NCBI GenBank assembly: GCA_003136095.1
Contig: PNBO01000456.1
Span: 822-64,255, forward strand
DNA: 63,434 nucleotides
Source of the DNA: Myxococcales bacterium
Lineage (GTDB): Bacteria; Myxococcota_A; Polyangia; Fen-1088
Reading direction: 5' to 3'
Each line of letters starts with the position of its first letter. The stretch's first letter is position 1. This document shows, one piece after another, positions 1 through 63,434 of this stretch. Position numbers and translations under genes: made by a program. The notes under the pieces are model-generated. The model was not told the origin of the DNA. It saw nothing but the letters and a program-made list of their open reading frames with translations, and made no database searches.

Positions 1-506
1 GGCGGCCGCTGGGTAACGACGCTGCCCGAGTAGAGCGTGGCCTCGCCGCCGTCCGCGGACGCGAGGATCTCGTACTCGTAGCGGGTGCCAGGGGCCAGCC
101 CGTCGAAGGCCCACTGGGCGACGTCCGTGCCTCGAACCGTGGCGGAAGCCGAATCTCCCCAGAGCGCCGTACCTGCGGCGCGAACGTGCGCGCGAAGCGC
201 CGAGGGCTCTCCCTGGGCGGCGATCGCGTTGAGGCCGAACCCGTGCGCCGTGGGGTTGAAGGACAGGGGGGCGCCGAGTAGGCGCACGTCGTTGTTGCCC
301 GCTGTCCCCGCGGTTCCTCCGTCGATGCTGGCGCCGCCGACGTTCGACCCGCCCGCGCCGTTTCCCCCTGGCGGCGAGGCAGCGGGGCGCGCGCCTATGC
401 CGCCACACTGGCTGAGCCCGAGAAGAACGGCACCCGCAACCAGATAGCCGGACGCCGACGAAACCAGTCGCGATCTTCCCGGAGATACGCTTGCGGGGTA
501 CAGCAT
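1..506 (-). CDS. Lipoprotein with Fn3/phosphoesterase-N-like domain (3' end outside window)
   Basis: The frame is open from an ATG at 506 leftwards off the window edge, so only the first 168 codons are visible. The N-terminus has a hydrophobic stretch (YLVAGAVLLGLSQCGG) ending in a plausible lipobox Cys, then a Gly/Ala/Ser-rich spacer. After that comes a beta-rich segment with RAAGTALWGDSASATV and a later LAPGTRYEYEILASADGG, which resembles fibronectin III-type or purple-acid-phosphatase/PhoD N-terminal domains. A GAGG sits about 10 bases before the ATG. The catalytic part, if there is one, lies outside the window, so the enzyme function is not assigned. It is divergent from the GH3 gene. A secreted or outer-membrane surface protein is the safest reading. 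Confidence 0.7.
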   Translation of the reverse strand, partial: MLYPASVSPGRSRLVSSASGYLVAGAVLLGLSQCGGIGARPAASPPGGNGAGGSNVGGASIDGGTAGTAGNNDVRLLGAPLSFNPTAHGFGLNAIAAQGEPSALRAHVRAAGTALWGDSASATVRGTDVAQWAFDGLAPGTRYEYEILASADGGEATLYSGSVVTQRP

Positions 507-824
507 GTGCTTCACCCTCGGAGGGCCCGCTTCACGACCAGGCCGATGTGCGAGGGTGCGCTGCTACTCTACCCGCCACCACTCGTCACCGGAAGGGGAT
601 ATCGCATGGCCGCGGCAAGGCGAGCGCGCGTCAAGGACAGGGATTCGGCCTCGTTTTCCATTTGACGGTTGGCGGGGTTGTGCTTCCCTGGTTGTTTGCC
701 AATGCTGGCGCGGTTGCATTTGAGCGACAAGCTCGACCGGTTGTACAAGCAGTCGGCGACGCGTTGAGCGGCGCTTCGTAGCTCGTGCTGGCACTGGGCC
801 GGGTAGACGAGCTAGTGTGGCGGC
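507..824. other. Divergent intergenic region (318 bp)
   Basis: This stretch separates the left-edge lipoprotein (minus) from the GH3 gene (plus) and should hold both promoters. I see short overlapping frames on both strands, none with a family resemblance or a good ribosome site. I cannot point to a convincing promoter, operator or hairpin. Confidence 0.4.
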
Positions 825-3083
825 ATGAAGCGAACCAGGCTGGTGGACCTTCCCTTCGTTGTCCTATGGGGGGCCGTGCTGGCGAGCCCCGCCTGCGGTT
901 CCTTGCCAACGCATCGGGATGCTGCCGCCAAGCCCGACGGTCCCAGCGTTGGCCGAGGGGACGCCGGCGCAGACGCTGCGGCGCTCGGCACGGTGGACGC
1001 TGGCGCGGACGCGCCCTTCGCCGGCAGGGTGCCCGACTGGGCGGACGATCGCGTGCGCGAGCTCATCGCGCAGATGACCTTCGCCGAAAAGATCCAGCAG
1101 CTCGCCAACGACGCGCCGGCCATTCCGCGCCTGGGGCTTGCCGCCTACGGCTACTGGAGCGAAGGCCTGCACGGCGTGCTGACCGACGGCGCGACCTCGT
1201 TTCCGCAGGCCATCGCGCTGGCGAGCGCCTGGGATCCGGAGCTTCTGGCGCGCGTGGCGTCGGCCATCTCCGATGAAGCACGCGGGTTCAACCTGAAATC
1301 CGGCAAGGGACTGACCTACTGGTCGCCGGTGATCAATATGCTGCGCGATCCGCGCTGGGGCCGCTTCGAGGAGTCGTACAGCGAGGATCCCTGGCTGATG
1401 GCGAGACTGGGCGTCGCATTCGTGCGCGGGCTCCAGGGCAGCGATCCGAAGTACCTGAAAGCGGTGTCCACCCCCAAGCACTACGCCGGTAACAACTCGG
1501 AGTACAACCGGCACAACGGTTCGTCGGACATCGATGAGCAGTTGCTGCACGAGTATTACTTGCCGGCGTTCGCGGCGACCGTGACCGAGTCCGGCGCCTT
1601 TTCGGTCATGGCTGCCTACAACGAGGTCAACGGGGTGCCGGCCGCGGCGAATCCGCTGCTGCTCAAGGACATCCTGCGCGACACCTGGGGCTTTGCCGGT
1701 TATGTCGTGTCCGATTGCGATGCCGTGGCGGACATCGCCAACAGCCATCACTGGACCTCGACCCTGGCCGAGGCCGCCGCCAGAGCCCTCCTGGCTGGTA
1801 CCGACCTCAATTGCGGCAGAACCTATCCCGATCACCTGCAGGAGGCGCTCGACCAAGGTCTCATCGCGGAGAGCGACGTCGATCGCGCCCTCACGCGCGT
1901 GCTGCGCGCCCGTTTCCTGCTGGGTGAATTCGATCCGGCGAGCGATGTCCCTTACGCTGCCATTGGCAAGGACGTGATCGAGTCACAGGCCCATGCGGAT
2001 TTGGCGCTCGAGGCCGCGCGCGCGGCTATCGTGCTGCTCAAGAACGACGGCCTGCTGCCACTCGACCGTCAGACCCTGCACTCCCTCGCCGTGATCGGGC
2101 CGCACGGCGACGACGTCTACCTGGGTGGGTACAGCGGCAACCCCAGCCACCGGACGAGCCCACTTTCTGGCCTGCGCGCCGCGCTCGCCGGCCCGGGCGG
2201 GGTCACCATCGGCTACGAACAGGGCTGCACAATCACCGGCACCAAGGATCAGGACGCGATGGATCGGGCCGCCGAGCTGGCGCGCAACTCCGACGTGGCC
2301 GTGGTCTTCGTCGGCACCAGCCAGGACGTGCTACGCGAGGAGATGGATCGCCCGGACTGGAGCCTGCCCGGTGCCCAGGGCGATCTCATCCAGACAGTGT
2401 ACGCGGCCAACCCGCGGACCGTGGTGGTGCTCGTGACGGCCGGCCCGCTGGCCGTGGACTGGGCGCAGGAGAACGTGCCGGCGATCTTCACCGCGTTCTA
2501 CGACGGTCAGGAACAGGGCGGGGCCATCGCCGACGTGCTGCTGGGCAACAGCAATCCCGGCGGCAAGCTGACCACGACCTGGTACACCGGGGACGCCACC
2601 TTGCCGCCCATCGGCGACTACGATCTGCGCAAGGGGCGGACCTATCTCTACTACCAGGGCGCGCCGCTCTACCCGTTCGGATACGGCCTTTCGTACACCT
2701 CGTTCGCGTACAGCGGTCTGCGCGTGCTCCCGGGTGTGATCCGGCCCGACGAGGCAACCACGGTCAGCGTGGACGTGAAGAATACCGGCGGCCGCGCCGG
2801 CGACGAGGTCGTGCAGCTCTACGTCCACGATGCGTTTGCCAGCGTGCCCCGGCCGCTCAAGGAGCTGCGCGGATTCCAGCGCGTCCACCTGGAGTCCGGT
2901 CAGTCCAAGACCGTCAGCGTTCCGCTCGCCGGGAAGGATCTTGCGTACTGGGACGTTGCTGCGCATGCCTGGCGGGTGGCGGATGGCCTGTTCGACATCG
3001 CGGTCGGCTCGTCCTCCGCCGACCTCCGGCTGCAAGGCACCCTCACCGTGCGGTCACTCGCCGATGCGGCCGTGGGCGAGTAG
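825..3083 (+). CDS. GH3 glycoside hydrolase, beta-xylosidase-like, lipoprotein
   Basis: A 752-residue exported glycosidase. The N-terminus is a lipoprotein signal (lipobox ASPAC, Cys24) followed by an Asp/Ala/Gly spacer to about residue 68. The GH3 barrel follows, with YWSPVINMLRDPRWGR, TPKHYAGNNSEYNRH and the nucleophile motif VVSDCDAV (Asp297). The second alpha/beta domain carries LREEMDRPDWSLPGAQ, where the acid/base Glu is expected. A Fn3-like domain ends the protein (about 655-745). The SDCDAV form is typical of the beta-xylosidase/arabinofuranosidase branch of GH3, which releases pentoses from hemicellulose oligomers, but a beta-glucosidase cannot be excluded. It converges on the expansin-like gene with 26 bp between stops, which suggests a shared role on plant or algal wall material. 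Confidence 0.92.
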   Translation: MKRTRLVDLPFVVLWGAVLASPACGSLPTHRDAAAKPDGPSVGRGDAGADAAALGTVDAGADAPFAGRVPDWADDRVRELIAQMTFAEKIQQLANDAPAIPRLGLAAYGYWSEGLHGVLTDGATSFPQAIALASAWDPELLARVASAISDEARGFNLKSGKGLTYWSPVINMLRDPRWGRFEESYSEDPWLMARLGVAFVRGLQGSDPKYLKAVSTPKHYAGNNSEYNRHNGSSDIDEQLLHEYYLPAFAATVTESGAFSVMAAYNEVNGVPAAANPLLLKDILRDTWGFAGYVVSDCDAVADIANSHHWTSTLAEAAARALLAGTDLNCGRTYPDHLQEALDQGLIAESDVDRALTRVLRARFLLGEFDPASDVPYAAIGKDVIESQAHADLALEAARAAIVLLKNDGLLPLDRQTLHSLAVIGPHGDDVYLGGYSGNPSHRTSPLSGLRAALAGPGGVTIGYEQGCTITGTKDQDAMDRAAELARNSDVAVVFVGTSQDVLREEMDRPDWSLPGAQGDLIQTVYAANPRTVVVLVTAGPLAVDWAQENVPAIFTAFYDGQEQGGAIADVLLGNSNPGGKLTTTWYTGDATLPPIGDYDLRKGRTYLYYQGAPLYPFGYGLSYTSFAYSGLRVLPGVIRPDEATTVSVDVKNTGGRAGDEVVQLYVHDAFASVPRPLKELRGFQRVHLESGQSKTVSVPLAGKDLAYWDVAAHAWRVADGLFDIAVGSSSADLRLQGTLTVRSLADAAVGE

Positions 3084-3109
3084 TGGCCATGGCGCCTGTC
3101 CGGCAGCGC

Positions 3110-4312
3110 CTACTGGCACTTCGGGAACTGCTTGCCGGTGTCGACGTCCTGTCCCTGCGTGCTGCCCGCCGTGACCGTGATCTTGCGGTTGGCGATGTCG
3201 GTGAGGTCGCAGCTTGCGCCGGGAATGTCCGAGTTGAAATGCCAGGCGCCGTAGCTTTGGCGCGATCCGGTCTGGCCGCCGCAGGTGACCGCCGAGATGG
3301 GAAGGATCTCGTTCTCGATGTACATCTCGTTGTTGTTGCCGGGCTTGAGCCGGACCACGACGTTGCCGGTCACCGGGCACGGAATGAACTTCCATTGCGC
3401 CTGTCCCTGTTTGCTCGGATCGCCTTGCACGCCGCCGGCGCTCGCCGCGGCATTGCTCAGGTCGAGGTGGCCGCTCGGATTGTTCTTGCACGGCTGATTG
3501 CTGTCGTTCGGGCATTCGTCGACGATGGTGATGATTGCGCCGCCGATCTGGACGCAGGCTCCGCATCGATCTTTCGTGTTGAAATCGCTCGAGGTGTTTC
3601 CGGGGATGGCGGCAAAATTTCCACCGTTGGCGATGTTCTTGATGGTGTTGTTGCTGCCGTTGTAGCCGCACGCGGTCTGCGCGTTGGGCAGGGTGTAGGT
3701 CGTATAGGTCGCGCTGCCGGGATTCCAGCCAGACGGAAACGAGCAAGCCGTCGGGGCCGTGCTGCCGCCCGTGCCCGTTGCGCCACCCGTGCCGGTCGCG
3801 CCGCCGGTGCCGGTACGCCCACCCGATCCACCACCGGTCGCCGAAGTTCCCCCGCTGCCGCCGCGGCCGCCGCCGGTCCCCGTGGTGGCGCCCCCCGTCG
3901 CGCCGCCGGTTTGGGTCGTCGCACCCCCGCTTCCGCCCCTGGCCGTGCTACTGCCGCCGCCGGTCCCCGCGCTGCCACCCCCGGTGCCCGGGCGCTGGTC
4001 GACCGCCGCGTCGGCGGGACGGCTCGTGCCGCCCGCTCCGGTTTCGCCACCGCTGCCACCACTGCCCGCGCTGCCGCCGCTACCATCGCTGCCACCGCTG
4101 CTCGATCCGCCGGTGCCAGTGATTCCTCCCGAATCGCTCGCTCCGCCATTGCCGGTGCTTCCTCCCGATCCCGCCGAGCCGCCGGAGCCGCTGTGGGCGT
4201 TGGTCTGGCCACCGGTCGACGAGCCACCGGTCCCGCCCCGACCCGACTGCTGGGGTATGCATCCTAGTACGATGAGGATTGACAGAGAGAGAACCGGCAG
4301 ACTTCTTCGCAT
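3110..4312 (-). CDS. Expansin-like lipoprotein with Gly/Ser/Thr spacer
   Basis: A 400-residue protein. It has a signal peptide with lipobox (LSILIVLGC), about 160 residues of low-complexity GTGG/SGGS/TGGS spacer, then a Cys-rich double-psi beta-barrel domain (ACGYNGSNNT, CGACVQIGG, ITIVDECPN, GHLDLSNAAA). A C-terminal beta domain follows, like the CBM63 part of bacterial expansins (EXLX1 type). Expansins loosen cellulose networks without hydrolysis. The Asp in TIVDECP matches the residue needed in expansins. A GH45-type endoglucanase shares the barrel, but the size and C-terminal half favour expansin. The spacer would hold the domain away from the outer membrane. It is convergent with the GH3 glycosidase. 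Confidence 0.85.
   Translation of the reverse strand: MRRSLPVLSLSILIVLGCIPQQSGRGGTGGSSTGGQTNAHSGSGGSAGSGGSTGNGGASDSGGITGTGGSSSGGSDGSGGSAGSGGSGGETGAGGTSRPADAAVDQRPGTGGGSAGTGGGSSTARGGSGGATTQTGGATGGATTGTGGGRGGSGGTSATGGGSGGRTGTGGATGTGGATGTGGSTAPTACSFPSGWNPGSATYTTYTLPNAQTACGYNGSNNTIKNIANGGNFAAIPGNTSSDFNTKDRCGACVQIGGAIITIVDECPNDSNQPCKNNPSGHLDLSNAAASAGGVQGDPSKQGQAQWKFIPCPVTGNVVVRLKPGNNNEMYIENEILPISAVTCGGQTGSRQSYGAWHFNSDIPGASCDLTDIANRKITVTAGSTQGQDVDTGKQFPKCQ
3762..4240. repeat. Low-complexity Gly/Ser/Thr-coding repeat
   Basis: Degenerate GCC/GGT-rich triplet repeats within the expansin-like gene encode the TGGS/GTGG spacer. Read on the other strand they give a long Pro/Val/Arg-rich open frame that is only a by-product of the repeat. 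Confidence 0.8.
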
Positions 4313-4636
4313 GAATACCTCTTTGCAACCTGGCGAAGCGTTAGAGGCCGTGAGGAGGGCGTTCCGTCAGTCCAAGGAAGAGGGAACGGCGTGTCCTGAG
4401 TTCGGCTTGTCGCTATTCGCCGAGGCAAAGCATAACGTCAAGCGCGTATCCCGGTCCACTGCGATCGACGAGGACACTGCTAGGGTGTGAGCTTGGTCGG
4501 CTTGACGTTGCCTCTAGGACCCTCCAGCGTCACGCGCGGCATGGGCCACGGATGGGCGCCGTGCGACTGCATGTTAGCAGAGGAATTGCTGCGGCATCGG
4601 AGCGATAATGCACAGGTTCGCCGAAAGGATTGTTCC
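4313..4636. other. Divergent intergenic region (324 bp)
   Basis: This is the upstream region of the expansin-like gene (minus) and the first barrel-like paralogue (plus). The frame of the plus gene stays open upstream to 4487, but the signal peptide starts only at 4637. I see no supported promoter, hairpin or extra gene. Confidence 0.4.
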
Positions 4637-5662
4637 ATGCGCTTGAAATGGCCCCTGTGGTTCATGGCTTTGCTTTGCGCTTCCCTCGTCACGGAGGCGC
4701 GGGCCGCGGAGGTGGCGATCATGCCCGTGCTAGGGGTCAACCTCGCCCCGGGCGACTGTGACGCCATCGGGGTGTTGTTCGCGAACGCCTTCGCCCATGA
4801 CGCCCATGTCACGGTGGCCTCGCCCCTGGAAACGAAGACCTTGCGCGGCGATGGCAAGGCATCGGTCGCCGTCGCCATGCAACTCGGCGCCGCCAGGTAC
4901 GTCGAGCTGAGCGCGCTCCAGCTCGGGCAGAGGGTCAATGTCGGCGGCAGCCTCTACGCGCAAGACGGTGCGATGCTCTACCGGGCGGAAATCTCGGCAC
5001 CCAGCCTGGACGAGATGTCCCCCGCACTCTCCGCGCTGGCGCATGCGCTGGCCTGGCGCCAGCCCGTTCCGACGGTTGCGACGCCGGAAGCAGCGCTGGC
5101 GAGTCCGCAGACCACGTACGCGCCGCCATCCGAGCCGCCGCCGGATCCGAAGGCGCCTCGGGGTGCTTACGGCCCCAAGGTCGGACTTGCGATCCCGAGG
5201 GCATCGGGCAAGTCGTTCTCGCCGGGCATCTTGCTTCAGTTCGACGGCAGGGTGGGGCCCGGGAGCTATTTCCTCGAGTTCGGCGCGGGACTCCTGCTTC
5301 CCACGGACGATCAGACCGGCTCCTCGATCATCCGGGTGACGAGCGGCTTCCTCGAGCTCGGGGGCAGCTACTATTTGTGGGAGGGAAACTCCGCCCTCTA
5401 CCTGGGCGCGGGCATCTCGCCTGCCATTTGGCAATCGAGCATGGGCCTCGACGACCACACTGCCGCGACCTGCGCCGCGTACGGCCAGATTGGCCTGACC
5501 TTCACGCGAAATGCGCGTGCCAGGATCTACGGCGAGGTTCGCCTTTCGCAGCTCCTTCTCGGTGTCGCGAATCCGGTCAGTGATAGCGCGATGTACGGAA
5601 GCACCCTCAGCGATGCTTACCGACCGACCATGTTCGCCTTTCAGGGCGGGGTCGGTTGGTAG
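4637..5662 (+). CDS. Exported two-domain protein, copy 1 (TolB/CsgG-N-like domain plus barrel-like domain)
   Basis: 341 residues. I chose the ATG at 4637 because it opens a clean signal peptide (MRLKWPLWFMALLCASLVTE... cleaved near ARA-AE) and has AAAGGA 7 bases upstream. The mature N-terminal ~115 residues (VAIMPVLGVNLAPGDCDAIG, then VASPLETKTL) look like the small alpha/beta domain found in TolB-N/CsgG/LpoB-type periplasmic proteins. A Pro-rich hinge (about 150-175) leads to a beta-rich C-terminal half with alternating hydrophobic strands. That half ends in a terminal Trp (GGVGW), as in outer-membrane barrels. The next gene is a paralogue in tandem. Function unknown; an outer-membrane-associated protein is likely. 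Confidence 0.75.
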   Translation: MRLKWPLWFMALLCASLVTEARAAEVAIMPVLGVNLAPGDCDAIGVLFANAFAHDAHVTVASPLETKTLRGDGKASVAVAMQLGAARYVELSALQLGQRVNVGGSLYAQDGAMLYRAEISAPSLDEMSPALSALAHALAWRQPVPTVATPEAALASPQTTYAPPSEPPPDPKAPRGAYGPKVGLAIPRASGKSFSPGILLQFDGRVGPGSYFLEFGAGLLLPTDDQTGSSIIRVTSGFLELGGSYYLWEGNSALYLGAGISPAIWQSSMGLDDHTAATCAAYGQIGLTFTRNARARIYGEVRLSQLLLGVANPVSDSAMYGSTLSDAYRPTMFAFQGGVGW

Positions 5663-5731
5663 CGAGCGCGGGGCAAGAGTGGCAAGGCACTGGCGAAAAA
5701 TCGGCTTGAGGACAGAGAAAGGGATGGCTTC

Positions 5732-6739
5732 ATGAACTTCAGATGGACACTGCTCGCGACTCTTGCGCTCGCTTCATTCTCGACTTCGCCGGCCGCCGGC
5801 GCCACCGTGGCGGTCATGCCGGTCCAGGGGGTAAATCTGACGGAAGGGCAGTGCGACGCGATCGGCGTGCTGTTCGCGAACGCCTTCGCCCGCGAGACGA
5901 ACGTCGCCGTCGCCTCTCCGCTCGATACCAAGCCCCTGCTCGCGGAGGCCAAGACCTCCCTGGCCGCGGCGGCCCGGCTGGGTGTCTTTGAGTACATCGA
6001 GCTTCAGGCCGTGCAGCTTGGCAACCAGACGACGCTCGGCGCCATCCGTTTCAGCCGAGAAGGCAAGGAGGTCTTTCGCTCGGAAGTGAGCGCGAACGGC
6101 CTGGATGACATGCAGGGGGCCACTGCCCGATTGGCGCACTCGCTGGCGTGGGCGCAGCCCGCTCCGCGCCGGCCCGAGGCAATGGTTCCGGACTACCTGC
6201 CGCCGGCGCCCCCGGGGCCCAAGCCGTATCCGGCCGCGCTTGGCCTCAAGAGCGGAATGATCTTCCCGCTAGCGCGCGGCAGATCTATTGCCTCGCTCAT
6301 GTCGTTGCAGTTCGACGCGCGCATCGGGCCGCGGACCTCGTTTGCCGAGGTGGGCGCCGGCTTCGCGATTCCCTCGACCAGCGCGCCGGGATCGAACACT
6401 ATCGAGATGGGCGGGGTCTTCGCGGAATTCGGCGGTGGCGTCTATCTATCGGAGGGTAGTGTCGCCCCCTATGTCGGCGCCGGTGTTTCCCCGCGCATCT
6501 GGATCGTCACCACGCCCGCGCCCGGCATCGGCGAGACCACCGGCGCGACCTGCACCATTCACGGCCAGGCCGGGGTCACCTTCACACGTGACAGCCGGGC
6601 CAGGATCTATGGCGAGCTCCGCGTTTCCCAGTATGTCATCGGGCTCACCAACGACGTGTCGCCCCTGGGCGGAACAACGGTTCCCAGCGGCACCTACTAC
6701 CCGACGGAGTTCTCCCTGCACGTCGGCATCGGGTGGTAG
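5732..6739 (+). CDS. Exported two-domain protein, copy 2
   Basis: 335 residues, a tandem paralogue of the preceding gene. The two share GVNL-x2-G-x-CDAIGVLFANAFA, VASPL-x-TK, the HALAW/HSLAW end of domain 1, the Pro-rich hinge, the ARIYGE(V/L)R strand and a terminal G-W. The signal peptide is cleaved near AAGA-TV. The start at 5732 directly begins the signal; the ribosome site is weak (gagaaaggg about 14 bases upstream). Similarity runs through both domains, so this is a duplication of the whole gene. It is followed 10 bp later by the hydrolase lipoprotein gene, so the set is probably co-transcribed. Confidence 0.75.
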   Translation: MNFRWTLLATLALASFSTSPAAGATVAVMPVQGVNLTEGQCDAIGVLFANAFARETNVAVASPLDTKPLLAEAKTSLAAAARLGVFEYIELQAVQLGNQTTLGAIRFSREGKEVFRSEVSANGLDDMQGATARLAHSLAWAQPAPRRPEAMVPDYLPPAPPGPKPYPAALGLKSGMIFPLARGRSIASLMSLQFDARIGPRTSFAEVGAGFAIPSTSAPGSNTIEMGGVFAEFGGGVYLSEGSVAPYVGAGVSPRIWIVTTPAPGIGETTGATCTIHGQAGVTFTRDSRARIYGELRVSQYVIGLTNDVSPLGGTTVPSGTYYPTEFSLHVGIGW

Positions 6740-6749
6740 AACGCCGGGT

Positions 6750-8195
6750 ATGCGCTTCCATGTGGCCGGGGTATCTCCGCTGCTCGGCTTCTTCCTGTGC
6801 GCTACGGGCTGTCGCACGGGGGCGTCCACCGGCGATATCGCCGGCGCCACGAGCCCGGCCGCCCAGCTCGATGAGGAAGGTATTCGCGGCCTGGCTGGCT
6901 ACCGTTCGGAGTTGGTGAGCGCGCCGGTCTTTGGCGGGCAGGTCTTCGTGATGGAGGCGGGCGAGGCGTCGGCCCCCGCCGTGGTCTTGGTGCACGGTCT
7001 GGGCGAGAGCGCCTGCCGCGATTGGTATCCGGTGCTGCCCGCGCTCGCGGCGCGGTACCACGTCGTGGCGCTCGATCTGCCCGGCTTCGGCCGCTCGACC
7101 CACGCCAACGAGCTCTACTCTCCCGCACGCTACGCGGAGTTCATGCACAGCCTGCTGGGGCCGCGGGTGAAGGGGGCGTTTAACCTCGTCGGCCATTCCA
7201 TGGGTGGCGCGCTGTCGCTCCTCTATGCCGCGCGCTTTCCGGGAGACGTACGGCGTCTCCTGCTCATCGATGCCGCCGGCATGCTGCATCGCAAGTCCTA
7301 CGTCGGCTTCGCGGTGGACTCCGGGCTCGACCACCTGCTCGGCCCGCTCGCCAACCCGGTCAAGGATCTCGCCACCATGGCCTGGGAATCGGTTTCGACG
7401 GCGATGGGGCCCATTCTTCCGGCCTCGCCCGATCCAGCCGTGGTCTTGCAGAGCGATGCCCTGCGCGCAACGGTTCTCGGCGGCAACCCCACGCGGATCG
7501 CGGCGCTGGCCGTGATTCTCGAGAACTTCGGCCCGGCGATCGCCGGGGTGCGCGCCCCCGCCTGGATCCTGTGGGGCAGCAACGACGCGATTGCCTCGCC
7601 ACGCATGGGCCTGGTGCTGCAAGCGCGGCTGCCTGCCGCGCGGCTCGTCGTGCTGGAAGGCTCGGGCCACGATCCCATGGCGTCACGTCCGGCCGCGGTC
7701 GAGAAGTTCCTGCTCGAGGCGCTCGCCAGCCCGGCCAGCGTGCCCCTGCCCGAGGTGGCGGCCCCGTTTCCCGCGCTGCCCGCGCGCAAAGGGCGGTGTG
7801 AACGGCAAAGCGGCGCCCGTTTCACGGGGGACTATTCGGAGATCGAACTGGTCGGCTGCCCGAACGCCGTGCTCAGGGACGTGCGCACCGCCGGCCTGCG
7901 CATTCGTGATTCCTACGCGGTCGTGGAAACCACCCGCGTCATCGCACCCGGGGTGGCGATCGAGGTGAAAGACTCGCGGGTCGAGATCACCGCCAGCGAT
8001 TTCGCGGGCAACGTCGCCTTGGAGGTCGAGGGCAGTGACCTCGATCTGGCGGGCGTCAACCTGCGTGGCCAGCGCGCCGCCGTGCACATCGGCGGTTCGT
8101 CGAAGCTCATCGTGTCGGTCAGCCATGCCGACAGTCCCATCAACCAGCGGTATCTGCACGGCGTATATGAATTCGACATCGGTGCCGAGCTCTGA
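6750..8195 (+). CDS. Alpha/beta-hydrolase lipoprotein with C-terminal beta-helix-like tail
   Basis: 481 residues. A lipoprotein signal ends FLCATGC (Cys21). Residues about 55-330 form an alpha/beta-hydrolase domain with the oxyanion HGLGES, the nucleophile elbow GHSMGG (Ser150), an acidic residue in WGSNDA and the catalytic His in GSGHDP. The remaining ~135 residues repeat short beta units (GCPNAVLRDVRTAGLRIRDS, VIAPGVAIEVKDSRVEITAS) like a right-handed parallel beta-helix, an unusual partner for this fold. The start is taken at 6750 because it opens the signal; the same frame runs open far upstream through the previous gene. An esterase or lipase on the cell surface or in the periplasm is inferred; substrate unknown. 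Confidence 0.85.
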   Translation: MRFHVAGVSPLLGFFLCATGCRTGASTGDIAGATSPAAQLDEEGIRGLAGYRSELVSAPVFGGQVFVMEAGEASAPAVVLVHGLGESACRDWYPVLPALAARYHVVALDLPGFGRSTHANELYSPARYAEFMHSLLGPRVKGAFNLVGHSMGGALSLLYAARFPGDVRRLLLIDAAGMLHRKSYVGFAVDSGLDHLLGPLANPVKDLATMAWESVSTAMGPILPASPDPAVVLQSDALRATVLGGNPTRIAALAVILENFGPAIAGVRAPAWILWGSNDAIASPRMGLVLQARLPAARLVVLEGSGHDPMASRPAAVEKFLLEALASPASVPLPEVAAPFPALPARKGRCERQSGARFTGDYSEIELVGCPNAVLRDVRTAGLRIRDSYAVVETTRVIAPGVAIEVKDSRVEITASDFAGNVALEVEGSDLDLAGVNLRGQRAAVHIGGSSKLIVSVSHADSPINQRYLHGVYEFDIGAEL

Positions 8196-8208
8196 GAGGC
8201 TGACGCGC

Positions 8209-9429
8209 ATGCCGTCAAGATGGGAACGGGCGAAAAGGAGATTTCGGTGCGTGGCCGCGGGCATCGCGGTGGGACTGTTCTCTGGTTCCGCCGCGGCGGC
8301 GGAGAGCGAGGCGGCGCACGTTCGCGTGGCGGCCGCGCTCCTCGAGGAGATTGTGCAGAACGCCCTGCCTGCCACCATCACGCTGCCGCGCGAGTTGGGC
8401 GAGGGCGGGGACAAGACATTTCAGATGACCGCTCTACGGTACTGCGGCGCGGGCGAAAAAGGCAACGGTCGCTTCCGGGCCGCTGGCCGGTTGGGAGTGG
8501 GTGAGTCACGCCGAGAGCCCGCGTTCGCCGCGGACGAGGTCTGCCGCCCTGGCCTGGCGGAACTGGCCGAGCGCGCGCAGCCCACATTCGCCGAGGGAAC
8601 GGTCCTCGTTGATCTCGAGGCAACCTGGAAACACTGGGAGCTGAAATTGTCGGCGGTGCGCGCCGTGGTCACGAGCAAGAACGGCCGCCCGCGGCCCCTG
8701 TCCGGTCTGGACAAGCGCATGGAGCTGCTGAGCGTTCCCAGCGCGGATCTGCGTATCGACATCCCCGCGGGTGCGACTGTCGTGCTGCACACGATGCCTA
8801 CCTTCCTGGAGAGCGCCGTCGAGGTCGCGATCGTCCTGGCCGACAAGGCCCCGGCGAAGCCACCGCGCGCCGCCGCTGGCGCTCGCGAAGCGCTGCTGGC
8901 GGGGCAGGCGAACATCGGGGCGGAAATCCCCGCCGCGTTCGCCAACCAGGTGCTGGGCCTGCTGACCGGCAGCCAGCCGTTGACGATTCCCGTGGACCGC
9001 GAGGAGGTCGACCTTCAGAACGTGGCGCTCACCGGGGAGGGAACGGGCGATGCGGCGCGGTTGACCCTGACGGGGAACGCGACTCCGCGCTCGGTTCGCG
9101 AAACGATGCGCTGGACCTTGGCCGCTGGGGGCGAGCCGCTGCGTGCGTCGTCGGTGCGGATGACGGCGCAGCTCGAGGACTGCGGGGGACTAGGCACCAT
9201 GGCCGCCTTGGGCTGCAACGTGCGCAACGGGGCGCGCGCGGCCGCCGCGGAAGGCTTCGGTCGGGCGCTGACCCAGCGCTGCGAAGGCCAGTTCGTGCAC
9301 GAGTTGGTGAGTCCGCTGAGCTTGCGGTTCAACGTCGCAGGCCAGCGCATCGAACTGCGCGGGGATCTCGTGCGCACGGCCCTCTCCGCGCGCGGCCTGT
9401 CGGCCGCGGCTCATCTGGGGACAAAATAG
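8209..9429 (+). CDS. Exported protein of unknown function
   Basis: 406 residues, 13 bp after the hydrolase gene and probably in its operon. The ATG at 8209 has GAGAGG upstream and opens a signal peptide (CVAAGIAVGLFSGSAAAAES). The mature part has no family I recognise. It contains two similar stretches of alternating strands around LRIDIPAGATVVL and VDLQNVALTGEGTG, and four Cys that could form disulfides (RYCGAGEK, DEVCRPG, EDCGG, LGCNV). The pattern suits a periplasmic beta-rich protein. No catalytic motif is visible. Confidence 0.6.
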   Translation: MPSRWERAKRRFRCVAAGIAVGLFSGSAAAAESEAAHVRVAAALLEEIVQNALPATITLPRELGEGGDKTFQMTALRYCGAGEKGNGRFRAAGRLGVGESRREPAFAADEVCRPGLAELAERAQPTFAEGTVLVDLEATWKHWELKLSAVRAVVTSKNGRPRPLSGLDKRMELLSVPSADLRIDIPAGATVVLHTMPTFLESAVEVAIVLADKAPAKPPRAAAGAREALLAGQANIGAEIPAAFANQVLGLLTGSQPLTIPVDREEVDLQNVALTGEGTGDAARLTLTGNATPRSVRETMRWTLAAGGEPLRASSVRMTAQLEDCGGLGTMAALGCNVRNGARAAAAEGFGRALTQRCEGQFVHELVSPLSLRFNVAGQRIELRGDLVRTALSARGLSAAAHLGTK

Positions 9430-9469
9430 GCCGCAGAAACCGTAGGTTCTTTCCGACGGACCTTCGTGG

Positions 9470-9829
9470 CTAGTGGAAGCGATCGCGTAACCAGGCGGTG
9501 AGTGCCGCCATCTGCTGGGCATCCAGCTTTCCCTTGAAGGCGGGCATCATCCCGGGCCCTTCGTTGATGGCCTTTTCGATGGCTGGATCGGTCAACTTGG
9601 GTACGCGCTCGGCGAGATTCGCCCCGCGCCACGTTCCCGTGCCGTCGGCGTTGTGGCACTTGTAGCAGGCGACGCCCGAGACGGTCAGACCGTTGTAGAT
9701 CATCTCCCCGGGATCCGTAATGCGATCGCGTGGGGTCTGTTTTCCGGCGCAGGACAGCAGCGCGATGGACAGGACCAAGGCGGCGGTGGCAGCGAGTAGG
9801 GGGCGAGCTCTCGCGTGGGTGGTCTTCAT
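9470..9829 (-). CDS. Class I c-type cytochrome, lipoprotein
   Basis: 119 residues. The signal ends in the lipobox LLSCAGK (Cys27), so it is probably membrane-anchored and faces the periplasm. The haem site is CYKCH (55-59), and the sixth ligand is expected from the Met pair in GPGMMPAF (94/95), followed by the closing helix QMAALTAWLRDRF. This is the compact mono-haem cytochrome c/c551 type that carries electrons to oxidases or reductases. It lies 47 bp downstream of argJ on the same strand, so it may share the gcv-arg transcript, though a separate promoter is equally possible. Confidence 0.9.
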   Translation of the reverse strand: MKTTHARARPLLAATAALVLSIALLSCAGKQTPRDRITDPGEMIYNGLTVSGVACYKCHNADGTGTWRGANLAERVPKLTDPAIEKAINEGPGMMPAFKGKLDAQQMAALTAWLRDRFH

Positions 9830-9876
9830 GCTCGCAAGCCTAGTCGCGCCTCCTGGCCCCGGCAAGCCCAGCACTC

Positions 9877-11193
9877 CTAAGTCCGATAGTCCGCGTTCTC
9901 GCTGATGTACTCGTGGGTCAGGTCGGCGCCGAGCACGGTCGCGCCCGCCGTGCCCACGGCGAGATCGATGGCGAGCTCCACGCAACGCTCGTGCGGTGGA
10001 AAATCGATGCGGGGCCGAAACACGCCGTTGGCGGGAGCGGCGCTGGCGTAAAGCGCGGCATGCTCGAGGTGCGCCACCAGCTCGGCTTCGACGGCGGGAT
10101 CGAGCCGAAAACTACCGTTCTCGAAGATGGTCCTGCCACCCAAGGAGACGCGGGTGTCCTGCAGATTGAGCTGGGGCGCGTGCATGCCGGCGTATTTCCC
10201 GATGGCCATCAAAATGCGGCCCACGTTAGGATCGTTGCCGCACATGGCGGTCTTGACCAGGGGCGAGTTGATCACGGCCTTGCCCAGGGCGCGGGCGAGT
10301 CGTTCCGCAGGCGCCCGGGTCACGGCCACCCGCACGACGTGATGGACGCCTTCGCCGTTGCGGACCACGTCTTCGGCGAGATCGTGGCACACGGTCGACA
10401 GCGCCTGGGCAAACGCCTCCTCGTCGGGACAAGGGACCGCGCCGGAAGAGAGGAGGACCACGGTATCCGAGGTGCTGGTGTCGGTGTCGATGCTGATGCA
10501 GTTGAAGCTGGGATCGACCGCCGCGGGCAAGAGGCGGCGCAGGGTGGCCCGCGGCATCGCCAGATCGGTGAGCAGGTAGACCAGCATGGTCGCCAGGTTG
10601 GGCTCGATCATGCCCGCGCCCTTGGCGATGCCGACGATGCTGCCCTGGCCCACGGCCGCGCGGCGGACCTTGGGGTAGAGGTCGGTCGTCATGATGGACT
10701 GCGCGGCGTCGAGCAGGCTGGCTTTGCCCATGGACGAGGCGGCCGCGGGCACGGCGGCCAGCATGGCCTCGATGGGGAGACGCCAGCCGATGACGCCGGT
10801 GGAGCTGGGAAGCACCTGGGTTGGCGCCATGCCCAGCGCGGCGCCCACGCCCGCGCACAGGCGCTCGGCCATGGCCACGCCATCGGGGGCGCGCACGTTC
10901 GAGGTCTTGGTGTTGACGACGACGGCGCCGAGCGTGGGCTCGTCGAGGCGGCGGCGGCCGATGACGACGGGGGCTCCGGGAAAGGCGTTGCGCGTGAAGA
11001 CCGCGGCGAAATCGGGCGTGGGCCGGTCGAGCGCGAGGAGGGTGAGATTCATGGCCGCCGGTTTGCTCACCTCGGCGGGCATGAACTCGAAGCTCGTGCT
11101 GCCGGCGCGAAAGCCCTTGGGCAGTACGGCCTGCGAGGCCAGCCAGGCCCGGTGCGCCTCGCGCGACGGGAAAGTCAAGTCGGTGCTCGCCAT
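9877..11193 (-). CDS. argJ: Glutamate N-acetyltransferase / ornithine acetyltransferase
   Basis: 438 residues, the usual size for ArgJ. It transfers the acetyl group from N-acetylornithine to glutamate and, in bifunctional forms, also uses acetyl-CoA. The autocleavage/nucleophile motif is KGAGMIEPNLATML with Thr202, the oxyanion pair is in SSTGVIG (Thr132-Gly133), and IDTDTSTSDT matches the conserved ArgJ loop. One point is unusual: the N-terminal motif normally read as NSGNANA is NTKTSNV here, so this is a divergent member. It starts 7 bp after gcvP and completes, with argC and argB at 28-30 kb, three steps of the acetylated arginine pathway. Confidence 0.88.
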   Translation of the reverse strand: MASTDLTFPSREAHRAWLASQAVLPKGFRAGSTSFEFMPAEVSKPAAMNLTLLALDRPTPDFAAVFTRNAFPGAPVVIGRRRLDEPTLGAVVVNTKTSNVRAPDGVAMAERLCAGVGAALGMAPTQVLPSSTGVIGWRLPIEAMLAAVPAAASSMGKASLLDAAQSIMTTDLYPKVRRAAVGQGSIVGIAKGAGMIEPNLATMLVYLLTDLAMPRATLRRLLPAAVDPSFNCISIDTDTSTSDTVVLLSSGAVPCPDEEAFAQALSTVCHDLAEDVVRNGEGVHHVVRVAVTRAPAERLARALGKAVINSPLVKTAMCGNDPNVGRILMAIGKYAGMHAPQLNLQDTRVSLGGRTIFENGSFRLDPAVEAELVAHLEHAALYASAAPANGVFRPRIDFPPHERCVELAIDLAVGTAGATVLGADLTHEYISENADYRT

Positions 11194-11200
11194 GTTCCTT

Positions 11201-14050
<2,850 letters not shown>

Positions 14051-14060
14051 CGCGTGGGGC

Positions 14061-14456
14061 CTAGTCCTCGTTCTCTTTCAGAAAGGTTTCGTAGGCGGTG
14101 GCGTCCATCAGTTTCTTGAGCTCGCCGGGACTGGCCACCTCGATCTGGATCATCCAGCCGCCGTCGTAGGGATCTTCGTTCACGTACTCGGGCGAATCCT
14201 GCAGGGTGGTGTTCACCTTGACGACCTTGCCCGAAACCGGCGACAGCAGATCGGACACGGCTTTCACGGATTCCACCGAGCCGAAGGCGTCGTTTTGCTT
14301 GAGCACCTCGCCCTCGCGCGGAAGATCGACCTGCGTGACGTCGCCTAATTGCTCGACGGCGAATTGGGAGATGCCCACGGTCACGAGGTTGCCCTCGGGG
14401 CGGGCCCACTCGTGGTCCTCGGTGTAGAGAAGATCGTTCGGATAGGTGTCGCTCAT
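14061..14456 (-). CDS. gcvH: Glycine cleavage system H protein
   Basis: 131 residues, standard for GcvH. The lipoylated lysine is Lys65 in [12 protein letters not shown]. The fold markers [23 protein letters not shown] and the C-terminal Asp-rich helix are present. It shuttles the methylamine intermediate between GcvP and GcvT. The ATG at 14456 gives the canonical N-terminus; the frame stays open further upstream without homology. It lies 31 bp after gcvT. Confidence 0.97.
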
Positions 14457-14487
14457 GATCCTTGCTGGCTCCTTTGGCGAGCCCGGG

Positions 14488-15606
14488 CTACGCGCCCTTC
14501 CGGCGGTAGAACGGACCCTTGATGACCTCTGCCTGCGCGGGCTTGCCCCGGCAGTCGATGACGATGCGCGTGCCCGGCTCGGCGTGGCTGGGCGGCAAGT
14601 AGCCCATGCCGATGTTCTTACCAACCGACGGGCCGACGGTACCCGAGGTGACCTCGCCCAGGCGAGCACCGGTGTGCGCGTCGAGAATGGCGTAGCCGTG
14701 GCGGGCGATGCCGCGCTCGCGCATCTCGAATCCGGCGAGCTTGCGCCGCAGGCCGGCCGCGCGTTGCCGCAGGAGCGCCTCCTTGCCGATGAAGTCGCCC
14801 TTGTCGAACTTGACCACCCAGCCGAGCCCGGCCTCGAGCGGGGTGGTGCTGTCGTCGAGGTCGTTGCCGTAGAGCGAGAGGCGCGCCTCCAGGCGCAAGG
14901 TGTCGCGCGCCCCCAACCCGACCGGCTTGCCGCCCACGGCGGCGGCGGCATCGATGAGGGCATCCCAGAGTGGTAACGCGTCCTCGGGCGAACAGAAGAG
15001 CTCGAAACCGTCCTCGCCGGTGTACCCAGTTCGCGCGATGCACACGGGGCGTCCCGCGACCCGGCGGCCGGTGAGGAAGGCGAAGGCGGGCAAGGTGGCG
15101 AGATCGGTGTCGGTCAGACCGGCGAGCGCGGCCGCGGCCTGCGGGCCCTGGAAGGCGATGAGCCCGGTCTTGGCCGATTCGTCGTCGATCTGGCAGAGCG
15201 AGCCCACGTTCTCGACGAAGTGCCGGTAGTCCTTGGCGATGTTGGACGCGTTCACGACGATGAGAATGTGGTCGCTGGCGACGCGGTACACGATGAGGTC
15301 GTCGACGATGCCGCCAGCCGGATGGCAGGCGACGGCGTAGAGCGCGCGCCCATCAAGCAGGGCGCCCGCGTCGTTCGTCACCAGGCGTTGCACGGCTTGG
15401 ATGGCGCGCGGACCACGAAAGTGGATTTCCCCCATGTGGCAAACGTCGAAGACCCCGACCGCGAGCCGCGTTGCCTTGTGCTCCTCGATGATGCCCGCCG
15501 GGTAGTTGACCGGCATGAGCCAGCCACCAAAATCGATGAGCCGCGCACCGAGACGCTGATGCGCGGAGTAGAGCGGTGTCTGCTTGGCAGATGGTTGGGC
15601 CTCCAT
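14488..15606 (-). CDS. gcvT: Aminomethyltransferase, glycine cleavage T protein
   Basis: 372 residues, normal for GcvT. It releases ammonia from the GcvH-bound intermediate and makes methylene-tetrahydrofolate. It starts LYSAHQRLGARLIDFGGW, the usual T-protein opening. FDVCHMGEI, TGYTGEDGFELF and GLGARDTLRLEA are the folate-binding and fold motifs. It is the first gene of the operon gcvT-gcvH-gcvP-argJ. Its leader contains a GC-rich hairpin followed by a short T run, listed separately. Confidence 0.96.
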   Translation of the reverse strand: MEAQPSAKQTPLYSAHQRLGARLIDFGGWLMPVNYPAGIIEEHKATRLAVGVFDVCHMGEIHFRGPRAIQAVQRLVTNDAGALLDGRALYAVACHPAGGIVDDLIVYRVASDHILIVVNASNIAKDYRHFVENVGSLCQIDDESAKTGLIAFQGPQAAAALAGLTDTDLATLPAFAFLTGRRVAGRPVCIARTGYTGEDGFELFCSPEDALPLWDALIDAAAAVGGKPVGLGARDTLRLEARLSLYGNDLDDSTTPLEAGLGWVVKFDKGDFIGKEALLRQRAAGLRRKLAGFEMRERGIARHGYAILDAHTGARLGEVTSGTVGPSVGKNIGMGYLPPSHAEPGTRIVIDCRGKPAQAEVIKGPFYRRKGA

Positions 15607-15631
15607 GGGCGGACGCGATCATGCGGAAAAC

Positions 15632-15662
15632 CACCCTCCTGCACAAGCGAAACCGGAGGGTG
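15632..15662 (-). promoter_or_regulatory. Hairpin in the gcvT leader, possible attenuator
   Basis: Read in the gcvT direction, CACCCTCC and GGAGGGTG pair as a perfect 8-bp stem around a 15-nt loop and are followed by GTTTTCC, 26 nt before the gcvT start. The right arm is also purine-rich like a ribosome site. It may be a weak intrinsic terminator or attenuator. I do not see the conserved cores of a glycine riboswitch. Confidence 0.3.
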
Positions 15663-15832
15663 TGCTGGTGATATCGCGGCTTGGCGCACTCCCGTCATGG
15701 CGGAAGGTGCGCTGTGCCGGTGCGCTCGCGGTTGACGGCCGTCGGCGCGGCCCCTATTGTCAGGCGGCTAGCAGAAATTTCGTCGCAGGACTTCCGGGCA
15801 CTGGCCTAGGACCGTCCCGCACGGAGGAGATG

Positions 15833-18820
15833 ATGAGCAGCGAAGATCCGGGAAACCAGGCCGACCAGCCCACCGATGAGCAGATGACGGCCGAGGAGTA
15901 CCGGCAGGTCGCTCGCGCCCTCGCGCGCGAGGAGCGCTGGGAAGATCTCGCGGCGCTCTACATCGAGCGGGCCGAGGGGAGTCCCAATGCCGCCGGTCGA
16001 GCGCGCTATCTGGTGCATGCCGCGCAGGTGTTCGACAGGCACCTCGGCGACGCCGACCGCGCCTACATCACCTATTTCGCGGCCTTTCAGGACGATCCGT
16101 CGAACCAGGACGCGGTCGCGGAGCTGGCGCGCGTGACGACCTCGCTCGGCCGTTTTCCCGAGCTGCTCGATGAGTGCATGACGGTAGCGGAGCAGCTCAC
16201 GCCACCCGACAAGCAGGCCGCGATGTACGTCGCCATGTCGACCTGGTTTCAGGAGCAACTCGGCGACTCGACCTCGTCGGAACAAGCCCTCGAGGCGGCG
16301 CTTGCCGCCGACCCCGCCAACCTCACCGCCCTGCGGGCGCTGGTCGACATCCACAAGCTGCGCGGGAACTTTGCGCGTGCTGCCGCCTATCTCGCCGGCG
16401 CCGCGATGGCCATGCAGGATGCCGATCTGCGCGTGGGGTACGCGCTCGACGCGGCGGAGATCTACCGCAACCGGCTCTCGAATATGGACGCGGCCTGCGA
16501 GCAGTATCGCCGCATCCTCGAAGTCGATCCCGCGAACCGGACGGCCGCCGAGGCCCTGGCCGAGGTCGCCTGGGAAACCAAGGATTGGGCGACCGCGCTG
16601 CCCTTGCTCGAGGGGTTGGCCACCGCGACCGAGGAGGGTGGGGCGGCCGCGGCGCGCCTCTTCCAGCGGGCGGGTTGGGCGGCGCAGATGCTGGGCGACA
16701 ACGAGCGCGCGCGGGCCAACTATCGCAACGCCCACGGCGACGACCCGACCTACTTGCCCGCGCTGCTGCGCTGGGCCGCGCTGGCGCTGGCGGAGAAGTG
16801 GTGGCAGGACGTGGTGATCGCGGTGCCGGCGGTGCTCGCGCGCACCGATGCCGGCATTACCCAGGACGAGCAGGTTGAATACCTGGAGGGGCTGGGCGAG
16901 GCGCGCCTGGCGCTCGGCGAGGCCGAGAGCGCGGCGGCGGCTTTCACCCGGGCCATCGAGCTGGCGCCGGACAACCAGGCTTGTCGCGATGGCCTGGCGC
17001 GCGCCCATGCGCGGCTCTCGGGCAAGGGGCCGGAAACCGCGCACGCCATCATCGAGCAACAGCGCACGCTGGCCGTGGGCGCGGCGAACGAGGAGGAACG
17101 GTTCGAGATTCTTTCGGGCATCGCCGCCCGGGAACGCGACGAGCTGGGCGATCTGCACGCGTCCCTGCACACCTACTTCGAGATGCTCGCGATCAAGCCC
17201 GACGACCCGGTCACCCTGCACGAGGTCTTCGAAATCTACACCAACGCGCGCGAGTGGGCCCGGGCGGTAGAGATCCTCGAACGCCTGGTCAAGGTCGAGA
17301 CGGGCAAGACCCGCGCGCGCTACCTGGTCGCGATGGGCAACATCCTCAACTACGAACTGCGCAGCCAGGAGCGCGCCATCGAGGTCTACAATCTGGTTCT
17401 CGACGAGGACACCGACGACGAGCGCAGCTTCGCGCGCATCGAGCGGGTTCTCTCCGCGCAGAACAACTGGCGTGAGATGGCGCGCAACTACCGCCGCATG
17501 ATCAAACGCCTGGGCGGCAACCCGCTGCCGGAAAAGCGGCCGCAACTCCTGGCCATGTGGCGCAAGCTGGGCGACGTCTGCCGCCGGCGTCTGCACGAAC
17601 GGGATGCGGCGGTCGCGGCCTATGAGGTGTGCGTGCAACTGGCGCCGGAAGACCGCAAATGCCGGGAGGTGCTGGCCGACACCTACGAGGTCCTCGGCGA
17701 GACAAAGATGAGCCCGGCCATCAAGGCGCGCGAGGCCCTGCTCGAGGAGCCGGTGGATTTCGAGGAGATGGCCAAGCACATCCGGGCGCTGGCGCGCGTG
17801 TTCGGCAAGCACCAGATGTATGATCGCCTGCACTGCACCAGCGCGGCCCTGGTCGCCATGGGACAGGCCATTCCCCAAGAGCAGGCCTTCTACGAGCGCA
17901 CCGTGGCGCCGGAGATCCCGCGCGGCCACGCGGCGCTGGCGGAGTCGATGTGGCAGCGTTTCGTGTTGAGTCCGCGCCAGGACTGGTGCGTGTCGCACGT
18001 GCTGGCCGCGGTGAGCGCCGGGGTGGTCATGGCGCGGGCCAAGGATGCCGTGGCGCTCGGGCTCAATCCGGCCCAGAAGGTCGACCTGGCCGCGGATCGC
18101 TCGTCGGTGGGCCAGCTTATCAGCTACGCTTGTCGGCTGCTGGGAGTCACCTTGCCGCCGGTCTACGTATCGCCCGAGAGCGCGGGCGAGCTCGATCTGC
18201 GCATCGTGCTCGAGGGGCAGCAGGTGGTGCCTTCCTTGCTGCTCGGGCGGAACCTGCTTTCCGGCCGCTCCGAAAAGGAGCTGGCCTTCTACGTCGCGCG
18301 CAAGCTCGTGCGCATGCGCGCCGATCAGTTCCTGCTTTCGCCGGAGGCGGTGGCGTCCCTCGACGAGCTGCGGGTCATTGTCGCGGCGGCGGCCAAGCTG
18401 GTGCATCCCGAGTTCGACCTGCCGGGGACCGACCCCGGGTCGGTGCGCAAGTACGCCGTCTTCCTGCAGCGGGCGGTGCAACCCATGGCCCTGGCCTCGG
18501 TGAGCGCGGCCATCGAACAGATCGTCGCCGAGCCGGGACGGGTGGACCTGGTCGCGTGGGCCGCCAGTGCCAACCAGACCGCGGACCGTGCCGGGCTGCT
18601 CTTGTGTGGCGATGTCGTGGCTGCCATCCGCGAAATCCTGCGCGCGGCTGAAACCCAGGGTGGGGACACGGAGGTTTCGATCAAGGATCTCATCCGCTGG
18701 TGCGTCGGCGCGGACCACCTCGATCTGCGCGAGCAACTTGGTCTGGCCACGCAGGTGGCCCAGGTCCAACCCGGGCGCAAGCCCGCCCCCTTCCCGCGCC
18801 GCCCGTATCGTCCGGGGTAG
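15833..18820 (+). CDS. Large tetratricopeptide-repeat protein
   Basis: About 995 residues. There is no signal peptide or membrane segment, so it is probably cytoplasmic. The N-terminal three quarters is made of TPR-like helical pairs with repeated A-x-Y and L-x-P-x-N-x2-A patterns (RRILEVDPANRTAAEALAEV, FTRAIELAPDNQACRDGLA, VCVQLAPEDRKCREVLADTY). The last ~250 residues are less repetitive (LIRWCVGADHLDLREQLGLA near the end). I prefer the second of two adjacent ATGs (15833) because GGAGG is then 5 nt away instead of 2. The TPR scaffold suggests a protein-interaction role; partner unknown. Such proteins of about 1000 residues are common in myxobacteria. Confidence 0.8.
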   Translation: MSSEDPGNQADQPTDEQMTAEEYRQVARALAREERWEDLAALYIERAEGSPNAAGRARYLVHAAQVFDRHLGDADRAYITYFAAFQDDPSNQDAVAELARVTTSLGRFPELLDECMTVAEQLTPPDKQAAMYVAMSTWFQEQLGDSTSSEQALEAALAADPANLTALRALVDIHKLRGNFARAAAYLAGAAMAMQDADLRVGYALDAAEIYRNRLSNMDAACEQYRRILEVDPANRTAAEALAEVAWETKDWATALPLLEGLATATEEGGAAAARLFQRAGWAAQMLGDNERARANYRNAHGDDPTYLPALLRWAALALAEKWWQDVVIAVPAVLARTDAGITQDEQVEYLEGLGEARLALGEAESAAAAFTRAIELAPDNQACRDGLARAHARLSGKGPETAHAIIEQQRTLAVGAANEEERFEILSGIAARERDELGDLHASLHTYFEMLAIKPDDPVTLHEVFEIYTNAREWARAVEILERLVKVETGKTRARYLVAMGNILNYELRSQERAIEVYNLVLDEDTDDERSFARIERVLSAQNNWREMARNYRRMIKRLGGNPLPEKRPQLLAMWRKLGDVCRRRLHERDAAVAAYEVCVQLAPEDRKCREVLADTYEVLGETKMSPAIKAREALLEEPVDFEEMAKHIRALARVFGKHQMYDRLHCTSAALVAMGQAIPQEQAFYERTVAPEIPRGHAALAESMWQRFVLSPRQDWCVSHVLAAVSAGVVMARAKDAVALGLNPAQKVDLAADRSSVGQLISYACRLLGVTLPPVYVSPESAGELDLRIVLEGQQVVPSLLLGRNLLSGRSEKELAFYVARKLVRMRADQFLLSPEAVASLDELRVIVAAAAKLVHPEFDLPGTDPGSVRKYAVFLQRAVQPMALASVSAAIEQIVAEPGRVDLVAWAASANQTADRAGLLLCGDVVAAIREILRAAETQGGDTEVSIKDLIRWCVGADHLDLREQLGLATQVAQVQPGRKPAPFPRRPYRPG

Positions 18821-18875
18821 AGGTGCAGGGACAAAATTAGACGCCACCGCCCGCGGCGACTAACGTCGATGGCTA

Positions 18876-20492
18876 GTGGCCGGCACGATTCGTTCTTCAG
18901 CCAGCGTTAGCCTGGCGATCTTGGCGTCGCGCGTCCTCGGCGTCGTGCGCGATTCGCTGTTCGCGCGCATCTTCGGCGTGAGCCCGCTGACCGATGCGTA
19001 CGTCGCCGCCTTTCGCATCCCGAACCTGCTGCGCGATCTCTTCGCCGAGGGCGCGCTGTCGAGCGCCTTCGTGCCGACCTTCAGCGATGCCATGGTCAAG
19101 GGCGGCCAGGAGCGGGCCTATCGCCTCGGCAACCTCGTGCTGGGCGGCATCCTGCTGGTCACCGGCACGCTGACCCTGGCCGGCTTCCTGTGGGCCGACG
19201 AGCTAGTCTCGCTCATCACGCGCGGCTTCGGCGGCAACGCGGCGCAGGTCGCGACCGGCGGCCTGCTGGCGCGGATCATGATGCCGATCCTCACCCTGGT
19301 CAGCGTCAGCGCCGTGTGGATGGGCATGCTCAATGCCCAGCAACGCTATCTGGCCCCGGCCTATGCCCCGGCCATGTTCAACGTCACCAGCATCGTGTGC
19401 GGCGTGGCGTTGCTCTTTCTGCATTTCTCCGAGCGCTCGGGGATGATCGTGTGGAGCGTGGGCACCGCCACCGCTGGTCTGGTGCAGGCGGTGGTGCAAC
19501 TGCCCAGTCTCCATCGGCTGGGTTACCGGGTACGGCCCTCGCTGGTTGGCTTGCTGCGCGACCTCGACGTGCGGCGGATCATGCGCCTCATGGGACCGGC
19601 GACCGTCGGGCTGGCGGCCATCCAGATCAACGTCTTCGTCAATACGCAGTACGCGGCGGCCCTGGGCAGCGGACCGCTGACCTATCTGCAGAACGCCTTT
19701 CGCCTATTCTACCTGCCGGTCGGCCTCTTCGGCGTGGCGCTTGCCACGGTCACGACGGCGCGTGCTTCCGAGGAGGCGGCGCGCGGGGACAGGAACGCGC
19801 TCATCGCGCGGGTGATGGACGGAACCCGCGGAGTTTGGTTGCTGGCACTGCCCGCGGCGGTCGGGCTGGTCGTGCTGGCCAAGCCGATCGTGCAGTTGCT
19901 CTTCCAGTCCGGCAAGTTCTTGCCCGTGCACACCGCCGCGACGGTGCCCATCGTGCAGGCCTACATGCTCGGCGTGCTGCCCTACAGCCTGGTCAAGGTT
20001 TTCGCCCCAGCCTTCTTCGCGGTGGACCGGCCGCGCGTGCCGATGATCGCCTCGATGGCGTCGGTGGCGGCGAACCTCACCTTCAACGGGCTGACCTACC
20101 GCTGGCTGGGCGCGCCCGGCCTGGCGCTGGGCACCACCGTGGGCGCGCTGGTGAACCTGACGATCCTGCGGCTGTGGTTTGGTCGCGTGCTGGGCATGCC
20201 GGGCAAGCCAGGCTGGCTGCGCGACCTCGCCATGATGATGGTGGCCAATGCGGTGCTCGCGCTAGTGGCCATCGCAGTGTGGGAAGGCGCCATGCGCGGG
20301 GTCGCGGCCCTGCCGATTCATTGGCCACGCGGCACCTTCCGACTCGTCCATGGCATCGTGTTGCTCGCGACCATTGGCGCTGGATTTGCCACCTATGTCA
20401 CCTGCTTGCGCATCTTGCGCGTGCGCGGCGCCGAGGAGCTCTGGGAGCTACCGCGCAAGGTGCTGCGGCGGTTGGTGGGGCCCGCGCGCTAG
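18876..20492 (+). CDS. murJ: Lipid II flippase MurJ
   Basis: 538 residues starting at GTG. It is a polytopic MOP-superfamily protein with about 14 membrane segments that moves lipid II across the inner membrane for peptidoglycan synthesis. The N-terminal signature SRVLGVVRDSLFARIFG plus TDAYVAAFRIPNLLRDLFAE and ALSSAFVPTF is diagnostic of the MurJ/MviN branch. It overlaps the end of the convergent rex gene by 4 bp. Confidence 0.95.
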   Translation: MAGTIRSSASVSLAILASRVLGVVRDSLFARIFGVSPLTDAYVAAFRIPNLLRDLFAEGALSSAFVPTFSDAMVKGGQERAYRLGNLVLGGILLVTGTLTLAGFLWADELVSLITRGFGGNAAQVATGGLLARIMMPILTLVSVSAVWMGMLNAQQRYLAPAYAPAMFNVTSIVCGVALLFLHFSERSGMIVWSVGTATAGLVQAVVQLPSLHRLGYRVRPSLVGLLRDLDVRRIMRLMGPATVGLAAIQINVFVNTQYAAALGSGPLTYLQNAFRLFYLPVGLFGVALATVTTARASEEAARGDRNALIARVMDGTRGVWLLALPAAVGLVVLAKPIVQLLFQSGKFLPVHTAATVPIVQAYMLGVLPYSLVKVFAPAFFAVDRPRVPMIASMASVAANLTFNGLTYRWLGAPGLALGTTVGALVNLTILRLWFGRVLGMPGKPGWLRDLAMMMVANAVLALVAIAVWEGAMRGVAALPIHWPRGTFRLVHGIVLLATIGAGFATYVTCLRILRVRGAEELWELPRKVLRRLVGPAR

Positions 20493-21139
20493 GGTGAGCC
20501 AGCTTTGCGGCGTTGGCTGGCGCAGGCGAAGAAGGCGACCTTCTCCAGAGAAACGCTCATGTCGATATTCTCGACGTAGGTTCTCGGTGGCAAGCGCAGC
20601 ACGACCGGCGCGAAGTTCAAGATGCCGGTCACGCCCGCGGCCACGAGTTGCTCGGCCACATGCTGGGCGTGATCGGCCGGAACCGTGACAATCGCGATGT
20701 CGATGCGTTTCTCCGCGAGCACCTCCGGCATCTGCCGGACCGAATAGCAGCGCACGTCGGAGAAGGAGAGGCCGATCTTGTCCAGATCGACATCGAAGGC
20801 CGCCACCAGGCGGATCTTGTCCGAGCGATTGGCCAAGAAGGCGGCGATGGCCCGACCGAGGTAGCCCATGCCGACGATGGCCACGGCGCGGGTTTCTTGC
20901 GAATCGAGAAACGTGGCCAGCGAGCTGAGCAGGCGCTTGACGTCATAGCCGCTGTTGGGATTGCCACTGTACCCGATGGCCATGAGGTCGCGGCGTACCT
21001 GCGCCGCCGTGAGCTGGCAGGCCTGTGCGAGCTGGTGGGAGTACACGCTGGAGCCGAATTCGTGCCGGCCGTGCATGAGCGCTCGCCGGTAGATGCTCAA
21101 GCGCTCGACGCTGCGGGTGGAGATCTTGCGTTTCTTCAT
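20489..21139 (-). CDS. rex: Redox-sensing transcriptional repressor Rex
   Basis: 216 residues, normal for Rex. An N-terminal winged helix (STRSVERLSIYRRAL, ITA-type QLTAAQVRRDLMAIG) is followed by a Rossmann fold (AVAIVGMGYLGRAIAAF) that reads the NADH/NAD+ ratio, and a C-terminal swapped helix. It represses fermentation and respiratory genes when NADH is low. I could not recognise a Rex operator (TTGTGAA-type palindrome) near its own start or near the cytochrome gene, so its local targets are unclear. Confidence 0.95.
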   Translation of the reverse strand: MKKRKISTRSVERLSIYRRALMHGRHEFGSSVYSHQLAQACQLTAAQVRRDLMAIGYSGNPNSGYDVKRLLSSLATFLDSQETRAVAIVGMGYLGRAIAAFLANRSDKIRLVAAFDVDLDKIGLSFSDVRCYSVRQMPEVLAEKRIDIAIVTVPADHAQHVAEQLVAAGVTGILNFAPVVLRLPPRTYVENIDMSVSLEKVAFFACASQRRKAGSP

Positions 21140-21266
21140 GGCTCGGTTCGCCCTTGCCGGTCGAGGCCCATCAGACTCGGTTTCGTGACCGCTTTGCCGT
21201 CGGCAACCACGGATACGGGGATATCCTACCTGCCTTCTCCGATTTCACAACCGGCGCGCCACCGCG

Positions 21267-21977
21267 TCAGCCGGCATGCCGGCGCGGGCCCAACAGGCGG
21301 GGCAACTCCGCCAGCGCCTCCTCGATGGTCGGCGGTTCCTCGCACTCGCGCGCGCGCAAGGCCTCGACGTCCTCGACCCGGCCGGCCAGGACGCGGGCGC
21401 GATTCGCCGCCTGGCGTACCCCTTGATCGTCCATCCAGGTGCTGGGATCGCCGTCCACGGGAATGATGCCATGCGGGTCGCTTCCTGGAGAGCTCAAGGG
21501 GATGGGCGACAGGTCGGCCTTGGGGCGCGGGGTGGTTACGGGCACGCCGCCCGAGGGAGTTCGGAGCGGCGGCGCGGCCTTGTGGGCGAGCAGGCGTTCG
21601 AGTGTGGGACGGCTAGCGGGCGCCACGGCCAGGAACTGCACGCCCATGCCGTGGGCGCGCTGGGGTTCCTGCGGGTTGAACTCGCGCACCCACGCCACCT
21701 TGCCGCTTCCGACGAGCAACGGGGGGCCTTGCATCAGGGAAACCTCGAAGGCGATGACGTTGCCGACCGGGAAAGGAGTGCGGCTGGCGAGGAAGATGCC
21801 TCCGCGGGTCACATTGGGGGCGAAGCGCTGGATAAAGGTGTTTTCGTCGGGATAACGAAGTTGCAGGCGGACGAGGGGAACGTCTGGCGGCGACACGGCT
21901 GCTAGTATCGGATGGCCAGAAGCAAGGGTCAACCCCGCGCTCACCCTGGGGCGCGATCTCGTGTAGGCTCGGGCCAT
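21267..21977 (-). CDS. PilZ-family protein, Myxococcus TIGR02266-like
   Basis: 236 residues. The core (about 33-125) reads LVRLQLRYPDENTFIQRFA, NVTRGGIFLAS, GSGKVAWVREF and HGMGVQFLAV, the pattern of the TIGR02266 subgroup of PilZ domains frequent in myxobacteria. The classical RxxxR c-di-GMP motif is not obvious, so binding is doubtful. The rest is a Pro/Ser-rich, probably disordered tail ending in a short helical segment. The N-terminal ~30 residues lack conservation and the ATG at 21977 has no good ribosome site, so the true start may be further in. Confidence 0.7.
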   Translation of the reverse strand: MARAYTRSRPRVSAGLTLASGHPILAAVSPPDVPLVRLQLRYPDENTFIQRFAPNVTRGGIFLASRTPFPVGNVIAFEVSLMQGPPLLVGSGKVAWVREFNPQEPQRAHGMGVQFLAVAPASRPTLERLLAHKAAPPLRTPSGGVPVTTPRPKADLSPIPLSSPGSDPHGIIPVDGDPSTWMDDQGVRQAANRARVLAGRVEDVEALRARECEEPPTIEEALAELPRLLGPRRHAG

Positions 21978-22006
21978 CGATTCTCAAAGGAAGCAGGTAG
22001 TCACGC

Positions 22007-22288
22007 ATGACGAAGGAAACTCTCTTGTCCGCCCTCGAGGCCGAGCGCCTGAAGCCCGGCAACGACGGCATTGCCGTGCCGGAAGACCGGGACGCCGCGT
22101 TCATGGTGGCGGGCCCCGGCGAAATCATCCAGGTGAGCAAGGTCGTGAAGATCGAGGCGCGCGACACGTCGCTTTGCCTCGAGAACAACAAGGGCGAACG
22201 CTATTGGTTTACCTACGACCTGGTGCTTGGCGTGCGCTTTCGGAGCGCGAAGCTGGCCAAGGATCAAACCGCCGGCTTCGGGCGATAG
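22007..22288 (+). CDS. Small conserved-looking protein of unknown function
   Basis: 93 residues with high coding bias. It contains GEIIQVSKVVKIEARDTSLC and NNKGERYWFTYDLVLGVRF, which suggest a small beta-barrel-like fold. No membrane segment, signal peptide or known motif. AAGGAAG lies about 16 bases upstream of the ATG. It starts 29 bp from the divergent PilZ gene and its stop abuts the stop of the convergent pseudokinase gene (no intergenic base). Confidence 0.55.
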   Translation: MTKETLLSALEAERLKPGNDGIAVPEDRDAAFMVAGPGEIIQVSKVVKIEARDTSLCLENNKGERYWFTYDLVLGVRFRSAKLAKDQTAGFGR

Positions 22289-23992
22289 CTACCTAAAACT
22301 CATCGACCAGCTGGCGATGGTGTTCTTGCCCTTGTACGACGGGAAGCCGAACGACTGCATCTGATTCAGGACACACATCGGCATGGCGCCCCTGCCCTGG
22401 CCGTTGACTTGCACCTTGCTCACTCGTCCGGTCGGTTGGATGACGAAATCTATCTCGATCGAGCGGACGCCACCCTGCATGGCGCAGGGGACGATTCTGC
22501 GGTAGTTGGCGCGCATCACGCGGTCGACGGTGCCCTCGTCGAGGATGGCGTCGCCGCCTTCCTTGGTGACGTCTCCGAGGTCCAGGTTGTTGGCAAAGTC
22601 CTCGGGGCGGCCGGCCACCCCGCCACCTACGCCCCGCCGTCCTCGACCGCCGGCATGCTTGGGCTGCGCGAACTCGACCTTGACGCCATTCAAGAACTTG
22701 TCGACGTCCGCTTCGCTCACCCGCATGGCGAGGCTGTCGTCCTTGGCGGCCTTGCGATCCTTTAGGTAGAGCCACATGCCCGCGCCCACCGCGGCCAGGG
22801 CGAGGCCGATGATGAGGACGAACCAGCGGCCCTTGCGGCGCTCGGTGTGCTCGTGGGCGGCCTCGGCACGCGTCCGGCGTTGCGCTTCCAGCTTACGCTC
22901 GACCACCCGGGTGAATTCCGCGAGTTGGGGATGATCCTTGATCTTCTGCCGGTCGCCCGAGTCGGCATCGACGATGAAATGGTCGCCGTTGAAGATGCCC
23001 TTCTCCATCTGGGCCATGACCTGCGCCAGCGAGAAGGGGCCGAAGTCCAGACTGTCCTTCTGCACGAGCCAGCGCTCGTATTCCTCGGAGATGCGGACGG
23101 CGTCGGAAACGCTGAAGGACTTACCCAGCGTGAGGCGCGGGGTGGTCATGACCTTGTCCGGCTTGGCCGTGCTGCCCGAGAGCAAGGCGCCGATCTCGGC
23201 GACGAGCAGCGAGGGACGGGCGAAGCGGGTTTCCGGCAGGGAGGCCAGGCCACGGTCGATGAGCTTGTCGATGCCCCTGGGCAACTCGCCATTGACCTGG
23301 CTGGCGGGCCACGGCGGCGTGCCCGGCGCGTGGCCGGTGATCAGTTCGTAGAGGACCGCCGTGAGCGAGAAGACGTCGGCCGGGGGCGAGGGCGCCGCCC
23401 CGGCGGCGACCTCGGGGGCCATGTACGGGCTGGCAGTTTGTCCTTCGGGAGCGTCTATGCGTGCGAGCGCCGGGAGGGCGCGCGTCAACCCCAGGTTCGC
23501 GACCTTGATCCGGCCCGAGCTGCTCAGGCGTAGAACGGCGGGATGTACGCCACCATGGCACATGTGGGGGTAGCTAGCCTCAAGGCCGTTGGCGGCATGG
23601 CCGAGCAGCACATGCGCGTGGGCAAGCCCCACCACCTGGTTCTGCGCGCGCCGGGAGTTGATGATCTGCCGGAGCGTGGCCCCGTCAAGCGCCTCGGTCG
23701 CCAGGTAGGCGCGATCGCCTTCGTAGCCCCAGGCGAAAACCGTGGCTAGATTCTTGTGCGTGACCGCCGCGGCGTGCGTGAGATCGCTCTCCAGCACCGC
23801 GCGTAGCGCTGGCGCGCAGGGAAACAAGCGCAGCAGAGCAGGCTTGTCATCGCGCGTGTCTTGCGCCTGGTACAACTCCGTGCCGGCTTCGTTCCGCACG
23901 AACGCCTGGATCTGAAATCGGCCACCAATCACGGTAGCAAGCGGAAGCGACTGGGCGGCCCCTGCTGGATCCATTGAGACTGGGTCGTTCAT
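22289..23992 (-). CDS. Pseudokinase - GYF_2-like - TM - AgmX/PglI-like membrane protein
   Basis: 567 residues. Residues about 20-275 have the Ser/Thr protein kinase fold (GGRFQIQAF, YMAPEV with the intact APE, PADVFSLTAVLYELITG), but the catalytic residues are gone. The beta3 Lys is Arg55 (ALLRLF), HRDLKP is HGGVHP (146-151), and DFG is NLG (166-168). A region at about 304-360 (LDFGPFSLAQVMAQMEKGIF) resembles GYF_2 domains. One membrane helix spans 390-410. The C-terminal ~100 residues (MRANYRRIVPCAMQGG, VIQPTGRVSKVQVNGQG) match the TonB-like AgmX/PglI domain linked to gliding motility in Myxococcus. I infer a non-catalytic sensor or scaffold with a cytoplasmic kinase fold and a periplasmic AgmX-like domain. 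Confidence 0.82.
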   Translation of the reverse strand: MNDPVSMDPAGAAQSLPLATVIGGRFQIQAFVRNEAGTELYQAQDTRDDKPALLRLFPCAPALRAVLESDLTHAAAVTHKNLATVFAWGYEGDRAYLATEALDGATLRQIINSRRAQNQVVGLAHAHVLLGHAANGLEASYPHMCHGGVHPAVLRLSSSGRIKVANLGLTRALPALARIDAPEGQTASPYMAPEVAAGAAPSPPADVFSLTAVLYELITGHAPGTPPWPASQVNGELPRGIDKLIDRGLASLPETRFARPSLLVAEIGALLSGSTAKPDKVMTTPRLTLGKSFSVSDAVRISEEYERWLVQKDSLDFGPFSLAQVMAQMEKGIFNGDHFIVDADSGDRQKIKDHPQLAEFTRVVERKLEAQRRTRAEAAHEHTERRKGRWFVLIIGLALAAVGAGMWLYLKDRKAAKDDSLAMRVSEADVDKFLNGVKVEFAQPKHAGGRGRRGVGGGVAGRPEDFANNLDLGDVTKEGGDAILDEGTVDRVMRANYRRIVPCAMQGGVRSIEIDFVIQPTGRVSKVQVNGQGRGAMPMCVLNQMQSFGFPSYKGKNTIASWSMSFR

Positions 23993-24045
23993 CGGGAAGA
24001 GCGGACATTATAGGCCCGCCCTCTGCGGGCTTGGCCACCAAAAAA

Positions 24046-24666
24046 CTAAGAGAGTTTGAAACGTCGAACTAGCTCACGCAAGCGCCGCGAACCGCCGCCT
24101 TCCCGAAACATGAATTTGACCCCCGTTTGTCCGGAACCTGCGTGGTAGAGGACGCGCCCGGAAATGGACATCGGCGCGATTCCTCCGGGGGGAACGATAT
24201 CGAGAATCACGTCGGTGCCGATGGGGGGCTGCACGTGCGTCGCGACCAAGCCACCACTCACGCTGATCTCGCGCAATTCGGCCTCGACCGGGTCTGGCTC
24301 GTTGCTCACGCGCATGCGCACACCCAGCCCGACCGGGATGCGGGTGTGCTTGCGCTTAAGGGTGGCCTGCCGTGCCCCCATCAGGGTTTCGAGGACGAAA
24401 TCGCGCTTCGAGGCCTCCTCGGGCGCAAAGCGGACCAAGGCCCCGGCCCGGATGCGCAGCCGGGGCAGGGCCGGCCGCCACGAAAGCACGACGCCGCGGA
24501 CCAGAACCTTGTTGGGCAGACCCTTGCAGGCGATCTCGACCACCACGGGGGATTCGTTGGCAAGCTCGGTCGTCGTCGGGCAAAACAGGATCCCGTCGGG
24601 ATGATCGCTATTGTAGAAGCTACGGAATTCCTCCGCGCTTCGACAGCGGACTCGGAGAATGTTCAA
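24046..24666 (-). CDS. PilZ-domain protein, two tandem beta-barrel units
   Basis: About 206 residues from a TTG at 24666, chosen because GAGAGAGGG lies 5-6 nt upstream and the frame before it overlaps the neighbouring gene remnant without homology. The first ~90 residues (RCRSAEEFRSFYNSDHPDG...) form a divergent PilZ-like unit. The second unit has the RxxxR signature as RKHTR and the following motif as EISVSGG, where the usual Asp/Asn is Glu. It ends in GVKFMFRE. A c-di-GMP receptor is likely, though the D/N-to-E change could weaken binding. It is probably tied to motility or surface regulation like the nearby PilZ gene. Confidence 0.75.
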   Translation of the reverse strand: MNILRVRCRSAEEFRSFYNSDHPDGILFCPTTTELANESPVVVEIACKGLPNKVLVRGVVLSWRPALPRLRIRAGALVRFAPEEASKRDFVLETLMGARQATLKRKHTRIPVGLGVRMRVSNEPDPVEAELREISVSGGLVATHVQPPIGTDVILDIVPPGGIAPMSISGRVLYHAGSGQTGVKFMFREGGGSRRLRELVRRFKLS

Positions 24667-24743
24667 AGTCGCCCTCTCTCGCAAACGAACGGCACTGTGG
24701 CTTGCTGACTCGGTCTGTACTAGCTTCGTCCACCCTCCCAGCC

Positions 24744-24964
24744 ATGTCAATCCGTGTCTACATCGACGGTCGAGTCCACGCGCCCGGCCAGGCCATGGTT
24801 TCCGCGTTCGATCGGGGATTTCTCGTCGGCGACCCGGCGACGTCTTCCTTACCAGCGCGGTTCGTGGGATCTTGCCGGTCACGACCGTGGACGCGGTTCG
24901 CGTCGGCGGCGGCCGGCCGGGCTCGCTCACGCGTCGACTCCTGGCCCTCTACCAACGCTGGTGA
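24744..24964 (+). pseudogene. Remnant of a class IV aminotransferase (internal deletion)
   Basis: The ATG at 24744 begins SIRVYIDGRVHAPGQAMVS and AFDRGFLVGD, the N-terminal motif of branched-chain/D-amino-acid/ADC-lyase type class IV aminotransferases. Directly after, in another frame, the sequence gives DVFLTSAVRGILPVTTVDAV and GRPGSLTRRLLALYQ, the C-terminal motif of the same family, ending at a TGA. The central ~200 residues, including the PLP lysine, are missing. The junction has the direct repeat GGCGAC (24828-24833 and 24836-24841), consistent with a slippage deletion. The product cannot be a working enzyme. Confidence 0.8.
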
Positions 24965-24974
24965 GTGAGGCTCG

Positions 24975-25196
24975 ATGAACATCGCGGCGTACGCATACAA
25001 GTTCTTCATCTTCAGCGGGGTTCTCCTCATTGCCATCGCGGTGCTGCAGATCTTCCTGTTGCTGCGCGAGAGGGGCAGGGCATCCGCCGCGCGCCTGCTC
25101 GATGCGACGACGATCCGTGCGATCCTGTTCGTCACCATGGGCATCTTTGCGATCCTGGTCGGAGCCGGCGTCATTCCGCTCACTCCGGGCAGGTGA
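24975..25196 (+). CDS. Small membrane protein, two TM helices
   Basis: 73 residues. Two hydrophobic helices (FFIFSGVLLIAIAVLQIFLL and AILFVTMGIFAILVGAGVI) are joined by a basic loop (RERGRASAARLLD). GAGTGAGG precedes the ATG. No family recognised. It lies between the aminotransferase remnant and purB, on the same strand as purB. The ordered hairpin of helices and positive loop make a real inner-membrane protein likely. Confidence 0.65.
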   Translation: MNIAAYAYKFFIFSGVLLIAIAVLQIFLLLRERGRASAARLLDATTIRAILFVTMGIFAILVGAGVIPLTPGR

Positions 25197-25299
25197 AAGC
25201 ATTGAATAGCATTCGCACTTCCGCTAGAAACACCGCCACCGCGGGTCAGACCCGGACCTCGGGGCATGCAACCGAAAGCCGCCAAGCAGGAACCAAGCG

Positions 25300-26619
25300 A
25301 TGATCGATAGATACACCCGGCCCGCGCTGGCCAAGATCTGGTCCGACGCCCGCCGCTACGAAACCTGGCTGGAGGTGGAGCTGGCGGCCTGCGCGGCCAT
25401 GGAGCAAGCCGGCCAGGTCCCCGCAGGAACGGCGGCGGCCGTGCGGGCCAAGGCCGCGGGCCAGCTCGACGCGAAGCGCATTCTGGAAATCGAGGAGCGA
25501 ACCCGACACGACGTCATCGCCTTTCTGACCCACGTGGAGGAACTGGCCGGCGAGAACGCGCGCTGGTTGCACCTCGGCATGACCTCCTCGGACGTGCTCG
25601 ACGCATCCTTCGGGATGCTTCTGCGCGAGGCCGCGGACGAGATCCTCGCGGGCGTGGACCAGCTGCGGGCGGCGCTCGCGGCCAAGGCGCGGGCGCATCG
25701 GGAGACGGTGATGATCGGGAGGTCCCACGGCATCCACGCCGAGCCCATCGTGGCCGGTCTGGTGTTCGCGGGATCCTTCAGCGAGGTCGGACGGGCGCGG
25801 CGCGCGTTCGCCTCGGCCCGCGACGAGGTTGCAGTCGGCAAGATCGCGGGCGCGGTCGGCACCTACGCCAACCTGAGCCCGGAGATCGAAAAGCGGGCGC
25901 TCGCATCGCTCGGCCTGCGCCCCGAGGTGGTGCCCACGCAGATCGTGGCGCGCGACCGGCACGCAGCGTACTTCATGGCCCTGGCCCGTATGGGCACGGC
26001 GGTCGAGCGCCTGGCGCTCACCGTCCGGCACTGGCAGCGCACCGAGGTGGGCGAGGCTAACGAAGCCTTTGGCCAGGGCCAGAAGGGCTCATCGGCGATG
26101 CCGCACAAGAAGAACCCGATCCTCTCGGAGAACTTGTGCGGCCTGGCGCGCCTCCTGCGCGCCTATGCAAGCGCGGCCCTGGAGAACGTGGCCCTCTGGC
26201 ACGAACGCGATATTTCGCATTCCTCGGTCGAGCGGGTCATCGGTCCCGACGCCACCGGTATCGCCGACTTCATGGTCCGGCGCGCGGCGGGGCTGGTCGA
26301 GGGCCTGGTGGTGCACCCGGAGCACATGCAGCGCAACCTCGACCTCACCGGCGGCCTCTATTTCAGCGAGGGGGTCATGCTGGCATTGGTCCGCACGGGT
26401 TTGGCTCGCCAGCAGGCCTACGAAATGGTGCAAAAGCACGCCCTGGCCGCCTCGGCCGAATTCGGTGCGCCCCCCAGCTTCCGGGCCCGCCTGAGCGCGG
26501 ACCCCGAGATCGCTGGCCGCCTGGCCGCCGCCGATCTGGACCAGGCATTCGATCTGCGACACCACTTGCGCTGGAGCGGTGCGATCATCGATCGGGCTCT
26601 CGGCGATCAAGACACGTGA
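25300..26619 (+). CDS. purB: Adenylosuccinate lyase
   Basis: 439 residues, normal for the bacterial enzyme of the fumarase/aspartase superfamily. It catalyses two steps of purine synthesis: SAICAR to AICAR, and adenylosuccinate to AMP. The signature loop [11 protein letters not shown] carries the catalytic Ser. [14 protein letters not shown] and the catalytic His in [12 protein letters not shown] are also present. It is followed 22 bp later by purC, which makes its substrate. Confidence 0.97.
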
Positions 26620-26641
26620 CCACGAGAGGGGCAGAAGCAAC

Positions 26642-27601
26642 ATGGTCTCAGAAGAACTCATCAAAGCTCAGCTGGCGAAGACCTTGGAAACCACGGATTT
26701 CCCGGCGTTGGGCGAGAAGTACGCGGGCAAGGTCCGGGACTGCTACATCAAGGACAACCGCCGCATCATCGTGGTCACCGACCGGATCAGCGCCTTCGAT
26801 GTCGTGCTGGGAACCATTCCCTTCAAGGGCCAGGTCCTCAATCAGATCGCGGCCTACTGGTTCGAGGTCACGAAGCATCTGGCCTCGAACCATATCATCG
26901 ACGTCCCCGACCCCACGGTGACGGTCGCCACCGAATGCGAGATCATCCCGGTCGAGTTCGTCATGCGAGCCTACGTGACGGGGGTGACCACCACGTCGAT
27001 CTGGTACCACTACTCGCACGGCACGCGCCGGTACTGCGGTCACGACCTTCCGGAGGGCATGCGCAAGAACCAGAAGCTCGACCGCCCCATTCTCACGCCG
27101 TCCACCAAGGCCGCGAAGGGCGGCCACGACGAGTCGGTTTCGCGCGACGAGGTTCTGGCCTTGGGCGTGCTGACCCCGGCCGAATTCGATCGCGCGGCCG
27201 AGATGTGCGCTCGCGTGTTCGCCTTCGGCCAGAGCCTGGCCTCGCAACGCGGCCTGATCTTGGTCGACACCAAGTACGAGCTGGGCCGGCGACGCGACGG
27301 GAGCCTGTGCTTCGTCGACGAGATTCACACCCCGGACAGCTCGCGCTACTGGTACGCAGACGATTATCAGGCCCGCTTCGATCGCGGGGATGAGCCGCGC
27401 GGCCTCGACAAGGAGTATGTCCGCTATGCCCTGGCCGCGGGCGGCTACCTCGGCGACGGTCCGCCCCCCCTTCTCTCCGACGAGATCCGCTGCGAGGCCG
27501 CTCGCCGCTACGTCTCGCTCTACGAGCTCGTGACCGGACGCGAGTTCGTCCCCGACTTCGACGAGCCCTTGGCGCGAATTCACAAGAACCTCAAATTCTA
27601 G
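26642..27601 (+). CDS. purC: Phosphoribosylaminoimidazole-succinocarboxamide synthase (SAICAR synthase)
   Basis: 319 residues, the longer type of PurC. It ligates aspartate to CAIR using [23 protein letters not shown] and [20 protein letters not shown] form the N-terminal nucleotide-binding part; [21 protein letters not shown] and [12 protein letters not shown] are conserved. The ATG at 26642 follows GAGAGGGGC by 12 bases. It is co-directional with purB, giving consecutive steps in one operon. Confidence 0.97.
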
Positions 27602-27669
27602 ACCGCACATTCGAGAGAGCGGCCGCTCGGCGCAGGCGCGCGGACGGCTGCAACGGGGAAACGAAGTGC

Positions 27670-27732
27670 CCCGCCCGCCGGACGAGCGACTTCGGGCGGG
27701 CATCGTGATGGAAACCCTCCCAGGGTTTCCAT
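27670..27732. repeat. Two-hairpin intergenic element, copy 1
   Basis: The first hairpin pairs CCCGCCCG (27670-27677) with CGGGCGGG (27693-27700). The second is a near-perfect palindrome, ATGGAAACCCT / CCC / AGGGTTTCCAT (27708-27732), followed by GACAATAG. It lies 3' of purC and can work as a terminator, but a sister copy with the same order of stems lies at 43.2 kb. Confidence 0.6.
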
Positions 27733-27789
27733 GACAATAGAGGGGGTCGTCCCCATCCCGCCCGAGGAAGCCGAGCGCCGCTCTCCCGA

Positions 27790-28275
27790 ATGCTGGTCGA
27801 TGGGCGGTGGAACGAGTATTCTCGGACGGCTTTGATCTCTGTTCCCAATGTGAGGTTCCGCCGGCTGCGCCCTGCGGCGGTGCTGCCGCGCTACATGACC
27901 GAAGGCGCCGCGGGGATGGACCTCGCGTCTGCGGCGGATGGGCCGATCACGATTGGGCCGGGCGAGCGGATCGGGGTGCCGACGGGGTGGTCGATGGAGT
28001 TGCCACCGGGCTTCGAGGCGCAGGTGCGGCCCCGTTCGGGGCTGTCGCTGCGTCACGGGGTGACCGTGGTGAACGCGCCGGGCACCATCGACAGCGACTA
28101 CCGCGGCGAGGTCGTGGTCTTGCTCGTCAACCTGGGGCAGCAGCCGCACACCATCGCGCCGGGGGATCGCGTGGCGCAGATGGTGATCGCGCCGGTATCG
28201 CGTGCCACCGTCGAGGAGGCCGTGGAGCTATCGGAGACGAGTCGGGGCGCCGGCGGATTCGGTCACACGGGATGA
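27790..28275 (+). CDS. dut: dUTP diphosphatase
   Basis: Up to 161 residues. All five motifs of the trimeric all-beta dUTPase are visible in order: [48 protein letters not shown] and the C-terminal P-loop-like [10 protein letters not shown]. It hydrolyses dUTP to dUMP, keeping uracil out of DNA and feeding dTMP synthesis. The start is uncertain: ATG at 27790 gives about 20 extra residues, while GTG at 27850 would give the usual short N-terminus; neither has a clear ribosome site. Confidence 0.95.
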
Positions 28276-28311
28276 TTGATCCGATGGCCAGCGATATGAC
28301 AAGTTCCGCGC

Positions 28312-29385
28312 ATGAACGAAGCGGTTAGTCAGAAACTCCAAGTCGGCATCGTCGGCGTTTCCGGGTATTCGGGGATGGAGCTGGCGCGTATCCTGTCGAG
28401 CCATCCGGTTTTCGCGCTCGCGCTGGTGACGACGGACAAGTGGCAGGGCCAGCGCCTGGGCGACTGCCTGCCGGTCGCGGGCGCGGCGGCCGAGCTGGCT
28501 TGCGTTCCCCACAGCGAAGGTCAGGGCCGGTTCGGCGAGCTCGATGTCGTCTTTCTGTGCACGCCGTCCGAGGTTTCCATCAGCCTGGCGCCCATCGCCG
28601 TCGCGGCCGGGACGCGCGTCGTCGATCTATCGGGCGGCTTCCGCTTGGCGGCCGCCGACTATCCGGTCTGGTACGGCTTCGCGCACGGCAACCCGCGGCT
28701 TCTCGCCGAGGCGGTCTATTCCATGCCCGAGGTGACCGACAGCGCGGCGAAGTTGCGCGCGGCCAAGCTGGTATCGAACCCTGGCTGCTACCCGACGGCC
28801 TCGGTCTTCTCGGTCCTGCCGTTGCTGCGGGCCGGTCTCATCGAGCCCGATCCCATCTTCATCGACGCCAAGAGCGGAACCACGGGTGGCGGGCGCAAGG
28901 CGGCCGAGGACTGGTCGTTCAGCGAAGTCTCCGACGATCTTCGCGCCTACCGGATCCTGCGCCACCAGCACCAGCCCGAAATCGAGCGCGCCCTCGCGCT
29001 GGGCGGCGCGCCGGGCGCGAAGGTCACTTTCACCCCGCACCTTCTTCCCATGCGGCGGGGCATCCTGGCCACTGCCTACTGCCGGCTGCGTCCAGGCCTC
29101 GCGGATGCGGCCGGCGCGGTGAAACAGGTCTTGGCTGACTTCGCCGCGGACAAGCCGTTCGTGCGGATCGTTGCGCCCGAGGCGGTGCGTTTGCAGGCCG
29201 CCGTGGGCACGAACCGGGTGGTGATGGGTGCCGCCGTCGAGCCCGCGCGTGGGGTGGTGGTCGCGCTCGCGGCGATCGACAATCTCGTCAAGGGCGCGGC
29301 CGGCCAGGCGGTGCAAAACGCCAACCTCATGTTCGGCCTGGCCGAAACCACGGGACTTCTCGCGTTTGCAGGACACATGCCATGA
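28312..29385 (+). CDS. argC: N-acetyl-gamma-glutamyl-phosphate reductase
   Basis: 357 residues, type 1 ArgC. It reduces N-acetylglutamyl phosphate to the semialdehyde with NADPH. The Rossmann start is VGIVGVSGYSGMELARIL, the catalytic Cys is Cys159 in SNPGCYPTA, and SGTTGGGRK and HQPEIE belong to the substrate site. Its last codons overlap argB by 4 bp (ATGA), indicating translational coupling of consecutive pathway steps. Confidence 0.97.
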   Translation: MNEAVSQKLQVGIVGVSGYSGMELARILSSHPVFALALVTTDKWQGQRLGDCLPVAGAAAELACVPHSEGQGRFGELDVVFLCTPSEVSISLAPIAVAAGTRVVDLSGGFRLAAADYPVWYGFAHGNPRLLAEAVYSMPEVTDSAAKLRAAKLVSNPGCYPTASVFSVLPLLRAGLIEPDPIFIDAKSGTTGGGRKAAEDWSFSEVSDDLRAYRILRHQHQPEIERALALGGAPGAKVTFTPHLLPMRRGILATAYCRLRPGLADAAGAVKQVLADFAADKPFVRIVAPEAVRLQAAVGTNRVVMGAAVEPARGVVVALAAIDNLVKGAAGQAVQNANLMFGLAETTGLLAFAGHMP

Positions 29386-30272
29386 CCGACAGCTCTGCCG
29401 CCGCCCCGCTCGCCGAATCGCTTGCCTTGCGTCGCGATCTCCTGGTCGAGGCGCTCAAGTACATCCAGAAGTTCGCCGGCACGCGCGCCGTCATCAAATA
29501 CGGCGGCGCGGCCATGGTGCAGCCCGAGCTCAAGCGCAGCTTCGCCCAAGACGTCGTGCTCTTGCAGGCGGCCGGTCTGCGCCCGGTCATCGTCCACGGC
29601 GGCGGTCCGGAGATCACGCGCACCTTGGAGCGGCTGGGCCAAAAGAGTGAATTCATCGACGGCCAGCGCGTGACCGGCACGGCCGAGATGGGCGTGGTCG
29701 AGATGGTGCTGACCGGCAAGGTGAACACCGAGATCGTCGGCCTCATCAACACGCTGGGCGGCTCGGCCATGGGCATGTCGGGTAAGGACGCGCATCTCAT
29801 CCGGGCGCGCAAGCAGATTCCGCGGCCGGGCAAGCCGGACCTGGGCTTCGTGGGCGAGGTCGAATCGATCAACGCCGAGGTGCTGTCCATGCTGCTCGAC
29901 AAGCAGTACATCCCGGTCATCTCGCCGGTCGGGCTGGGCAGTGACGGCACCAGCTACAACATCAACGCCGACCACGTCGCCGCCGAGATCGCGGTTGCGG
30001 CCCAGGCGAGAAAGCTCATCTTTCTCACCGACGTCGCCGGCATCCTCGACGAGAACGGGCAGCTCTTGAGCCAGCTCTCGACCGCGGACTTGCACGGCCG
30101 CCTGCACGAGGGCAGGGCGGTCAAGGGCGGCATGGTGGTGAAGTCGAAGGCCGTGCTGCGCGCGCTCGACGGTGGCGTCGAGGCCGTGCACATCGTCGAC
30201 GGCCGCGAGCCGCATAGCGTGGTCGTTGAGCTGTTTACGGAAAAGGGCGTCGGGACCCTGGTGACGAAGTAG
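29382..30272 (+). CDS. argB: Acetylglutamate kinase
   Basis: 296 residues, of the amino-acid kinase family. It phosphorylates N-acetylglutamate. KYGGAAMVQPELK carries the phosphate-binding Lys, VHGGGPEI the glycine loop, and INADHVAAEIA the substrate site. The N-terminal helix before the first strand (LVEALKYIQKFAGTRAVI) is of the kind that supports the arginine-inhibitable hexamer, so feedback control is plausible. Coupled to argC. Confidence 0.97.
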   Translation: MTDSSAAAPLAESLALRRDLLVEALKYIQKFAGTRAVIKYGGAAMVQPELKRSFAQDVVLLQAAGLRPVIVHGGGPEITRTLERLGQKSEFIDGQRVTGTAEMGVVEMVLTGKVNTEIVGLINTLGGSAMGMSGKDAHLIRARKQIPRPGKPDLGFVGEVESINAEVLSMLLDKQYIPVISPVGLGSDGTSYNINADHVAAEIAVAAQARKLIFLTDVAGILDENGQLLSQLSTADLHGRLHEGRAVKGGMVVKSKAVLRALDGGVEAVHIVDGREPHSVVVELFTEKGVGTLVTK

Positions 30273-30300
30273 GCGGCGGAGTCGAGCTACCCCTAGTGTC

Positions 30301-30402
30301 GTGGCCGTGGCCGTGGTCGTGGCCGTAGACGTGGTCGTAGACGCCGTCACCTGAGAGATCTACTCGGCCACGGCCACGTGGACGACCACGTCTACGACCA
30401 CC
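30301..30402. repeat. Inverted array of degenerate GTGGCC/GTAGAC-type hexamers
   Basis: Between the convergent argB and sulfatase-like genes, repeated units such as GTGGCCGTGGCC and GTCGTAGACG on the left arm (30301-30343) are met by their complement on the right arm (30365-30402). The whole can fold into a long imperfect stem around a ~21-nt centre that contains GAGAGATC. It probably serves as a bidirectional terminator; the hexamer origin is unusual. Confidence 0.55.
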
Positions 30403-30469
30403 ATTCAACGGTCCATTCGGCGCGGGCCTCGAACGTGGAAAGGATGCTCCGCGGCTGTGGCGGACTCAA

Positions 30470-32704
30470 TCACTCCGTCGCTGCTGCGAAGCCCGCTCGG
30501 TGGTTGTTGAGGGTGCCCCAGGTGGCCGCGTGCCACTTCGCTCGGTGGGCGAGGTAGATGCCGGCGAGGTCGCGAAAGTAGCGCAGGGCCAGGGGACGCT
30601 GGTCCTTGAGCTCGGTCTTCTCGGCGGGATCGGCGGCGGTGTCGAAGAGCGATTCCTTGCCGCCATAGTCGACGATGTAGTGCAGGTTGCGCGAGCGGAG
30701 CGAGTAGCTGCGCCCGTACTCCGATGGCTCCACGCGCGGCAGCCACGGTCCCTCGCGCAGGATCATGGGCAGCAGACTTTCGCCCTGCACGCGAGCGTCG
30801 GGCGGGACGCCCATGAGGTCGAGGATGGTCGGCACGACATCGGTATGGCTGACGACCGTTGGAATCTTCTGGCCGTGGCCCAAGCCCGACGCGAAAAGCA
30901 CCAGCGGCACGTTGGTCAGCTCGGCGTACTGGCCGTAGGCGTGCCCCATGCTGCCGTGTTCGAGGAAGCCCTCGCCGTGATCGGCGAGCAGGAACACCGG
31001 CGTGTTGCCAGCCAGGCCGCGCGACGCAAGCCCCTCGCCGAGCGCGCCAAAGCATTCGTCGAGGTGCTCGACCTCGCCGTCGTAGAGGCCCTTGAGCTGA
31101 CCCCAGCGCTCGGGGGTCATCTTGAGCCGGCCGCCCACGATGGCGGTGAGGATGACGCCGTCGGGGTGCTTGCCGATGGCGTCGTCGAAGGGGCCGTCGT
31201 AGTAATGCTCGGTCGTGCCCTGGTGATAGATGTACGGCGTGTGCGCCTCGAAGGCCACCGCCGAGACGAAAAAGCGCTTGCCCGCCTGCTTGTCGGCGAA
31301 GGCCAGGATCTGTTTCACCACGGCCGCGCAGTCGCCGCCCTTGCCCTCCTTGTTCGGCTGATGGAATTCGTTCCAGGTCGAGACCGACTGCAAGCGGCTC
31401 ATGGCGAACGAGGCGTCCCCGACGAAGTCGGTGGCGATGCCGGCCTTGGCCAGGATGGCGCTGACCATCGGCGTGCCCGGATTCACCTTGCTCTTGTCGC
31501 CGAGGATGCCGTGGCTGCGTGGCATGCAGCCGCTCTGGATGCTGGCGTGCGAGGGAGGCGACGACGGCGAGGCGGCCTGGGTCGAGGTGAAGGCCACGCC
31601 GGCGGCGGCGGCGGCCTTGGCGATGTTCGGCGCGCGTACGCGCGAATCGCCGTACATGGGCAGTTTGTCGGCGCGCAGCGCGTCCGCGACGAGCAGGATG
31701 AAGTTCTGTGCGGGCTCGGGCCGGGGGCGAACGGCCGCCTTGGGCAGGAGGATGCGCGGCGAAAACCAGGCCACGTCGCTCGGCTTTCCTTCGCGTACCG
31801 AGAATTCGAGGGTGACGAGCTTGCCCGAAAACTCCGCTAGGGACAGCCGCCGCGGGCGCGGGGCGCCCGCTGTCTGTTTCTCGTCGAGGAGAAGCTTGGC
31901 TGGCTGGCCCTCCGGGGCCACGGAGATCTGCACCCGAGCCGTGCCCGCGAGGACGGCCGTGTCCACGACCAGCCAGCCGTCCGGGGGAATCTCGACGGGC
32001 ATGCGCAGGCGCGCGAAGCCGGTCAGGGCTTCGCGCTCCTTGCCCGCAGCCTGAACTCTCGCGACCGGCGAGTCGGCCGGCCAGGGCTCGCCCAACCCCG
32101 GCGGCACCTCGCCGGGGGTGATTTCGATGGATTGAAAGAGGGCGCCTTTCTTGCCGGTAGCGAGCGCCAGGGCGTTCTCGCCCTTGACCAACACGTGGGC
32201 CGGCAGGGCCATCGTCGTCTGCTGCCAGCCGGATTCGAGTTGGGCGTTCCCGACGGGCCGCCCGTTGAGCCGCACCGCCAACTTCTTGCCCGCGGAGCCG
32301 CCATGCAGGCGGGCCACGACGGTTGCCGCGCCCGCTTCCCCGTCCCATGGGAACCGCAGGGTTGCGGAGGTGGTGCCCAGCGCGCGGCCCGCGCGGTCCT
32401 CGAGCTTGGCGATGCCTCGCCACGGGTTCGTGTATTCCTGGCTGTATTTGCGGAAGCCTTCGCTGGCAAAGGGAATGACCAGGCCCGCGCGATAGAGGTG
32501 CCAGAGGGCACGAGACGCCAAAAGATCCAGCGCTGGTCCGGTTTCATCGAGCGCTGGTTCTGGCGTAGCGGTTTCGCTCCTGGGCGGCACTGCGACCGGC
32601 GCGGGCCGGTTCTCCGCGCTATGGGCGCCTTTGCCCCGGCAGGCGAAGAGGCACGCCGCCAGCACAAGACCGCCGGTCGCGATAGGAAGGAACCATTTCG
32701 GCAT
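30470..32704 (-). CDS. Sulfatase-like (alkaline phosphatase superfamily) lipoprotein
   Basis: 744 residues. A lipoprotein signal (lipobox LFAC) is followed by a ~320-residue beta-rich N-terminal part. The metal-hydrolase domain then starts at [19 protein letters not shown]. The nucleophile region is [14 protein letters not shown], without the Cys/Ser-x-Pro-x-Arg of classical formylglycine sulfatases. It is the Ser/Thr type also seen in phosphodiester transferases. Metal ligands are expected in VADALR and in LLADHGEGF and [16 protein letters not shown]. Substrate unknown; a periplasmic or surface sulfatase, phosphatase or phosphotransferase is possible. Confidence 0.85.
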
Positions 32705-32838
32705 CGCGCGCTTTCTACTCCGTTCATCGACGTCTGGGGAGGCGGACTCGCAAGCACCGGTTGACTAAGTGCGCGGGATGTAGGACATTAGGGGCTCAAA
32801 AAAACCGTGAAGAAATCGTTAGAAATGAGTGTGACCGA

Positions 32839-33108
32839 ATGGGTCTAGCCGCAGTCAAGAAAGCAGAAGTCGTCAAGAAATTCGCCCGCAGCGAAGCCGA
32901 TACCGGCTCGCCGGAAGTCCAGATCGCCCTGTTGTCGGAGCGTATTTCCTACCTCACCGAGCATTTCAGGGCGCACGTCAAGGATCATCACTCGCGCCGT
33001 GGGTTGCTGATGCTCGTCAGCCAGCGCCGGCGGTTACTCGATTACCTCAAGAAGAAGGACGTCAAGCGTTACCGGGATCTGATCCAGACGCTTGGCATTC
33101 GCAAGTAA
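32839..33108 (+). CDS. rpsO: 30S ribosomal protein S15
   Basis: 89 residues, exactly the family size when started at ATG 32839; the frame is open further upstream without homology. It binds 16S rRNA in the platform. [34 protein letters not shown] and [12 protein letters not shown] are conserved. It precedes pnp, the order found in most bacteria, where S15 and PNPase control their own leaders. Confidence 0.97.
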
Positions 33109-33122
33109 CGGCGTTCGAAGTC

Positions 33123-33153
33123 GCGGGTGGCCGGTCGTGCCACCCGCATTTTC
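33123..33153 (+). terminator. Intrinsic terminator between rpsO and pnp
   Basis: GCGGGTGGC (33123-33131), a 7-nt loop and GCCACCCGC (33139-33147) form a perfect 9-bp stem followed by ATTTTCTCT. It lies 14 bp after the rpsO stop. Some transcripts should end here, with read-through into pnp, as in the Escherichia coli rpsO-pnp arrangement. Confidence 0.75.
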
Positions 33154-33284
33154 TCTGATGAAGGCCCCGGTGCCTGCGTTCATCCTTTTTCCCGCCGATC
33201 CGGTTGGCGCGTGCACGCGTCGTTTTTCGGACCCGCGAGATAAGGGACGAAGCCACGGGGGCCCTGACGAAAGGAGTCCTCCAT

Positions 33285-35405
33285 ATGTTCGTTCGTGAAG
33301 GTGTACCCCTAGGTGGCAAGGAACTGAGTATCGAAATCGGCCGCATGGCCAAGCAAGCCGACGGCGCCGTCGTGGTCCGCTACGGCGATTCCATGGTGCT
33401 GGTAACCGCGGTCGCGTCGGCTGGCATTCGGCCCGGCATCGACTTCATGCCGCTCACCGTGGACTATCTGGAAAAGACCTCCGCGGCCGGGAAAATCCCG
33501 GGCGGCTATTTCAAACGCGAAGGCCGCCTGACCGAGGTCGAGGTGCTGACCTCGCGGCTCATCGATCGGCCGTGCCGGCCGCTCTTCCCCAAGGGGTGGC
33601 GGTTCGACACCCAGGTCATCGCGATGGTGCTGTCCACCGACCGCGAGAACCTTACCGACGTGCTGGCCCTGACTGGCGCCTCGGCGGCCCTGCACCTCTC
33701 CGACATCCCGTGGGCGGGTCCTTTCGCCGGCGTGCGCGTGGGCCGCATCAACGGCGAGTTCGTCGTGAACCCGACGGTGGCCCAGCGCGAGGCCTCCGAG
33801 CTGGATCTGATTGTCGCGGCTAGCCGCGACGCCATCGTCATGGTCGAGGGCGGGGCGAAGGAAGTGGCCGAAGACGTCATCGTCGATGCACTGATGTTCG
33901 CGCACAAGGCGGCGCAGCCGCTCATCGACCTACAGGAAAAACTGCGCGCGGCGGTGGGCAAGGCCAAGCGCGAGTTCATCCCGCCGTCCGTCGATCCGGC
34001 GCTCGAAGCGCGCGTGATGGAGCTCGCGAAGGCGAAGATCGAGGGCGCGATGGCCATTCGCGAGAAACTCGAGCGCTACGCCGCCCTCGACAAGGCCGAG
34101 GTCGAGACGATCGAGGCGCTCAAGGGCGAGTTCCCGGAGCGCGGCGCCGAGGTCAAGGAAGTCTTTGGCAAGGCCAAGAAGAAAAACCTGCGCGAGCTGG
34201 TGCTCTCCACCGGCCGCCGCATCGACGGCCGCGCCACCGAGGAGATTCGTCCCATCACCTGCGAGGTCAGCCTCCTGCCGCGTACGCATGGTTCGGCGCT
34301 CTTCACGCGCGGCGAGACCCAGGCGCTGGTCTTCACCACCCTCGGCACCAAGCAGGACGCCCAGCACATCGAAGGGCTCGGCGAGGAGTTCGAGAAGACC
34401 TTCATGCTCCACTACAACTTCCCGCCGTTCTCGACCGGCGAGACCAAGCCGTTGCGGGGCGCCAGCCGGCGCGAGACCGGCCACGGCCACCTGGCCGAGC
34501 GCGCGCTCTCGGTCGTGCTACCCGACGAGAAGACCTTCCCGTACACCATCCGCGTGGTGTCGGAGATCCTCGAGTCGAACGGCAGCTCGTCCATGGCCTC
34601 GGTGTGCGGCGGCGCACTGGCCCTGATGGATGCGGGCGTGCCCATCAAGACGCCCGTGGGCGGCATCGCCATGGGGCTCATCAAGGAAGGCGACCGCGTG
34701 GCCGTGCTCTCCGACATCCTCGGCGACGAGGACCATCTGGGCGACATGGACTTCAAGATCTGCGGCACCAAGACCGGCGTAACCGCGGTGCAGATGGACA
34801 TCAAGATCCAGGGCCTGACGCGCGCGATTCTCGAACAGGCGTTGCAGCAGGCGCAGCGCGGGCGCTTCCACATCCTGGGCAAGATGGCCGAGGCGCTAGC
34901 CGCCCCGCGCGAGGAGCTCAACAAGTACGCCCCGCGCATCTTCACCATCAACGTCAAGCCGGACAAGATCCGAGACATCATCGGTCCGGGAGGCAAGACC
35001 ATCCGGGGCATCACCGCGCAGACCGGCGTGGCCATCGATGTCGAGGACGACGGCACGGTCCACATCGCGTCGCCCGACGGCCTGTTGGCCCAGAAGGCCA
35101 TCGACATCATCAAGGGCCTCACCGCCGAGGCCGAGGTTGGCGAGTTCTACTTGGGCCTGGTCAAGCGCCTGGCGGACTTCGGTTGCTTCGTCGAGATCCT
35201 GCCCGGCACGGACGGCCTGGTGCACATCAGCGAGCTCGACGAGAAGCGCGTGCGCCAGGTCGACGACATCTGCAAGGAAGGCGACGAGATGCTGGTCAAG
35301 GTCATCGGCGTCGACCGCGCCACGGGCAAGATTCGCCTGTCGCGCCGTGAGGCCCTGGGCAAGACCCCCGACGTCGTACACAACTTCCGCACGCCGTCGT
35401 CGTAG
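33285..35405 (+). CDS. pnp: Polyribonucleotide nucleotidyltransferase
   Basis: 706 residues, normal for PNPase. It is the 3'-5' phosphorolytic exonuclease of RNA turnover. There are two RNase PH domains ([20 protein letters not shown] and, in the second, [20 protein letters not shown]), then KH ([16 protein letters not shown]) and S1 ([20 protein letters not shown]). The ATG at 33285 has AAGGAG 8 nt upstream; upstream in-frame codons are not conserved. Downstream of rpsO. Confidence 0.97.
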
Positions 35406-35418
35406 ACGGATCCGGATA

Positions 35419-35524
35419 TTCACCACAGAGGACACAGAGGACACAGAGTCCGGAGAAGAAGGGGTTTCCGGATCCGAACCCTTTCCCTTCCGCTCTCTGC
35501 GCTCTCTGCGCCCTCTGTGGTGAA
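35419..35524. repeat. CACAGAGG-type palindromic intergenic repeat
   Basis: The arms TTCACCACAGAGG (35419-35431) and CCTCTGTGGTGAA (35512-35524) are perfectly complementary. Both continue inward with iterated GGACACAGAG and CTCTCTGCG units, and a GGATCC-containing stem lies near the centre. It fills the gap between the convergent pnp and anti-sigma genes. Very similar CACAGAGG palindromes occur as dispersed intergenic repeats in many unrelated bacteria; here it probably also ends transcription from both sides. Confidence 0.75.
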
Positions 35525-35535
35525 AAGAGCACTTA

Positions 35536-36915
35536 CTACTTGTTGCCGTTGAGGACGTCGTCGACGGTCTTGGCTTTCGCGGCCTTGGTGGCTTTCGGGG
35601 TCTTGACCTTGCGACTTTCTTCCTCGGCTACGAGCGATTGATTCATGCGGTCGCGCCACTTGGGCGCGTCCTTGTGGCTTCCGAAGCGACGAAGCAGGTC
35701 ACGGTATGCCGCCGCCGCCGCATTCCAGTCGGCGGCGGCGAAGAGACGGTCGGCCTTGCGGATGCTTTCGTCGAGGGAAGGTGCGTCCTTGCTGCCACCC
35801 TTGGAGGCTTTCTCCTGCGCTATGGCGTCGAAGCTCGGTTCGTTCGCTGCTTCGGTTGCTTCTTCGTCCGCGACTTCCGCCTGCCTCATCCTCGCCGACC
35901 ATGCGGGGGCCGGCGGCGAGGCTGGCGATGGTGCCGGGGCCGCGACTGCACCGGCGGGCGCGGGCGGTGGCAAGGCATAGTCGGGTTTCTGCGAGATCTG
36001 CTTCGAGGTGATTCGGTTCGTCTTGCCGGAGGGCTCGGCGTCGCCCGCGAATTCGTCCAGGGAGAGCGTGTCTTTCTCGCGTCCACCGGAGGACTTCTTG
36101 GCGGTTGGTTGCTTGGTTTCCGTGGGCGCCGGCGGCGCGGCCTTCTTCCCCCTGTCAAACGACCCCATGAGGTCGTCGATATCCCGGCTCGCCTTGACGG
36201 CGGCGCGCGGCGGGGGCGGCTCGGCGAATCGGCTGGGCGCGGGGCCGCCGGCCGTGGCGTTGCCGCGCAGCGAACCCGAGTGTGGATTGAGCCCGAGGTT
36301 CTTCCGCTTGCGGGCCGACTCGGACGCCGGCGCCTCGGCCTTGCTCGCCATCATGCCGCCGGTGGCCTTCCCCTTGTGCCCGCTCACCTTGGCCACTCGC
36401 CCGATTCCCGCGTCCTCCACTTCCTTGTCGCCGCCCTTGGCCGCGGCGGCGGTGTCGGCGGCCGGCTGGGCGGTTGGCGGCTGCGCGGCCGGTAGGGGTG
36501 TCGCCGGTGCAATTTCCTCGACGGACTGCCGCCGCTGGCCAGGAATGACTTCCGGGTTCTTGAGCACCCGCACCAAGAAGACAACCGTCGCGACCGAGAC
36601 CGCGCCGAAGGCGGGCAGGAGCCAGGGGGTGCGCCAGAAGCGCGCGAAGAAGCCTGGCCCCTCTGCCTTCCGCGCCGACCTGGCGGCCGTCCTGGCCGCC
36701 TCGAGGACAGCCAAGCGGACGCGCGCGGGCGGTTCCTGTAGCAGCGGCCCCGCGAGCGCGGCGCGTGCCTGGCCGAGGGTCCTTTGGTAGGTCGCCACCT
36801 CGGCGCTGCACCCCGGGCAGCCGCGCAGGTGCTCGGCGAACGCGGCGCGCAGGCCGGTCGGCAGCTCGTCGTAGAGGAAGTCGACCAGTTGCTCTTTGAT
36901 CTGCGCGCAGTTCAT
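35536..36915 (-). CDS. Zinc-finger anti-sigma factor with periplasmic low-complexity/TPR-like tail
   Basis: 459 residues. The N-terminus is a ZAS-type zinc finger (Cys3, then HLRGCPGC: His29, Cys33, Cys36), the part that binds and sequesters an ECF sigma factor. A membrane helix spans about 97-117. The long remainder is Ala/Pro/Lys/Ser-rich and mostly disordered. It ends in a TPR-like helical pair ([20 protein letters not shown]) and a Lys-rich tail. Its start overlaps the sigma gene stop by 4 bp, so the two are translated together. The large extracytoplasmic part could receive a signal or a protease. Confidence 0.88.
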
Positions 36916-37523
36916 GGGATGACCTCCACGGCGGCGGGGCAGCTCTGGTCGTGCAGCTCGACGAGGGCGGAGCGCAAGCGCTCCAGAGCGTAGCGCATCC
37001 GGCTCTTCACCGTCGGTTCGCTGGCGCCGGTCGCCGTGGCGATCTCGGCGAACGACATGTCCATCACCTCGCGCATGAGGAAGACCTCGCGCTGCTCGAC
37101 GGGCAACTCCTCGACCGCCTGGTCGACGCGCAAGGCGATTTCGCGATTCATGGCCGCGCGTTCGGCGTTACCTTCGGGCGACGCGACCTTGTCGATGCGG
37201 TGCGAGCCGGAATCGTCGGCTCTGGCGCCCGGGGTCTGGTCGAGGGAGTCGGCCTTGCGCAAGGCCCCCCGCCGGGCCTGGTCGGTGCACAGGTTGCGCG
37301 CTATGGTGAGAAGCCAGGTCGAGAACTTGGCCGAGGGGTGCCATTCCGCCGCGCTCCGCACCACGCGCAAGAAGACCTCCTGGAGGAGGTCTTCCGCGGT
37401 CGCCGAGTCCGCCACGAACCGCCGTACGAAGTTCCACAAACGCTTCTCATGGCGCGATACCAGCTCGGCGAAGGCATCGACATCGCCTTGTTGGTAGTGC
37501 GCCATGAGAGCCTCATCCGTCAT
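36912..37523 (-). CDS. ECF-family RNA polymerase sigma factor
   Basis: 203 residues, started at ATG 37523 where the sigma-70 region 2 homology begins. Region 2 shows RHEKRLWNFVRRFV, DLLQEVFLRVVRSA and FSTWLLTIARNLCTDQARR. Region 4 shows LPVEQREVFLMREVMDMSFA and IATATGASEPTVKSRMRYAL. This is an ECF sigma controlled by the downstream membrane anti-sigma factor. The upstream lipoprotein gene ends only 40 bp away on the same strand, so all three are likely one transcript. The regulon is unknown. Confidence 0.95.
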   Translation of the reverse strand: MTDEALMAHYQQGDVDAFAELVSRHEKRLWNFVRRFVADSATAEDLLQEVFLRVVRSAAEWHPSAKFSTWLLTIARNLCTDQARRGALRKADSLDQTPGARADDSGSHRIDKVASPEGNAERAAMNREIALRVDQAVEELPVEQREVFLMREVMDMSFAEIATATGASEPTVKSRMRYALERLRSALVELHDQSCPAAVEVIP

Positions 37524-37563
37524 CGGGGCCAACAGTCTACAGGCGACCGTTGGCTCCAGACAA

Positions 37564-38565
37564 TCAGTAGCGCTGCCAGCCGGCGGGCGGGGCGGCGTAG
37601 TGGCGGGGGGACACGGGAAACGGCTCGGCGGTGCGGCGCAGGTCGGTGTCGCCGGGCCAGGGATAGACGCCGTCCACGTTGACGCCCATGGCGAGCAAGC
37701 CGTCGTGGTCGTTGTAGCGGATGCCGAGGACGACCGAGGGGCTGGAGGCGTTGGCGCGCACGAATTCGACCTCCTGGATGTGCGAGGAAACCGCCTCGCC
37801 GAACTCCGTGCCCAGGCCCGGGCGGTAGTGCGGGCGCGCCGGGGAGTAGTCAGCGGATGCTTCGGCGGCGGCCTTGTTCTTGGCGGCACCGGATCCGTAG
37901 CGACCGAGGCCACCCTCGGCCAGGGCGTCCGTCGGCGTCGCGGACGCGGCTGGCGCCTGCGCGCTGCGCTTGCGCCCAACGGGGCCGTCGCGATAGCTGA
38001 GCTCGTCATCGCGATAGCCGTCGGCACAGCAAGGCGGCGGCACGTAGACCGGGTGCGGGTGGTAGACGCGCTCGGGGAAGACCGCGACGCCAATCACGCC
38101 GACCTCGCGGGCGTTGCCCATGCGCGCAGCATAGGAATCCGCCACCGACGAGAAGCGGAAGGTCGCGGCCTGCGACTGCGAGAGCCGCCAGCCGTCGATG
38201 TCGACCTGACCCCAGGCCGGCACCAGGTAGCCACGCTTGTTGCGGAAGTCACCGGCTTTGCCGTCCACGACATCGCGGCCGTCGACCGTGACCACGGCCT
38301 CGATGCGGTGCCCGGTGTGGTTCTGCACGCGGACCACGTAGCGCTCTCCGGTGTGGCCCATGACGTAGCTCTCGCCGTCGTGCCAGAAAGTCGGGGCCGG
38401 CGAGCCGTCCACGAAAACCTGGACATCGTAGCCGGCGCCGCTCGCCCGCAGCGGCCGGCTTTCGGCGTTGCGCGCCGGCGTGGCGCAAGCGACGAACCCA
38501 GCCACCAGAACGGCAAGGCGGGAAACCCGGGACAGTGCGCGAAACGGCTTGATGTTCATTCTCAT
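37564..38565 (-). CDS. Lipoprotein upstream of the ECF sigma gene, function unknown
   Basis: 333 residues with a lipoprotein signal (VAGFVACAT). AGGAGGG lies 6 nt before the ATG at 38565. The first part is beta-rich (YDVQVFVDGSPAPTFWHDGE, RYVVRVQNHTGHRIEAVVTV). The middle has SFSSVADSYAARMG-like and GVIGVAVFPERVYHPHP segments and a Cys pair (PPPCCADGY). The C-terminal part contains VVLGIRYNDHDGLLAMGVNV. I know no assigned family. Its place as first gene of a lipoprotein-sigma-anti-sigma operon suggests an envelope protein that senses stress or belongs to the regulon. Confidence 0.7.
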   Translation of the reverse strand: MRMNIKPFRALSRVSRLAVLVAGFVACATPARNAESRPLRASGAGYDVQVFVDGSPAPTFWHDGESYVMGHTGERYVVRVQNHTGHRIEAVVTVDGRDVVDGKAGDFRNKRGYLVPAWGQVDIDGWRLSQSQAATFRFSSVADSYAARMGNAREVGVIGVAVFPERVYHPHPVYVPPPCCADGYRDDELSYRDGPVGRKRSAQAPAASATPTDALAEGGLGRYGSGAAKNKAAAEASADYSPARPHYRPGLGTEFGEAVSSHIQEVEFVRANASSPSVVLGIRYNDHDGLLAMGVNVDGVYPWPGDTDLRRTAEPFPVSPRHYAAPPAGWQRY

Positions 38566-38724
38566 GACGACCCTCCTGCCTAGGTTGAACGCAGGGGAAA
38601 GGAGAAAGATCTAGCAGGTGGTTAGCGCTGTGCGCAGGTGCACACGGGTGCTCGATTTCGTTGTGGCTTGTTCGACTCCTGGTCCCGCAATTCTGCGAAA
38701 ATCGTGGTCGCGATGGAGGACCGT

Positions 38725-40101
38725 ATGAACTGGATCTGCTCATCGAAACGATGGCTCGCGGTCTGCGGGATCGGCCTCGCGACGGTGGTTGGTTGCACCC
38801 GACACGGGCTTCAGTCCCGAGCAACCGACGCCTCCGCTTCCCCTTCTGGCCCGGAGGTGCAGGATGCCCTCGTGCGTGACCTGCCAACGGACCCGCAGGG
38901 CGAAGCCTGGGAGGCGTCGAATGCGCGGGAGGTGTGGCGGGAAGATCTGCAAATCGAACCGAGGCTCGAGCCCGGTCCCGAAGCGGGCCCGGAGCCAGAG
39001 CGCGAAGCTGGTCCTGAGACCGGCCCCGATAGTAGCCTGGAAGTCGGGGTTGAGGTGGGCTTGGAAGCAGGCTCGGAGGCAGGGGTAGATGCAAGCTCGG
39101 AAACGGGCTCGGAACCCGGGCCGCCGGCGTGTACACCTGCGTCCAAGGACCCGAGGACCCTGGCCAAGCCGTCCGAAGAATCGTTTGTGTCGGCGCTCGT
39201 GGTTCTTGGGGACACCGCGTTCGTCGGTATGCAGTCTCCCGGATCGACAGGGGGGGTGATCGTCGCCGCCTCGCTATCTACAGGCGCCCAGGCCATATTC
39301 CCGCTAAGCGCGAGCATCGCCACCCAGATCGTCGCGGTTCCGGGTGCGCTCTTTTTCAGCCCGGGCAAGGTGCGGGTGGACGATGCGGGCACCTACAACT
39401 ATGAGTACACGGAGGTGGCGCGCCTGGATCTGGCGAGCAAGAAGGTGTCGATAGTCGACAGCTCGCCCGCTGCCACGACCTCCGGGGTCGGGGCGGTGGT
39501 GGGCAACGCAAATGGTGAGGTGTTCTGGACCATCCTCGCGAACGAGGCTGGGCACTCCGTGATCAAACGATGGAACGAGGCGACCCACGCGCCCGAGACC
39601 GTCATGACCTGGGGCCAATCGCTGTCCCCGTTGGTCGACCGGGACCACTTCTACTGGTCTGAGCTCAACTCATCGCACCATGTGGTCTTCAGGTCGGTGC
39701 CCACGGTCGGTGGAACCATCACGCAGCTCTACGAATCGATGACCACCTTCGCGGACGCACCCAGCTTGGCCGCCGTGGACGATCAGCGTCTCTACTACGA
39801 CTTTCCGACCGGCTCCGGGACGGGCATCATGGCCATGCCCAAGGACGGCGGGGAAAGCCAGACGGTGGTGCCCAAGGCGAAACCATTGATGTTCTCCAGC
39901 CGTTCCATCGACGATAGCCACGTGTACTGGACGGAGCAATCCGACCAGGCCACCATCCGCCGCATCCCCAAGACGGGCAGCGGCGACAGCGAGATCTTCT
40001 GGAGCGCTGACTCTCGGTGGGTCGCGGAGATCGCCGTCGACGCCTGCAATGTGTACTGGACGGCCTACAACCCCACCGAGATTCTCGTTCGCGGCAAATA
40101 G
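38725..40101 (+). CDS. Lipoprotein with acidic Glu/Pro/Gly spacer and beta-propeller-like domain
   Basis: 458 residues from ATG 38725 (GGAGG 5 nt upstream). The lipobox is TVVGC. A spacer of about 80 residues repeats GPEAGPEPERE and GLEAGSEAG-like units, acidic and probably extended. From about residue 150 the sequence has repeated strands with Y/F-W signatures (EVFWTILANE, HFYWSELNSS, RLYYDFPTG, HVYWTEQSD, NVYWTAYNPT) at roughly regular spacing of 45-60 residues. That is typical of a six- or seven-bladed propeller of the low-density-lipoprotein YWTD/DUF5050 kind. Surface-binding role inferred; ligand unknown. Confidence 0.8.
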   Translation: MNWICSSKRWLAVCGIGLATVVGCTRHGLQSRATDASASPSGPEVQDALVRDLPTDPQGEAWEASNAREVWREDLQIEPRLEPGPEAGPEPEREAGPETGPDSSLEVGVEVGLEAGSEAGVDASSETGSEPGPPACTPASKDPRTLAKPSEESFVSALVVLGDTAFVGMQSPGSTGGVIVAASLSTGAQAIFPLSASIATQIVAVPGALFFSPGKVRVDDAGTYNYEYTEVARLDLASKKVSIVDSSPAATTSGVGAVVGNANGEVFWTILANEAGHSVIKRWNEATHAPETVMTWGQSLSPLVDRDHFYWSELNSSHHVVFRSVPTVGGTITQLYESMTTFADAPSLAAVDDQRLYYDFPTGSGTGIMAMPKDGGESQTVVPKAKPLMFSSRSIDDSHVYWTEQSDQATIRRIPKTGSGDSEIFWSADSRWVAEIAVDACNVYWTAYNPTEILVRGK

Positions 40102-40157
40102 CGCGGAAGCGGCTGCGCCGCTGCCCGCCGCGGGCTCTGTGCTATACCAGCCCGCCA

Positions 40158-41161
<1,004 letters not shown>

Positions 41162-41165
<4 letters not shown>

Positions 41166-42565
41166 GCCACCGGCGTGGCGGCGACCGGGAGGCGCAAGGC
41201 GAGGGCCTGCCCGTGCTCTCGCTCGTGGGCCGGCCCAACGTGGGCAAGTCGTCGCTCTTCAACCGGCTGGTGGGCGGGCGGCCGGCCCTCGTCGAGGACA
41301 TGCCGGGCGTGACCCGCGATCGCCGCTATGGCGTGTGCGACTGGGGCCCCTCCCGCTTCCGCGTGGTCGACACAGGGGGGCTCGACCCGAAAGCCGCGGG
41401 CATCCTGGCCGCCATGCGCTCGCAAACCCTGCGCGCCGTGGACGAGGCCGACGTGCTGGTCCTGGTTCTTGACGCCGCCGAGGGTGTGACCGCGGTGGAC
41501 GAGGACGTGGCGGATCTGCTGCGCCGCACTGGCAAGCCCATCCTCGTCGCGGTCAACAAGGTCGACTCGTCCTTGCGCGAATCGGCCCTGGCCGAGGGCT
41601 ACGCGCTGGGCTTCGCTGAGGTTTTCGGCGTTTCCGCCAGCCACGGGCGCGGCGTGGCTGAGCTGCTCGATGCCGCGGTCACGGCGCTGGGCGCCGGTTC
41701 GGGGACGAAAGCAGCATCCGCAGAAGACGCCGCAGAAGCCGAGCCTCCCATTCGCATCGCCTTCGTGGGCAAGCCCAACGTGGGCAAATCCTCGCTCGTC
41801 AACCGTCTTCTCGGCGAGGACCGCGTGCTGGTGCACGACCAGCCGGGCACCACCCGAGACCCCATCGACACCCCCTTTCGCGCCGGCGACCGCGAGTTCG
41901 TCCTGGTCGACACCGCGGGCCTGCGCCGCCGCCGGGCCATCGACACCCAGACCGAGGCCGTGGCCGCCAAGATGGCGCGCGACCAGCTCGCCCGCGCCGA
42001 CGTCGTGGCCCTGGTCATCGATGCCAGCCTGGGCGCCACCGCCGAGGACGCCAAGCTGGCCAGTTTCATCGAGGAGTCGGGCCGCGCCTCTCTGGTCATC
42101 CTCAACAAGATGGACCTCGTCCGGCGCGCCGACACCAACCGCCGCATGAGCGGCGCCCGCGAGGTTCTGGACTTCGTCGGCTACGCGCCCTTCCTGCCCA
42201 TGTCGGCCTTCACGGGGCGTGGCGTGGGCACGATTCCGGACATCGCGGCCAAGGTGTTTGGTGAATGGTCACGTAGGGTTGCCACATCGGAGCTCAACAA
42301 GAACTTTGAGGAAATCGTGGCTCGCCGGCTGCCGCCCTCGGGGCCCGCCGGCAAGCACATCAAGCTTTACTTCATCACCCAGGCCGACATCCGGCCGCCT
42401 ACCTTCTTCGTCAGCACCAACCTGCCCAGCGCCGTGGGCCATCCCTACCGTCGTTACCTGGTGAACCAGCTTCGCCAGGCCTACGGCTTCGAGGGCTCGC
42501 CCCTGCGCCTGGCCCTGCGCGCCCATCGCAGCAAACGCAAGGCGCAGCCCAAGGCGCGCGAATAG
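41162..42565 (+). CDS. der: GTPase Der (EngA)
   Basis: 467 residues, normal for Der. It has two tandem GTPase domains (P-loops GRPNVGKSS and GKPNVGKSS, G4 VNKVDS and LNKMDL) and a C-terminal KH-like domain (LYFITQADIRPPTFFVSTN). It acts in 50S subunit assembly. Translationally coupled to era through ATGA; the two ribosome GTPases form an operon. Confidence 0.97.
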
Positions 42566-42639
42566 GCGGGTGGAATTTTCCCCAGGATGGAGTGAATATA
42601 TCGACCTCGACCGATGGTCTGACCCAAGAGGAGATTCCC

Positions 42640-43170
42640 ATGCGCAAGTTCCTAGTCGCCGCCACCTTCACCGCGATGATCATGCTGCCCGCCGCGGCGC
42701 GCGCGGGATTCCTTGTCGAGGCCTCGTACGGCAAGGGCTACCAGGTTTCGCCCACCCCGCGTTTCTGGGAACAGAGCAATCTCGAGCTCGCACCTGGCTA
42801 CGCGCCCTCCCTGCCCGTCCTCTCCATGTTTCGCCTCCAACTCGGCATCGTGATGGACATAGCCGACGGATCTGCCGCCAACACGACCAACCTGCAGCTG
42901 CGCCCCATGGTGTCCCTGGTTCCCCCGATCCTGCCGATTTACGGGCGGGTCATCTTCGTGGTGGACAACCTCCTCAAAGGCAAGACCGAGATCGCCTACG
43001 GCGCCGCGGTGGGGGCGCGCATCGGTATCCCCTCCATCGGCATCGTCCCGGCCATGGGCGTCTTCGCCGAGGTCGGCGCCCTGCCGCGCAGCCGCGACTT
43101 TGGCACTGGCACCGGCTCGAAGTTCGCCTGGGTCGTCGAGGGTCGGGTGGGCGCCTACTTGGATTTCTAG
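42640..43170 (+). CDS. Small outer-membrane-like exported protein
   Basis: 176 residues from ATG 42640, with AGGAG close upstream. The signal peptide is MRKFLVAATFTAMIMLPAAA, cleaved near ARAG. The mature part has amphipathic strands with an aromatic end (GRVGAYLDF), fitting a small outer-membrane barrel. No family recognised. It follows der by 74 bp. The 3' end of this gene is repeated 119 bp downstream (see repeats). Confidence 0.7.
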   Translation: MRKFLVAATFTAMIMLPAAARAGFLVEASYGKGYQVSPTPRFWEQSNLELAPGYAPSLPVLSMFRLQLGIVMDIADGSAANTTNLQLRPMVSLVPPILPIYGRVIFVVDNLLKGKTEIAYGAAVGARIGIPSIGIVPAMGVFAEVGALPRSRDFGTGTGSKFAWVVEGRVGAYLDF

Positions 43171-43288
43171 GGGGCCGCGTCGGCGGAGGCGGGCTTTGCC
43201 CGCCGGCGCCAGAGCGCGGGAAGGGTTGGGAACCCGTTCAGGGTTCCCATTACAAGGCCGGTCGCGTGGGCGCGTCTGAATTTCTAGG
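43141..43288. repeat. Duplicated gene end flanking an intergenic element
   Basis: The last 31 bp of the preceding gene (43141-43171, reading GGTCGGGTGGGCGC...ATTTCTAGG) recur at 43260-43288 with a 2-nt gap and a few substitutions. The second copy is no longer in frame and its CTAG supplies the stop of the convergent YfhO-like gene. The segment between them holds the two-hairpin element. Confidence 0.6.
43188..43249. repeat. Two-hairpin intergenic element, copy 2
   Basis: GGCGGGC / TTT / GCCCGCC (43188-43204) is followed by TGGGAACCC / GTTCA / GGGTTCCCA (43227-43249) and then TTACAAG. Stem order and the motif GG(A/G)AACCC...GGGTT(T/C)CCAT-x-ACAA match the copy after purC. Confidence 0.55.
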
Positions 43289-45776
43289 CGGAGGTTTCAG
43301 CTGCGCCGGGCGGAGTCGGTTTTCGCCGGCGCCGCCAATCCGCGGCCGTCCAGCCCAGCAAGACCGCGAGCGACAGTAGCGCGAGCACGTTGCCGAGCCT
43401 GACCGTCTTCGATTCGTAGCGGAACTCCACCTTGCTTGGTCCTGGGGCGAGAACGACCCCGCGCAAGCTGCAGTTCGCCACCAAGATGGGCGCGAGTTTT
43501 CCGTTCACGTAGGCGCGCCAGCCCTTGTCCCAATTATCGGCGAGCACCAGGAGTCCAGGCGTCTCCATGTTCGCCTCGACCAAGATGCGCGTCGGGATCT
43601 CCTCCTTGATCTCCGCGCTGCCATGAATGCTCGCAGGTAGCGCCACCGGCTCGACGACATAGGCCACCTTGCGGGCGTCGAAGTCGGGCCCGGCAAGCCT
43701 GCGTAACGTCTCGTCGTCGTCCGGTATCATTTTCACGCTGCTCGGAACGCTGACCCGGGGAAGCGCGGAGCGATTTTCCAGGACCCAGTAGTCGGGACTC
43801 TTGAAGAGGGGGGTGATGCCCGGCCCTGGTGTGCCGCGAAAGATCGCGTAGCGGACGGAGAGCATGTCGAGAACCGGGGAGAACTTGATCGAATCCGGCG
43901 GCGAAATCGTGTGCGGGGTGGAAAACGACTGCACCGCCGCATATTCGTTGTGGCGTCCGCCGCCGTCTGCGGACGCCGTCGAGAGCAGTCTCAGCCAGCG
44001 GGAGGGATCGATGGAATCAAACCCGCGAACGTCCATGAGCCCTATCGCCTGCGCCAGGTTCGCCGGCAGGCAATTGATACCGAGGACTCTGCCCGGGGGC
44101 GCGGCGGCCACGGCGGCAAGCGCGGGGACCTCCGGAAAGTAGAGCGTCCGGTCTTCCAGAATGCGCTTGCCCTGGCCGAAGAGTAGGAGGTCGCCGACCA
44201 GCAGCCCGCCGATCACCGGTAACAACCAGCGACTTGCCGATGGCCGGAAGTGCAAAACCATCCAGATGGCGACTCCCGCGGCACACAAGACGGCGGCGCG
44301 GGCGTAGCGCTGGGCGAACCAGGACTTCGCCAGCCGCACGGCTTCGACGGTGCTCACCCAGATGTCGGGATTGCCGTTGCGTATCCTGGCTTCGAATTCG
44401 GAGGCCAGCGGCTCCGGGAACACGGAGGAACGGTAGAGGCACCACGCGAGCAGCAACAACAGGACGGCCAGTTGCGCCCCGAGACGAGGCCGGCGAGCTA
44501 GCTCGCCCTCAAGGAGGCACTCGAGGCCGATCGCGGCCAGCGCCAAGATGGAGAAGGAGGTGGCAAAAACCAGCCGATTGTGTGACATCAGGTTCAAACC
44601 CGGCAGGCGCAAGATGTGCACCATGCCCGGAACATCCAGCACCCAGCCTAGGCCAAAGCCACCGAGCAAGAGCAAGCCCACGACGGCCGATCGGCGGCGT
44701 CGGTCCAGCAACGCCCAAGGCGCCAAGAGCAGCGTGGCCAAGAGCCCGGTGTAACACTCGGCTGGGCTTTCCAGCTGGTTGGCCTCGATGGCTTCCAGAA
44801 GGGGGCAGGTTCCCTTCTCGGCATACGTGCCGTACATGTCGGGGAGAACGATTTGTGGCAGGGCGATGATGCCCACGGGTGGACGCTCGACTACCGCACC
44901 CGTGGCCCGACGGGAAAGTCGGTCGCTCGTCCTGGCGTATTCCTGGAAGGGCAGAATGCTGGGTGTTGCCAGGAGAAAACCCAACCCCCAGCCCGCCACC
45001 AGCGCCAGGCCGCCTTTGCTCGCAAGGAAACGAAAGCACTGGCCGCGATGGACGTGCCACGTACACCACAAGGCAAAGAGGCCGGCCACCAGCAGCACCT
45101 GACCAGCAACATCGAGATTGCCCGAAACGACGGTCAGGAAGGTGACAAACGCCAAGGCAACCGCCGCCAAGCGGGCGCCTCGGATCGCGCGGTCAATGCA
45201 GTAGAAATTCCAGGGCAACCACATCACGGGCACGGACGCCGCGAATCCCTGCCACAGTACGAACCATCCGGTAATGGGGTAGCACCAAGCCGCGAGAGCG
45301 GAGGGCCAGTAGCTCAACTTCAGGACGCGTCGGCAGAAGGCAAAGGCGCCGAAACCCGCCACGAGCGCGCCGAAAAGTTGGGCCCAGGCGATGAAGATAG
45401 GGGATTCAGAGAGGGCCGCGAGTAGGAAATACGGCGAGTACTTCGGCCACGTGAAGGGAACACCTCCGAACTCGTGGGGGGTCCAATACGGGAATCGACC
45501 CGCCGCGAGCTCGCGCGCCGCGAAGCGTCGGTTGGGCTCGGTGATCGTGACGAGATCCAAGAGCACGGGTTGCGGAGAGTCCACTTCGGGAGTACCGGGT
45601 ACGTGTGGGAGGTAGCCGGTCCCCGCCAGACACCCGAGCGGCAATAGGACTTTCGTGCCGACCAGAGCTGGGCCATACAGTACGGCCTGGCCGATGACGA
45701 TGCCGGCGGCTACCAGGGCAATCTTCCTGGCGTCGCGGTAGAGTTGAATGAAATCGTTGGCTGCCCGTTGGGTCAT
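43284..45776 (-). CDS. YfhO-like polytopic membrane protein
   Basis: 830 residues. About a dozen membrane segments are preceded by a GT-C-like first loop (FPYWTPHEFGGVPFTWPKYS). The C-terminal ~250 residues are extracytoplasmic and end with one membrane helix. The segment VLADNWDKGWRAYVNGKLAP followed by VEFRYESKTVRLGNVLALLS is the mark of the YfhO family, whose characterised members act in glycosylation of cell-surface polymers. Its start and that of the next gene face the same way (minus), 32 bp apart, so the pair is probably co-transcribed. Confidence 0.85.
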   Translation of the reverse strand: MTQRAANDFIQLYRDARKIALVAAGIVIGQAVLYGPALVGTKVLLPLGCLAGTGYLPHVPGTPEVDSPQPVLLDLVTITEPNRRFAARELAAGRFPYWTPHEFGGVPFTWPKYSPYFLLAALSESPIFIAWAQLFGALVAGFGAFAFCRRVLKLSYWPSALAAWCYPITGWFVLWQGFAASVPVMWLPWNFYCIDRAIRGARLAAVALAFVTFLTVVSGNLDVAGQVLLVAGLFALWCTWHVHRGQCFRFLASKGGLALVAGWGLGFLLATPSILPFQEYARTSDRLSRRATGAVVERPPVGIIALPQIVLPDMYGTYAEKGTCPLLEAIEANQLESPAECYTGLLATLLLAPWALLDRRRRSAVVGLLLLGGFGLGWVLDVPGMVHILRLPGLNLMSHNRLVFATSFSILALAAIGLECLLEGELARRPRLGAQLAVLLLLLAWCLYRSSVFPEPLASEFEARIRNGNPDIWVSTVEAVRLAKSWFAQRYARAAVLCAAGVAIWMVLHFRPSASRWLLPVIGGLLVGDLLLFGQGKRILEDRTLYFPEVPALAAVAAAPPGRVLGINCLPANLAQAIGLMDVRGFDSIDPSRWLRLLSTASADGGGRHNEYAAVQSFSTPHTISPPDSIKFSPVLDMLSVRYAIFRGTPGPGITPLFKSPDYWVLENRSALPRVSVPSSVKMIPDDDETLRRLAGPDFDARKVAYVVEPVALPASIHGSAEIKEEIPTRILVEANMETPGLLVLADNWDKGWRAYVNGKLAPILVANCSLRGVVLAPGPSKVEFRYESKTVRLGNVLALLSLAVLLGWTAADWRRRRKPTPPGAAETSA

Positions 45777-45808
45777 GCGGATCTGCGCGCCCGGTGCCCA
45801 GCACGGGA

Positions 45809-47542
45809 TCAGTGCGAGAGGCGTGAGATGCGCACGGAGCTCGCCGCGTCGTTCTGGAACTCGATCATGGGCTCGCGCGGTTGCTCAGGCCAGATCTCAT
45901 ACTGGGGCAGGGGTCGGTGGGTTGCGAGGTCAATCTGTTGAATGAGGTAGATGTCGAAGAACAAACTGCGGGCGAAGGCTTCGCGGAGCGAAGGCTCGCG
46001 CCTGGCCGATTCGAAGTCGGTGGCGCCATAGTCCATGATGGTAAAGAGCCCTGGACGCTCCGTGATGACGAGGATGCGCTTCTCATGGAGGTTCTCGAAG
46101 AAGCGCCAGGCGGTGGCCGCCTCGCGGGTCAATGTCAGTTCGTTGATAATCCGGTACTCCGAAGCCACCGGAAAGTAGACGGCGAACAGCGCGACGGCCG
46201 CAACGGTGGTCACGAACGGCCGGAACCGCCGCAGGAGGATGGTCAGGGTCCATGCGGCCGGGAACGCGAAGAAAGTATCGATCGCGATCACGAGACGGCA
46301 CGCCGCCGGATGTTGGGCACGGCCCCATACGTAGGAGAACACGATGATGAGCTGCAATACCATCCAGCCCAGCATCATGGCCGCGAACTTCAAGGTGGGC
46401 GCTTTCCAATCCCGTGACAGCACCCGACTGTCCAGCCAACGGAGCCAGAGGATGCAACCGACGATGCCGAGCGCGATCACGACCGCGGAGTGCGGGGGAT
46501 GGAAATCGAAAGGCGTCAGGATCGGCTTGAAGTAGTCACGGGCGTTCTCGAAGAAGTGGGCAAAGCTGAAGGCCGTCGTTCCCGGATCCTGTTCCGGCAC
46601 ATTGCCGCGGAAGATGGATTGCCAGATGCGCGGGAGCAGATAGGCGGGCGTCAGGGCGAAGATGAGACGGTAACGGAGGATGTACTCCCATTTCATCAAC
46701 CGGAAGAGCAGGAGCAAGACCACCACGGGCGGCAAGAATAGCGCGGTCTCGTAGCGAACCTCCGCGAACATGCACAGGTTCATCCACAGCACCGCCAGCC
46801 TTTCGGCGGAGGGTTCGCGGCTGTGGTCAAGGAAACTCCTGATGACGAGCAAGGCGAAAAGCGCCGCGAAGAAATCGAAGCCACCCGAACGCATGGAAAT
46901 CAGGGTGATGGGGTGGGTGACCACGAGGAGTGCGGCCGTGGTGCCGAAAAGCTCACCGCCCAAGCTCTTGGCAAGGCGGTACGCGACCAGAACGAAAATG
47001 GGCAATAGCAGCAAATTGAACAGGAACACGTTCGTGTACGAGTACCCCCGCAGCAAGTGCACGAAGCTCACGAGGAAAGGAAACAGGGCGGGGCGGCGGT
47101 CAATCACCACGCCATCACTCCAGTAGTTGTCGTAGTAATACTTGCCGGTCGTAGTGAAGGTGGCGGTCTTGCTGAAGAAGAGGTTCTTCGAGGTCCCGAG
47201 CAGATTGGCCTCGTCGGCGAGGATGCGCAGGGCGGGATGGATGGCGAGCCCCGCTACCACGGTGACGAGCAGCGCGATCAGGATGCCAGCCCGGTTTTCC
47301 TTCACCCAGGCCACGATGTCGGGCACGCGCAGGCCGCGGGCCGCGTAGAGGTAGACGCTCACCCAGCACACCACGGTGACCAGCAAGAAGTAGTAGGTGG
47401 TGTGAATGAAGAGGGTCTCGGCATGCTTGGGCTGTGCCGCGGTGAGCACGAGCAGCCCGAGCAGGAGGATCGCAATCACGATCAGGGCGACATTCTGCGG
47501 CGTCCAGACGAGGTTCTTGGTGTTCGGGGCTTCTGAGTCCAT
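45809..47542 (-). CDS. GT39/ArnT-like membrane glycosyltransferase
   Basis: 577 residues with about 12 membrane helices. The first extracytoplasmic loop has RILADEANLLGTSKNLFF, where the DE pair matches the catalytic acidic pair of GT-C enzymes such as ArnT and PMT. IDRRPALFPFLVSFVHLL and TTAALLVVTHPITLISMR are the usual next segments. It should transfer a sugar from a polyprenyl-phosphate carrier on the periplasmic face. Acceptor unknown. Confidence 0.8.
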   Translation of the reverse strand: MDSEAPNTKNLVWTPQNVALIVIAILLLGLLVLTAAQPKHAETLFIHTTYYFLLVTVVCWVSVYLYAARGLRVPDIVAWVKENRAGILIALLVTVVAGLAIHPALRILADEANLLGTSKNLFFSKTATFTTTGKYYYDNYWSDGVVIDRRPALFPFLVSFVHLLRGYSYTNVFLFNLLLLPIFVLVAYRLAKSLGGELFGTTAALLVVTHPITLISMRSGGFDFFAALFALLVIRSFLDHSREPSAERLAVLWMNLCMFAEVRYETALFLPPVVVLLLLFRLMKWEYILRYRLIFALTPAYLLPRIWQSIFRGNVPEQDPGTTAFSFAHFFENARDYFKPILTPFDFHPPHSAVVIALGIVGCILWLRWLDSRVLSRDWKAPTLKFAAMMLGWMVLQLIIVFSYVWGRAQHPAACRLVIAIDTFFAFPAAWTLTILLRRFRPFVTTVAAVALFAVYFPVASEYRIINELTLTREAATAWRFFENLHEKRILVITERPGLFTIMDYGATDFESARREPSLREAFARSLFFDIYLIQQIDLATHRPLPQYEIWPEQPREPMIEFQNDAASSVRISRLSH

Positions 47543-48009
47543 TCGTTGGGCGAGTGTATCATGGGCTCCCCGGAGGGGGTAGCCGCTCGGGCTTGATGTC
47601 GTGGAGCCGCTCAGGATCCGTGTCGCTTCACGGATCGAACTGGATGGGTACCGGATCGCGAATGCACCGACGGGCTTCGATCTGGACCGGCGCCGGCCAA
47701 CAAGAGGCTCCCCCGGGAAGGCCCACCGGCCCGAGGCGCCGCGCGCGCTGGTTACAGGTGGGCGGAAATGCTCGGCTGGGAGTTGCCCCGCGCGGTGCGG
47801 GATTGGCGCATGGCCCGTCGGAGTGAGAGCCTCTGATCTAGGCGGCGGGGTGTCCCATCACAAGACCGCTGCGCACGCCCGCTGCGATCAACCGCCTAGT
47901 GCGCATGCGAGGTCGCCCCCGTCGCCGCGCGGCCACGCGGATTAATGGACAGGAGGCATTCGGCCGATAGCATTCTTCGCGTGTCACCTTACCACGAGGG
48001 GTCGGCCCC
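47543..48009. other. Divergent intergenic region (467 bp)
   Basis: Upstream of the GT39-like gene (minus) and the GtrA fusion gene (plus). Around 47850 the sequence GTGTCCCATCACAAGACCG resembles the tail of the two-hairpin element but lacks the stems. No supported gene. Promoters must be here but I cannot place them. Confidence 0.4.
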
Positions 48010-49071
48010 ATGATCTCGCCCGCGCGGCACGAGCGGCTGCGTTTCCCGACTGTGTCGATCTTCTTGCTTGGCGGTCTTCTGGGGACGGGGTTGAACGCCG
48101 CCATCCTGGCGCTGGCCCACACCCAGGCGGGTTGGCATGCTGCGGCCGCGTTCTTCGCCGGGACGATGGCCAACCTGCTCTTTCACCACGTCTACTATCA
48201 CCTCATCTTCGTCAACCGCGAAATCCAGTTGCGTACGCCATTTTGGCGGCAGTCGATTCTGTACGTGCTCATCTCGGCGGGGGCGGCGGTTGCAGGATTC
48301 TTGCTGCATGACGTGGCGCATTTCTCACTGGGGTTGGCCGCGACCCTCCTGCTCAGCGCGATGGCAGCGACCAACGCGGTGGTGAACCGGATTGCCACGT
48401 TCAGCTCGGCGCAGCCGGCCCGCGTGGAATATGCCAGCATGAACGAGACCTTTTACGAGGATCAGACCAGCACGAAAAAGGTGAATTTCATCCGAGCGTG
48501 GTTTCACAATTCGCGCTTCCGCAAGCTGCACGACTTCGTCGCCGAATCGTACCGTCCGGGGATGGTGGTGGCCGACCTGGGGTGCGGAAATTGTCTGTGG
48601 AACCGGGACAAGTTTCCGGTCGTCGGCGTGGACGCCAATCTTTTCATGTTGGCTTGGGCAAAGGCCAATGGCTACCTGTCGGACTCGCGCGTGTCGGCCG
48701 ATCTGTCGCAGACGGGCCTGCCCAGGCAGGCGTTCGATCTGGTGGTGATGTCCGAAGTGCTGGAGCATCTTTTCAATCTGTATGAAACCCTGGAAGAAGT
48801 GCGTTCCCTGCTCAAGGGTGACGGACGGTTCATCATCACGGTGCCGTATGACTTCTTTCTTGGCCCGTTCTTCATCATGTTCAACGTCAATTGCCTGTAC
48901 CAGGGCTTCATCAAGGGCAGCCGCTATCACCGCTACCGCTGCGGCCACATCAACCATTTCACCATCTCGCGACTTCGGAGGGTCCTCTACGAGGCCGGGC
49001 TTCACCTCGAATCGGTTCGAGTCGTGAACGGGCTCTCGCTCTTTGCCGTGGCCAGGAAGCGGTCTGGCTAG
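48010..49071 (+). CDS. GtrA-like membrane domain fused to SAM methyltransferase
   Basis: 353 residues. Residues about 12-130 form four membrane helices of the GtrA/DPMS-like type (ILALAHTQAGWHAAAAFFAG, NLLFHHVYYHLIFVNRE, SILYVLISAGAAVAGFLL), a family that helps flip or process polyprenyl-linked sugars. Residues about 175-350 are a class I SAM methyltransferase (GMVVADLGCGNCLWN, FDLVVMSEVLEHLFN, GDGRFIITVPYDFFL). This fusion suggests methylation of a lipid-linked sugar at the membrane. It overlaps the end of the convergent glycosidase-like gene by 4 bp. Confidence 0.85.
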   Translation: MISPARHERLRFPTVSIFLLGGLLGTGLNAAILALAHTQAGWHAAAAFFAGTMANLLFHHVYYHLIFVNREIQLRTPFWRQSILYVLISAGAAVAGFLLHDVAHFSLGLAATLLLSAMAATNAVVNRIATFSSAQPARVEYASMNETFYEDQTSTKKVNFIRAWFHNSRFRKLHDFVAESYRPGMVVADLGCGNCLWNRDKFPVVGVDANLFMLAWAKANGYLSDSRVSADLSQTGLPRQAFDLVVMSEVLEHLFNLYETLEEVRSLLKGDGRFIITVPYDFFLGPFFIMFNVNCLYQGFIKGSRYHRYRCGHINHFTISRLRRVLYEAGLHLESVRVVNGLSLFAVARKRSG

Positions 49072-50720
49072 CGCGCCGAGAGCTTTGCCCTCGACACCTC
49101 CTTCAGTCGTTGCCAGGGGCCCTTGGGACCCCGCAAACGCACCGCGAGCTTGGGCAGCGACGGGCCGGCCGTGACTCGAAGCTCGATGCGCGGCTGGCCG
49201 CCGCCCGCTGGTTCGCGCTCGAACTTCAGATTGATGCGCGCGGTGCCGCGGCTGGTACGTACCGGCAGGGCCGTGACCTCGTAGGACGATATCGAGGGCG
49301 GTAGTCGCGGCAACACCTTGAGCTCGGCAGCGTCGGAGTCGTCGACGCCGACCATCAGGCGGGCCACCTTCAATGGCTCGGCAACGTTCACCAAGTTGAG
49401 CGCACCGCAGCCCTCGTCCAGGCTCATCCGGCCGACCGCGTCGGGCGAGTAGAGGCGCTCGTAGAACCAGTAGGGCGAGTCGCGATGGAGCACGTACTCC
49501 TTGGGCGGCGCAAAGGTCGCCTCGGCGAGGTAGCGCAGGGCATGGTCGGCGACCTCCAACCGGTCGAGCAGGAGTAGCGACTGCAGGGCGTAGCCCTGCC
49601 CATACGAGGGACTGGTCAGGTAGCCGCCCGCCAGGACGTCGAACTGAGTCCAAATGCCGTGCCTCGCGAACTGCGCGCGGCGCATGGGAAAATCGGCCAC
49701 CTTGTCCAGGGTCTTGGTCGAGATCGGGATGCCACCCCAGTCGGAGCGCCCGGGGTCCAGACCATACACGTCGGCGTACATCGCCAGCACGCCATTGATG
49801 CCGCCAAAGCCACGATTGACCACGCTCGTGAGAACTGCGGGATCCGGCTGGCGATCGGCGGCACGCAGAGCCCAGATCCAGGCGCCGTCCTGACCGCGCA
49901 ACAGCTCGACCATGCTGCGGCCAAGGGCGTCGGCCTTGGCGCGATACTCGGCGGCGGCCGTGCGGTCGCCAGCCGCTTGCTCCATTCGCGCGCCGGCGGC
50001 GAGGGCCAGGCGCACCAAGCCGTTCTGCACGACATTCAAGAAGTCGCCATCGATTCCCATCCCGCCGCCGAATTCGCCACTGCCCGAGACCAGTGGCTGA
50101 CGGGCCAGCATGGCCGTCATGTAGCGCAGCGGCGAGGCCGGTTGATGCAGAAACTCGTAGAGACGCGTTCTCGCCGGATCCGTGGCCGGCATGCGCTCCC
50201 AAAGCAGAACCATGCCTATGACGATGGCCGAGGTACCGTCGAGCTCACTCCCCGCGGCAACCGCGCGGGGGTCGAGATGCTGCGGGAACGTGAAGAACCC
50301 GGCATCGCTCTTCTTCACATGCTGCATCAGGTAGCGGGCCGTGGCCGCGGCGTGCCCGAGGTAGCCCCAGTGGACGAGCTCACGCAGAAAGACGCCCGAG
50401 TCCCGCGTCCACATCGTGTCGGTCCATGGACGGCCGTCGATGGACGCGGAGACGAAGCCGCCGAGCTCCGGATCGGAAAGCGGTCGCGCGTTGCGCTCGA
50501 TCAGGCCATGGAGCGACTCGGCAATCTCCCGGGTGAACAAGTCGGCCGTGCGCGAGCCGGCAAAGCGGATGGTGGCCGGGACGTCGGTCGCAACGGCCGA
50601 TTGCGGTGGGGATCCGGGCGCAACGGCCTGGCCCGTTGGGGACGCCGGGCGTGCGCTCGTTCCGACAAGCAAGCAGACAAGCAAAGCGGTGGTCGAGAGG
50701 AGAAGCACGAGGGAGCGCAT
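49068..50720 (-). CDS. Exported (alpha/alpha)6-barrel glycosidase-like protein
   Basis: 550 residues. The signal peptide is LVLLLSTTALLVCLLVGTSA. The middle part (about 60-440) has the helical-hairpin pattern of six-hairpin glycosidases (WTDTMWTRDSGVFLRELVHW, GYALQSLLLLDRLEVADHAL, MSLDEGCGALNLVN) with conserved acidic residues that could catalyse. The C-terminal ~110 residues are a beta-sandwich-like domain. Related proteins cleave or trim polysaccharides. No precise family or substrate can be named. Confidence 0.7.
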   Translation of the reverse strand: MRSLVLLLSTTALLVCLLVGTSARPASPTGQAVAPGSPPQSAVATDVPATIRFAGSRTADLFTREIAESLHGLIERNARPLSDPELGGFVSASIDGRPWTDTMWTRDSGVFLRELVHWGYLGHAAATARYLMQHVKKSDAGFFTFPQHLDPRAVAAGSELDGTSAIVIGMVLLWERMPATDPARTRLYEFLHQPASPLRYMTAMLARQPLVSGSGEFGGGMGIDGDFLNVVQNGLVRLALAAGARMEQAAGDRTAAAEYRAKADALGRSMVELLRGQDGAWIWALRAADRQPDPAVLTSVVNRGFGGINGVLAMYADVYGLDPGRSDWGGIPISTKTLDKVADFPMRRAQFARHGIWTQFDVLAGGYLTSPSYGQGYALQSLLLLDRLEVADHALRYLAEATFAPPKEYVLHRDSPYWFYERLYSPDAVGRMSLDEGCGALNLVNVAEPLKVARLMVGVDDSDAAELKVLPRLPPSISSYEVTALPVRTSRGTARINLKFEREPAGGGQPRIELRVTAGPSLPKLAVRLRGPKGPWQRLKEVSRAKLSAR

Positions 50721-50831
50721 GGCTGCGAGTATAGTATGGCCAGCCAGGCCCGGGAAAGGACGGACCCGAAAGGCCCTGGCATCCGTCGAGACGAACTTGG
50801 CAAATCACCACGCTCGGTCTAACGTCTTGGG

Positions 50832-51929
50832 GTGCCTAGGCCACCGGTTCGCATCGGCATATTGGGGACTGGCTTCGGTGCCATTCACGCCGAGGCATTT
50901 CGTCGCGACGCGCGCTGTCAGGTGACGGCGGTTTGGAGCCGATCCCAAGCGCACGCCGAGGCCGCAGCCGCGCGCTGGGGGGCACGGCCATTCACCGACT
51001 TTCGCGAATTGTTGGCCGCTGGTCTCTGCGATGCGCTGTCGATCGCAACCCCCCCCGCGCTCCAAGCCGAGATTGGGATGGCGGCCTTGGGCCAAGGTCT
51101 GCCCGTGTGCTTCGAAAAGCCGCTGGCGCATTCCCTCGACGCGGCCGAGCAGCTCGCGCGTCTCGCCGCTGCGAAGGCCGTGACCACGGCGATGAGCTTT
51201 GAGTTTCCCGAGCTTGCCGTCTGGCGCGAAGCCAAGCGCCGGCTCGATGCGGGAGAGATCGGAAGACCCTTGCAGGTTTCGGTGCGTTGGCATGTGGAGA
51301 CGTACGCAAACAAGCTACGCATGGATGTCTGGAAGACCCGCCCCCAAGAGGGTGGAGGTACAATGAACATGTTCAGCTCACACACCTTTCACTATCTCGA
51401 ATGGCTGCTGGGGCCAATGCAACGCCTGTATGCGAAAATCCAGCGCTCACCCGGCGATCACAGGACGGGAGACACCATCAATCACCTCGCGCTGGAGGGG
51501 GCGGAGAGCATGCCGATTGTGGCCTCCATTGCGACGAACGTTTTCGGCGGGAGTGGGCACGTCGTCGAGATCTTCGGTGAAGACGGGACACTTCGCCTGC
51601 AGAATTCCGGTGCCGACTACACGCGCGGCTTCATCCTCGAGCTTGCGCGACGTCCCGATGCAGAGTTGCATAGCATCGTGTCCGAGGCAGCCAGTGGCGA
51701 TCTCAAGGAAGATGAAGACGGGCGTATCGCTCCCATGGCCCGCATCGTTCGTCGTTTCGTGGATTCGCTCACGGGTGGTCCGCCTTGCAGCCCCGACGTG
51801 CGTGCCGGCCTGCGCGTGCAGCAACTGATGGCAGCCGCGCAACGCTCCCAAGCATCGGGGCGCAGCATCGACTTGTCCGAGCTTGCCCCAGCGCCGCCGC
51901 CGCAACCTCAGGAGGGCAGCCCGCGATGA
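50832..51929 (+). CDS. Gfo/Idh/MocA-family oxidoreductase
   Basis: 365 residues from GTG 50832. N-terminal Rossmann fold (VRIGILGTGFGAIHAEAF), the family motif CFEKPLAH with the catalytic Lys, and a C-terminal alpha/beta domain (GGGTMNMFSSHTFHYLEWLL). These enzymes oxidise or reduce sugars or their nucleotide forms with NAD(P). It is first in an operon with an epimerase, a C-methyltransferase and a GT2 enzyme, so a nucleotide-sugar substrate is likely. The stop overlaps the next start by 3 bases. Confidence 0.9.
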   Translation: MPRPPVRIGILGTGFGAIHAEAFRRDARCQVTAVWSRSQAHAEAAAARWGARPFTDFRELLAAGLCDALSIATPPALQAEIGMAALGQGLPVCFEKPLAHSLDAAEQLARLAAAKAVTTAMSFEFPELAVWREAKRRLDAGEIGRPLQVSVRWHVETYANKLRMDVWKTRPQEGGGTMNMFSSHTFHYLEWLLGPMQRLYAKIQRSPGDHRTGDTINHLALEGAESMPIVASIATNVFGGSGHVVEIFGEDGTLRLQNSGADYTRGFILELARRPDAELHSIVSEAASGDLKEDEDGRIAPMARIVRRFVDSLTGGPPCSPDVRAGLRVQQLMAAAQRSQASGRSIDLSELAPAPPPQPQEGSPR

Positions 51930-52942
51930 TTTCCCAACGCCGCTACTTGGTCACTGGAGGCACTGGTTTCATCGGCTCGGCACTCGTCCACCGGCTGCTC
52001 GCTTTGGGGGCGCAGGTGCGCGTGCTCGACGACGATTCGCGCGGCTCGCCGCGCCGCCTGGCCGAGGTCCTCGACCGAGTCGAAATCATCCGAGGGGACG
52101 TGCGCGATGCCCAGGTCGTCCGCGCGGCGGCGCGGGGAGTCGATGTCCTGTGTCACCTTGCCTTCGTCAATGGCACCCAGTTTTTTTACGAGAAGCCGGA
52201 GCTGGTGTTGGACGTGGGCGTGAAGGGCATGGTCAATGTGCTTGATGCTTGTGCCACACATGGCATCCGTCGCTTCATCCTTGCCTCCAGCTCCGAGGTG
52301 TATCAAACCCCGCCCGTCATCCCCACGCCCGAGGACGTGCCCCTCGTAGTTCCCGATGCAACGAACCCGCGTTATTCGTATGGCGCCGGCAAGCTCATCA
52401 GTGAGGTGATGGCAATCAATTACGGTCGTCGCCTCTTCGACTCACTTTACATATTCCGTCCGCACAACGTGTTCGGGCCCGACATGGGCTGGGAACACGT
52501 GATTCCCCAGTTCGCGCTGCGCATGGCAAAGGCGGCACCGGAACAGGCGACAGGCACGTTGCCTTTCCCCATCCAGGGTTCAGGCGACGAGACCCGCGCT
52601 TTCCTCTACATCGATGACTTCGTGGAAGCGTGGGTGACCATGCTTTCCGGCCCAGCGGGCATCTACCATATCGGGACGGAGGAAGAGCGCACCGTCCGCT
52701 CGGTCGCCGAGGCCGTGGCCCAAGTTTTCGGGCGAACCGTGGAGGTCCAGGCCGGCGGGCTGACGCCAGGAAGCACGCGCCGGCGCTGTCCCGATATCAG
52801 CAAGTTGCGAGCGCTTGGCTTCGCGCCGCGAACGCCCTTTGTGCAGGGGCTGACACGGACCGTTCGTTGGTATGCCGAGCATGCATCCCTTGCACCGCTG
52901 CGCGACCAGGGGGAAGATAGAACCTTCCATGAGCAAAGCTAG
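51926..52942 (+). CDS. NAD-dependent epimerase/dehydratase, extended SDR
   Basis: 338 residues. Start at ATG 51926, after CAGGAGGG. The dinucleotide site is VTGGTGFIGSAL. The extended SDR active site is expected around ASSSEVYQ and RYSYGAGKLISE, with the Tyr-x3-Lys as YGAGK. FRPHNVFGPDMGWEHVIPQF is typical of UDP-sugar epimerases. It acts on a nucleotide sugar; epimerase, dehydratase or reductase cannot be separated by sequence. It overlaps the next gene by 14 bp. Confidence 0.9.
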   Translation: MISQRRYLVTGGTGFIGSALVHRLLALGAQVRVLDDDSRGSPRRLAEVLDRVEIIRGDVRDAQVVRAAARGVDVLCHLAFVNGTQFFYEKPELVLDVGVKGMVNVLDACATHGIRRFILASSSEVYQTPPVIPTPEDVPLVVPDATNPRYSYGAGKLISEVMAINYGRRLFDSLYIFRPHNVFGPDMGWEHVIPQFALRMAKAAPEQATGTLPFPIQGSGDETRAFLYIDDFVEAWVTMLSGPAGIYHIGTEEERTVRSVAEAVAQVFGRTVEVQAGGLTPGSTRRRCPDISKLRALGFAPRTPFVQGLTRTVRWYAEHASLAPLRDQGEDRTFHEQS

Positions 52943-54173
52943 TTATGTGATTGACGAGTGTCAGATTTGTGGTGAGCCGGCGCTCGTTTCCGCCGCCTTC
53001 CTCGGTTACTTGCCGCCCGTCAACCAGATGCACGCCATCGGCACCCGCCCGGCGGAGCAACCGGCTTACCCGGCAGAGATCTTGCTGTGTGGCAAGTGCA
53101 AGCTCGTGCAACTGAGCCTGGTGGTGGATCCGCATATTCTTTTCCCTCCGGAGTACCCCTATACCAGCGGCACGACCAGGATTCTGCGCGAGAACTTCGC
53201 GGAGCTCTACGCTGAAGCCACCCACCGGATCGCGTTGGACGCACGTACCCTCGTGGTCGACATCGGGTCGAATGACGGGACATTGCTCAGCAACTTCAAG
53301 AACGGTGGCCATCCGGTTCGGGGTATCGAGCCAACCCTGATGGCCGAGTTGGCCAACAGCCGTGGAATTCCGACCACCATGGCGTTCTTCGATGCGCGGA
53401 GCGCCGCAGGTGTTACCAAGGAATGCGGCCGGGCTCGCCTCGTGACGGCCACCAACGTGTTCGCTCACATCGAGCACGTCCATGAGGTCGTCGACAACAT
53501 CGTCGCGATGCTCGACGACCAGGGCGTGTTCATCTCCGAATCGCACTACCTCCACGGCCTGCTCGACACCCTCCAGTACGATACCATCTACCACGAACAT
53601 CTTCGCCACTACTCGGTGGAGAGCCTGCAGTATTTGCTGTCGGCTCACGCTCTCGAGATCTTCCATGTACGCAAGATCCCGACGCACGGCGGTTCCATTC
53701 GTGTCTACGCCGCCAAGCCGGGCACGTACCCCATCGACCCTTCCGTCGCGGAAATCCTGCACGCAGAGCGGGCCGTGCCGCTGGCCGTCCGGCTCGCGGA
53801 ATTCAGAAGCCGGATGACGCAATCGAAGATTCGACTGTATCGACTCCTGTCCGAGATCAAGGCGCCGCAGACGCGCATCGTCGGCATCGGTGCTCCCTCG
53901 CGGGCGAGCACGCTCATCCACTACGTGGGGCTCGACGAGGGGATTCTGGATGCCGTGCTCGAGGTGCCGGGTTCCTACAAGGTCGGCAAGTACATGCCCG
54001 GCACCCTGATCCCGGTACTGGACGAGGGCTATCTGCTCGAAAAGCAACCCGCGTATGCCATGTTGCTTTCCTGGCACATCGCGGATGAGCTCATGCCGAA
54101 GATTCGCGCCAAAGGATACCGAGGCAAATTCGTCGTGCCACTGCCCGAGCCGCGGGTGGTGGCTGAGGTTTGA
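52929..54173 (+). CDS. Sugar C-methyltransferase, three-domain zinc type
   Basis: 414 residues. The N-terminal zinc site uses DECQICG and LLCGKCKLVQL (Cys pairs). The central SAM-binding fold has VVDIGSNDGTLLSNF. The active-site segment is DTIYHEHLRHYSVESLQYL. The C-terminal domain reads GIGAPSRASTLIHYVGL and KYMPGTLIPV. This Methyltransf_13/23/14 order is that of nucleotide-ketosugar C-methyltransferases such as those for branched deoxysugars. It follows the epimerase gene and so probably makes a branched sugar for the local polysaccharide. Confidence 0.93.
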   Translation: MSKASYVIDECQICGEPALVSAAFLGYLPPVNQMHAIGTRPAEQPAYPAEILLCGKCKLVQLSLVVDPHILFPPEYPYTSGTTRILRENFAELYAEATHRIALDARTLVVDIGSNDGTLLSNFKNGGHPVRGIEPTLMAELANSRGIPTTMAFFDARSAAGVTKECGRARLVTATNVFAHIEHVHEVVDNIVAMLDDQGVFISESHYLHGLLDTLQYDTIYHEHLRHYSVESLQYLLSAHALEIFHVRKIPTHGGSIRVYAAKPGTYPIDPSVAEILHAERAVPLAVRLAEFRSRMTQSKIRLYRLLSEIKAPQTRIVGIGAPSRASTLIHYVGLDEGILDAVLEVPGSYKVGKYMPGTLIPVLDEGYLLEKQPAYAMLLSWHIADELMPKIRAKGYRGKFVVPLPEPRVVAEV

Positions 54174-54176
54174 TCG

Positions 54177-54959
54177 GTGTCGCACACCATGGCAGAGACG
54201 GATCTCGACATCGTCATTCCGGTGTACAACGAGGGGGCGAACATCCTTCCCGTGCTCCGCTCTTTTGCGGCGCATGTGACCGTTCCCTTTCGTGTCTTGC
54301 TTGGCTACGACCAAGACGACGATGACACACTGGGGGCAATCCGGGCTCAGCCCCTTCCTGGCATCACCGTCGTTCCGGTCAAGAACCGCGGCCAGGGCGC
54401 ATTCGGCGCGGTCGTTACTTGTCTTGCGCACAGCCGCGCGGCGGCGGTGCTGGTCTATCCGGCCGACGACGACTACAACGCCCCTCGCATCGACGGCATG
54501 GTCGCCGAAGTCCGCGACGGGGCTGATGTGGTTTGCGCCAGCCGATTCATGCCGGGCGGCTGCATGACGGGGTGCCCTCTGGTCAAGCGCGTGATCCTGC
54601 GCAGCTCTGCACTCGCGCTCCACCATCTCGCTCGCCTGCCGACCCACGATCCTTCCAACGGCCTGCGCATGTTCTCACGTCGAATTCTCGACCGAATCCC
54701 CATCGAGTCGAGCGAGGGGTTCACCTATAGCATCGAGCTTTTGGTCAAGGCCCATCGCCTGGGCTGGCAGATCGAAGAGGTGCCATTCGAGTGGCACGAA
54801 CGAGTCCGGGGCAAGAGCCGTTTTCACGTGATGCGCTGGCTGCCGGCCTATTTCCGTTGGTTCAGGTATGCGTTTGCGACGTCGTACTTGCGTCGTGGTC
54901 CTGAAACCGTACCGACCTTGGGGGATGGCGGCTTAGGCCCAGCGCAGATGCCCCGCTGA
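54177..54959 (+). CDS. Family 2 glycosyltransferase, dolichol-phosphate-mannose-synthase-like
   Basis: 260 residues from GTG 54177 (an ATG at 54189 is also possible). LDIVIPVYNEGANILPVLRS starts the GT-A fold, VYPADDDYNAPRI carries the metal-binding acidic cluster, and ASRFMPGG and SSEGFTYSIELLVKAHRLGW complete the DPMS-like set. It should move a sugar from a nucleotide donor to polyprenyl phosphate, a donor for the GT-C enzymes nearby. The 3' end overlaps the convergent NUDIX gene by 27 bp. Confidence 0.9.
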   Translation: MSHTMAETDLDIVIPVYNEGANILPVLRSFAAHVTVPFRVLLGYDQDDDDTLGAIRAQPLPGITVVPVKNRGQGAFGAVVTCLAHSRAAAVLVYPADDDYNAPRIDGMVAEVRDGADVVCASRFMPGGCMTGCPLVKRVILRSSALALHHLARLPTHDPSNGLRMFSRRILDRIPIESSEGFTYSIELLVKAHRLGWQIEEVPFEWHERVRGKSRFHVMRWLPAYFRWFRYAFATSYLRRGPETVPTLGDGGLGPAQMPR

Positions 54960-55490
54960 CACGGCCAGCAGGCACACGGACAAATCGAGCGCGTGCTGGA
55001 GCGTCCCGCTGCGAATCAGGGCGGCCAACTCGCCGCGGGGACGAAGCACCATCTCGATCCCAGGCTCTGGCGGGGTTGGCGCCTGAGCCGGAAGCGCCAC
55101 GCGAGCGAAGAAACCCCAGAGCCGATTGCCGAGCCGGCCCGTGTCGGGGAAGAGGGCCCCGAGCGGCCGAAGCAAATGGGGCTCGAGGCCCGTCTCTTCG
55201 ATGAGCTCACGGCGGGCGGCGTCTTCGGGTTGCTCTCCGGGGTCGAGGTGCCCGCTGGGGAGCTCCAGGCTGAATGCCTCCAGGGCCGGACGCCACTGGC
55301 GAACGAGCACGAGCCGGTCGTCGTCGGTGATGGCCAGCACGGTCACGTAGTCGGAGGTGTGCAGCACGTAGTAGGGAGCGTCGAACCCTCGCCCGGTCTT
55401 CTCGATCAGTCGACACCACGGCGTGGTGAATACCGGCCTGGCCAAGAGTACCTGGGGAAGGTCACTGCGGGAGCAGTCGGAATCCTTCAT
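54933..55490 (-). CDS. NUDIX hydrolase, ADP-ribose/sugar-nucleotide pyrophosphatase-like
   Basis: 185 residues. The Nudix box is intact in GHLDPGEQPEDAARRELIEE followed by TGLEPH, with the metal-binding Glu cluster. The preceding strand VLVRQWRPALEAFSLELPSG is typical of the ADP-ribose pyrophosphatase branch. It could clean up ADP-ribose or hydrolyse nucleotide sugars. Start at 55490 with no strong ribosome site; the N-terminal ~40 residues are less conserved. Confidence 0.9.
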   Translation of the reverse strand: MKDSDCSRSDLPQVLLARPVFTTPWCRLIEKTGRGFDAPYYVLHTSDYVTVLAITDDDRLVLVRQWRPALEAFSLELPSGHLDPGEQPEDAARRELIEETGLEPHLLRPLGALFPDTGRLGNRLWGFFARVALPAQAPTPPEPGIEMVLRPRGELAALIRSGTLQHALDLSVCLLAVSAGHLRWA

Positions 55491-55506
55491 CGCTGCCTCG
55501 CACGCA

Positions 55507-56733
55507 TCACAGATTCACCAAGCCGCCACGGCCCAAGATATTCCAAGGGTCGACGAACGGCTTGTCGAGCTTGAGCGAGTGGTAACGCGAGTGGGGCGCG
55601 CCGATAATGACGGCGTCGGCCTGGGCGATGGCTTCCTCGAGCGGGACGAACCAGGGCAAGCTGGCATATTCGTCGGTGCAGAGCACCTCCCGGCATTCCA
55701 GCTGCAAGAGCTTGCGCAATTTGAAGGCGAGAGACTCCCGGAAATCGTCGGTGTCGCCTTTGAAGGTCATGCCGAGTATTGCAACTCTCTTGTCGGCGAG
55801 GTGAATCTGTTGATCGAGAAGACGGACGATTCTCCGCGGGAGCTGCTCGTTTACCAGCATGGCGGAATGTCCGAGGGGGAAATCGTTCGCGAAGAACGAT
55901 GCCAGCTGCATCGTGTCCTTGAAGAGACAAGGGCCCGCGGCAAAACCGGCTTTGGGCAGTCCTTGCATGCGAGGATAGTCGCGCCTCATCGCCTCCCAGA
56001 TTGCATAGTAGTCAATGCGGTTCTCGGCACAGACCGTGTAGAACTGGTTTGCGATTGCAAAGGTGATGTACCGCCAGGCGTTGCAAAACAACTTCGCGAG
56101 CTCGGCTTCGATGGGCTCGAGCTCGATGGTGGTTGGACAGATGGTCTGAAACAAGGCGCGGGCCCGCGCCAAGGCTCGTTCCTGAACCCCGGAGATGATC
56201 TGCGGCATGCCACTGATTTCGCGGAGGGCATGGCCCTGGGTGACCCGCTCCGGACAAAAGGCGACGTCGATTCCCGGCACGAGGCGTTGCAGGTGTCTGT
56301 CGATCGCCTCGGTGGCACCAGGAAAGACCGTGCTTCTCAGGACGAACAGTTGCGTGGAACGCAGATGCTTACCGATTTCGTCGACGGTCCGCAGTAGGTG
56401 ATCCACTTGTGGATTCAGGTGTTCGTCGATGGGGGTCCCAACGATACATACGATATTGTCGACCTGGGCCAGGCATTCCGGATCATTCGAAAGTGTCAAA
56501 TTCTTTCCCATGTGCGCGCGAAGCAACTCGGCCCCGCCTTCCTCCATGAATGGCATGTGACCATCCCGGAGTTGCGCGAAGACATTGGCGTTGATGTCAA
56601 ACAAGACCACGCGTAGTCCCGCCGCCGCAAAGCTCAATCCCAACGGGAGGCCGACGTGACCGGCGCCGCCGACCACGGCGACCGTGCCGGGGGAATCCGC
56701 CGGATGCGCTGAGGTGCTGGACGATTCACTCAT
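55507..56733 (-). CDS. UDP-glucose/UDP-N-acetylmannosamine dehydrogenase family
   Basis: 408 residues from ATG 56733. The N-terminal NAD site is VAVVGGAGHVGLPLGLSFAA, the second domain motif is CNAWRYITFAIANQFY, the catalytic Cys is in AGPCLFKDTMQLA, and the C-terminal domain is VAILGMTFKGDTDDFRES. It oxidises C6 of a UDP-sugar to a uronic acid in two steps with two NAD. The NAD motif here is G-G-A-G-H-V-G. Substrate (UDP-ManNAc, UDP-Glc or UDP-GlcNAc) cannot be read from sequence. Probably supplies acidic sugar to the surrounding polysaccharide locus. Confidence 0.92.
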   Translation of the reverse strand: MSESSSTSAHPADSPGTVAVVGGAGHVGLPLGLSFAAAGLRVVLFDINANVFAQLRDGHMPFMEEGGAELLRAHMGKNLTLSNDPECLAQVDNIVCIVGTPIDEHLNPQVDHLLRTVDEIGKHLRSTQLFVLRSTVFPGATEAIDRHLQRLVPGIDVAFCPERVTQGHALREISGMPQIISGVQERALARARALFQTICPTTIELEPIEAELAKLFCNAWRYITFAIANQFYTVCAENRIDYYAIWEAMRRDYPRMQGLPKAGFAAGPCLFKDTMQLASFFANDFPLGHSAMLVNEQLPRRIVRLLDQQIHLADKRVAILGMTFKGDTDDFRESLAFKLRKLLQLECREVLCTDEYASLPWFVPLEEAIAQADAVIIGAPHSRYHSLKLDKPFVDPWNILGRGGLVNL

Positions 56734-57078
56734 GCGCGTCAGTGTAGCCTGGGTCGCAGCCGGACACCAGAATATTGGATGAGAGATGGGGTGTATGCCA
56801 ACATGCAAATCCAGTCTGAGCAGACATCGCGCGGGCACCCGCAGTGCGCTCCTGCCGTGACGCGGTAGCTAGGTAGGTTGGACAACTTCGAGCAAGTCGG
56901 ATTCGGCCAGCTCGATGGCCGGAGGCATTCCAACGCGCGTTCACGCGATGAAGCGCCGCCGACGCCGCCGGATTCGCGCTAGCGGAGAGCCGTCGAACGG
57001 GATATTCTGCCGAGCGGATAGCGGTGGCCGTCCATCTCACGCTGGGAATCTCCTGGTAGGCAATTCAAGACCTCAATC
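56734..57078. other. Divergent intergenic region (345 bp)
   Basis: Between the UDP-sugar dehydrogenase (minus) and the membrane protein (plus). Short frames only, without a ribosome site or homology. I see no hairpin or operator I would defend. Confidence 0.4.
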
Positions 57079-58800
57079 ATGTGGCCGGATCTTAGACAGT
57101 TTCTCACTCGCACCTTCAAGACCATCGAACAGCACAGGGTAGCCCTCTTCGTTGTCCTGTCGCTGGTGCCCATCGGCCTTGCCTTCCGCTATACGGGGCA
57201 ACATGGCGTCACCGTGGCGTGGTGGGATGATTTCGACGGCCGGATTCCGCTCTTTCAGAAATACTTCGCCCATCAGCTGGAGTGGCAGGATTTCTTCAAG
57301 CAACACAACGAGCACCGGATTGTCTTCCCTCGGATGGTCTTTCTGCTTCTGGGCTTGCTCACGAAGATGAGCAACCGGGTAGAGCTGTTTCTGATCTTGC
57401 TCCTGTTCCTTGGCAATTTCGTCCTGATCTTCTTGGCATTTCAGCGACGAGCTGACTGGAAGCAACGTATCCTCTGGTTGCTGCCGGTGCTGTTCATGGT
57501 TCTCAACCAGCGCCAAGGCGAGAACTTGCTTTGGAGCTTCACGCTGTCGCTGGTGATGACGCAATCCTTCGTATTGGCGGCATTCCTCGCCCTGCACCAA
57601 TTGAATCGGCCATTGACCCGAGGGAAGCGGAGGTGGTTTGCCGGCTTGACGGTGGCGTGTGCCACGGGGGCGACGTTTTCCGCGGCCATGGGTCTTCTGG
57701 TCTGGCCAATTCTTGTGCTCCAGCTCCTGCTTTCGTCGGTGGAGAAGCGCGAGAAGATCTCCTTGCTGCGATGGCTGCTTGTGATCGGGGTCGTGGAGTG
57801 GGTCATCTACTTTCACGGCTATACGCAGCCAGCCTACCATCCCAGCATGATGTTCATCTTCCTGCACCCCATCCAATTCGCGAGCTACTTCTTTACTTGT
57901 TTGGGTGGTGTCCTGGTGCCCAAGGAGACGGCGCTGCCAACCGGCATCGCGGCCGTGACTCTGTTTGGCATCTGCGCATGGTTTCTGCGCCGGGAGAAGG
58001 CGATTGCCGACAACGGTTTCTACGTGTCCATGGCCCTGTTTAGCCTGGCCACCGTGTTCATGGTGTCCGTGGGGCGATCCGGGTTTGGAAGTGACCAGTC
58101 GCTGGCTTCCCGCTACACCTCATTCACGCTCTACTTCTATATCGCGGTGTATCTGCTGCTTCTCGAAATGGTCCTGCGGAAGCGACATGCGCTGCTCTGG
58201 GTAGGGTTGGGGGCGGTGCTCGCGGTGATGACGCTGTCCACGGCCATGGCCTACGGACAGGGCGGGCAGACGGGCCTGGACTGGCAGACTTCGCGGGAAA
58301 GGATGGCGTACTATCTCACGCACCATCGTTTGGTCAGCGACGACGATTTGCGCCTGCTCTTTGCCGACGTACAACGGGTGCGCGAGGGTGCCGATTTCCT
58401 CGAGAAATGGCAACTCAATGCTTTTGCGGTCAAAGGTCCGGAGCTAGGTGCTCTGGCACCCTCGGATAGAGGGCCGTTGACCGTCATTGACCGAAACAGC
58501 TTCAAGATCACCGGCCGCGCCGTATGGATCGAAAGCTGGGCCGCGGATCCCGAGTGGAAGGGCGCGGGTGGCGGCATGTGGGTCAGGGTGAATGGCGAGC
58601 TCTATGCCGCGCTGTATGGCATGGCCCGGCCCGATGTCGCGCAGTATTTGGGCGAGTCCGACTACGAATTCTGCGGCTTCTTGGCGATCGTGCCCAGATC
58701 GGCATGGAAACCAGGCGAGAACCAGGTCGAGTTCTACCTGCTGTCCCATGACAAGAAGGGGTACTTCCCGCACGTCTTCACGTACCGATGGCCCGAGTAG
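57079..58800 (+). CDS. Polytopic membrane protein with soluble C-terminal beta domain
   Basis: 573 residues, about ten membrane helices to residue ~400. The first periplasmic loop has AWWDDFDGRIPLFQKYF, an acidic cluster reminiscent of GT-C transferases. Between helices lies the segment VSVGRSGFGSDQSLASRYTS. The last ~110 residues form a beta-rich domain with GRAVWIESWAADPEW and GMWVRVNGELYAALYG, similar to domains that trail other surface-glycan membrane proteins. No named family. Location in the polysaccharide region suggests a transferase or polymer-handling role. Confidence 0.7.
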   Translation: MWPDLRQFLTRTFKTIEQHRVALFVVLSLVPIGLAFRYTGQHGVTVAWWDDFDGRIPLFQKYFAHQLEWQDFFKQHNEHRIVFPRMVFLLLGLLTKMSNRVELFLILLLFLGNFVLIFLAFQRRADWKQRILWLLPVLFMVLNQRQGENLLWSFTLSLVMTQSFVLAAFLALHQLNRPLTRGKRRWFAGLTVACATGATFSAAMGLLVWPILVLQLLLSSVEKREKISLLRWLLVIGVVEWVIYFHGYTQPAYHPSMMFIFLHPIQFASYFFTCLGGVLVPKETALPTGIAAVTLFGICAWFLRREKAIADNGFYVSMALFSLATVFMVSVGRSGFGSDQSLASRYTSFTLYFYIAVYLLLLEMVLRKRHALLWVGLGAVLAVMTLSTAMAYGQGGQTGLDWQTSRERMAYYLTHHRLVSDDDLRLLFADVQRVREGADFLEKWQLNAFAVKGPELGALAPSDRGPLTVIDRNSFKITGRAVWIESWAADPEWKGAGGGMWVRVNGELYAALYGMARPDVAQYLGESDYEFCGFLAIVPRSAWKPGENQVEFYLLSHDKKGYFPHVFTYRWPE

Positions 58801-58840
58801 GCCCGGAAGTCTCGCGGACCGGCGGGCGAGGGCTTTCCGA

Positions 58841-59608
58841 TTAGCGGCGCAGCAGCAGGGCGGCGGTGGCGACGACCCCGACCGCGATGGCCACGCCTTG
58901 GAGGACGCGGCTGGAGAGCCGACGGCCGATGGCGGCGCCGAGCAGTCCGCCGACCACGGCGCCGACACCGAGTGCGAGGGCGTCATCCCAGCGGATGGCA
59001 CCCGCGATGATGAAGAACAGTCCCGCCAGTCCGTTGGTCGTGGCTGAAAGAAGGTTCTTGAGCGCGTTCCGCTCGTGGAAGTCCGTCACCCCGTAGAGCC
59101 CCAGCGCCGCCAGCATGAGGATCCCCATGCCGGCACCGAAGTAGCCACCGTACACCGACACCGCGAGCTGGCCGGCGAAGAGGAGCCCGGCATGGGCGCC
59201 AGAACGATTCTCGGTTGAGCCACGGCCCAGGCGGGCGAGCGCCGACTTGGCCGCCAGAACGACCGTGGCGAAGAGAATCAGGTACGGCACGAAGAGCAAA
59301 AACATCTTGCTTGGCGTGGCCAGAAGGAGGCAACCGCCAACGAGCCCGCCGATGACCGCGGCCGGAAGCAGGAACCTGAGCAGGCGCGGGAACGCGACGA
59401 TCTCACGCCGGAAGCCCCAAGCGCCTGCCAGCGAGCCCGGCCACAAGGCGAGAGCGTTGGTGGCGTTGGCCAGGATGGGGTCGCGGCCCGCCCAAAGCAG
59501 GATGGGGAACGAGACCAGGGTTCCGCCGCCCGCCACGGCGTTCATGATGCCGGCGCACGTGCCGCCCACGAAGATGGCGAGGTAGTCGAGTCCGGGAAAG
59601 GTGTTCAT
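58841..59608 (-). CDS. TauE/SafE-family anion transporter
   Basis: 255 residues from ATG 59608 (a TTG at 59644 would add 12 non-conserved residues). About eight membrane helices in two inverted halves; the first has AGIMNAVAGGGTLVSFPILL and the second VYGGYFGAGMGILMLAALGL, the duplicated G-G-G-T / G-x-G-M-G signature of the sulfite/sulfoacetate exporter family. It moves small organic or sulfur anions across the inner membrane. Its place here may be incidental or linked to sulfated sugar turnover. Confidence 0.9.
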   Translation of the reverse strand: MNTFPGLDYLAIFVGGTCAGIMNAVAGGGTLVSFPILLWAGRDPILANATNALALWPGSLAGAWGFRREIVAFPRLLRFLLPAAVIGGLVGGCLLLATPSKMFLLFVPYLILFATVVLAAKSALARLGRGSTENRSGAHAGLLFAGQLAVSVYGGYFGAGMGILMLAALGLYGVTDFHERNALKNLLSATTNGLAGLFFIIAGAIRWDDALALGVGAVVGGLLGAAIGRRLSSRVLQGVAIAVGVVATAALLLRR

Positions 59609-59703
59609 CGATGCCAGCGCTTGCAAGTCGAAGGACCGTAGCAAGCCAGCGTCCGCGCCGCCAGCGAGACTCCGCGACTCGATGGTGCTACGATGTTCGG
59701 GCC

Positions 59704-60768
59704 ATGAAGCGACTCACTCTCGTTTTGGGTATCGGGCTCGCCACCCTGGCCCCTTGCGTACGTTCGGCCCACGCCCAGGTCACCATCACGCCGGGCCCCG
59801 ATGCCGACGCGTTCGCCGCGGGCATCGGCATGACGACCGCCGATCTCGTGAACCAGCTCACCACGCAAGTGAATGGGTTGTTCCAGGTCGCCAATGTGAA
59901 TTCGTTCCTCAAGGACTTCCAGAACGCGCAGAGCTTCTCGACCAAGGGCCTCGGCGTCGACTACGCCTCCGAGGCCACCCTGGCCGAGGTGGGCGCCACG
60001 ATCAGTTTCGCGAGCAACGTCGACAAGGCCTACAAGCCCTCCGGTTCCTACGCCGACCCGCCCGTCAGCGGCGGCGGCGCGAATTTCTCGCTCATGGGCG
60101 GCCTAGGGCTGGGCCTCGTCGGGTTCGATCCGTTGATGGTCTTCGGCAACTGGTTCAAGGGCAGCGCAACCCTGGGCCAGCTCAACGGCAGCTATCATAA
60201 CTGGGGCTTGCACGGCCAGCTTCGCCTGCTCGGGCCGTCGCGCAAGATGTCGGCGGTCAAGATGCTCGTCCGCTGGGGCGGCATCGCCATCACCAGCGGC
60301 GCGGACTATTCCCACCTGTCCCTGAGCCAGACGAATCAGATCACGTCGACCGTGAGCGTGGTGCCGGGCGCGCCGGTCTCGGTGACCAGCAGCGGCCCCC
60401 TGACATTTACCGTCGACCAGACCACGTGGAGCGTTCCCCTGGAAGTCACCACCAGCCTGCGCCTGCTCTCCCTGGTCACGGTCTATGGCGGCCTCGGCCT
60501 CGACTGGCAGCTCGGCGGGGGCAGCAATCTCAAGATCGGCATGAACGCCAATCTGTCCGGCAAGTACATGGGAGCGACCTACGCCAACCTCGGCACGGCC
60601 ACCATCGCCGCCGCCGGGCACGTCAACCCCAGCCCGGCGCAGCTGCGCGAGATCGTCGGCATTCAACTCGGAATCCTGGACTTGATCCGGCTCTTCCTGC
60701 AGGTCAACGTGACCGGCGGCTCGCCCATGCTGACCAGTGTCGCCGGCGGCTTGCGCCTGGCGATTTGA
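59704..60768 (+). CDS. Exported outer-membrane-like protein, unknown
   Basis: 354 residues from ATG 59704, opening a signal peptide (LTLVLGIGLATLAPCVRSAH, cleaved near AHA-Q). The mature part starts with a helical ~80 residues (DAFAAGIGMTTADLVNQLTT) followed by repeated amphipathic strands (VTVYGGLGLDWQLGGGSNLK and, at the end, VAGGLRLAI). This fits a barrel-forming protein. No family recognised. Its ribosome site is poor and it starts 95 bp from the divergent TauE gene. Confidence 0.65.
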   Translation: MKRLTLVLGIGLATLAPCVRSAHAQVTITPGPDADAFAAGIGMTTADLVNQLTTQVNGLFQVANVNSFLKDFQNAQSFSTKGLGVDYASEATLAEVGATISFASNVDKAYKPSGSYADPPVSGGGANFSLMGGLGLGLVGFDPLMVFGNWFKGSATLGQLNGSYHNWGLHGQLRLLGPSRKMSAVKMLVRWGGIAITSGADYSHLSLSQTNQITSTVSVVPGAPVSVTSSGPLTFTVDQTTWSVPLEVTTSLRLLSLVTVYGGLGLDWQLGGGSNLKIGMNANLSGKYMGATYANLGTATIAAAGHVNPSPAQLREIVGIQLGILDLIRLFLQVNVTGGSPMLTSVAGGLRLAI

Positions 60769-60798
60769 TCTCCCCTGCTGCCGGGAGCGAGTCGCACC

Positions 60799-62436
60799 AT
60801 GGAGCCTAGCGAGATACAACCTCCCGCCGATCCCCATTTGTCCATCGCGAACCAGCTTTCGGCCTGGCTGCGTGTCGAGACGGGACGCAAGCTCTCGACC
60901 GGCATTCTCGTCGGCATCGGGGCGACCTGGCTGGTGATTCGGTTTTGTGGGCTTGGCACCGCGCCCCCGGGGTTCTTCGTGGACGAGGCGACGCCCGCCC
61001 TGCACGCCATGTGTCTGGCGGAAACGGGCAAGAATGCCGTTGGTGAGCCGTGGCCGCTCTACTCGCCCGCAGCCGGCAACATGGCCGGGCAGCACACCCT
61101 CGCGCTCCTGTCTCTGGACGTGATCTGGCTCAAGGGTTTCGGCACGTCCAGGGTGGCATTTCGTGCGGTGTCGGCGTTCTTGTTTCTGGTGACCGCGCTA
61201 GGCCTCTTCTTCCTCGCGCGCGAGATAGCAAGCATGGCCCCGCACGAGTCCCGTGCCGAGTCGGGCATGCGTCCCTTCCCTTGGCTGGTGCTCCTGGCGG
61301 CGTTGGTCTCGCCCTGGAGCTTCCAATTCTCGCGCATCGGTTGGGATCCGCCCGTGGGACCCACCTACATGGTCCTCTCGCTCGTGGGCATGGTCCGCAG
61401 CTATCGGGGGGGCAGATGGGCGGTTGCCTGGTCGGCGTTCACGGGTTTCTGCGCCGCCGCCTCCATGACCGCGTATGCACCGCTGCGCGCGGTCGTACCC
61501 CTCGTTCTCACTTCGCTGGCCGTGCTGCTCTTCGTGCTCCGGTCCGAGTGGCGGGCGCGATGGGGCTTCATCCGGAGCTTGCTGGTGGCGGCATTCGTTG
61601 CCGCGATCTTGCTGGCGCCAACCCTGCGCATGCTGTCCACGGGCGAGATCAATCAACGAATGAACAACATCGCCATCTGGAATCCCTCGTGGATCAAAGA
61701 ACACGCGGGCTCGATGCATCGCCCGCTGTTTCTCGTGATGACTTTCCTCGACAACGTCGTAGCGCATCTGCAGCCGTCTTTCCTGTTCATCAAGGGCGAT
61801 GCGAACATTCGACATTCGGCGCATATCGCTGGCCATCTGTCGCCGGTGGACATGGTGGCCTTGCTGTGCGTCCTGTGGTTCGGGCTCGCGCTTCTCCTTC
61901 GACTGGTGCGGGGGCGAGCCCCATTCCCCGCAGGACAAGCGGCCGGGCTGCCAACCTATCAGCGGTGGCTGACAGCAACCGCGTTGTGCGCGGCCTTGGG
62001 CTGGTTCTTTGGCATCGTGCCCGCGGCCCTGACCTGGGATGGGCTTCCCCAGGCACTGCGAGCCATCGCGGCCTGGCCCTTCGTCGCGCTGTTCACGGGT
62101 GCGGTGCTTGCGTTGGCGTGGAGCCGGCGCCGGTGGATGCCGGCGGTGCTCGCCGTCGTGGCTCTCGCCCACACGGTCTACTTCTTGCCGGCGTATTTTC
62201 GTGCCTTCGACAAGACAGAAACGTATTGGTTCATGCGCGAGATGGTGGACCTCATCGAGAAGAATCGTCACGAGACATCGCCGAAGCCGATTCCCCAGCT
62301 CGTCTCACAGAACCTGGGGCTGGGGTACGGCTACGACGAGATGCTGCGATACTTCCTCATGCACGACGGTGGCATGAGATGTGACGAAGCGACGGCAGCG
62401 GTGCGTGCCTACTGGAAGGCAGCGCGGGGTGAGTAG
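60799..62436 (+). CDS. GT39-like membrane glycosyltransferase
   Basis: 545 residues. The N-terminal cytoplasmic stretch (~33 residues) is followed by about 12 membrane helices. The first periplasmic loop reads APPGFFVDEATPALHAMCLA, with the catalytic DE pair of GT-C/PMT enzymes. LLALVSPWSFQFSRIGWDPP is typical of the next loop. GAGCGAG precedes the ATG. Function is as for the other GT39-like gene at 45.8 kb, but the two are not close copies. Confidence 0.85.
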   Translation: MEPSEIQPPADPHLSIANQLSAWLRVETGRKLSTGILVGIGATWLVIRFCGLGTAPPGFFVDEATPALHAMCLAETGKNAVGEPWPLYSPAAGNMAGQHTLALLSLDVIWLKGFGTSRVAFRAVSAFLFLVTALGLFFLAREIASMAPHESRAESGMRPFPWLVLLAALVSPWSFQFSRIGWDPPVGPTYMVLSLVGMVRSYRGGRWAVAWSAFTGFCAAASMTAYAPLRAVVPLVLTSLAVLLFVLRSEWRARWGFIRSLLVAAFVAAILLAPTLRMLSTGEINQRMNNIAIWNPSWIKEHAGSMHRPLFLVMTFLDNVVAHLQPSFLFIKGDANIRHSAHIAGHLSPVDMVALLCVLWFGLALLLRLVRGRAPFPAGQAAGLPTYQRWLTATALCAALGWFFGIVPAALTWDGLPQALRAIAAWPFVALFTGAVLALAWSRRRWMPAVLAVVALAHTVYFLPAYFRAFDKTETYWFMREMVDLIEKNRHETSPKPIPQLVSQNLGLGYGYDEMLRYFLMHDGGMRCDEATAAVRAYWKAARGE

Positions 62437-62461
62437 CCCCTCGGGATGGCTGGCCGTCGTA

Positions 62462-62485
62462 GGCGGCGCCCGCCATGGCGCCGCC
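62462..62485. terminator. GC-rich hairpin after the GT39-like gene
   Basis: GGCGGCGCC / CGCCAT / GGCGCCGCC is a perfect 9-bp stem 25 bp after the stop. No T tract follows, so it may end transcription weakly or act as a 3' stabiliser. Downstream, GGTTGCGG (62505-62512) and CCGCAACC (62549-62556) form a second, wider stem. Confidence 0.5.
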
Positions 62486-62706
62486 GGAGATATGTCCTGC
62501 CCAGGGTTGCGGCTGCCCGAGGATGACAGGATGAAAAGTTTGCGTGGTCCGCAACCAGTGCGCGAAGAAAGGTAGGCTCAGCGCGCACAAGGGCGGACAG
62601 AAGAGCACCCGAAAATGCGGCGCCGACGGCTGAGATCATTGAGCTTTCTTCTATCTTTTAGAGATGGCCGATGGTTTGCTAGATGCAGTCGTGGGATTCC
62701 CGCATT

Positions 62707-63434
62707 ATGAGATCTGCCCCCTCCCCAGCATTCCGTCGCCTTTGCCTGGCTCTGGCGCTTCTGGCGACGACCTGGGCGCTGCCAACGCGCGTTCATGCGG
62801 ATGCCTATCCTCTGGAAACGGTCAAGAGCATCGTCGACACGCTGAAGCCGAACGTGCTCATCGTGCTCGAAACCGCCGAGTCGATGCAGGATCTTCCAGG
62901 CGAGAACGCGGCTCGCTACAACGAGGTCGGCGCCGATTGCGAGGACGGAAGCCACAACTGCCGTCTCATCGGCCAGGCCGGCCGCTGGAATTTTTCGGGC
63001 ATGGGCCAGAACGGGATGTATTTCGGCACCCCTCCGGATAGTTGCACCCACGTTCAGACCGACACCTTCTCGAACACGAGCGTGGGTGTTCTCACCGGCA
63101 CCGCATCCACCACTCATTCCGTCATGGGCACCGGGACCTGGACCGGCACCAGCACGCTGACCAACACCGGGACGAATACCGGTACGGGAACCGCAACTGT
63201 CAGCAAGACGACGACGAGCACGGGGACGACAACCGGGACCGGCACGAGCACCAGCACCCTGACGGCGACGAATACCGGGACGCAGACCGGAACGGCCACC
63301 GGCACGGGCACGCTGACGAACACGAATACGGGCACAAGCACGGCCACCGGGACGAGCACCGCCACCCGGACGCTGACCGGCACGGGGACGACGACGGGTA
63401 CAGGGACGAGCACCGCCACCCAGACGGTCACCGG
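62707..63434 (+). CDS. PilY1-like surface protein, N-terminal part (3' end outside window)
   Basis: The frame is open from ATG 62707 to the window edge (242 codons). A signal peptide (LCLALALLATTWALPTRVHA) is followed by LKPNVLIVLETAESMQDLPG. This resembles the KPNVLxVLDxSGSM opening of PilY1 and other type IV pilus/VWA proteins, but the metal-site Asp is Glu and the next Ser is Ala. Several Cys pairs follow (DCEDGSHNC). From about 63091 the sequence becomes alternating threonine (TGTSTLTNTGTNTGTG), running off the window. Probably a long surface or pilus-tip protein; the pilus link is tentative. Confidence 0.65.
   Translation, partial: MRSAPSPAFRRLCLALALLATTWALPTRVHADAYPLETVKSIVDTLKPNVLIVLETAESMQDLPGENAARYNEVGADCEDGSHNCRLIGQAGRWNFSGMGQNGMYFGTPPDSCTHVQTDTFSNTSVGVLTGTASTTHSVMGTGTWTGTSTLTNTGTNTGTGTATVSKTTTSTGTTTGTGTSTSTLTATNTGTQTGTATGTGTLTNTNTGTSTATGTSTATRTLTGTGTTTGTGTSTATQTVT
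63091..63434 (+). repeat. Alternating-threonine coding repeat
   Basis: Degenerate ACC GGC / ACG AGC / ACC GCC dicodons give Thr at nearly every second residue with Gly, Ser, Asn, Ala, Leu between, over at least ~110 residues. It is in frame with the preceding signal-peptide gene and continues past the window. Confidence 0.85.

Follow-up and report, generated by a model that had tools for sequence, protein, structure and literature searches.

A conserved Myxococcota pseudokinase family on a GltJ-type membrane anchor

Introduction

Bacterial pseudokinases have been little studied, and a gene from a Myxococcales bacterium raises the question of what a kinase fold without any of its catalytic motifs does on a membrane anchor of the type seen in a gliding protein, and whether such a loss is maintained or simply marks a decaying copy. 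The gene lies in a stretch of 63,434 nucleotides (contig PNBO01000456.1 of assembly GCA_003136095.1, positions 822 to 64,255), referred to here as the window. A first-pass annotation had described its product as a four-part chain, consisting of a kinase-like domain, a GYF_2-like part, one TM helix and a periplasmic AgmX/PglI-like C-terminus, and had suggested that the loss of the kinase motifs was maintained and that the protein might be linked to c-di-GMP. The comparisons described below show that the protein belongs to a real, conserved and uncharacterised family, which unites a membrane pseudokinase with a GltJ-type transducer. A 2025 review recognizes seven bacterial families composed entirely or mostly of pseudokinases, none with the present architecture (PMC12599244), and we found no description of a pseudokinase–GYF–TM–TonB-like arrangement in the open-licence literature.

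Results and Discussion

Domain organization of the window protein

The 567-residue ORF opens with ATG and reads from 23992 to 22289. The first-pass reading of this ORF was right, and to it we add the strand, which had been left unstated: the gene is on the minus strand. Profile searches and structure models both confirmed the proposed four-part chain. The product is a kinase-shaped protein that is unable to act as a normal kinase and is anchored through the inner membrane. Its parts are as follows.

22289..23992, minus strand: pseudokinase–GYF–TM–TonB-like protein, 567 aa (ORF and translation; orthologues phylum-wide)
23168..23935, minus strand: kinase-like domain, residues 20-275 (Pfam Pkinase E 5e-12; AlphaFold2 pLDDT ~90; PknA TM-score 0.80)
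22907..23086, minus strand: GYF domain, residues 303-362, ERWLVQKDSLDFGPFSL... (fold match to the GltJ GYF domain 7z3c; dN/dS 0-0.04)
22763..22825, minus strand: single TM helix, residues ~390-410 (hydrophobic stretch WFVLIIGLALAAVGAGMWLYL, within a predicted helix spanning 358-411)
22292..22543, minus strand: periplasmic AgmX/PglI (TonB-CTD-like) domain, residues 484-567 (NF033768; TonB C-terminal domain folds; Cys503 and Cys540)

With respect to the kinase-like part, the Pfam Pkinase match covers residues 75-223 and lies above the cut-off. Modelling of the domain, which the first-pass annotation had proposed as a check, returned a kinase fold: an AlphaFold2 model built with 32 orthologues reached a pLDDT of about 90 across most of residues 20-272, and its best PDB match was PknA (4ow8), with a TM-score of 0.80 by target length and an rmsd of 3.1. 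Stk1 and PknB were further top matches. All three catalytic motifs are gone from the window protein exactly as had been described, and the fold markers said to be kept, namely APE at 192-194 and the segment D206-V-F-S-L, are indeed present.

23828..23830, minus strand: Arg55 in place of the beta3 (VAIK) lysine (orthologue alignment: Arg 38/84, Lys 11/84)
23540..23557, minus strand: HGGVHP (146-151) in place of HRDLKP, with loss of the catalytic Asp (HRD Asp 0/84, H-G 82/84)
23489..23497, minus strand: NLG (166-168) in place of DFG (orthologues: Asp 55/84, Asn 11/84)
23411..23419, minus strand: APE (192-194), kept (orthologues: P 79/84, E 78/84)

The modelled fold, with its two lobes, the APE motif and the conserved C-lobe Asp and Arg, places the domain in the Hanks-type protein kinase superfamily. 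Judged from its sequence, the window protein would not count as an active Ser/Thr protein kinase, as it possesses neither the HRD Asp nor the pairing of beta3 Lys with DFG Asp.

In the remainder of the chain, the individual profile matches of the window protein are sub-threshold (Pfam GYF_2, E 0.024; NCBIfam myxo_SS_tail, NF033768, the AgmX/PglI C-terminal domain, E 1e-4). Among 18 orthologues, GYF_2 was detected in six; NF033768 matched all 18 tails scanned (best E 1e-11), and the GltJ model NF033761 matched 13 of the 18 (best E 3e-19). When the GYF-TM-tail half was modelled separately from the kinase part and compared by fold with the PDB, the first match was the GYF domain of Myxococcus xanthus GltJ (7z3c; probability 1.00, E 0.03, a weak value), after which TonB C-terminal domains appeared among the top matches. 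Weak fold E-values are expected for small domains, and both predicted folds agree with the prediction from sequence. The tail match came by fold comparison only, as searching the PDB with the tail sequence gave nothing useful. Cys503 and Cys540 were both present in each of the 30 aligned tails that span the two positions, and these residues probably form a disulphide in the periplasmic domain.

An old and maintained loss of catalytic motifs

A protein search matched all 59 relative genomes, a result for which an ordinary kinase alone suffices; as orthologues we counted only ORFs that hold a kinase-like part together with the GYF/tail part. Every one of the 18 genomes in the window's family has such an ORF, in some cases truncated by contig ends, as do many genomes from the other families of the class, with identities running from 96% to ~28%. 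The first-pass annotation had also proposed a search for the same architecture. Profiles of both halves recovered 93 ORFs across Myxococcota in which the order of the two parts is the same, and the named contigs among the carriers belong to metagenome-assembled Myxococcales, Myxococcota and Kofleriaceae genomes. With the profile of the GYF-TM-tail half, 132 of 284 phylum genomes were matched at E <1e-10, some of these matches being GltJ proteins.

Motifs were counted in 84 non-redundant orthologues that contain both lobes. The HRD Asp occurs in none of them, and 82 have H-G at this site. The beta3 Lys is found in 11, with Arg in its place in another 38, and 55 have the DFG Asp. On the question of whether all orthologues have lost the motifs, the answer is thus divided: the HRD Asp is lost throughout, but the losses of Lys and of the DFG Asp are specific to lineages. 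Lys occurs together with D-x-G in only three orthologues, so that some lineages may still bind nucleotides, and the Asn of the catalytic loop occurs in 12. H146, D206 and R256 are each invariant (84/84).

In a tree of kinase domains, all 85 pseudokinases formed one clade with a support of 1.0 and with no active kinase inside it, the comparison being with 21 active kinases found near the loci rather than a full kinome. For the window gene and two same-genus orthologues, dN/dS was 0.17-0.18 overall, with values of 0.18-0.19 for the kinase part and of 0-0.04 for the GYF domain. The first-pass view that the loss is maintained holds on three counts, namely the complete absence of the HRD Asp, the single clade and the purifying selection on the kinase part. 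It is well supported by these sequence comparisons that the motif loss is old and that the family is ancient and Myxococcota-wide.

Erosion has gone further in two other families, where seven ORFs (L162-L167 and L172) have an unrecognisable N-lobe and have lost H-G but retain GYF and tail; L163, the one of the seven that was tested, gave no Pfam kinase match. Together with the loss of the HRD Asp, the single clade and the purifying selection, these eroded N-lobes suggest that the fold is kept without a need for catalysis. An apparent fusion of PilZ2 (see below) with the pseudokinase (L006:664-3171, 836 aa) was set aside as most likely an assembly artefact, as its junction contains NN.

PilZ genes beside the window gene

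Two PilZ genes had been reported next to the gene, and both are there, flanking it on the same strand.

24046..24930, minus strand: PilZ2, upstream PilZ protein (Pfam PilZ E 1e-7; TIGR02266 in two stretches)
21267..21977, minus strand: PilZ1, second PilZ protein, downstream (Pfam PilZ E 5e-6; adjoins in same-genus genomes)

PilZ2 is composed of a degenerate N-terminal PilZ part and a C-terminal PilZ with RKHTR...EISVSG, and RxxxR is confined to the C-terminal one. Its ORF start (GTG) is uncertain and probably too early. Coverage extends to the upstream side of the gene in 17 genomes of the window's family; PilZ2 adjoins the gene in 16 of these, the exception being G004, and RxxxR...ExSxxG is retained in all 16 copies; the motif pair of c-di-GMP binders is RxxxR and [D/N]xSxxG. 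In no other family examined was PilZ2 found at the locus. The suggested tie to c-di-GMP therefore stands as an association at the level of the family and does not extend to the other families. Within the genus, the gene is followed by PilZ1 and then Rex.

PilZ2 and the pseudokinase gene are separated by 53 bases (window 23992-24046), which contain a hairpin and TATAAT. The gene may accordingly have its own promoter, and co-transcription with PilZ2 is not certain; a consensus scan yielded nothing firm. In the sister genus the gap is longer and has conserved stretches, perhaps a promoter with a very short leader.

A kinase upstream and a phosphodiesterase-type protein downstream in other families

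Outside the window's family the neighbors are different. In 12 loci, mainly of Kofleriaceae type, the gene directly upstream of the pseudokinase encodes a kinase that retains HRD and has a hydrophobic TM segment. Most of these upstream kinases have VA[IV]K, and in several of the 12 loci the two reading frames are 3 bases apart. In many loci a 7TM-HD protein (Pfam HD plus 7TM-7TMR_HD, PgpH type) and a HEAT-repeat protein are encoded downstream, and one other family has a small YscJ/FliF-type protein there.

Upstream-kinase loci: L122:7036-10563; L062:7404-10823; L060, L080, L107-L110, L115, L116, L118, L119
7TM-HD and HEAT-repeat loci: L064:4134-8857; also L058, L063, L090, L117, L121
YscJ/FliF-type loci: L069:8663-9295; also L081, L082, L088

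The upstream kinase and the pseudokinase form a candidate bacterial kinase–pseudokinase operon, and its recurrence with a working kinase makes it a concrete, testable pair. The locus of the window's family lacks the partner kinase, and in the window's own genome none of the ~50 kinase segments clearly bears its outer part. None of the 18 genomes in the window's family contains a member of the 7TM-HD family, which is present in 29 of the 41 others. A link between 7TM-HD and c-di-AMP was sought through co-occurrence with diadenylate cyclase and proved uninformative, since the cyclase is nearly everywhere (56 of 59 genomes overall, 17 of 18 in the window's family).

Relation to known proteins

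The closest likeness is to GltJ (AgmX, MXAN_4862), a gliding protein of M. xanthus whose gene group was confined to Myxococcales and Bdellovibrionales in a 2011 survey (PMC3169522). Both proteins have a GYF domain, one TM helix and a periplasmic AgmX/PglI (TonB-CTD-like) domain. They differ at the N-terminus, which is a pseudokinase in the window protein and a zinc finger in the GltJ-like protein of the same genome. The window gene was also absent from the NF033761 matches in its own genome at 1e-5. Considered as a possible GltJ equivalog, the protein has the predicted GYF domain and TM plus TonB-like part, but it has no N-terminal zinc finger and does not reach the NF033761 cut-off (450 bits).

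Among membrane pseudokinases, MviN (MurJ) of Mycobacterium tuberculosis, a member of the ActPs3 family, has likewise lost all three motifs, and its phosphorylation by a true kinase creates a docking site (PMC12599244). ActPs3 proteins, however, have an activation-loop deletion, a fully degraded HRD and no HG motif, whereas the present family keeps H146 in 84/84 orthologues and the APE segment. The membrane part of MviN is a flippase, in contrast to the GltJ-type tail of the window protein. The mycobacterial case prompted us to consider a tie to MurJ, which we rejected: MurJ in the window is a separate protein a few genes off, on the other strand and beyond Rex and PilZ1, and it is near the gene in only part of the window's family. 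EssB/YukC of type VII secretion also carries a cytoplasmic pseudokinase on a single-span membrane protein and functions as a scaffold, but it is found in Firmicutes and is not described with a GYF or TonB-like domain (PMC12599244). GLW, CP1 and DLHK are further bacterial kinase folds with degraded Lys/HRD/DFG, none of them described with GYF or TonB-like domains (PMC12599244). GLW proteins have the GLW motif in place of HRD, unlike the HGG of the window protein and the H-G of 82/84 orthologues, and CP1 and DLHK are without TM regions (PMC12599244).

Possible functions

The explanation that we favor, in which we place about even confidence, is that the protein serves as a docking module without catalysis, mounted on an envelope transducer of the GltJ kind, and that other lineages pair it with an active kinase. 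The pseudokinase in the cytoplasm would offer a surface for docking or switching, and the GYF domain would bind a proline-rich partner; coupling of a cytoplasmic event to a partner in the envelope would fall to the TonB-like domain. In several lineages the partner on the inside may be the catalytically intact membrane kinase encoded upstream, which the pseudokinase would serve as a paired subunit or as a substrate. In the window's family the likely input would be the neighboring PilZ2, which has the RxxxR of c-di-GMP binders; as the kinase is absent from this locus, any kinase pairing there would need to act in trans. Much more tentatively, these components could belong to a widespread Myxococcota envelope complex that joins the GltJ/TonB-type dead kinase to the active membrane kinase and a PgpH-type cyclic dinucleotide phosphodiesterase, with a PilZ protein taking the place of these inputs in the window's family.

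An appreciably weaker contender than docking on a transducer is a purely structural role: the protein would be a component of a Glt-like or Tol-like envelope machine, with the pseudokinase merely holding it in place in the cytoplasm and passing no signal. Such a role would account for the GltJ architecture of half the protein and for the two families in which the kinase part is further eroded and GYF and tail are retained, and the window's own genome does encode GltJ-like and GltG-like proteins; the recurring neighbors, however, are signaling proteins (active kinase, 7TM-HD, PilZ) rather than motor genes. Of these neighbors, 7TM-HD and PilZ2 invite the thought of a cyclic dinucleotide adaptor with no tie to phosphorylation, which would respond to c-di-GMP by way of PilZ2 here and to c-di-AMP by way of 7TM-HD in other families. 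We consider this unlikely: although 7TM-HD genes stand at the loci of several families and diadenylate cyclase is as common as noted above, the window's family has the cyclase in 17 of 18 genomes yet lacks 7TM-HD, and no cyclic-nucleotide-binding site was recognised in the pseudokinase protein itself.

Less probable than either the structural role or the adaptor, and in our estimation quite improbable, is an unconventional enzyme whose kinase fold transfers AMP or another group in the manner of SelO. The replacement of HRD by H-G does resemble the SelO loop H-G-x-x-x-x-N (PMC12599244), and the DFG Asp persists in 55 of 84 orthologues, but these proteins share no conserved set of polar active-site residues (Lys 11/84, loop Asn 12/84, Lys with D-x-G 3/84), and an enzyme of this kind is hard to reconcile with the two families whose N-lobe is unrecognisable though GYF and tail remain. 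As for a functionless, decaying kinase copy, the window protein taken by itself, without any of the three motifs, could have suggested one. The orthologue comparison refutes this explanation and leaves it a negligible probability, given the loss of the HRD Asp in 84/84, the single clade, the purifying selection and the intact reading frames.

The present family is thus an ancient, phylum-wide case of a pseudokinase on a gliding-protein-type membrane anchor. Its variation among lineages, with Lys kept or lost, the N-lobe eroded and the partner changed, constitutes a natural series for the question of why pseudokinases persist. A gene for NAD(P)H-hydrate epimerase/dehydratase lies farther downstream in the window's family and in distant families alike, which marks these as one ancestral locus.
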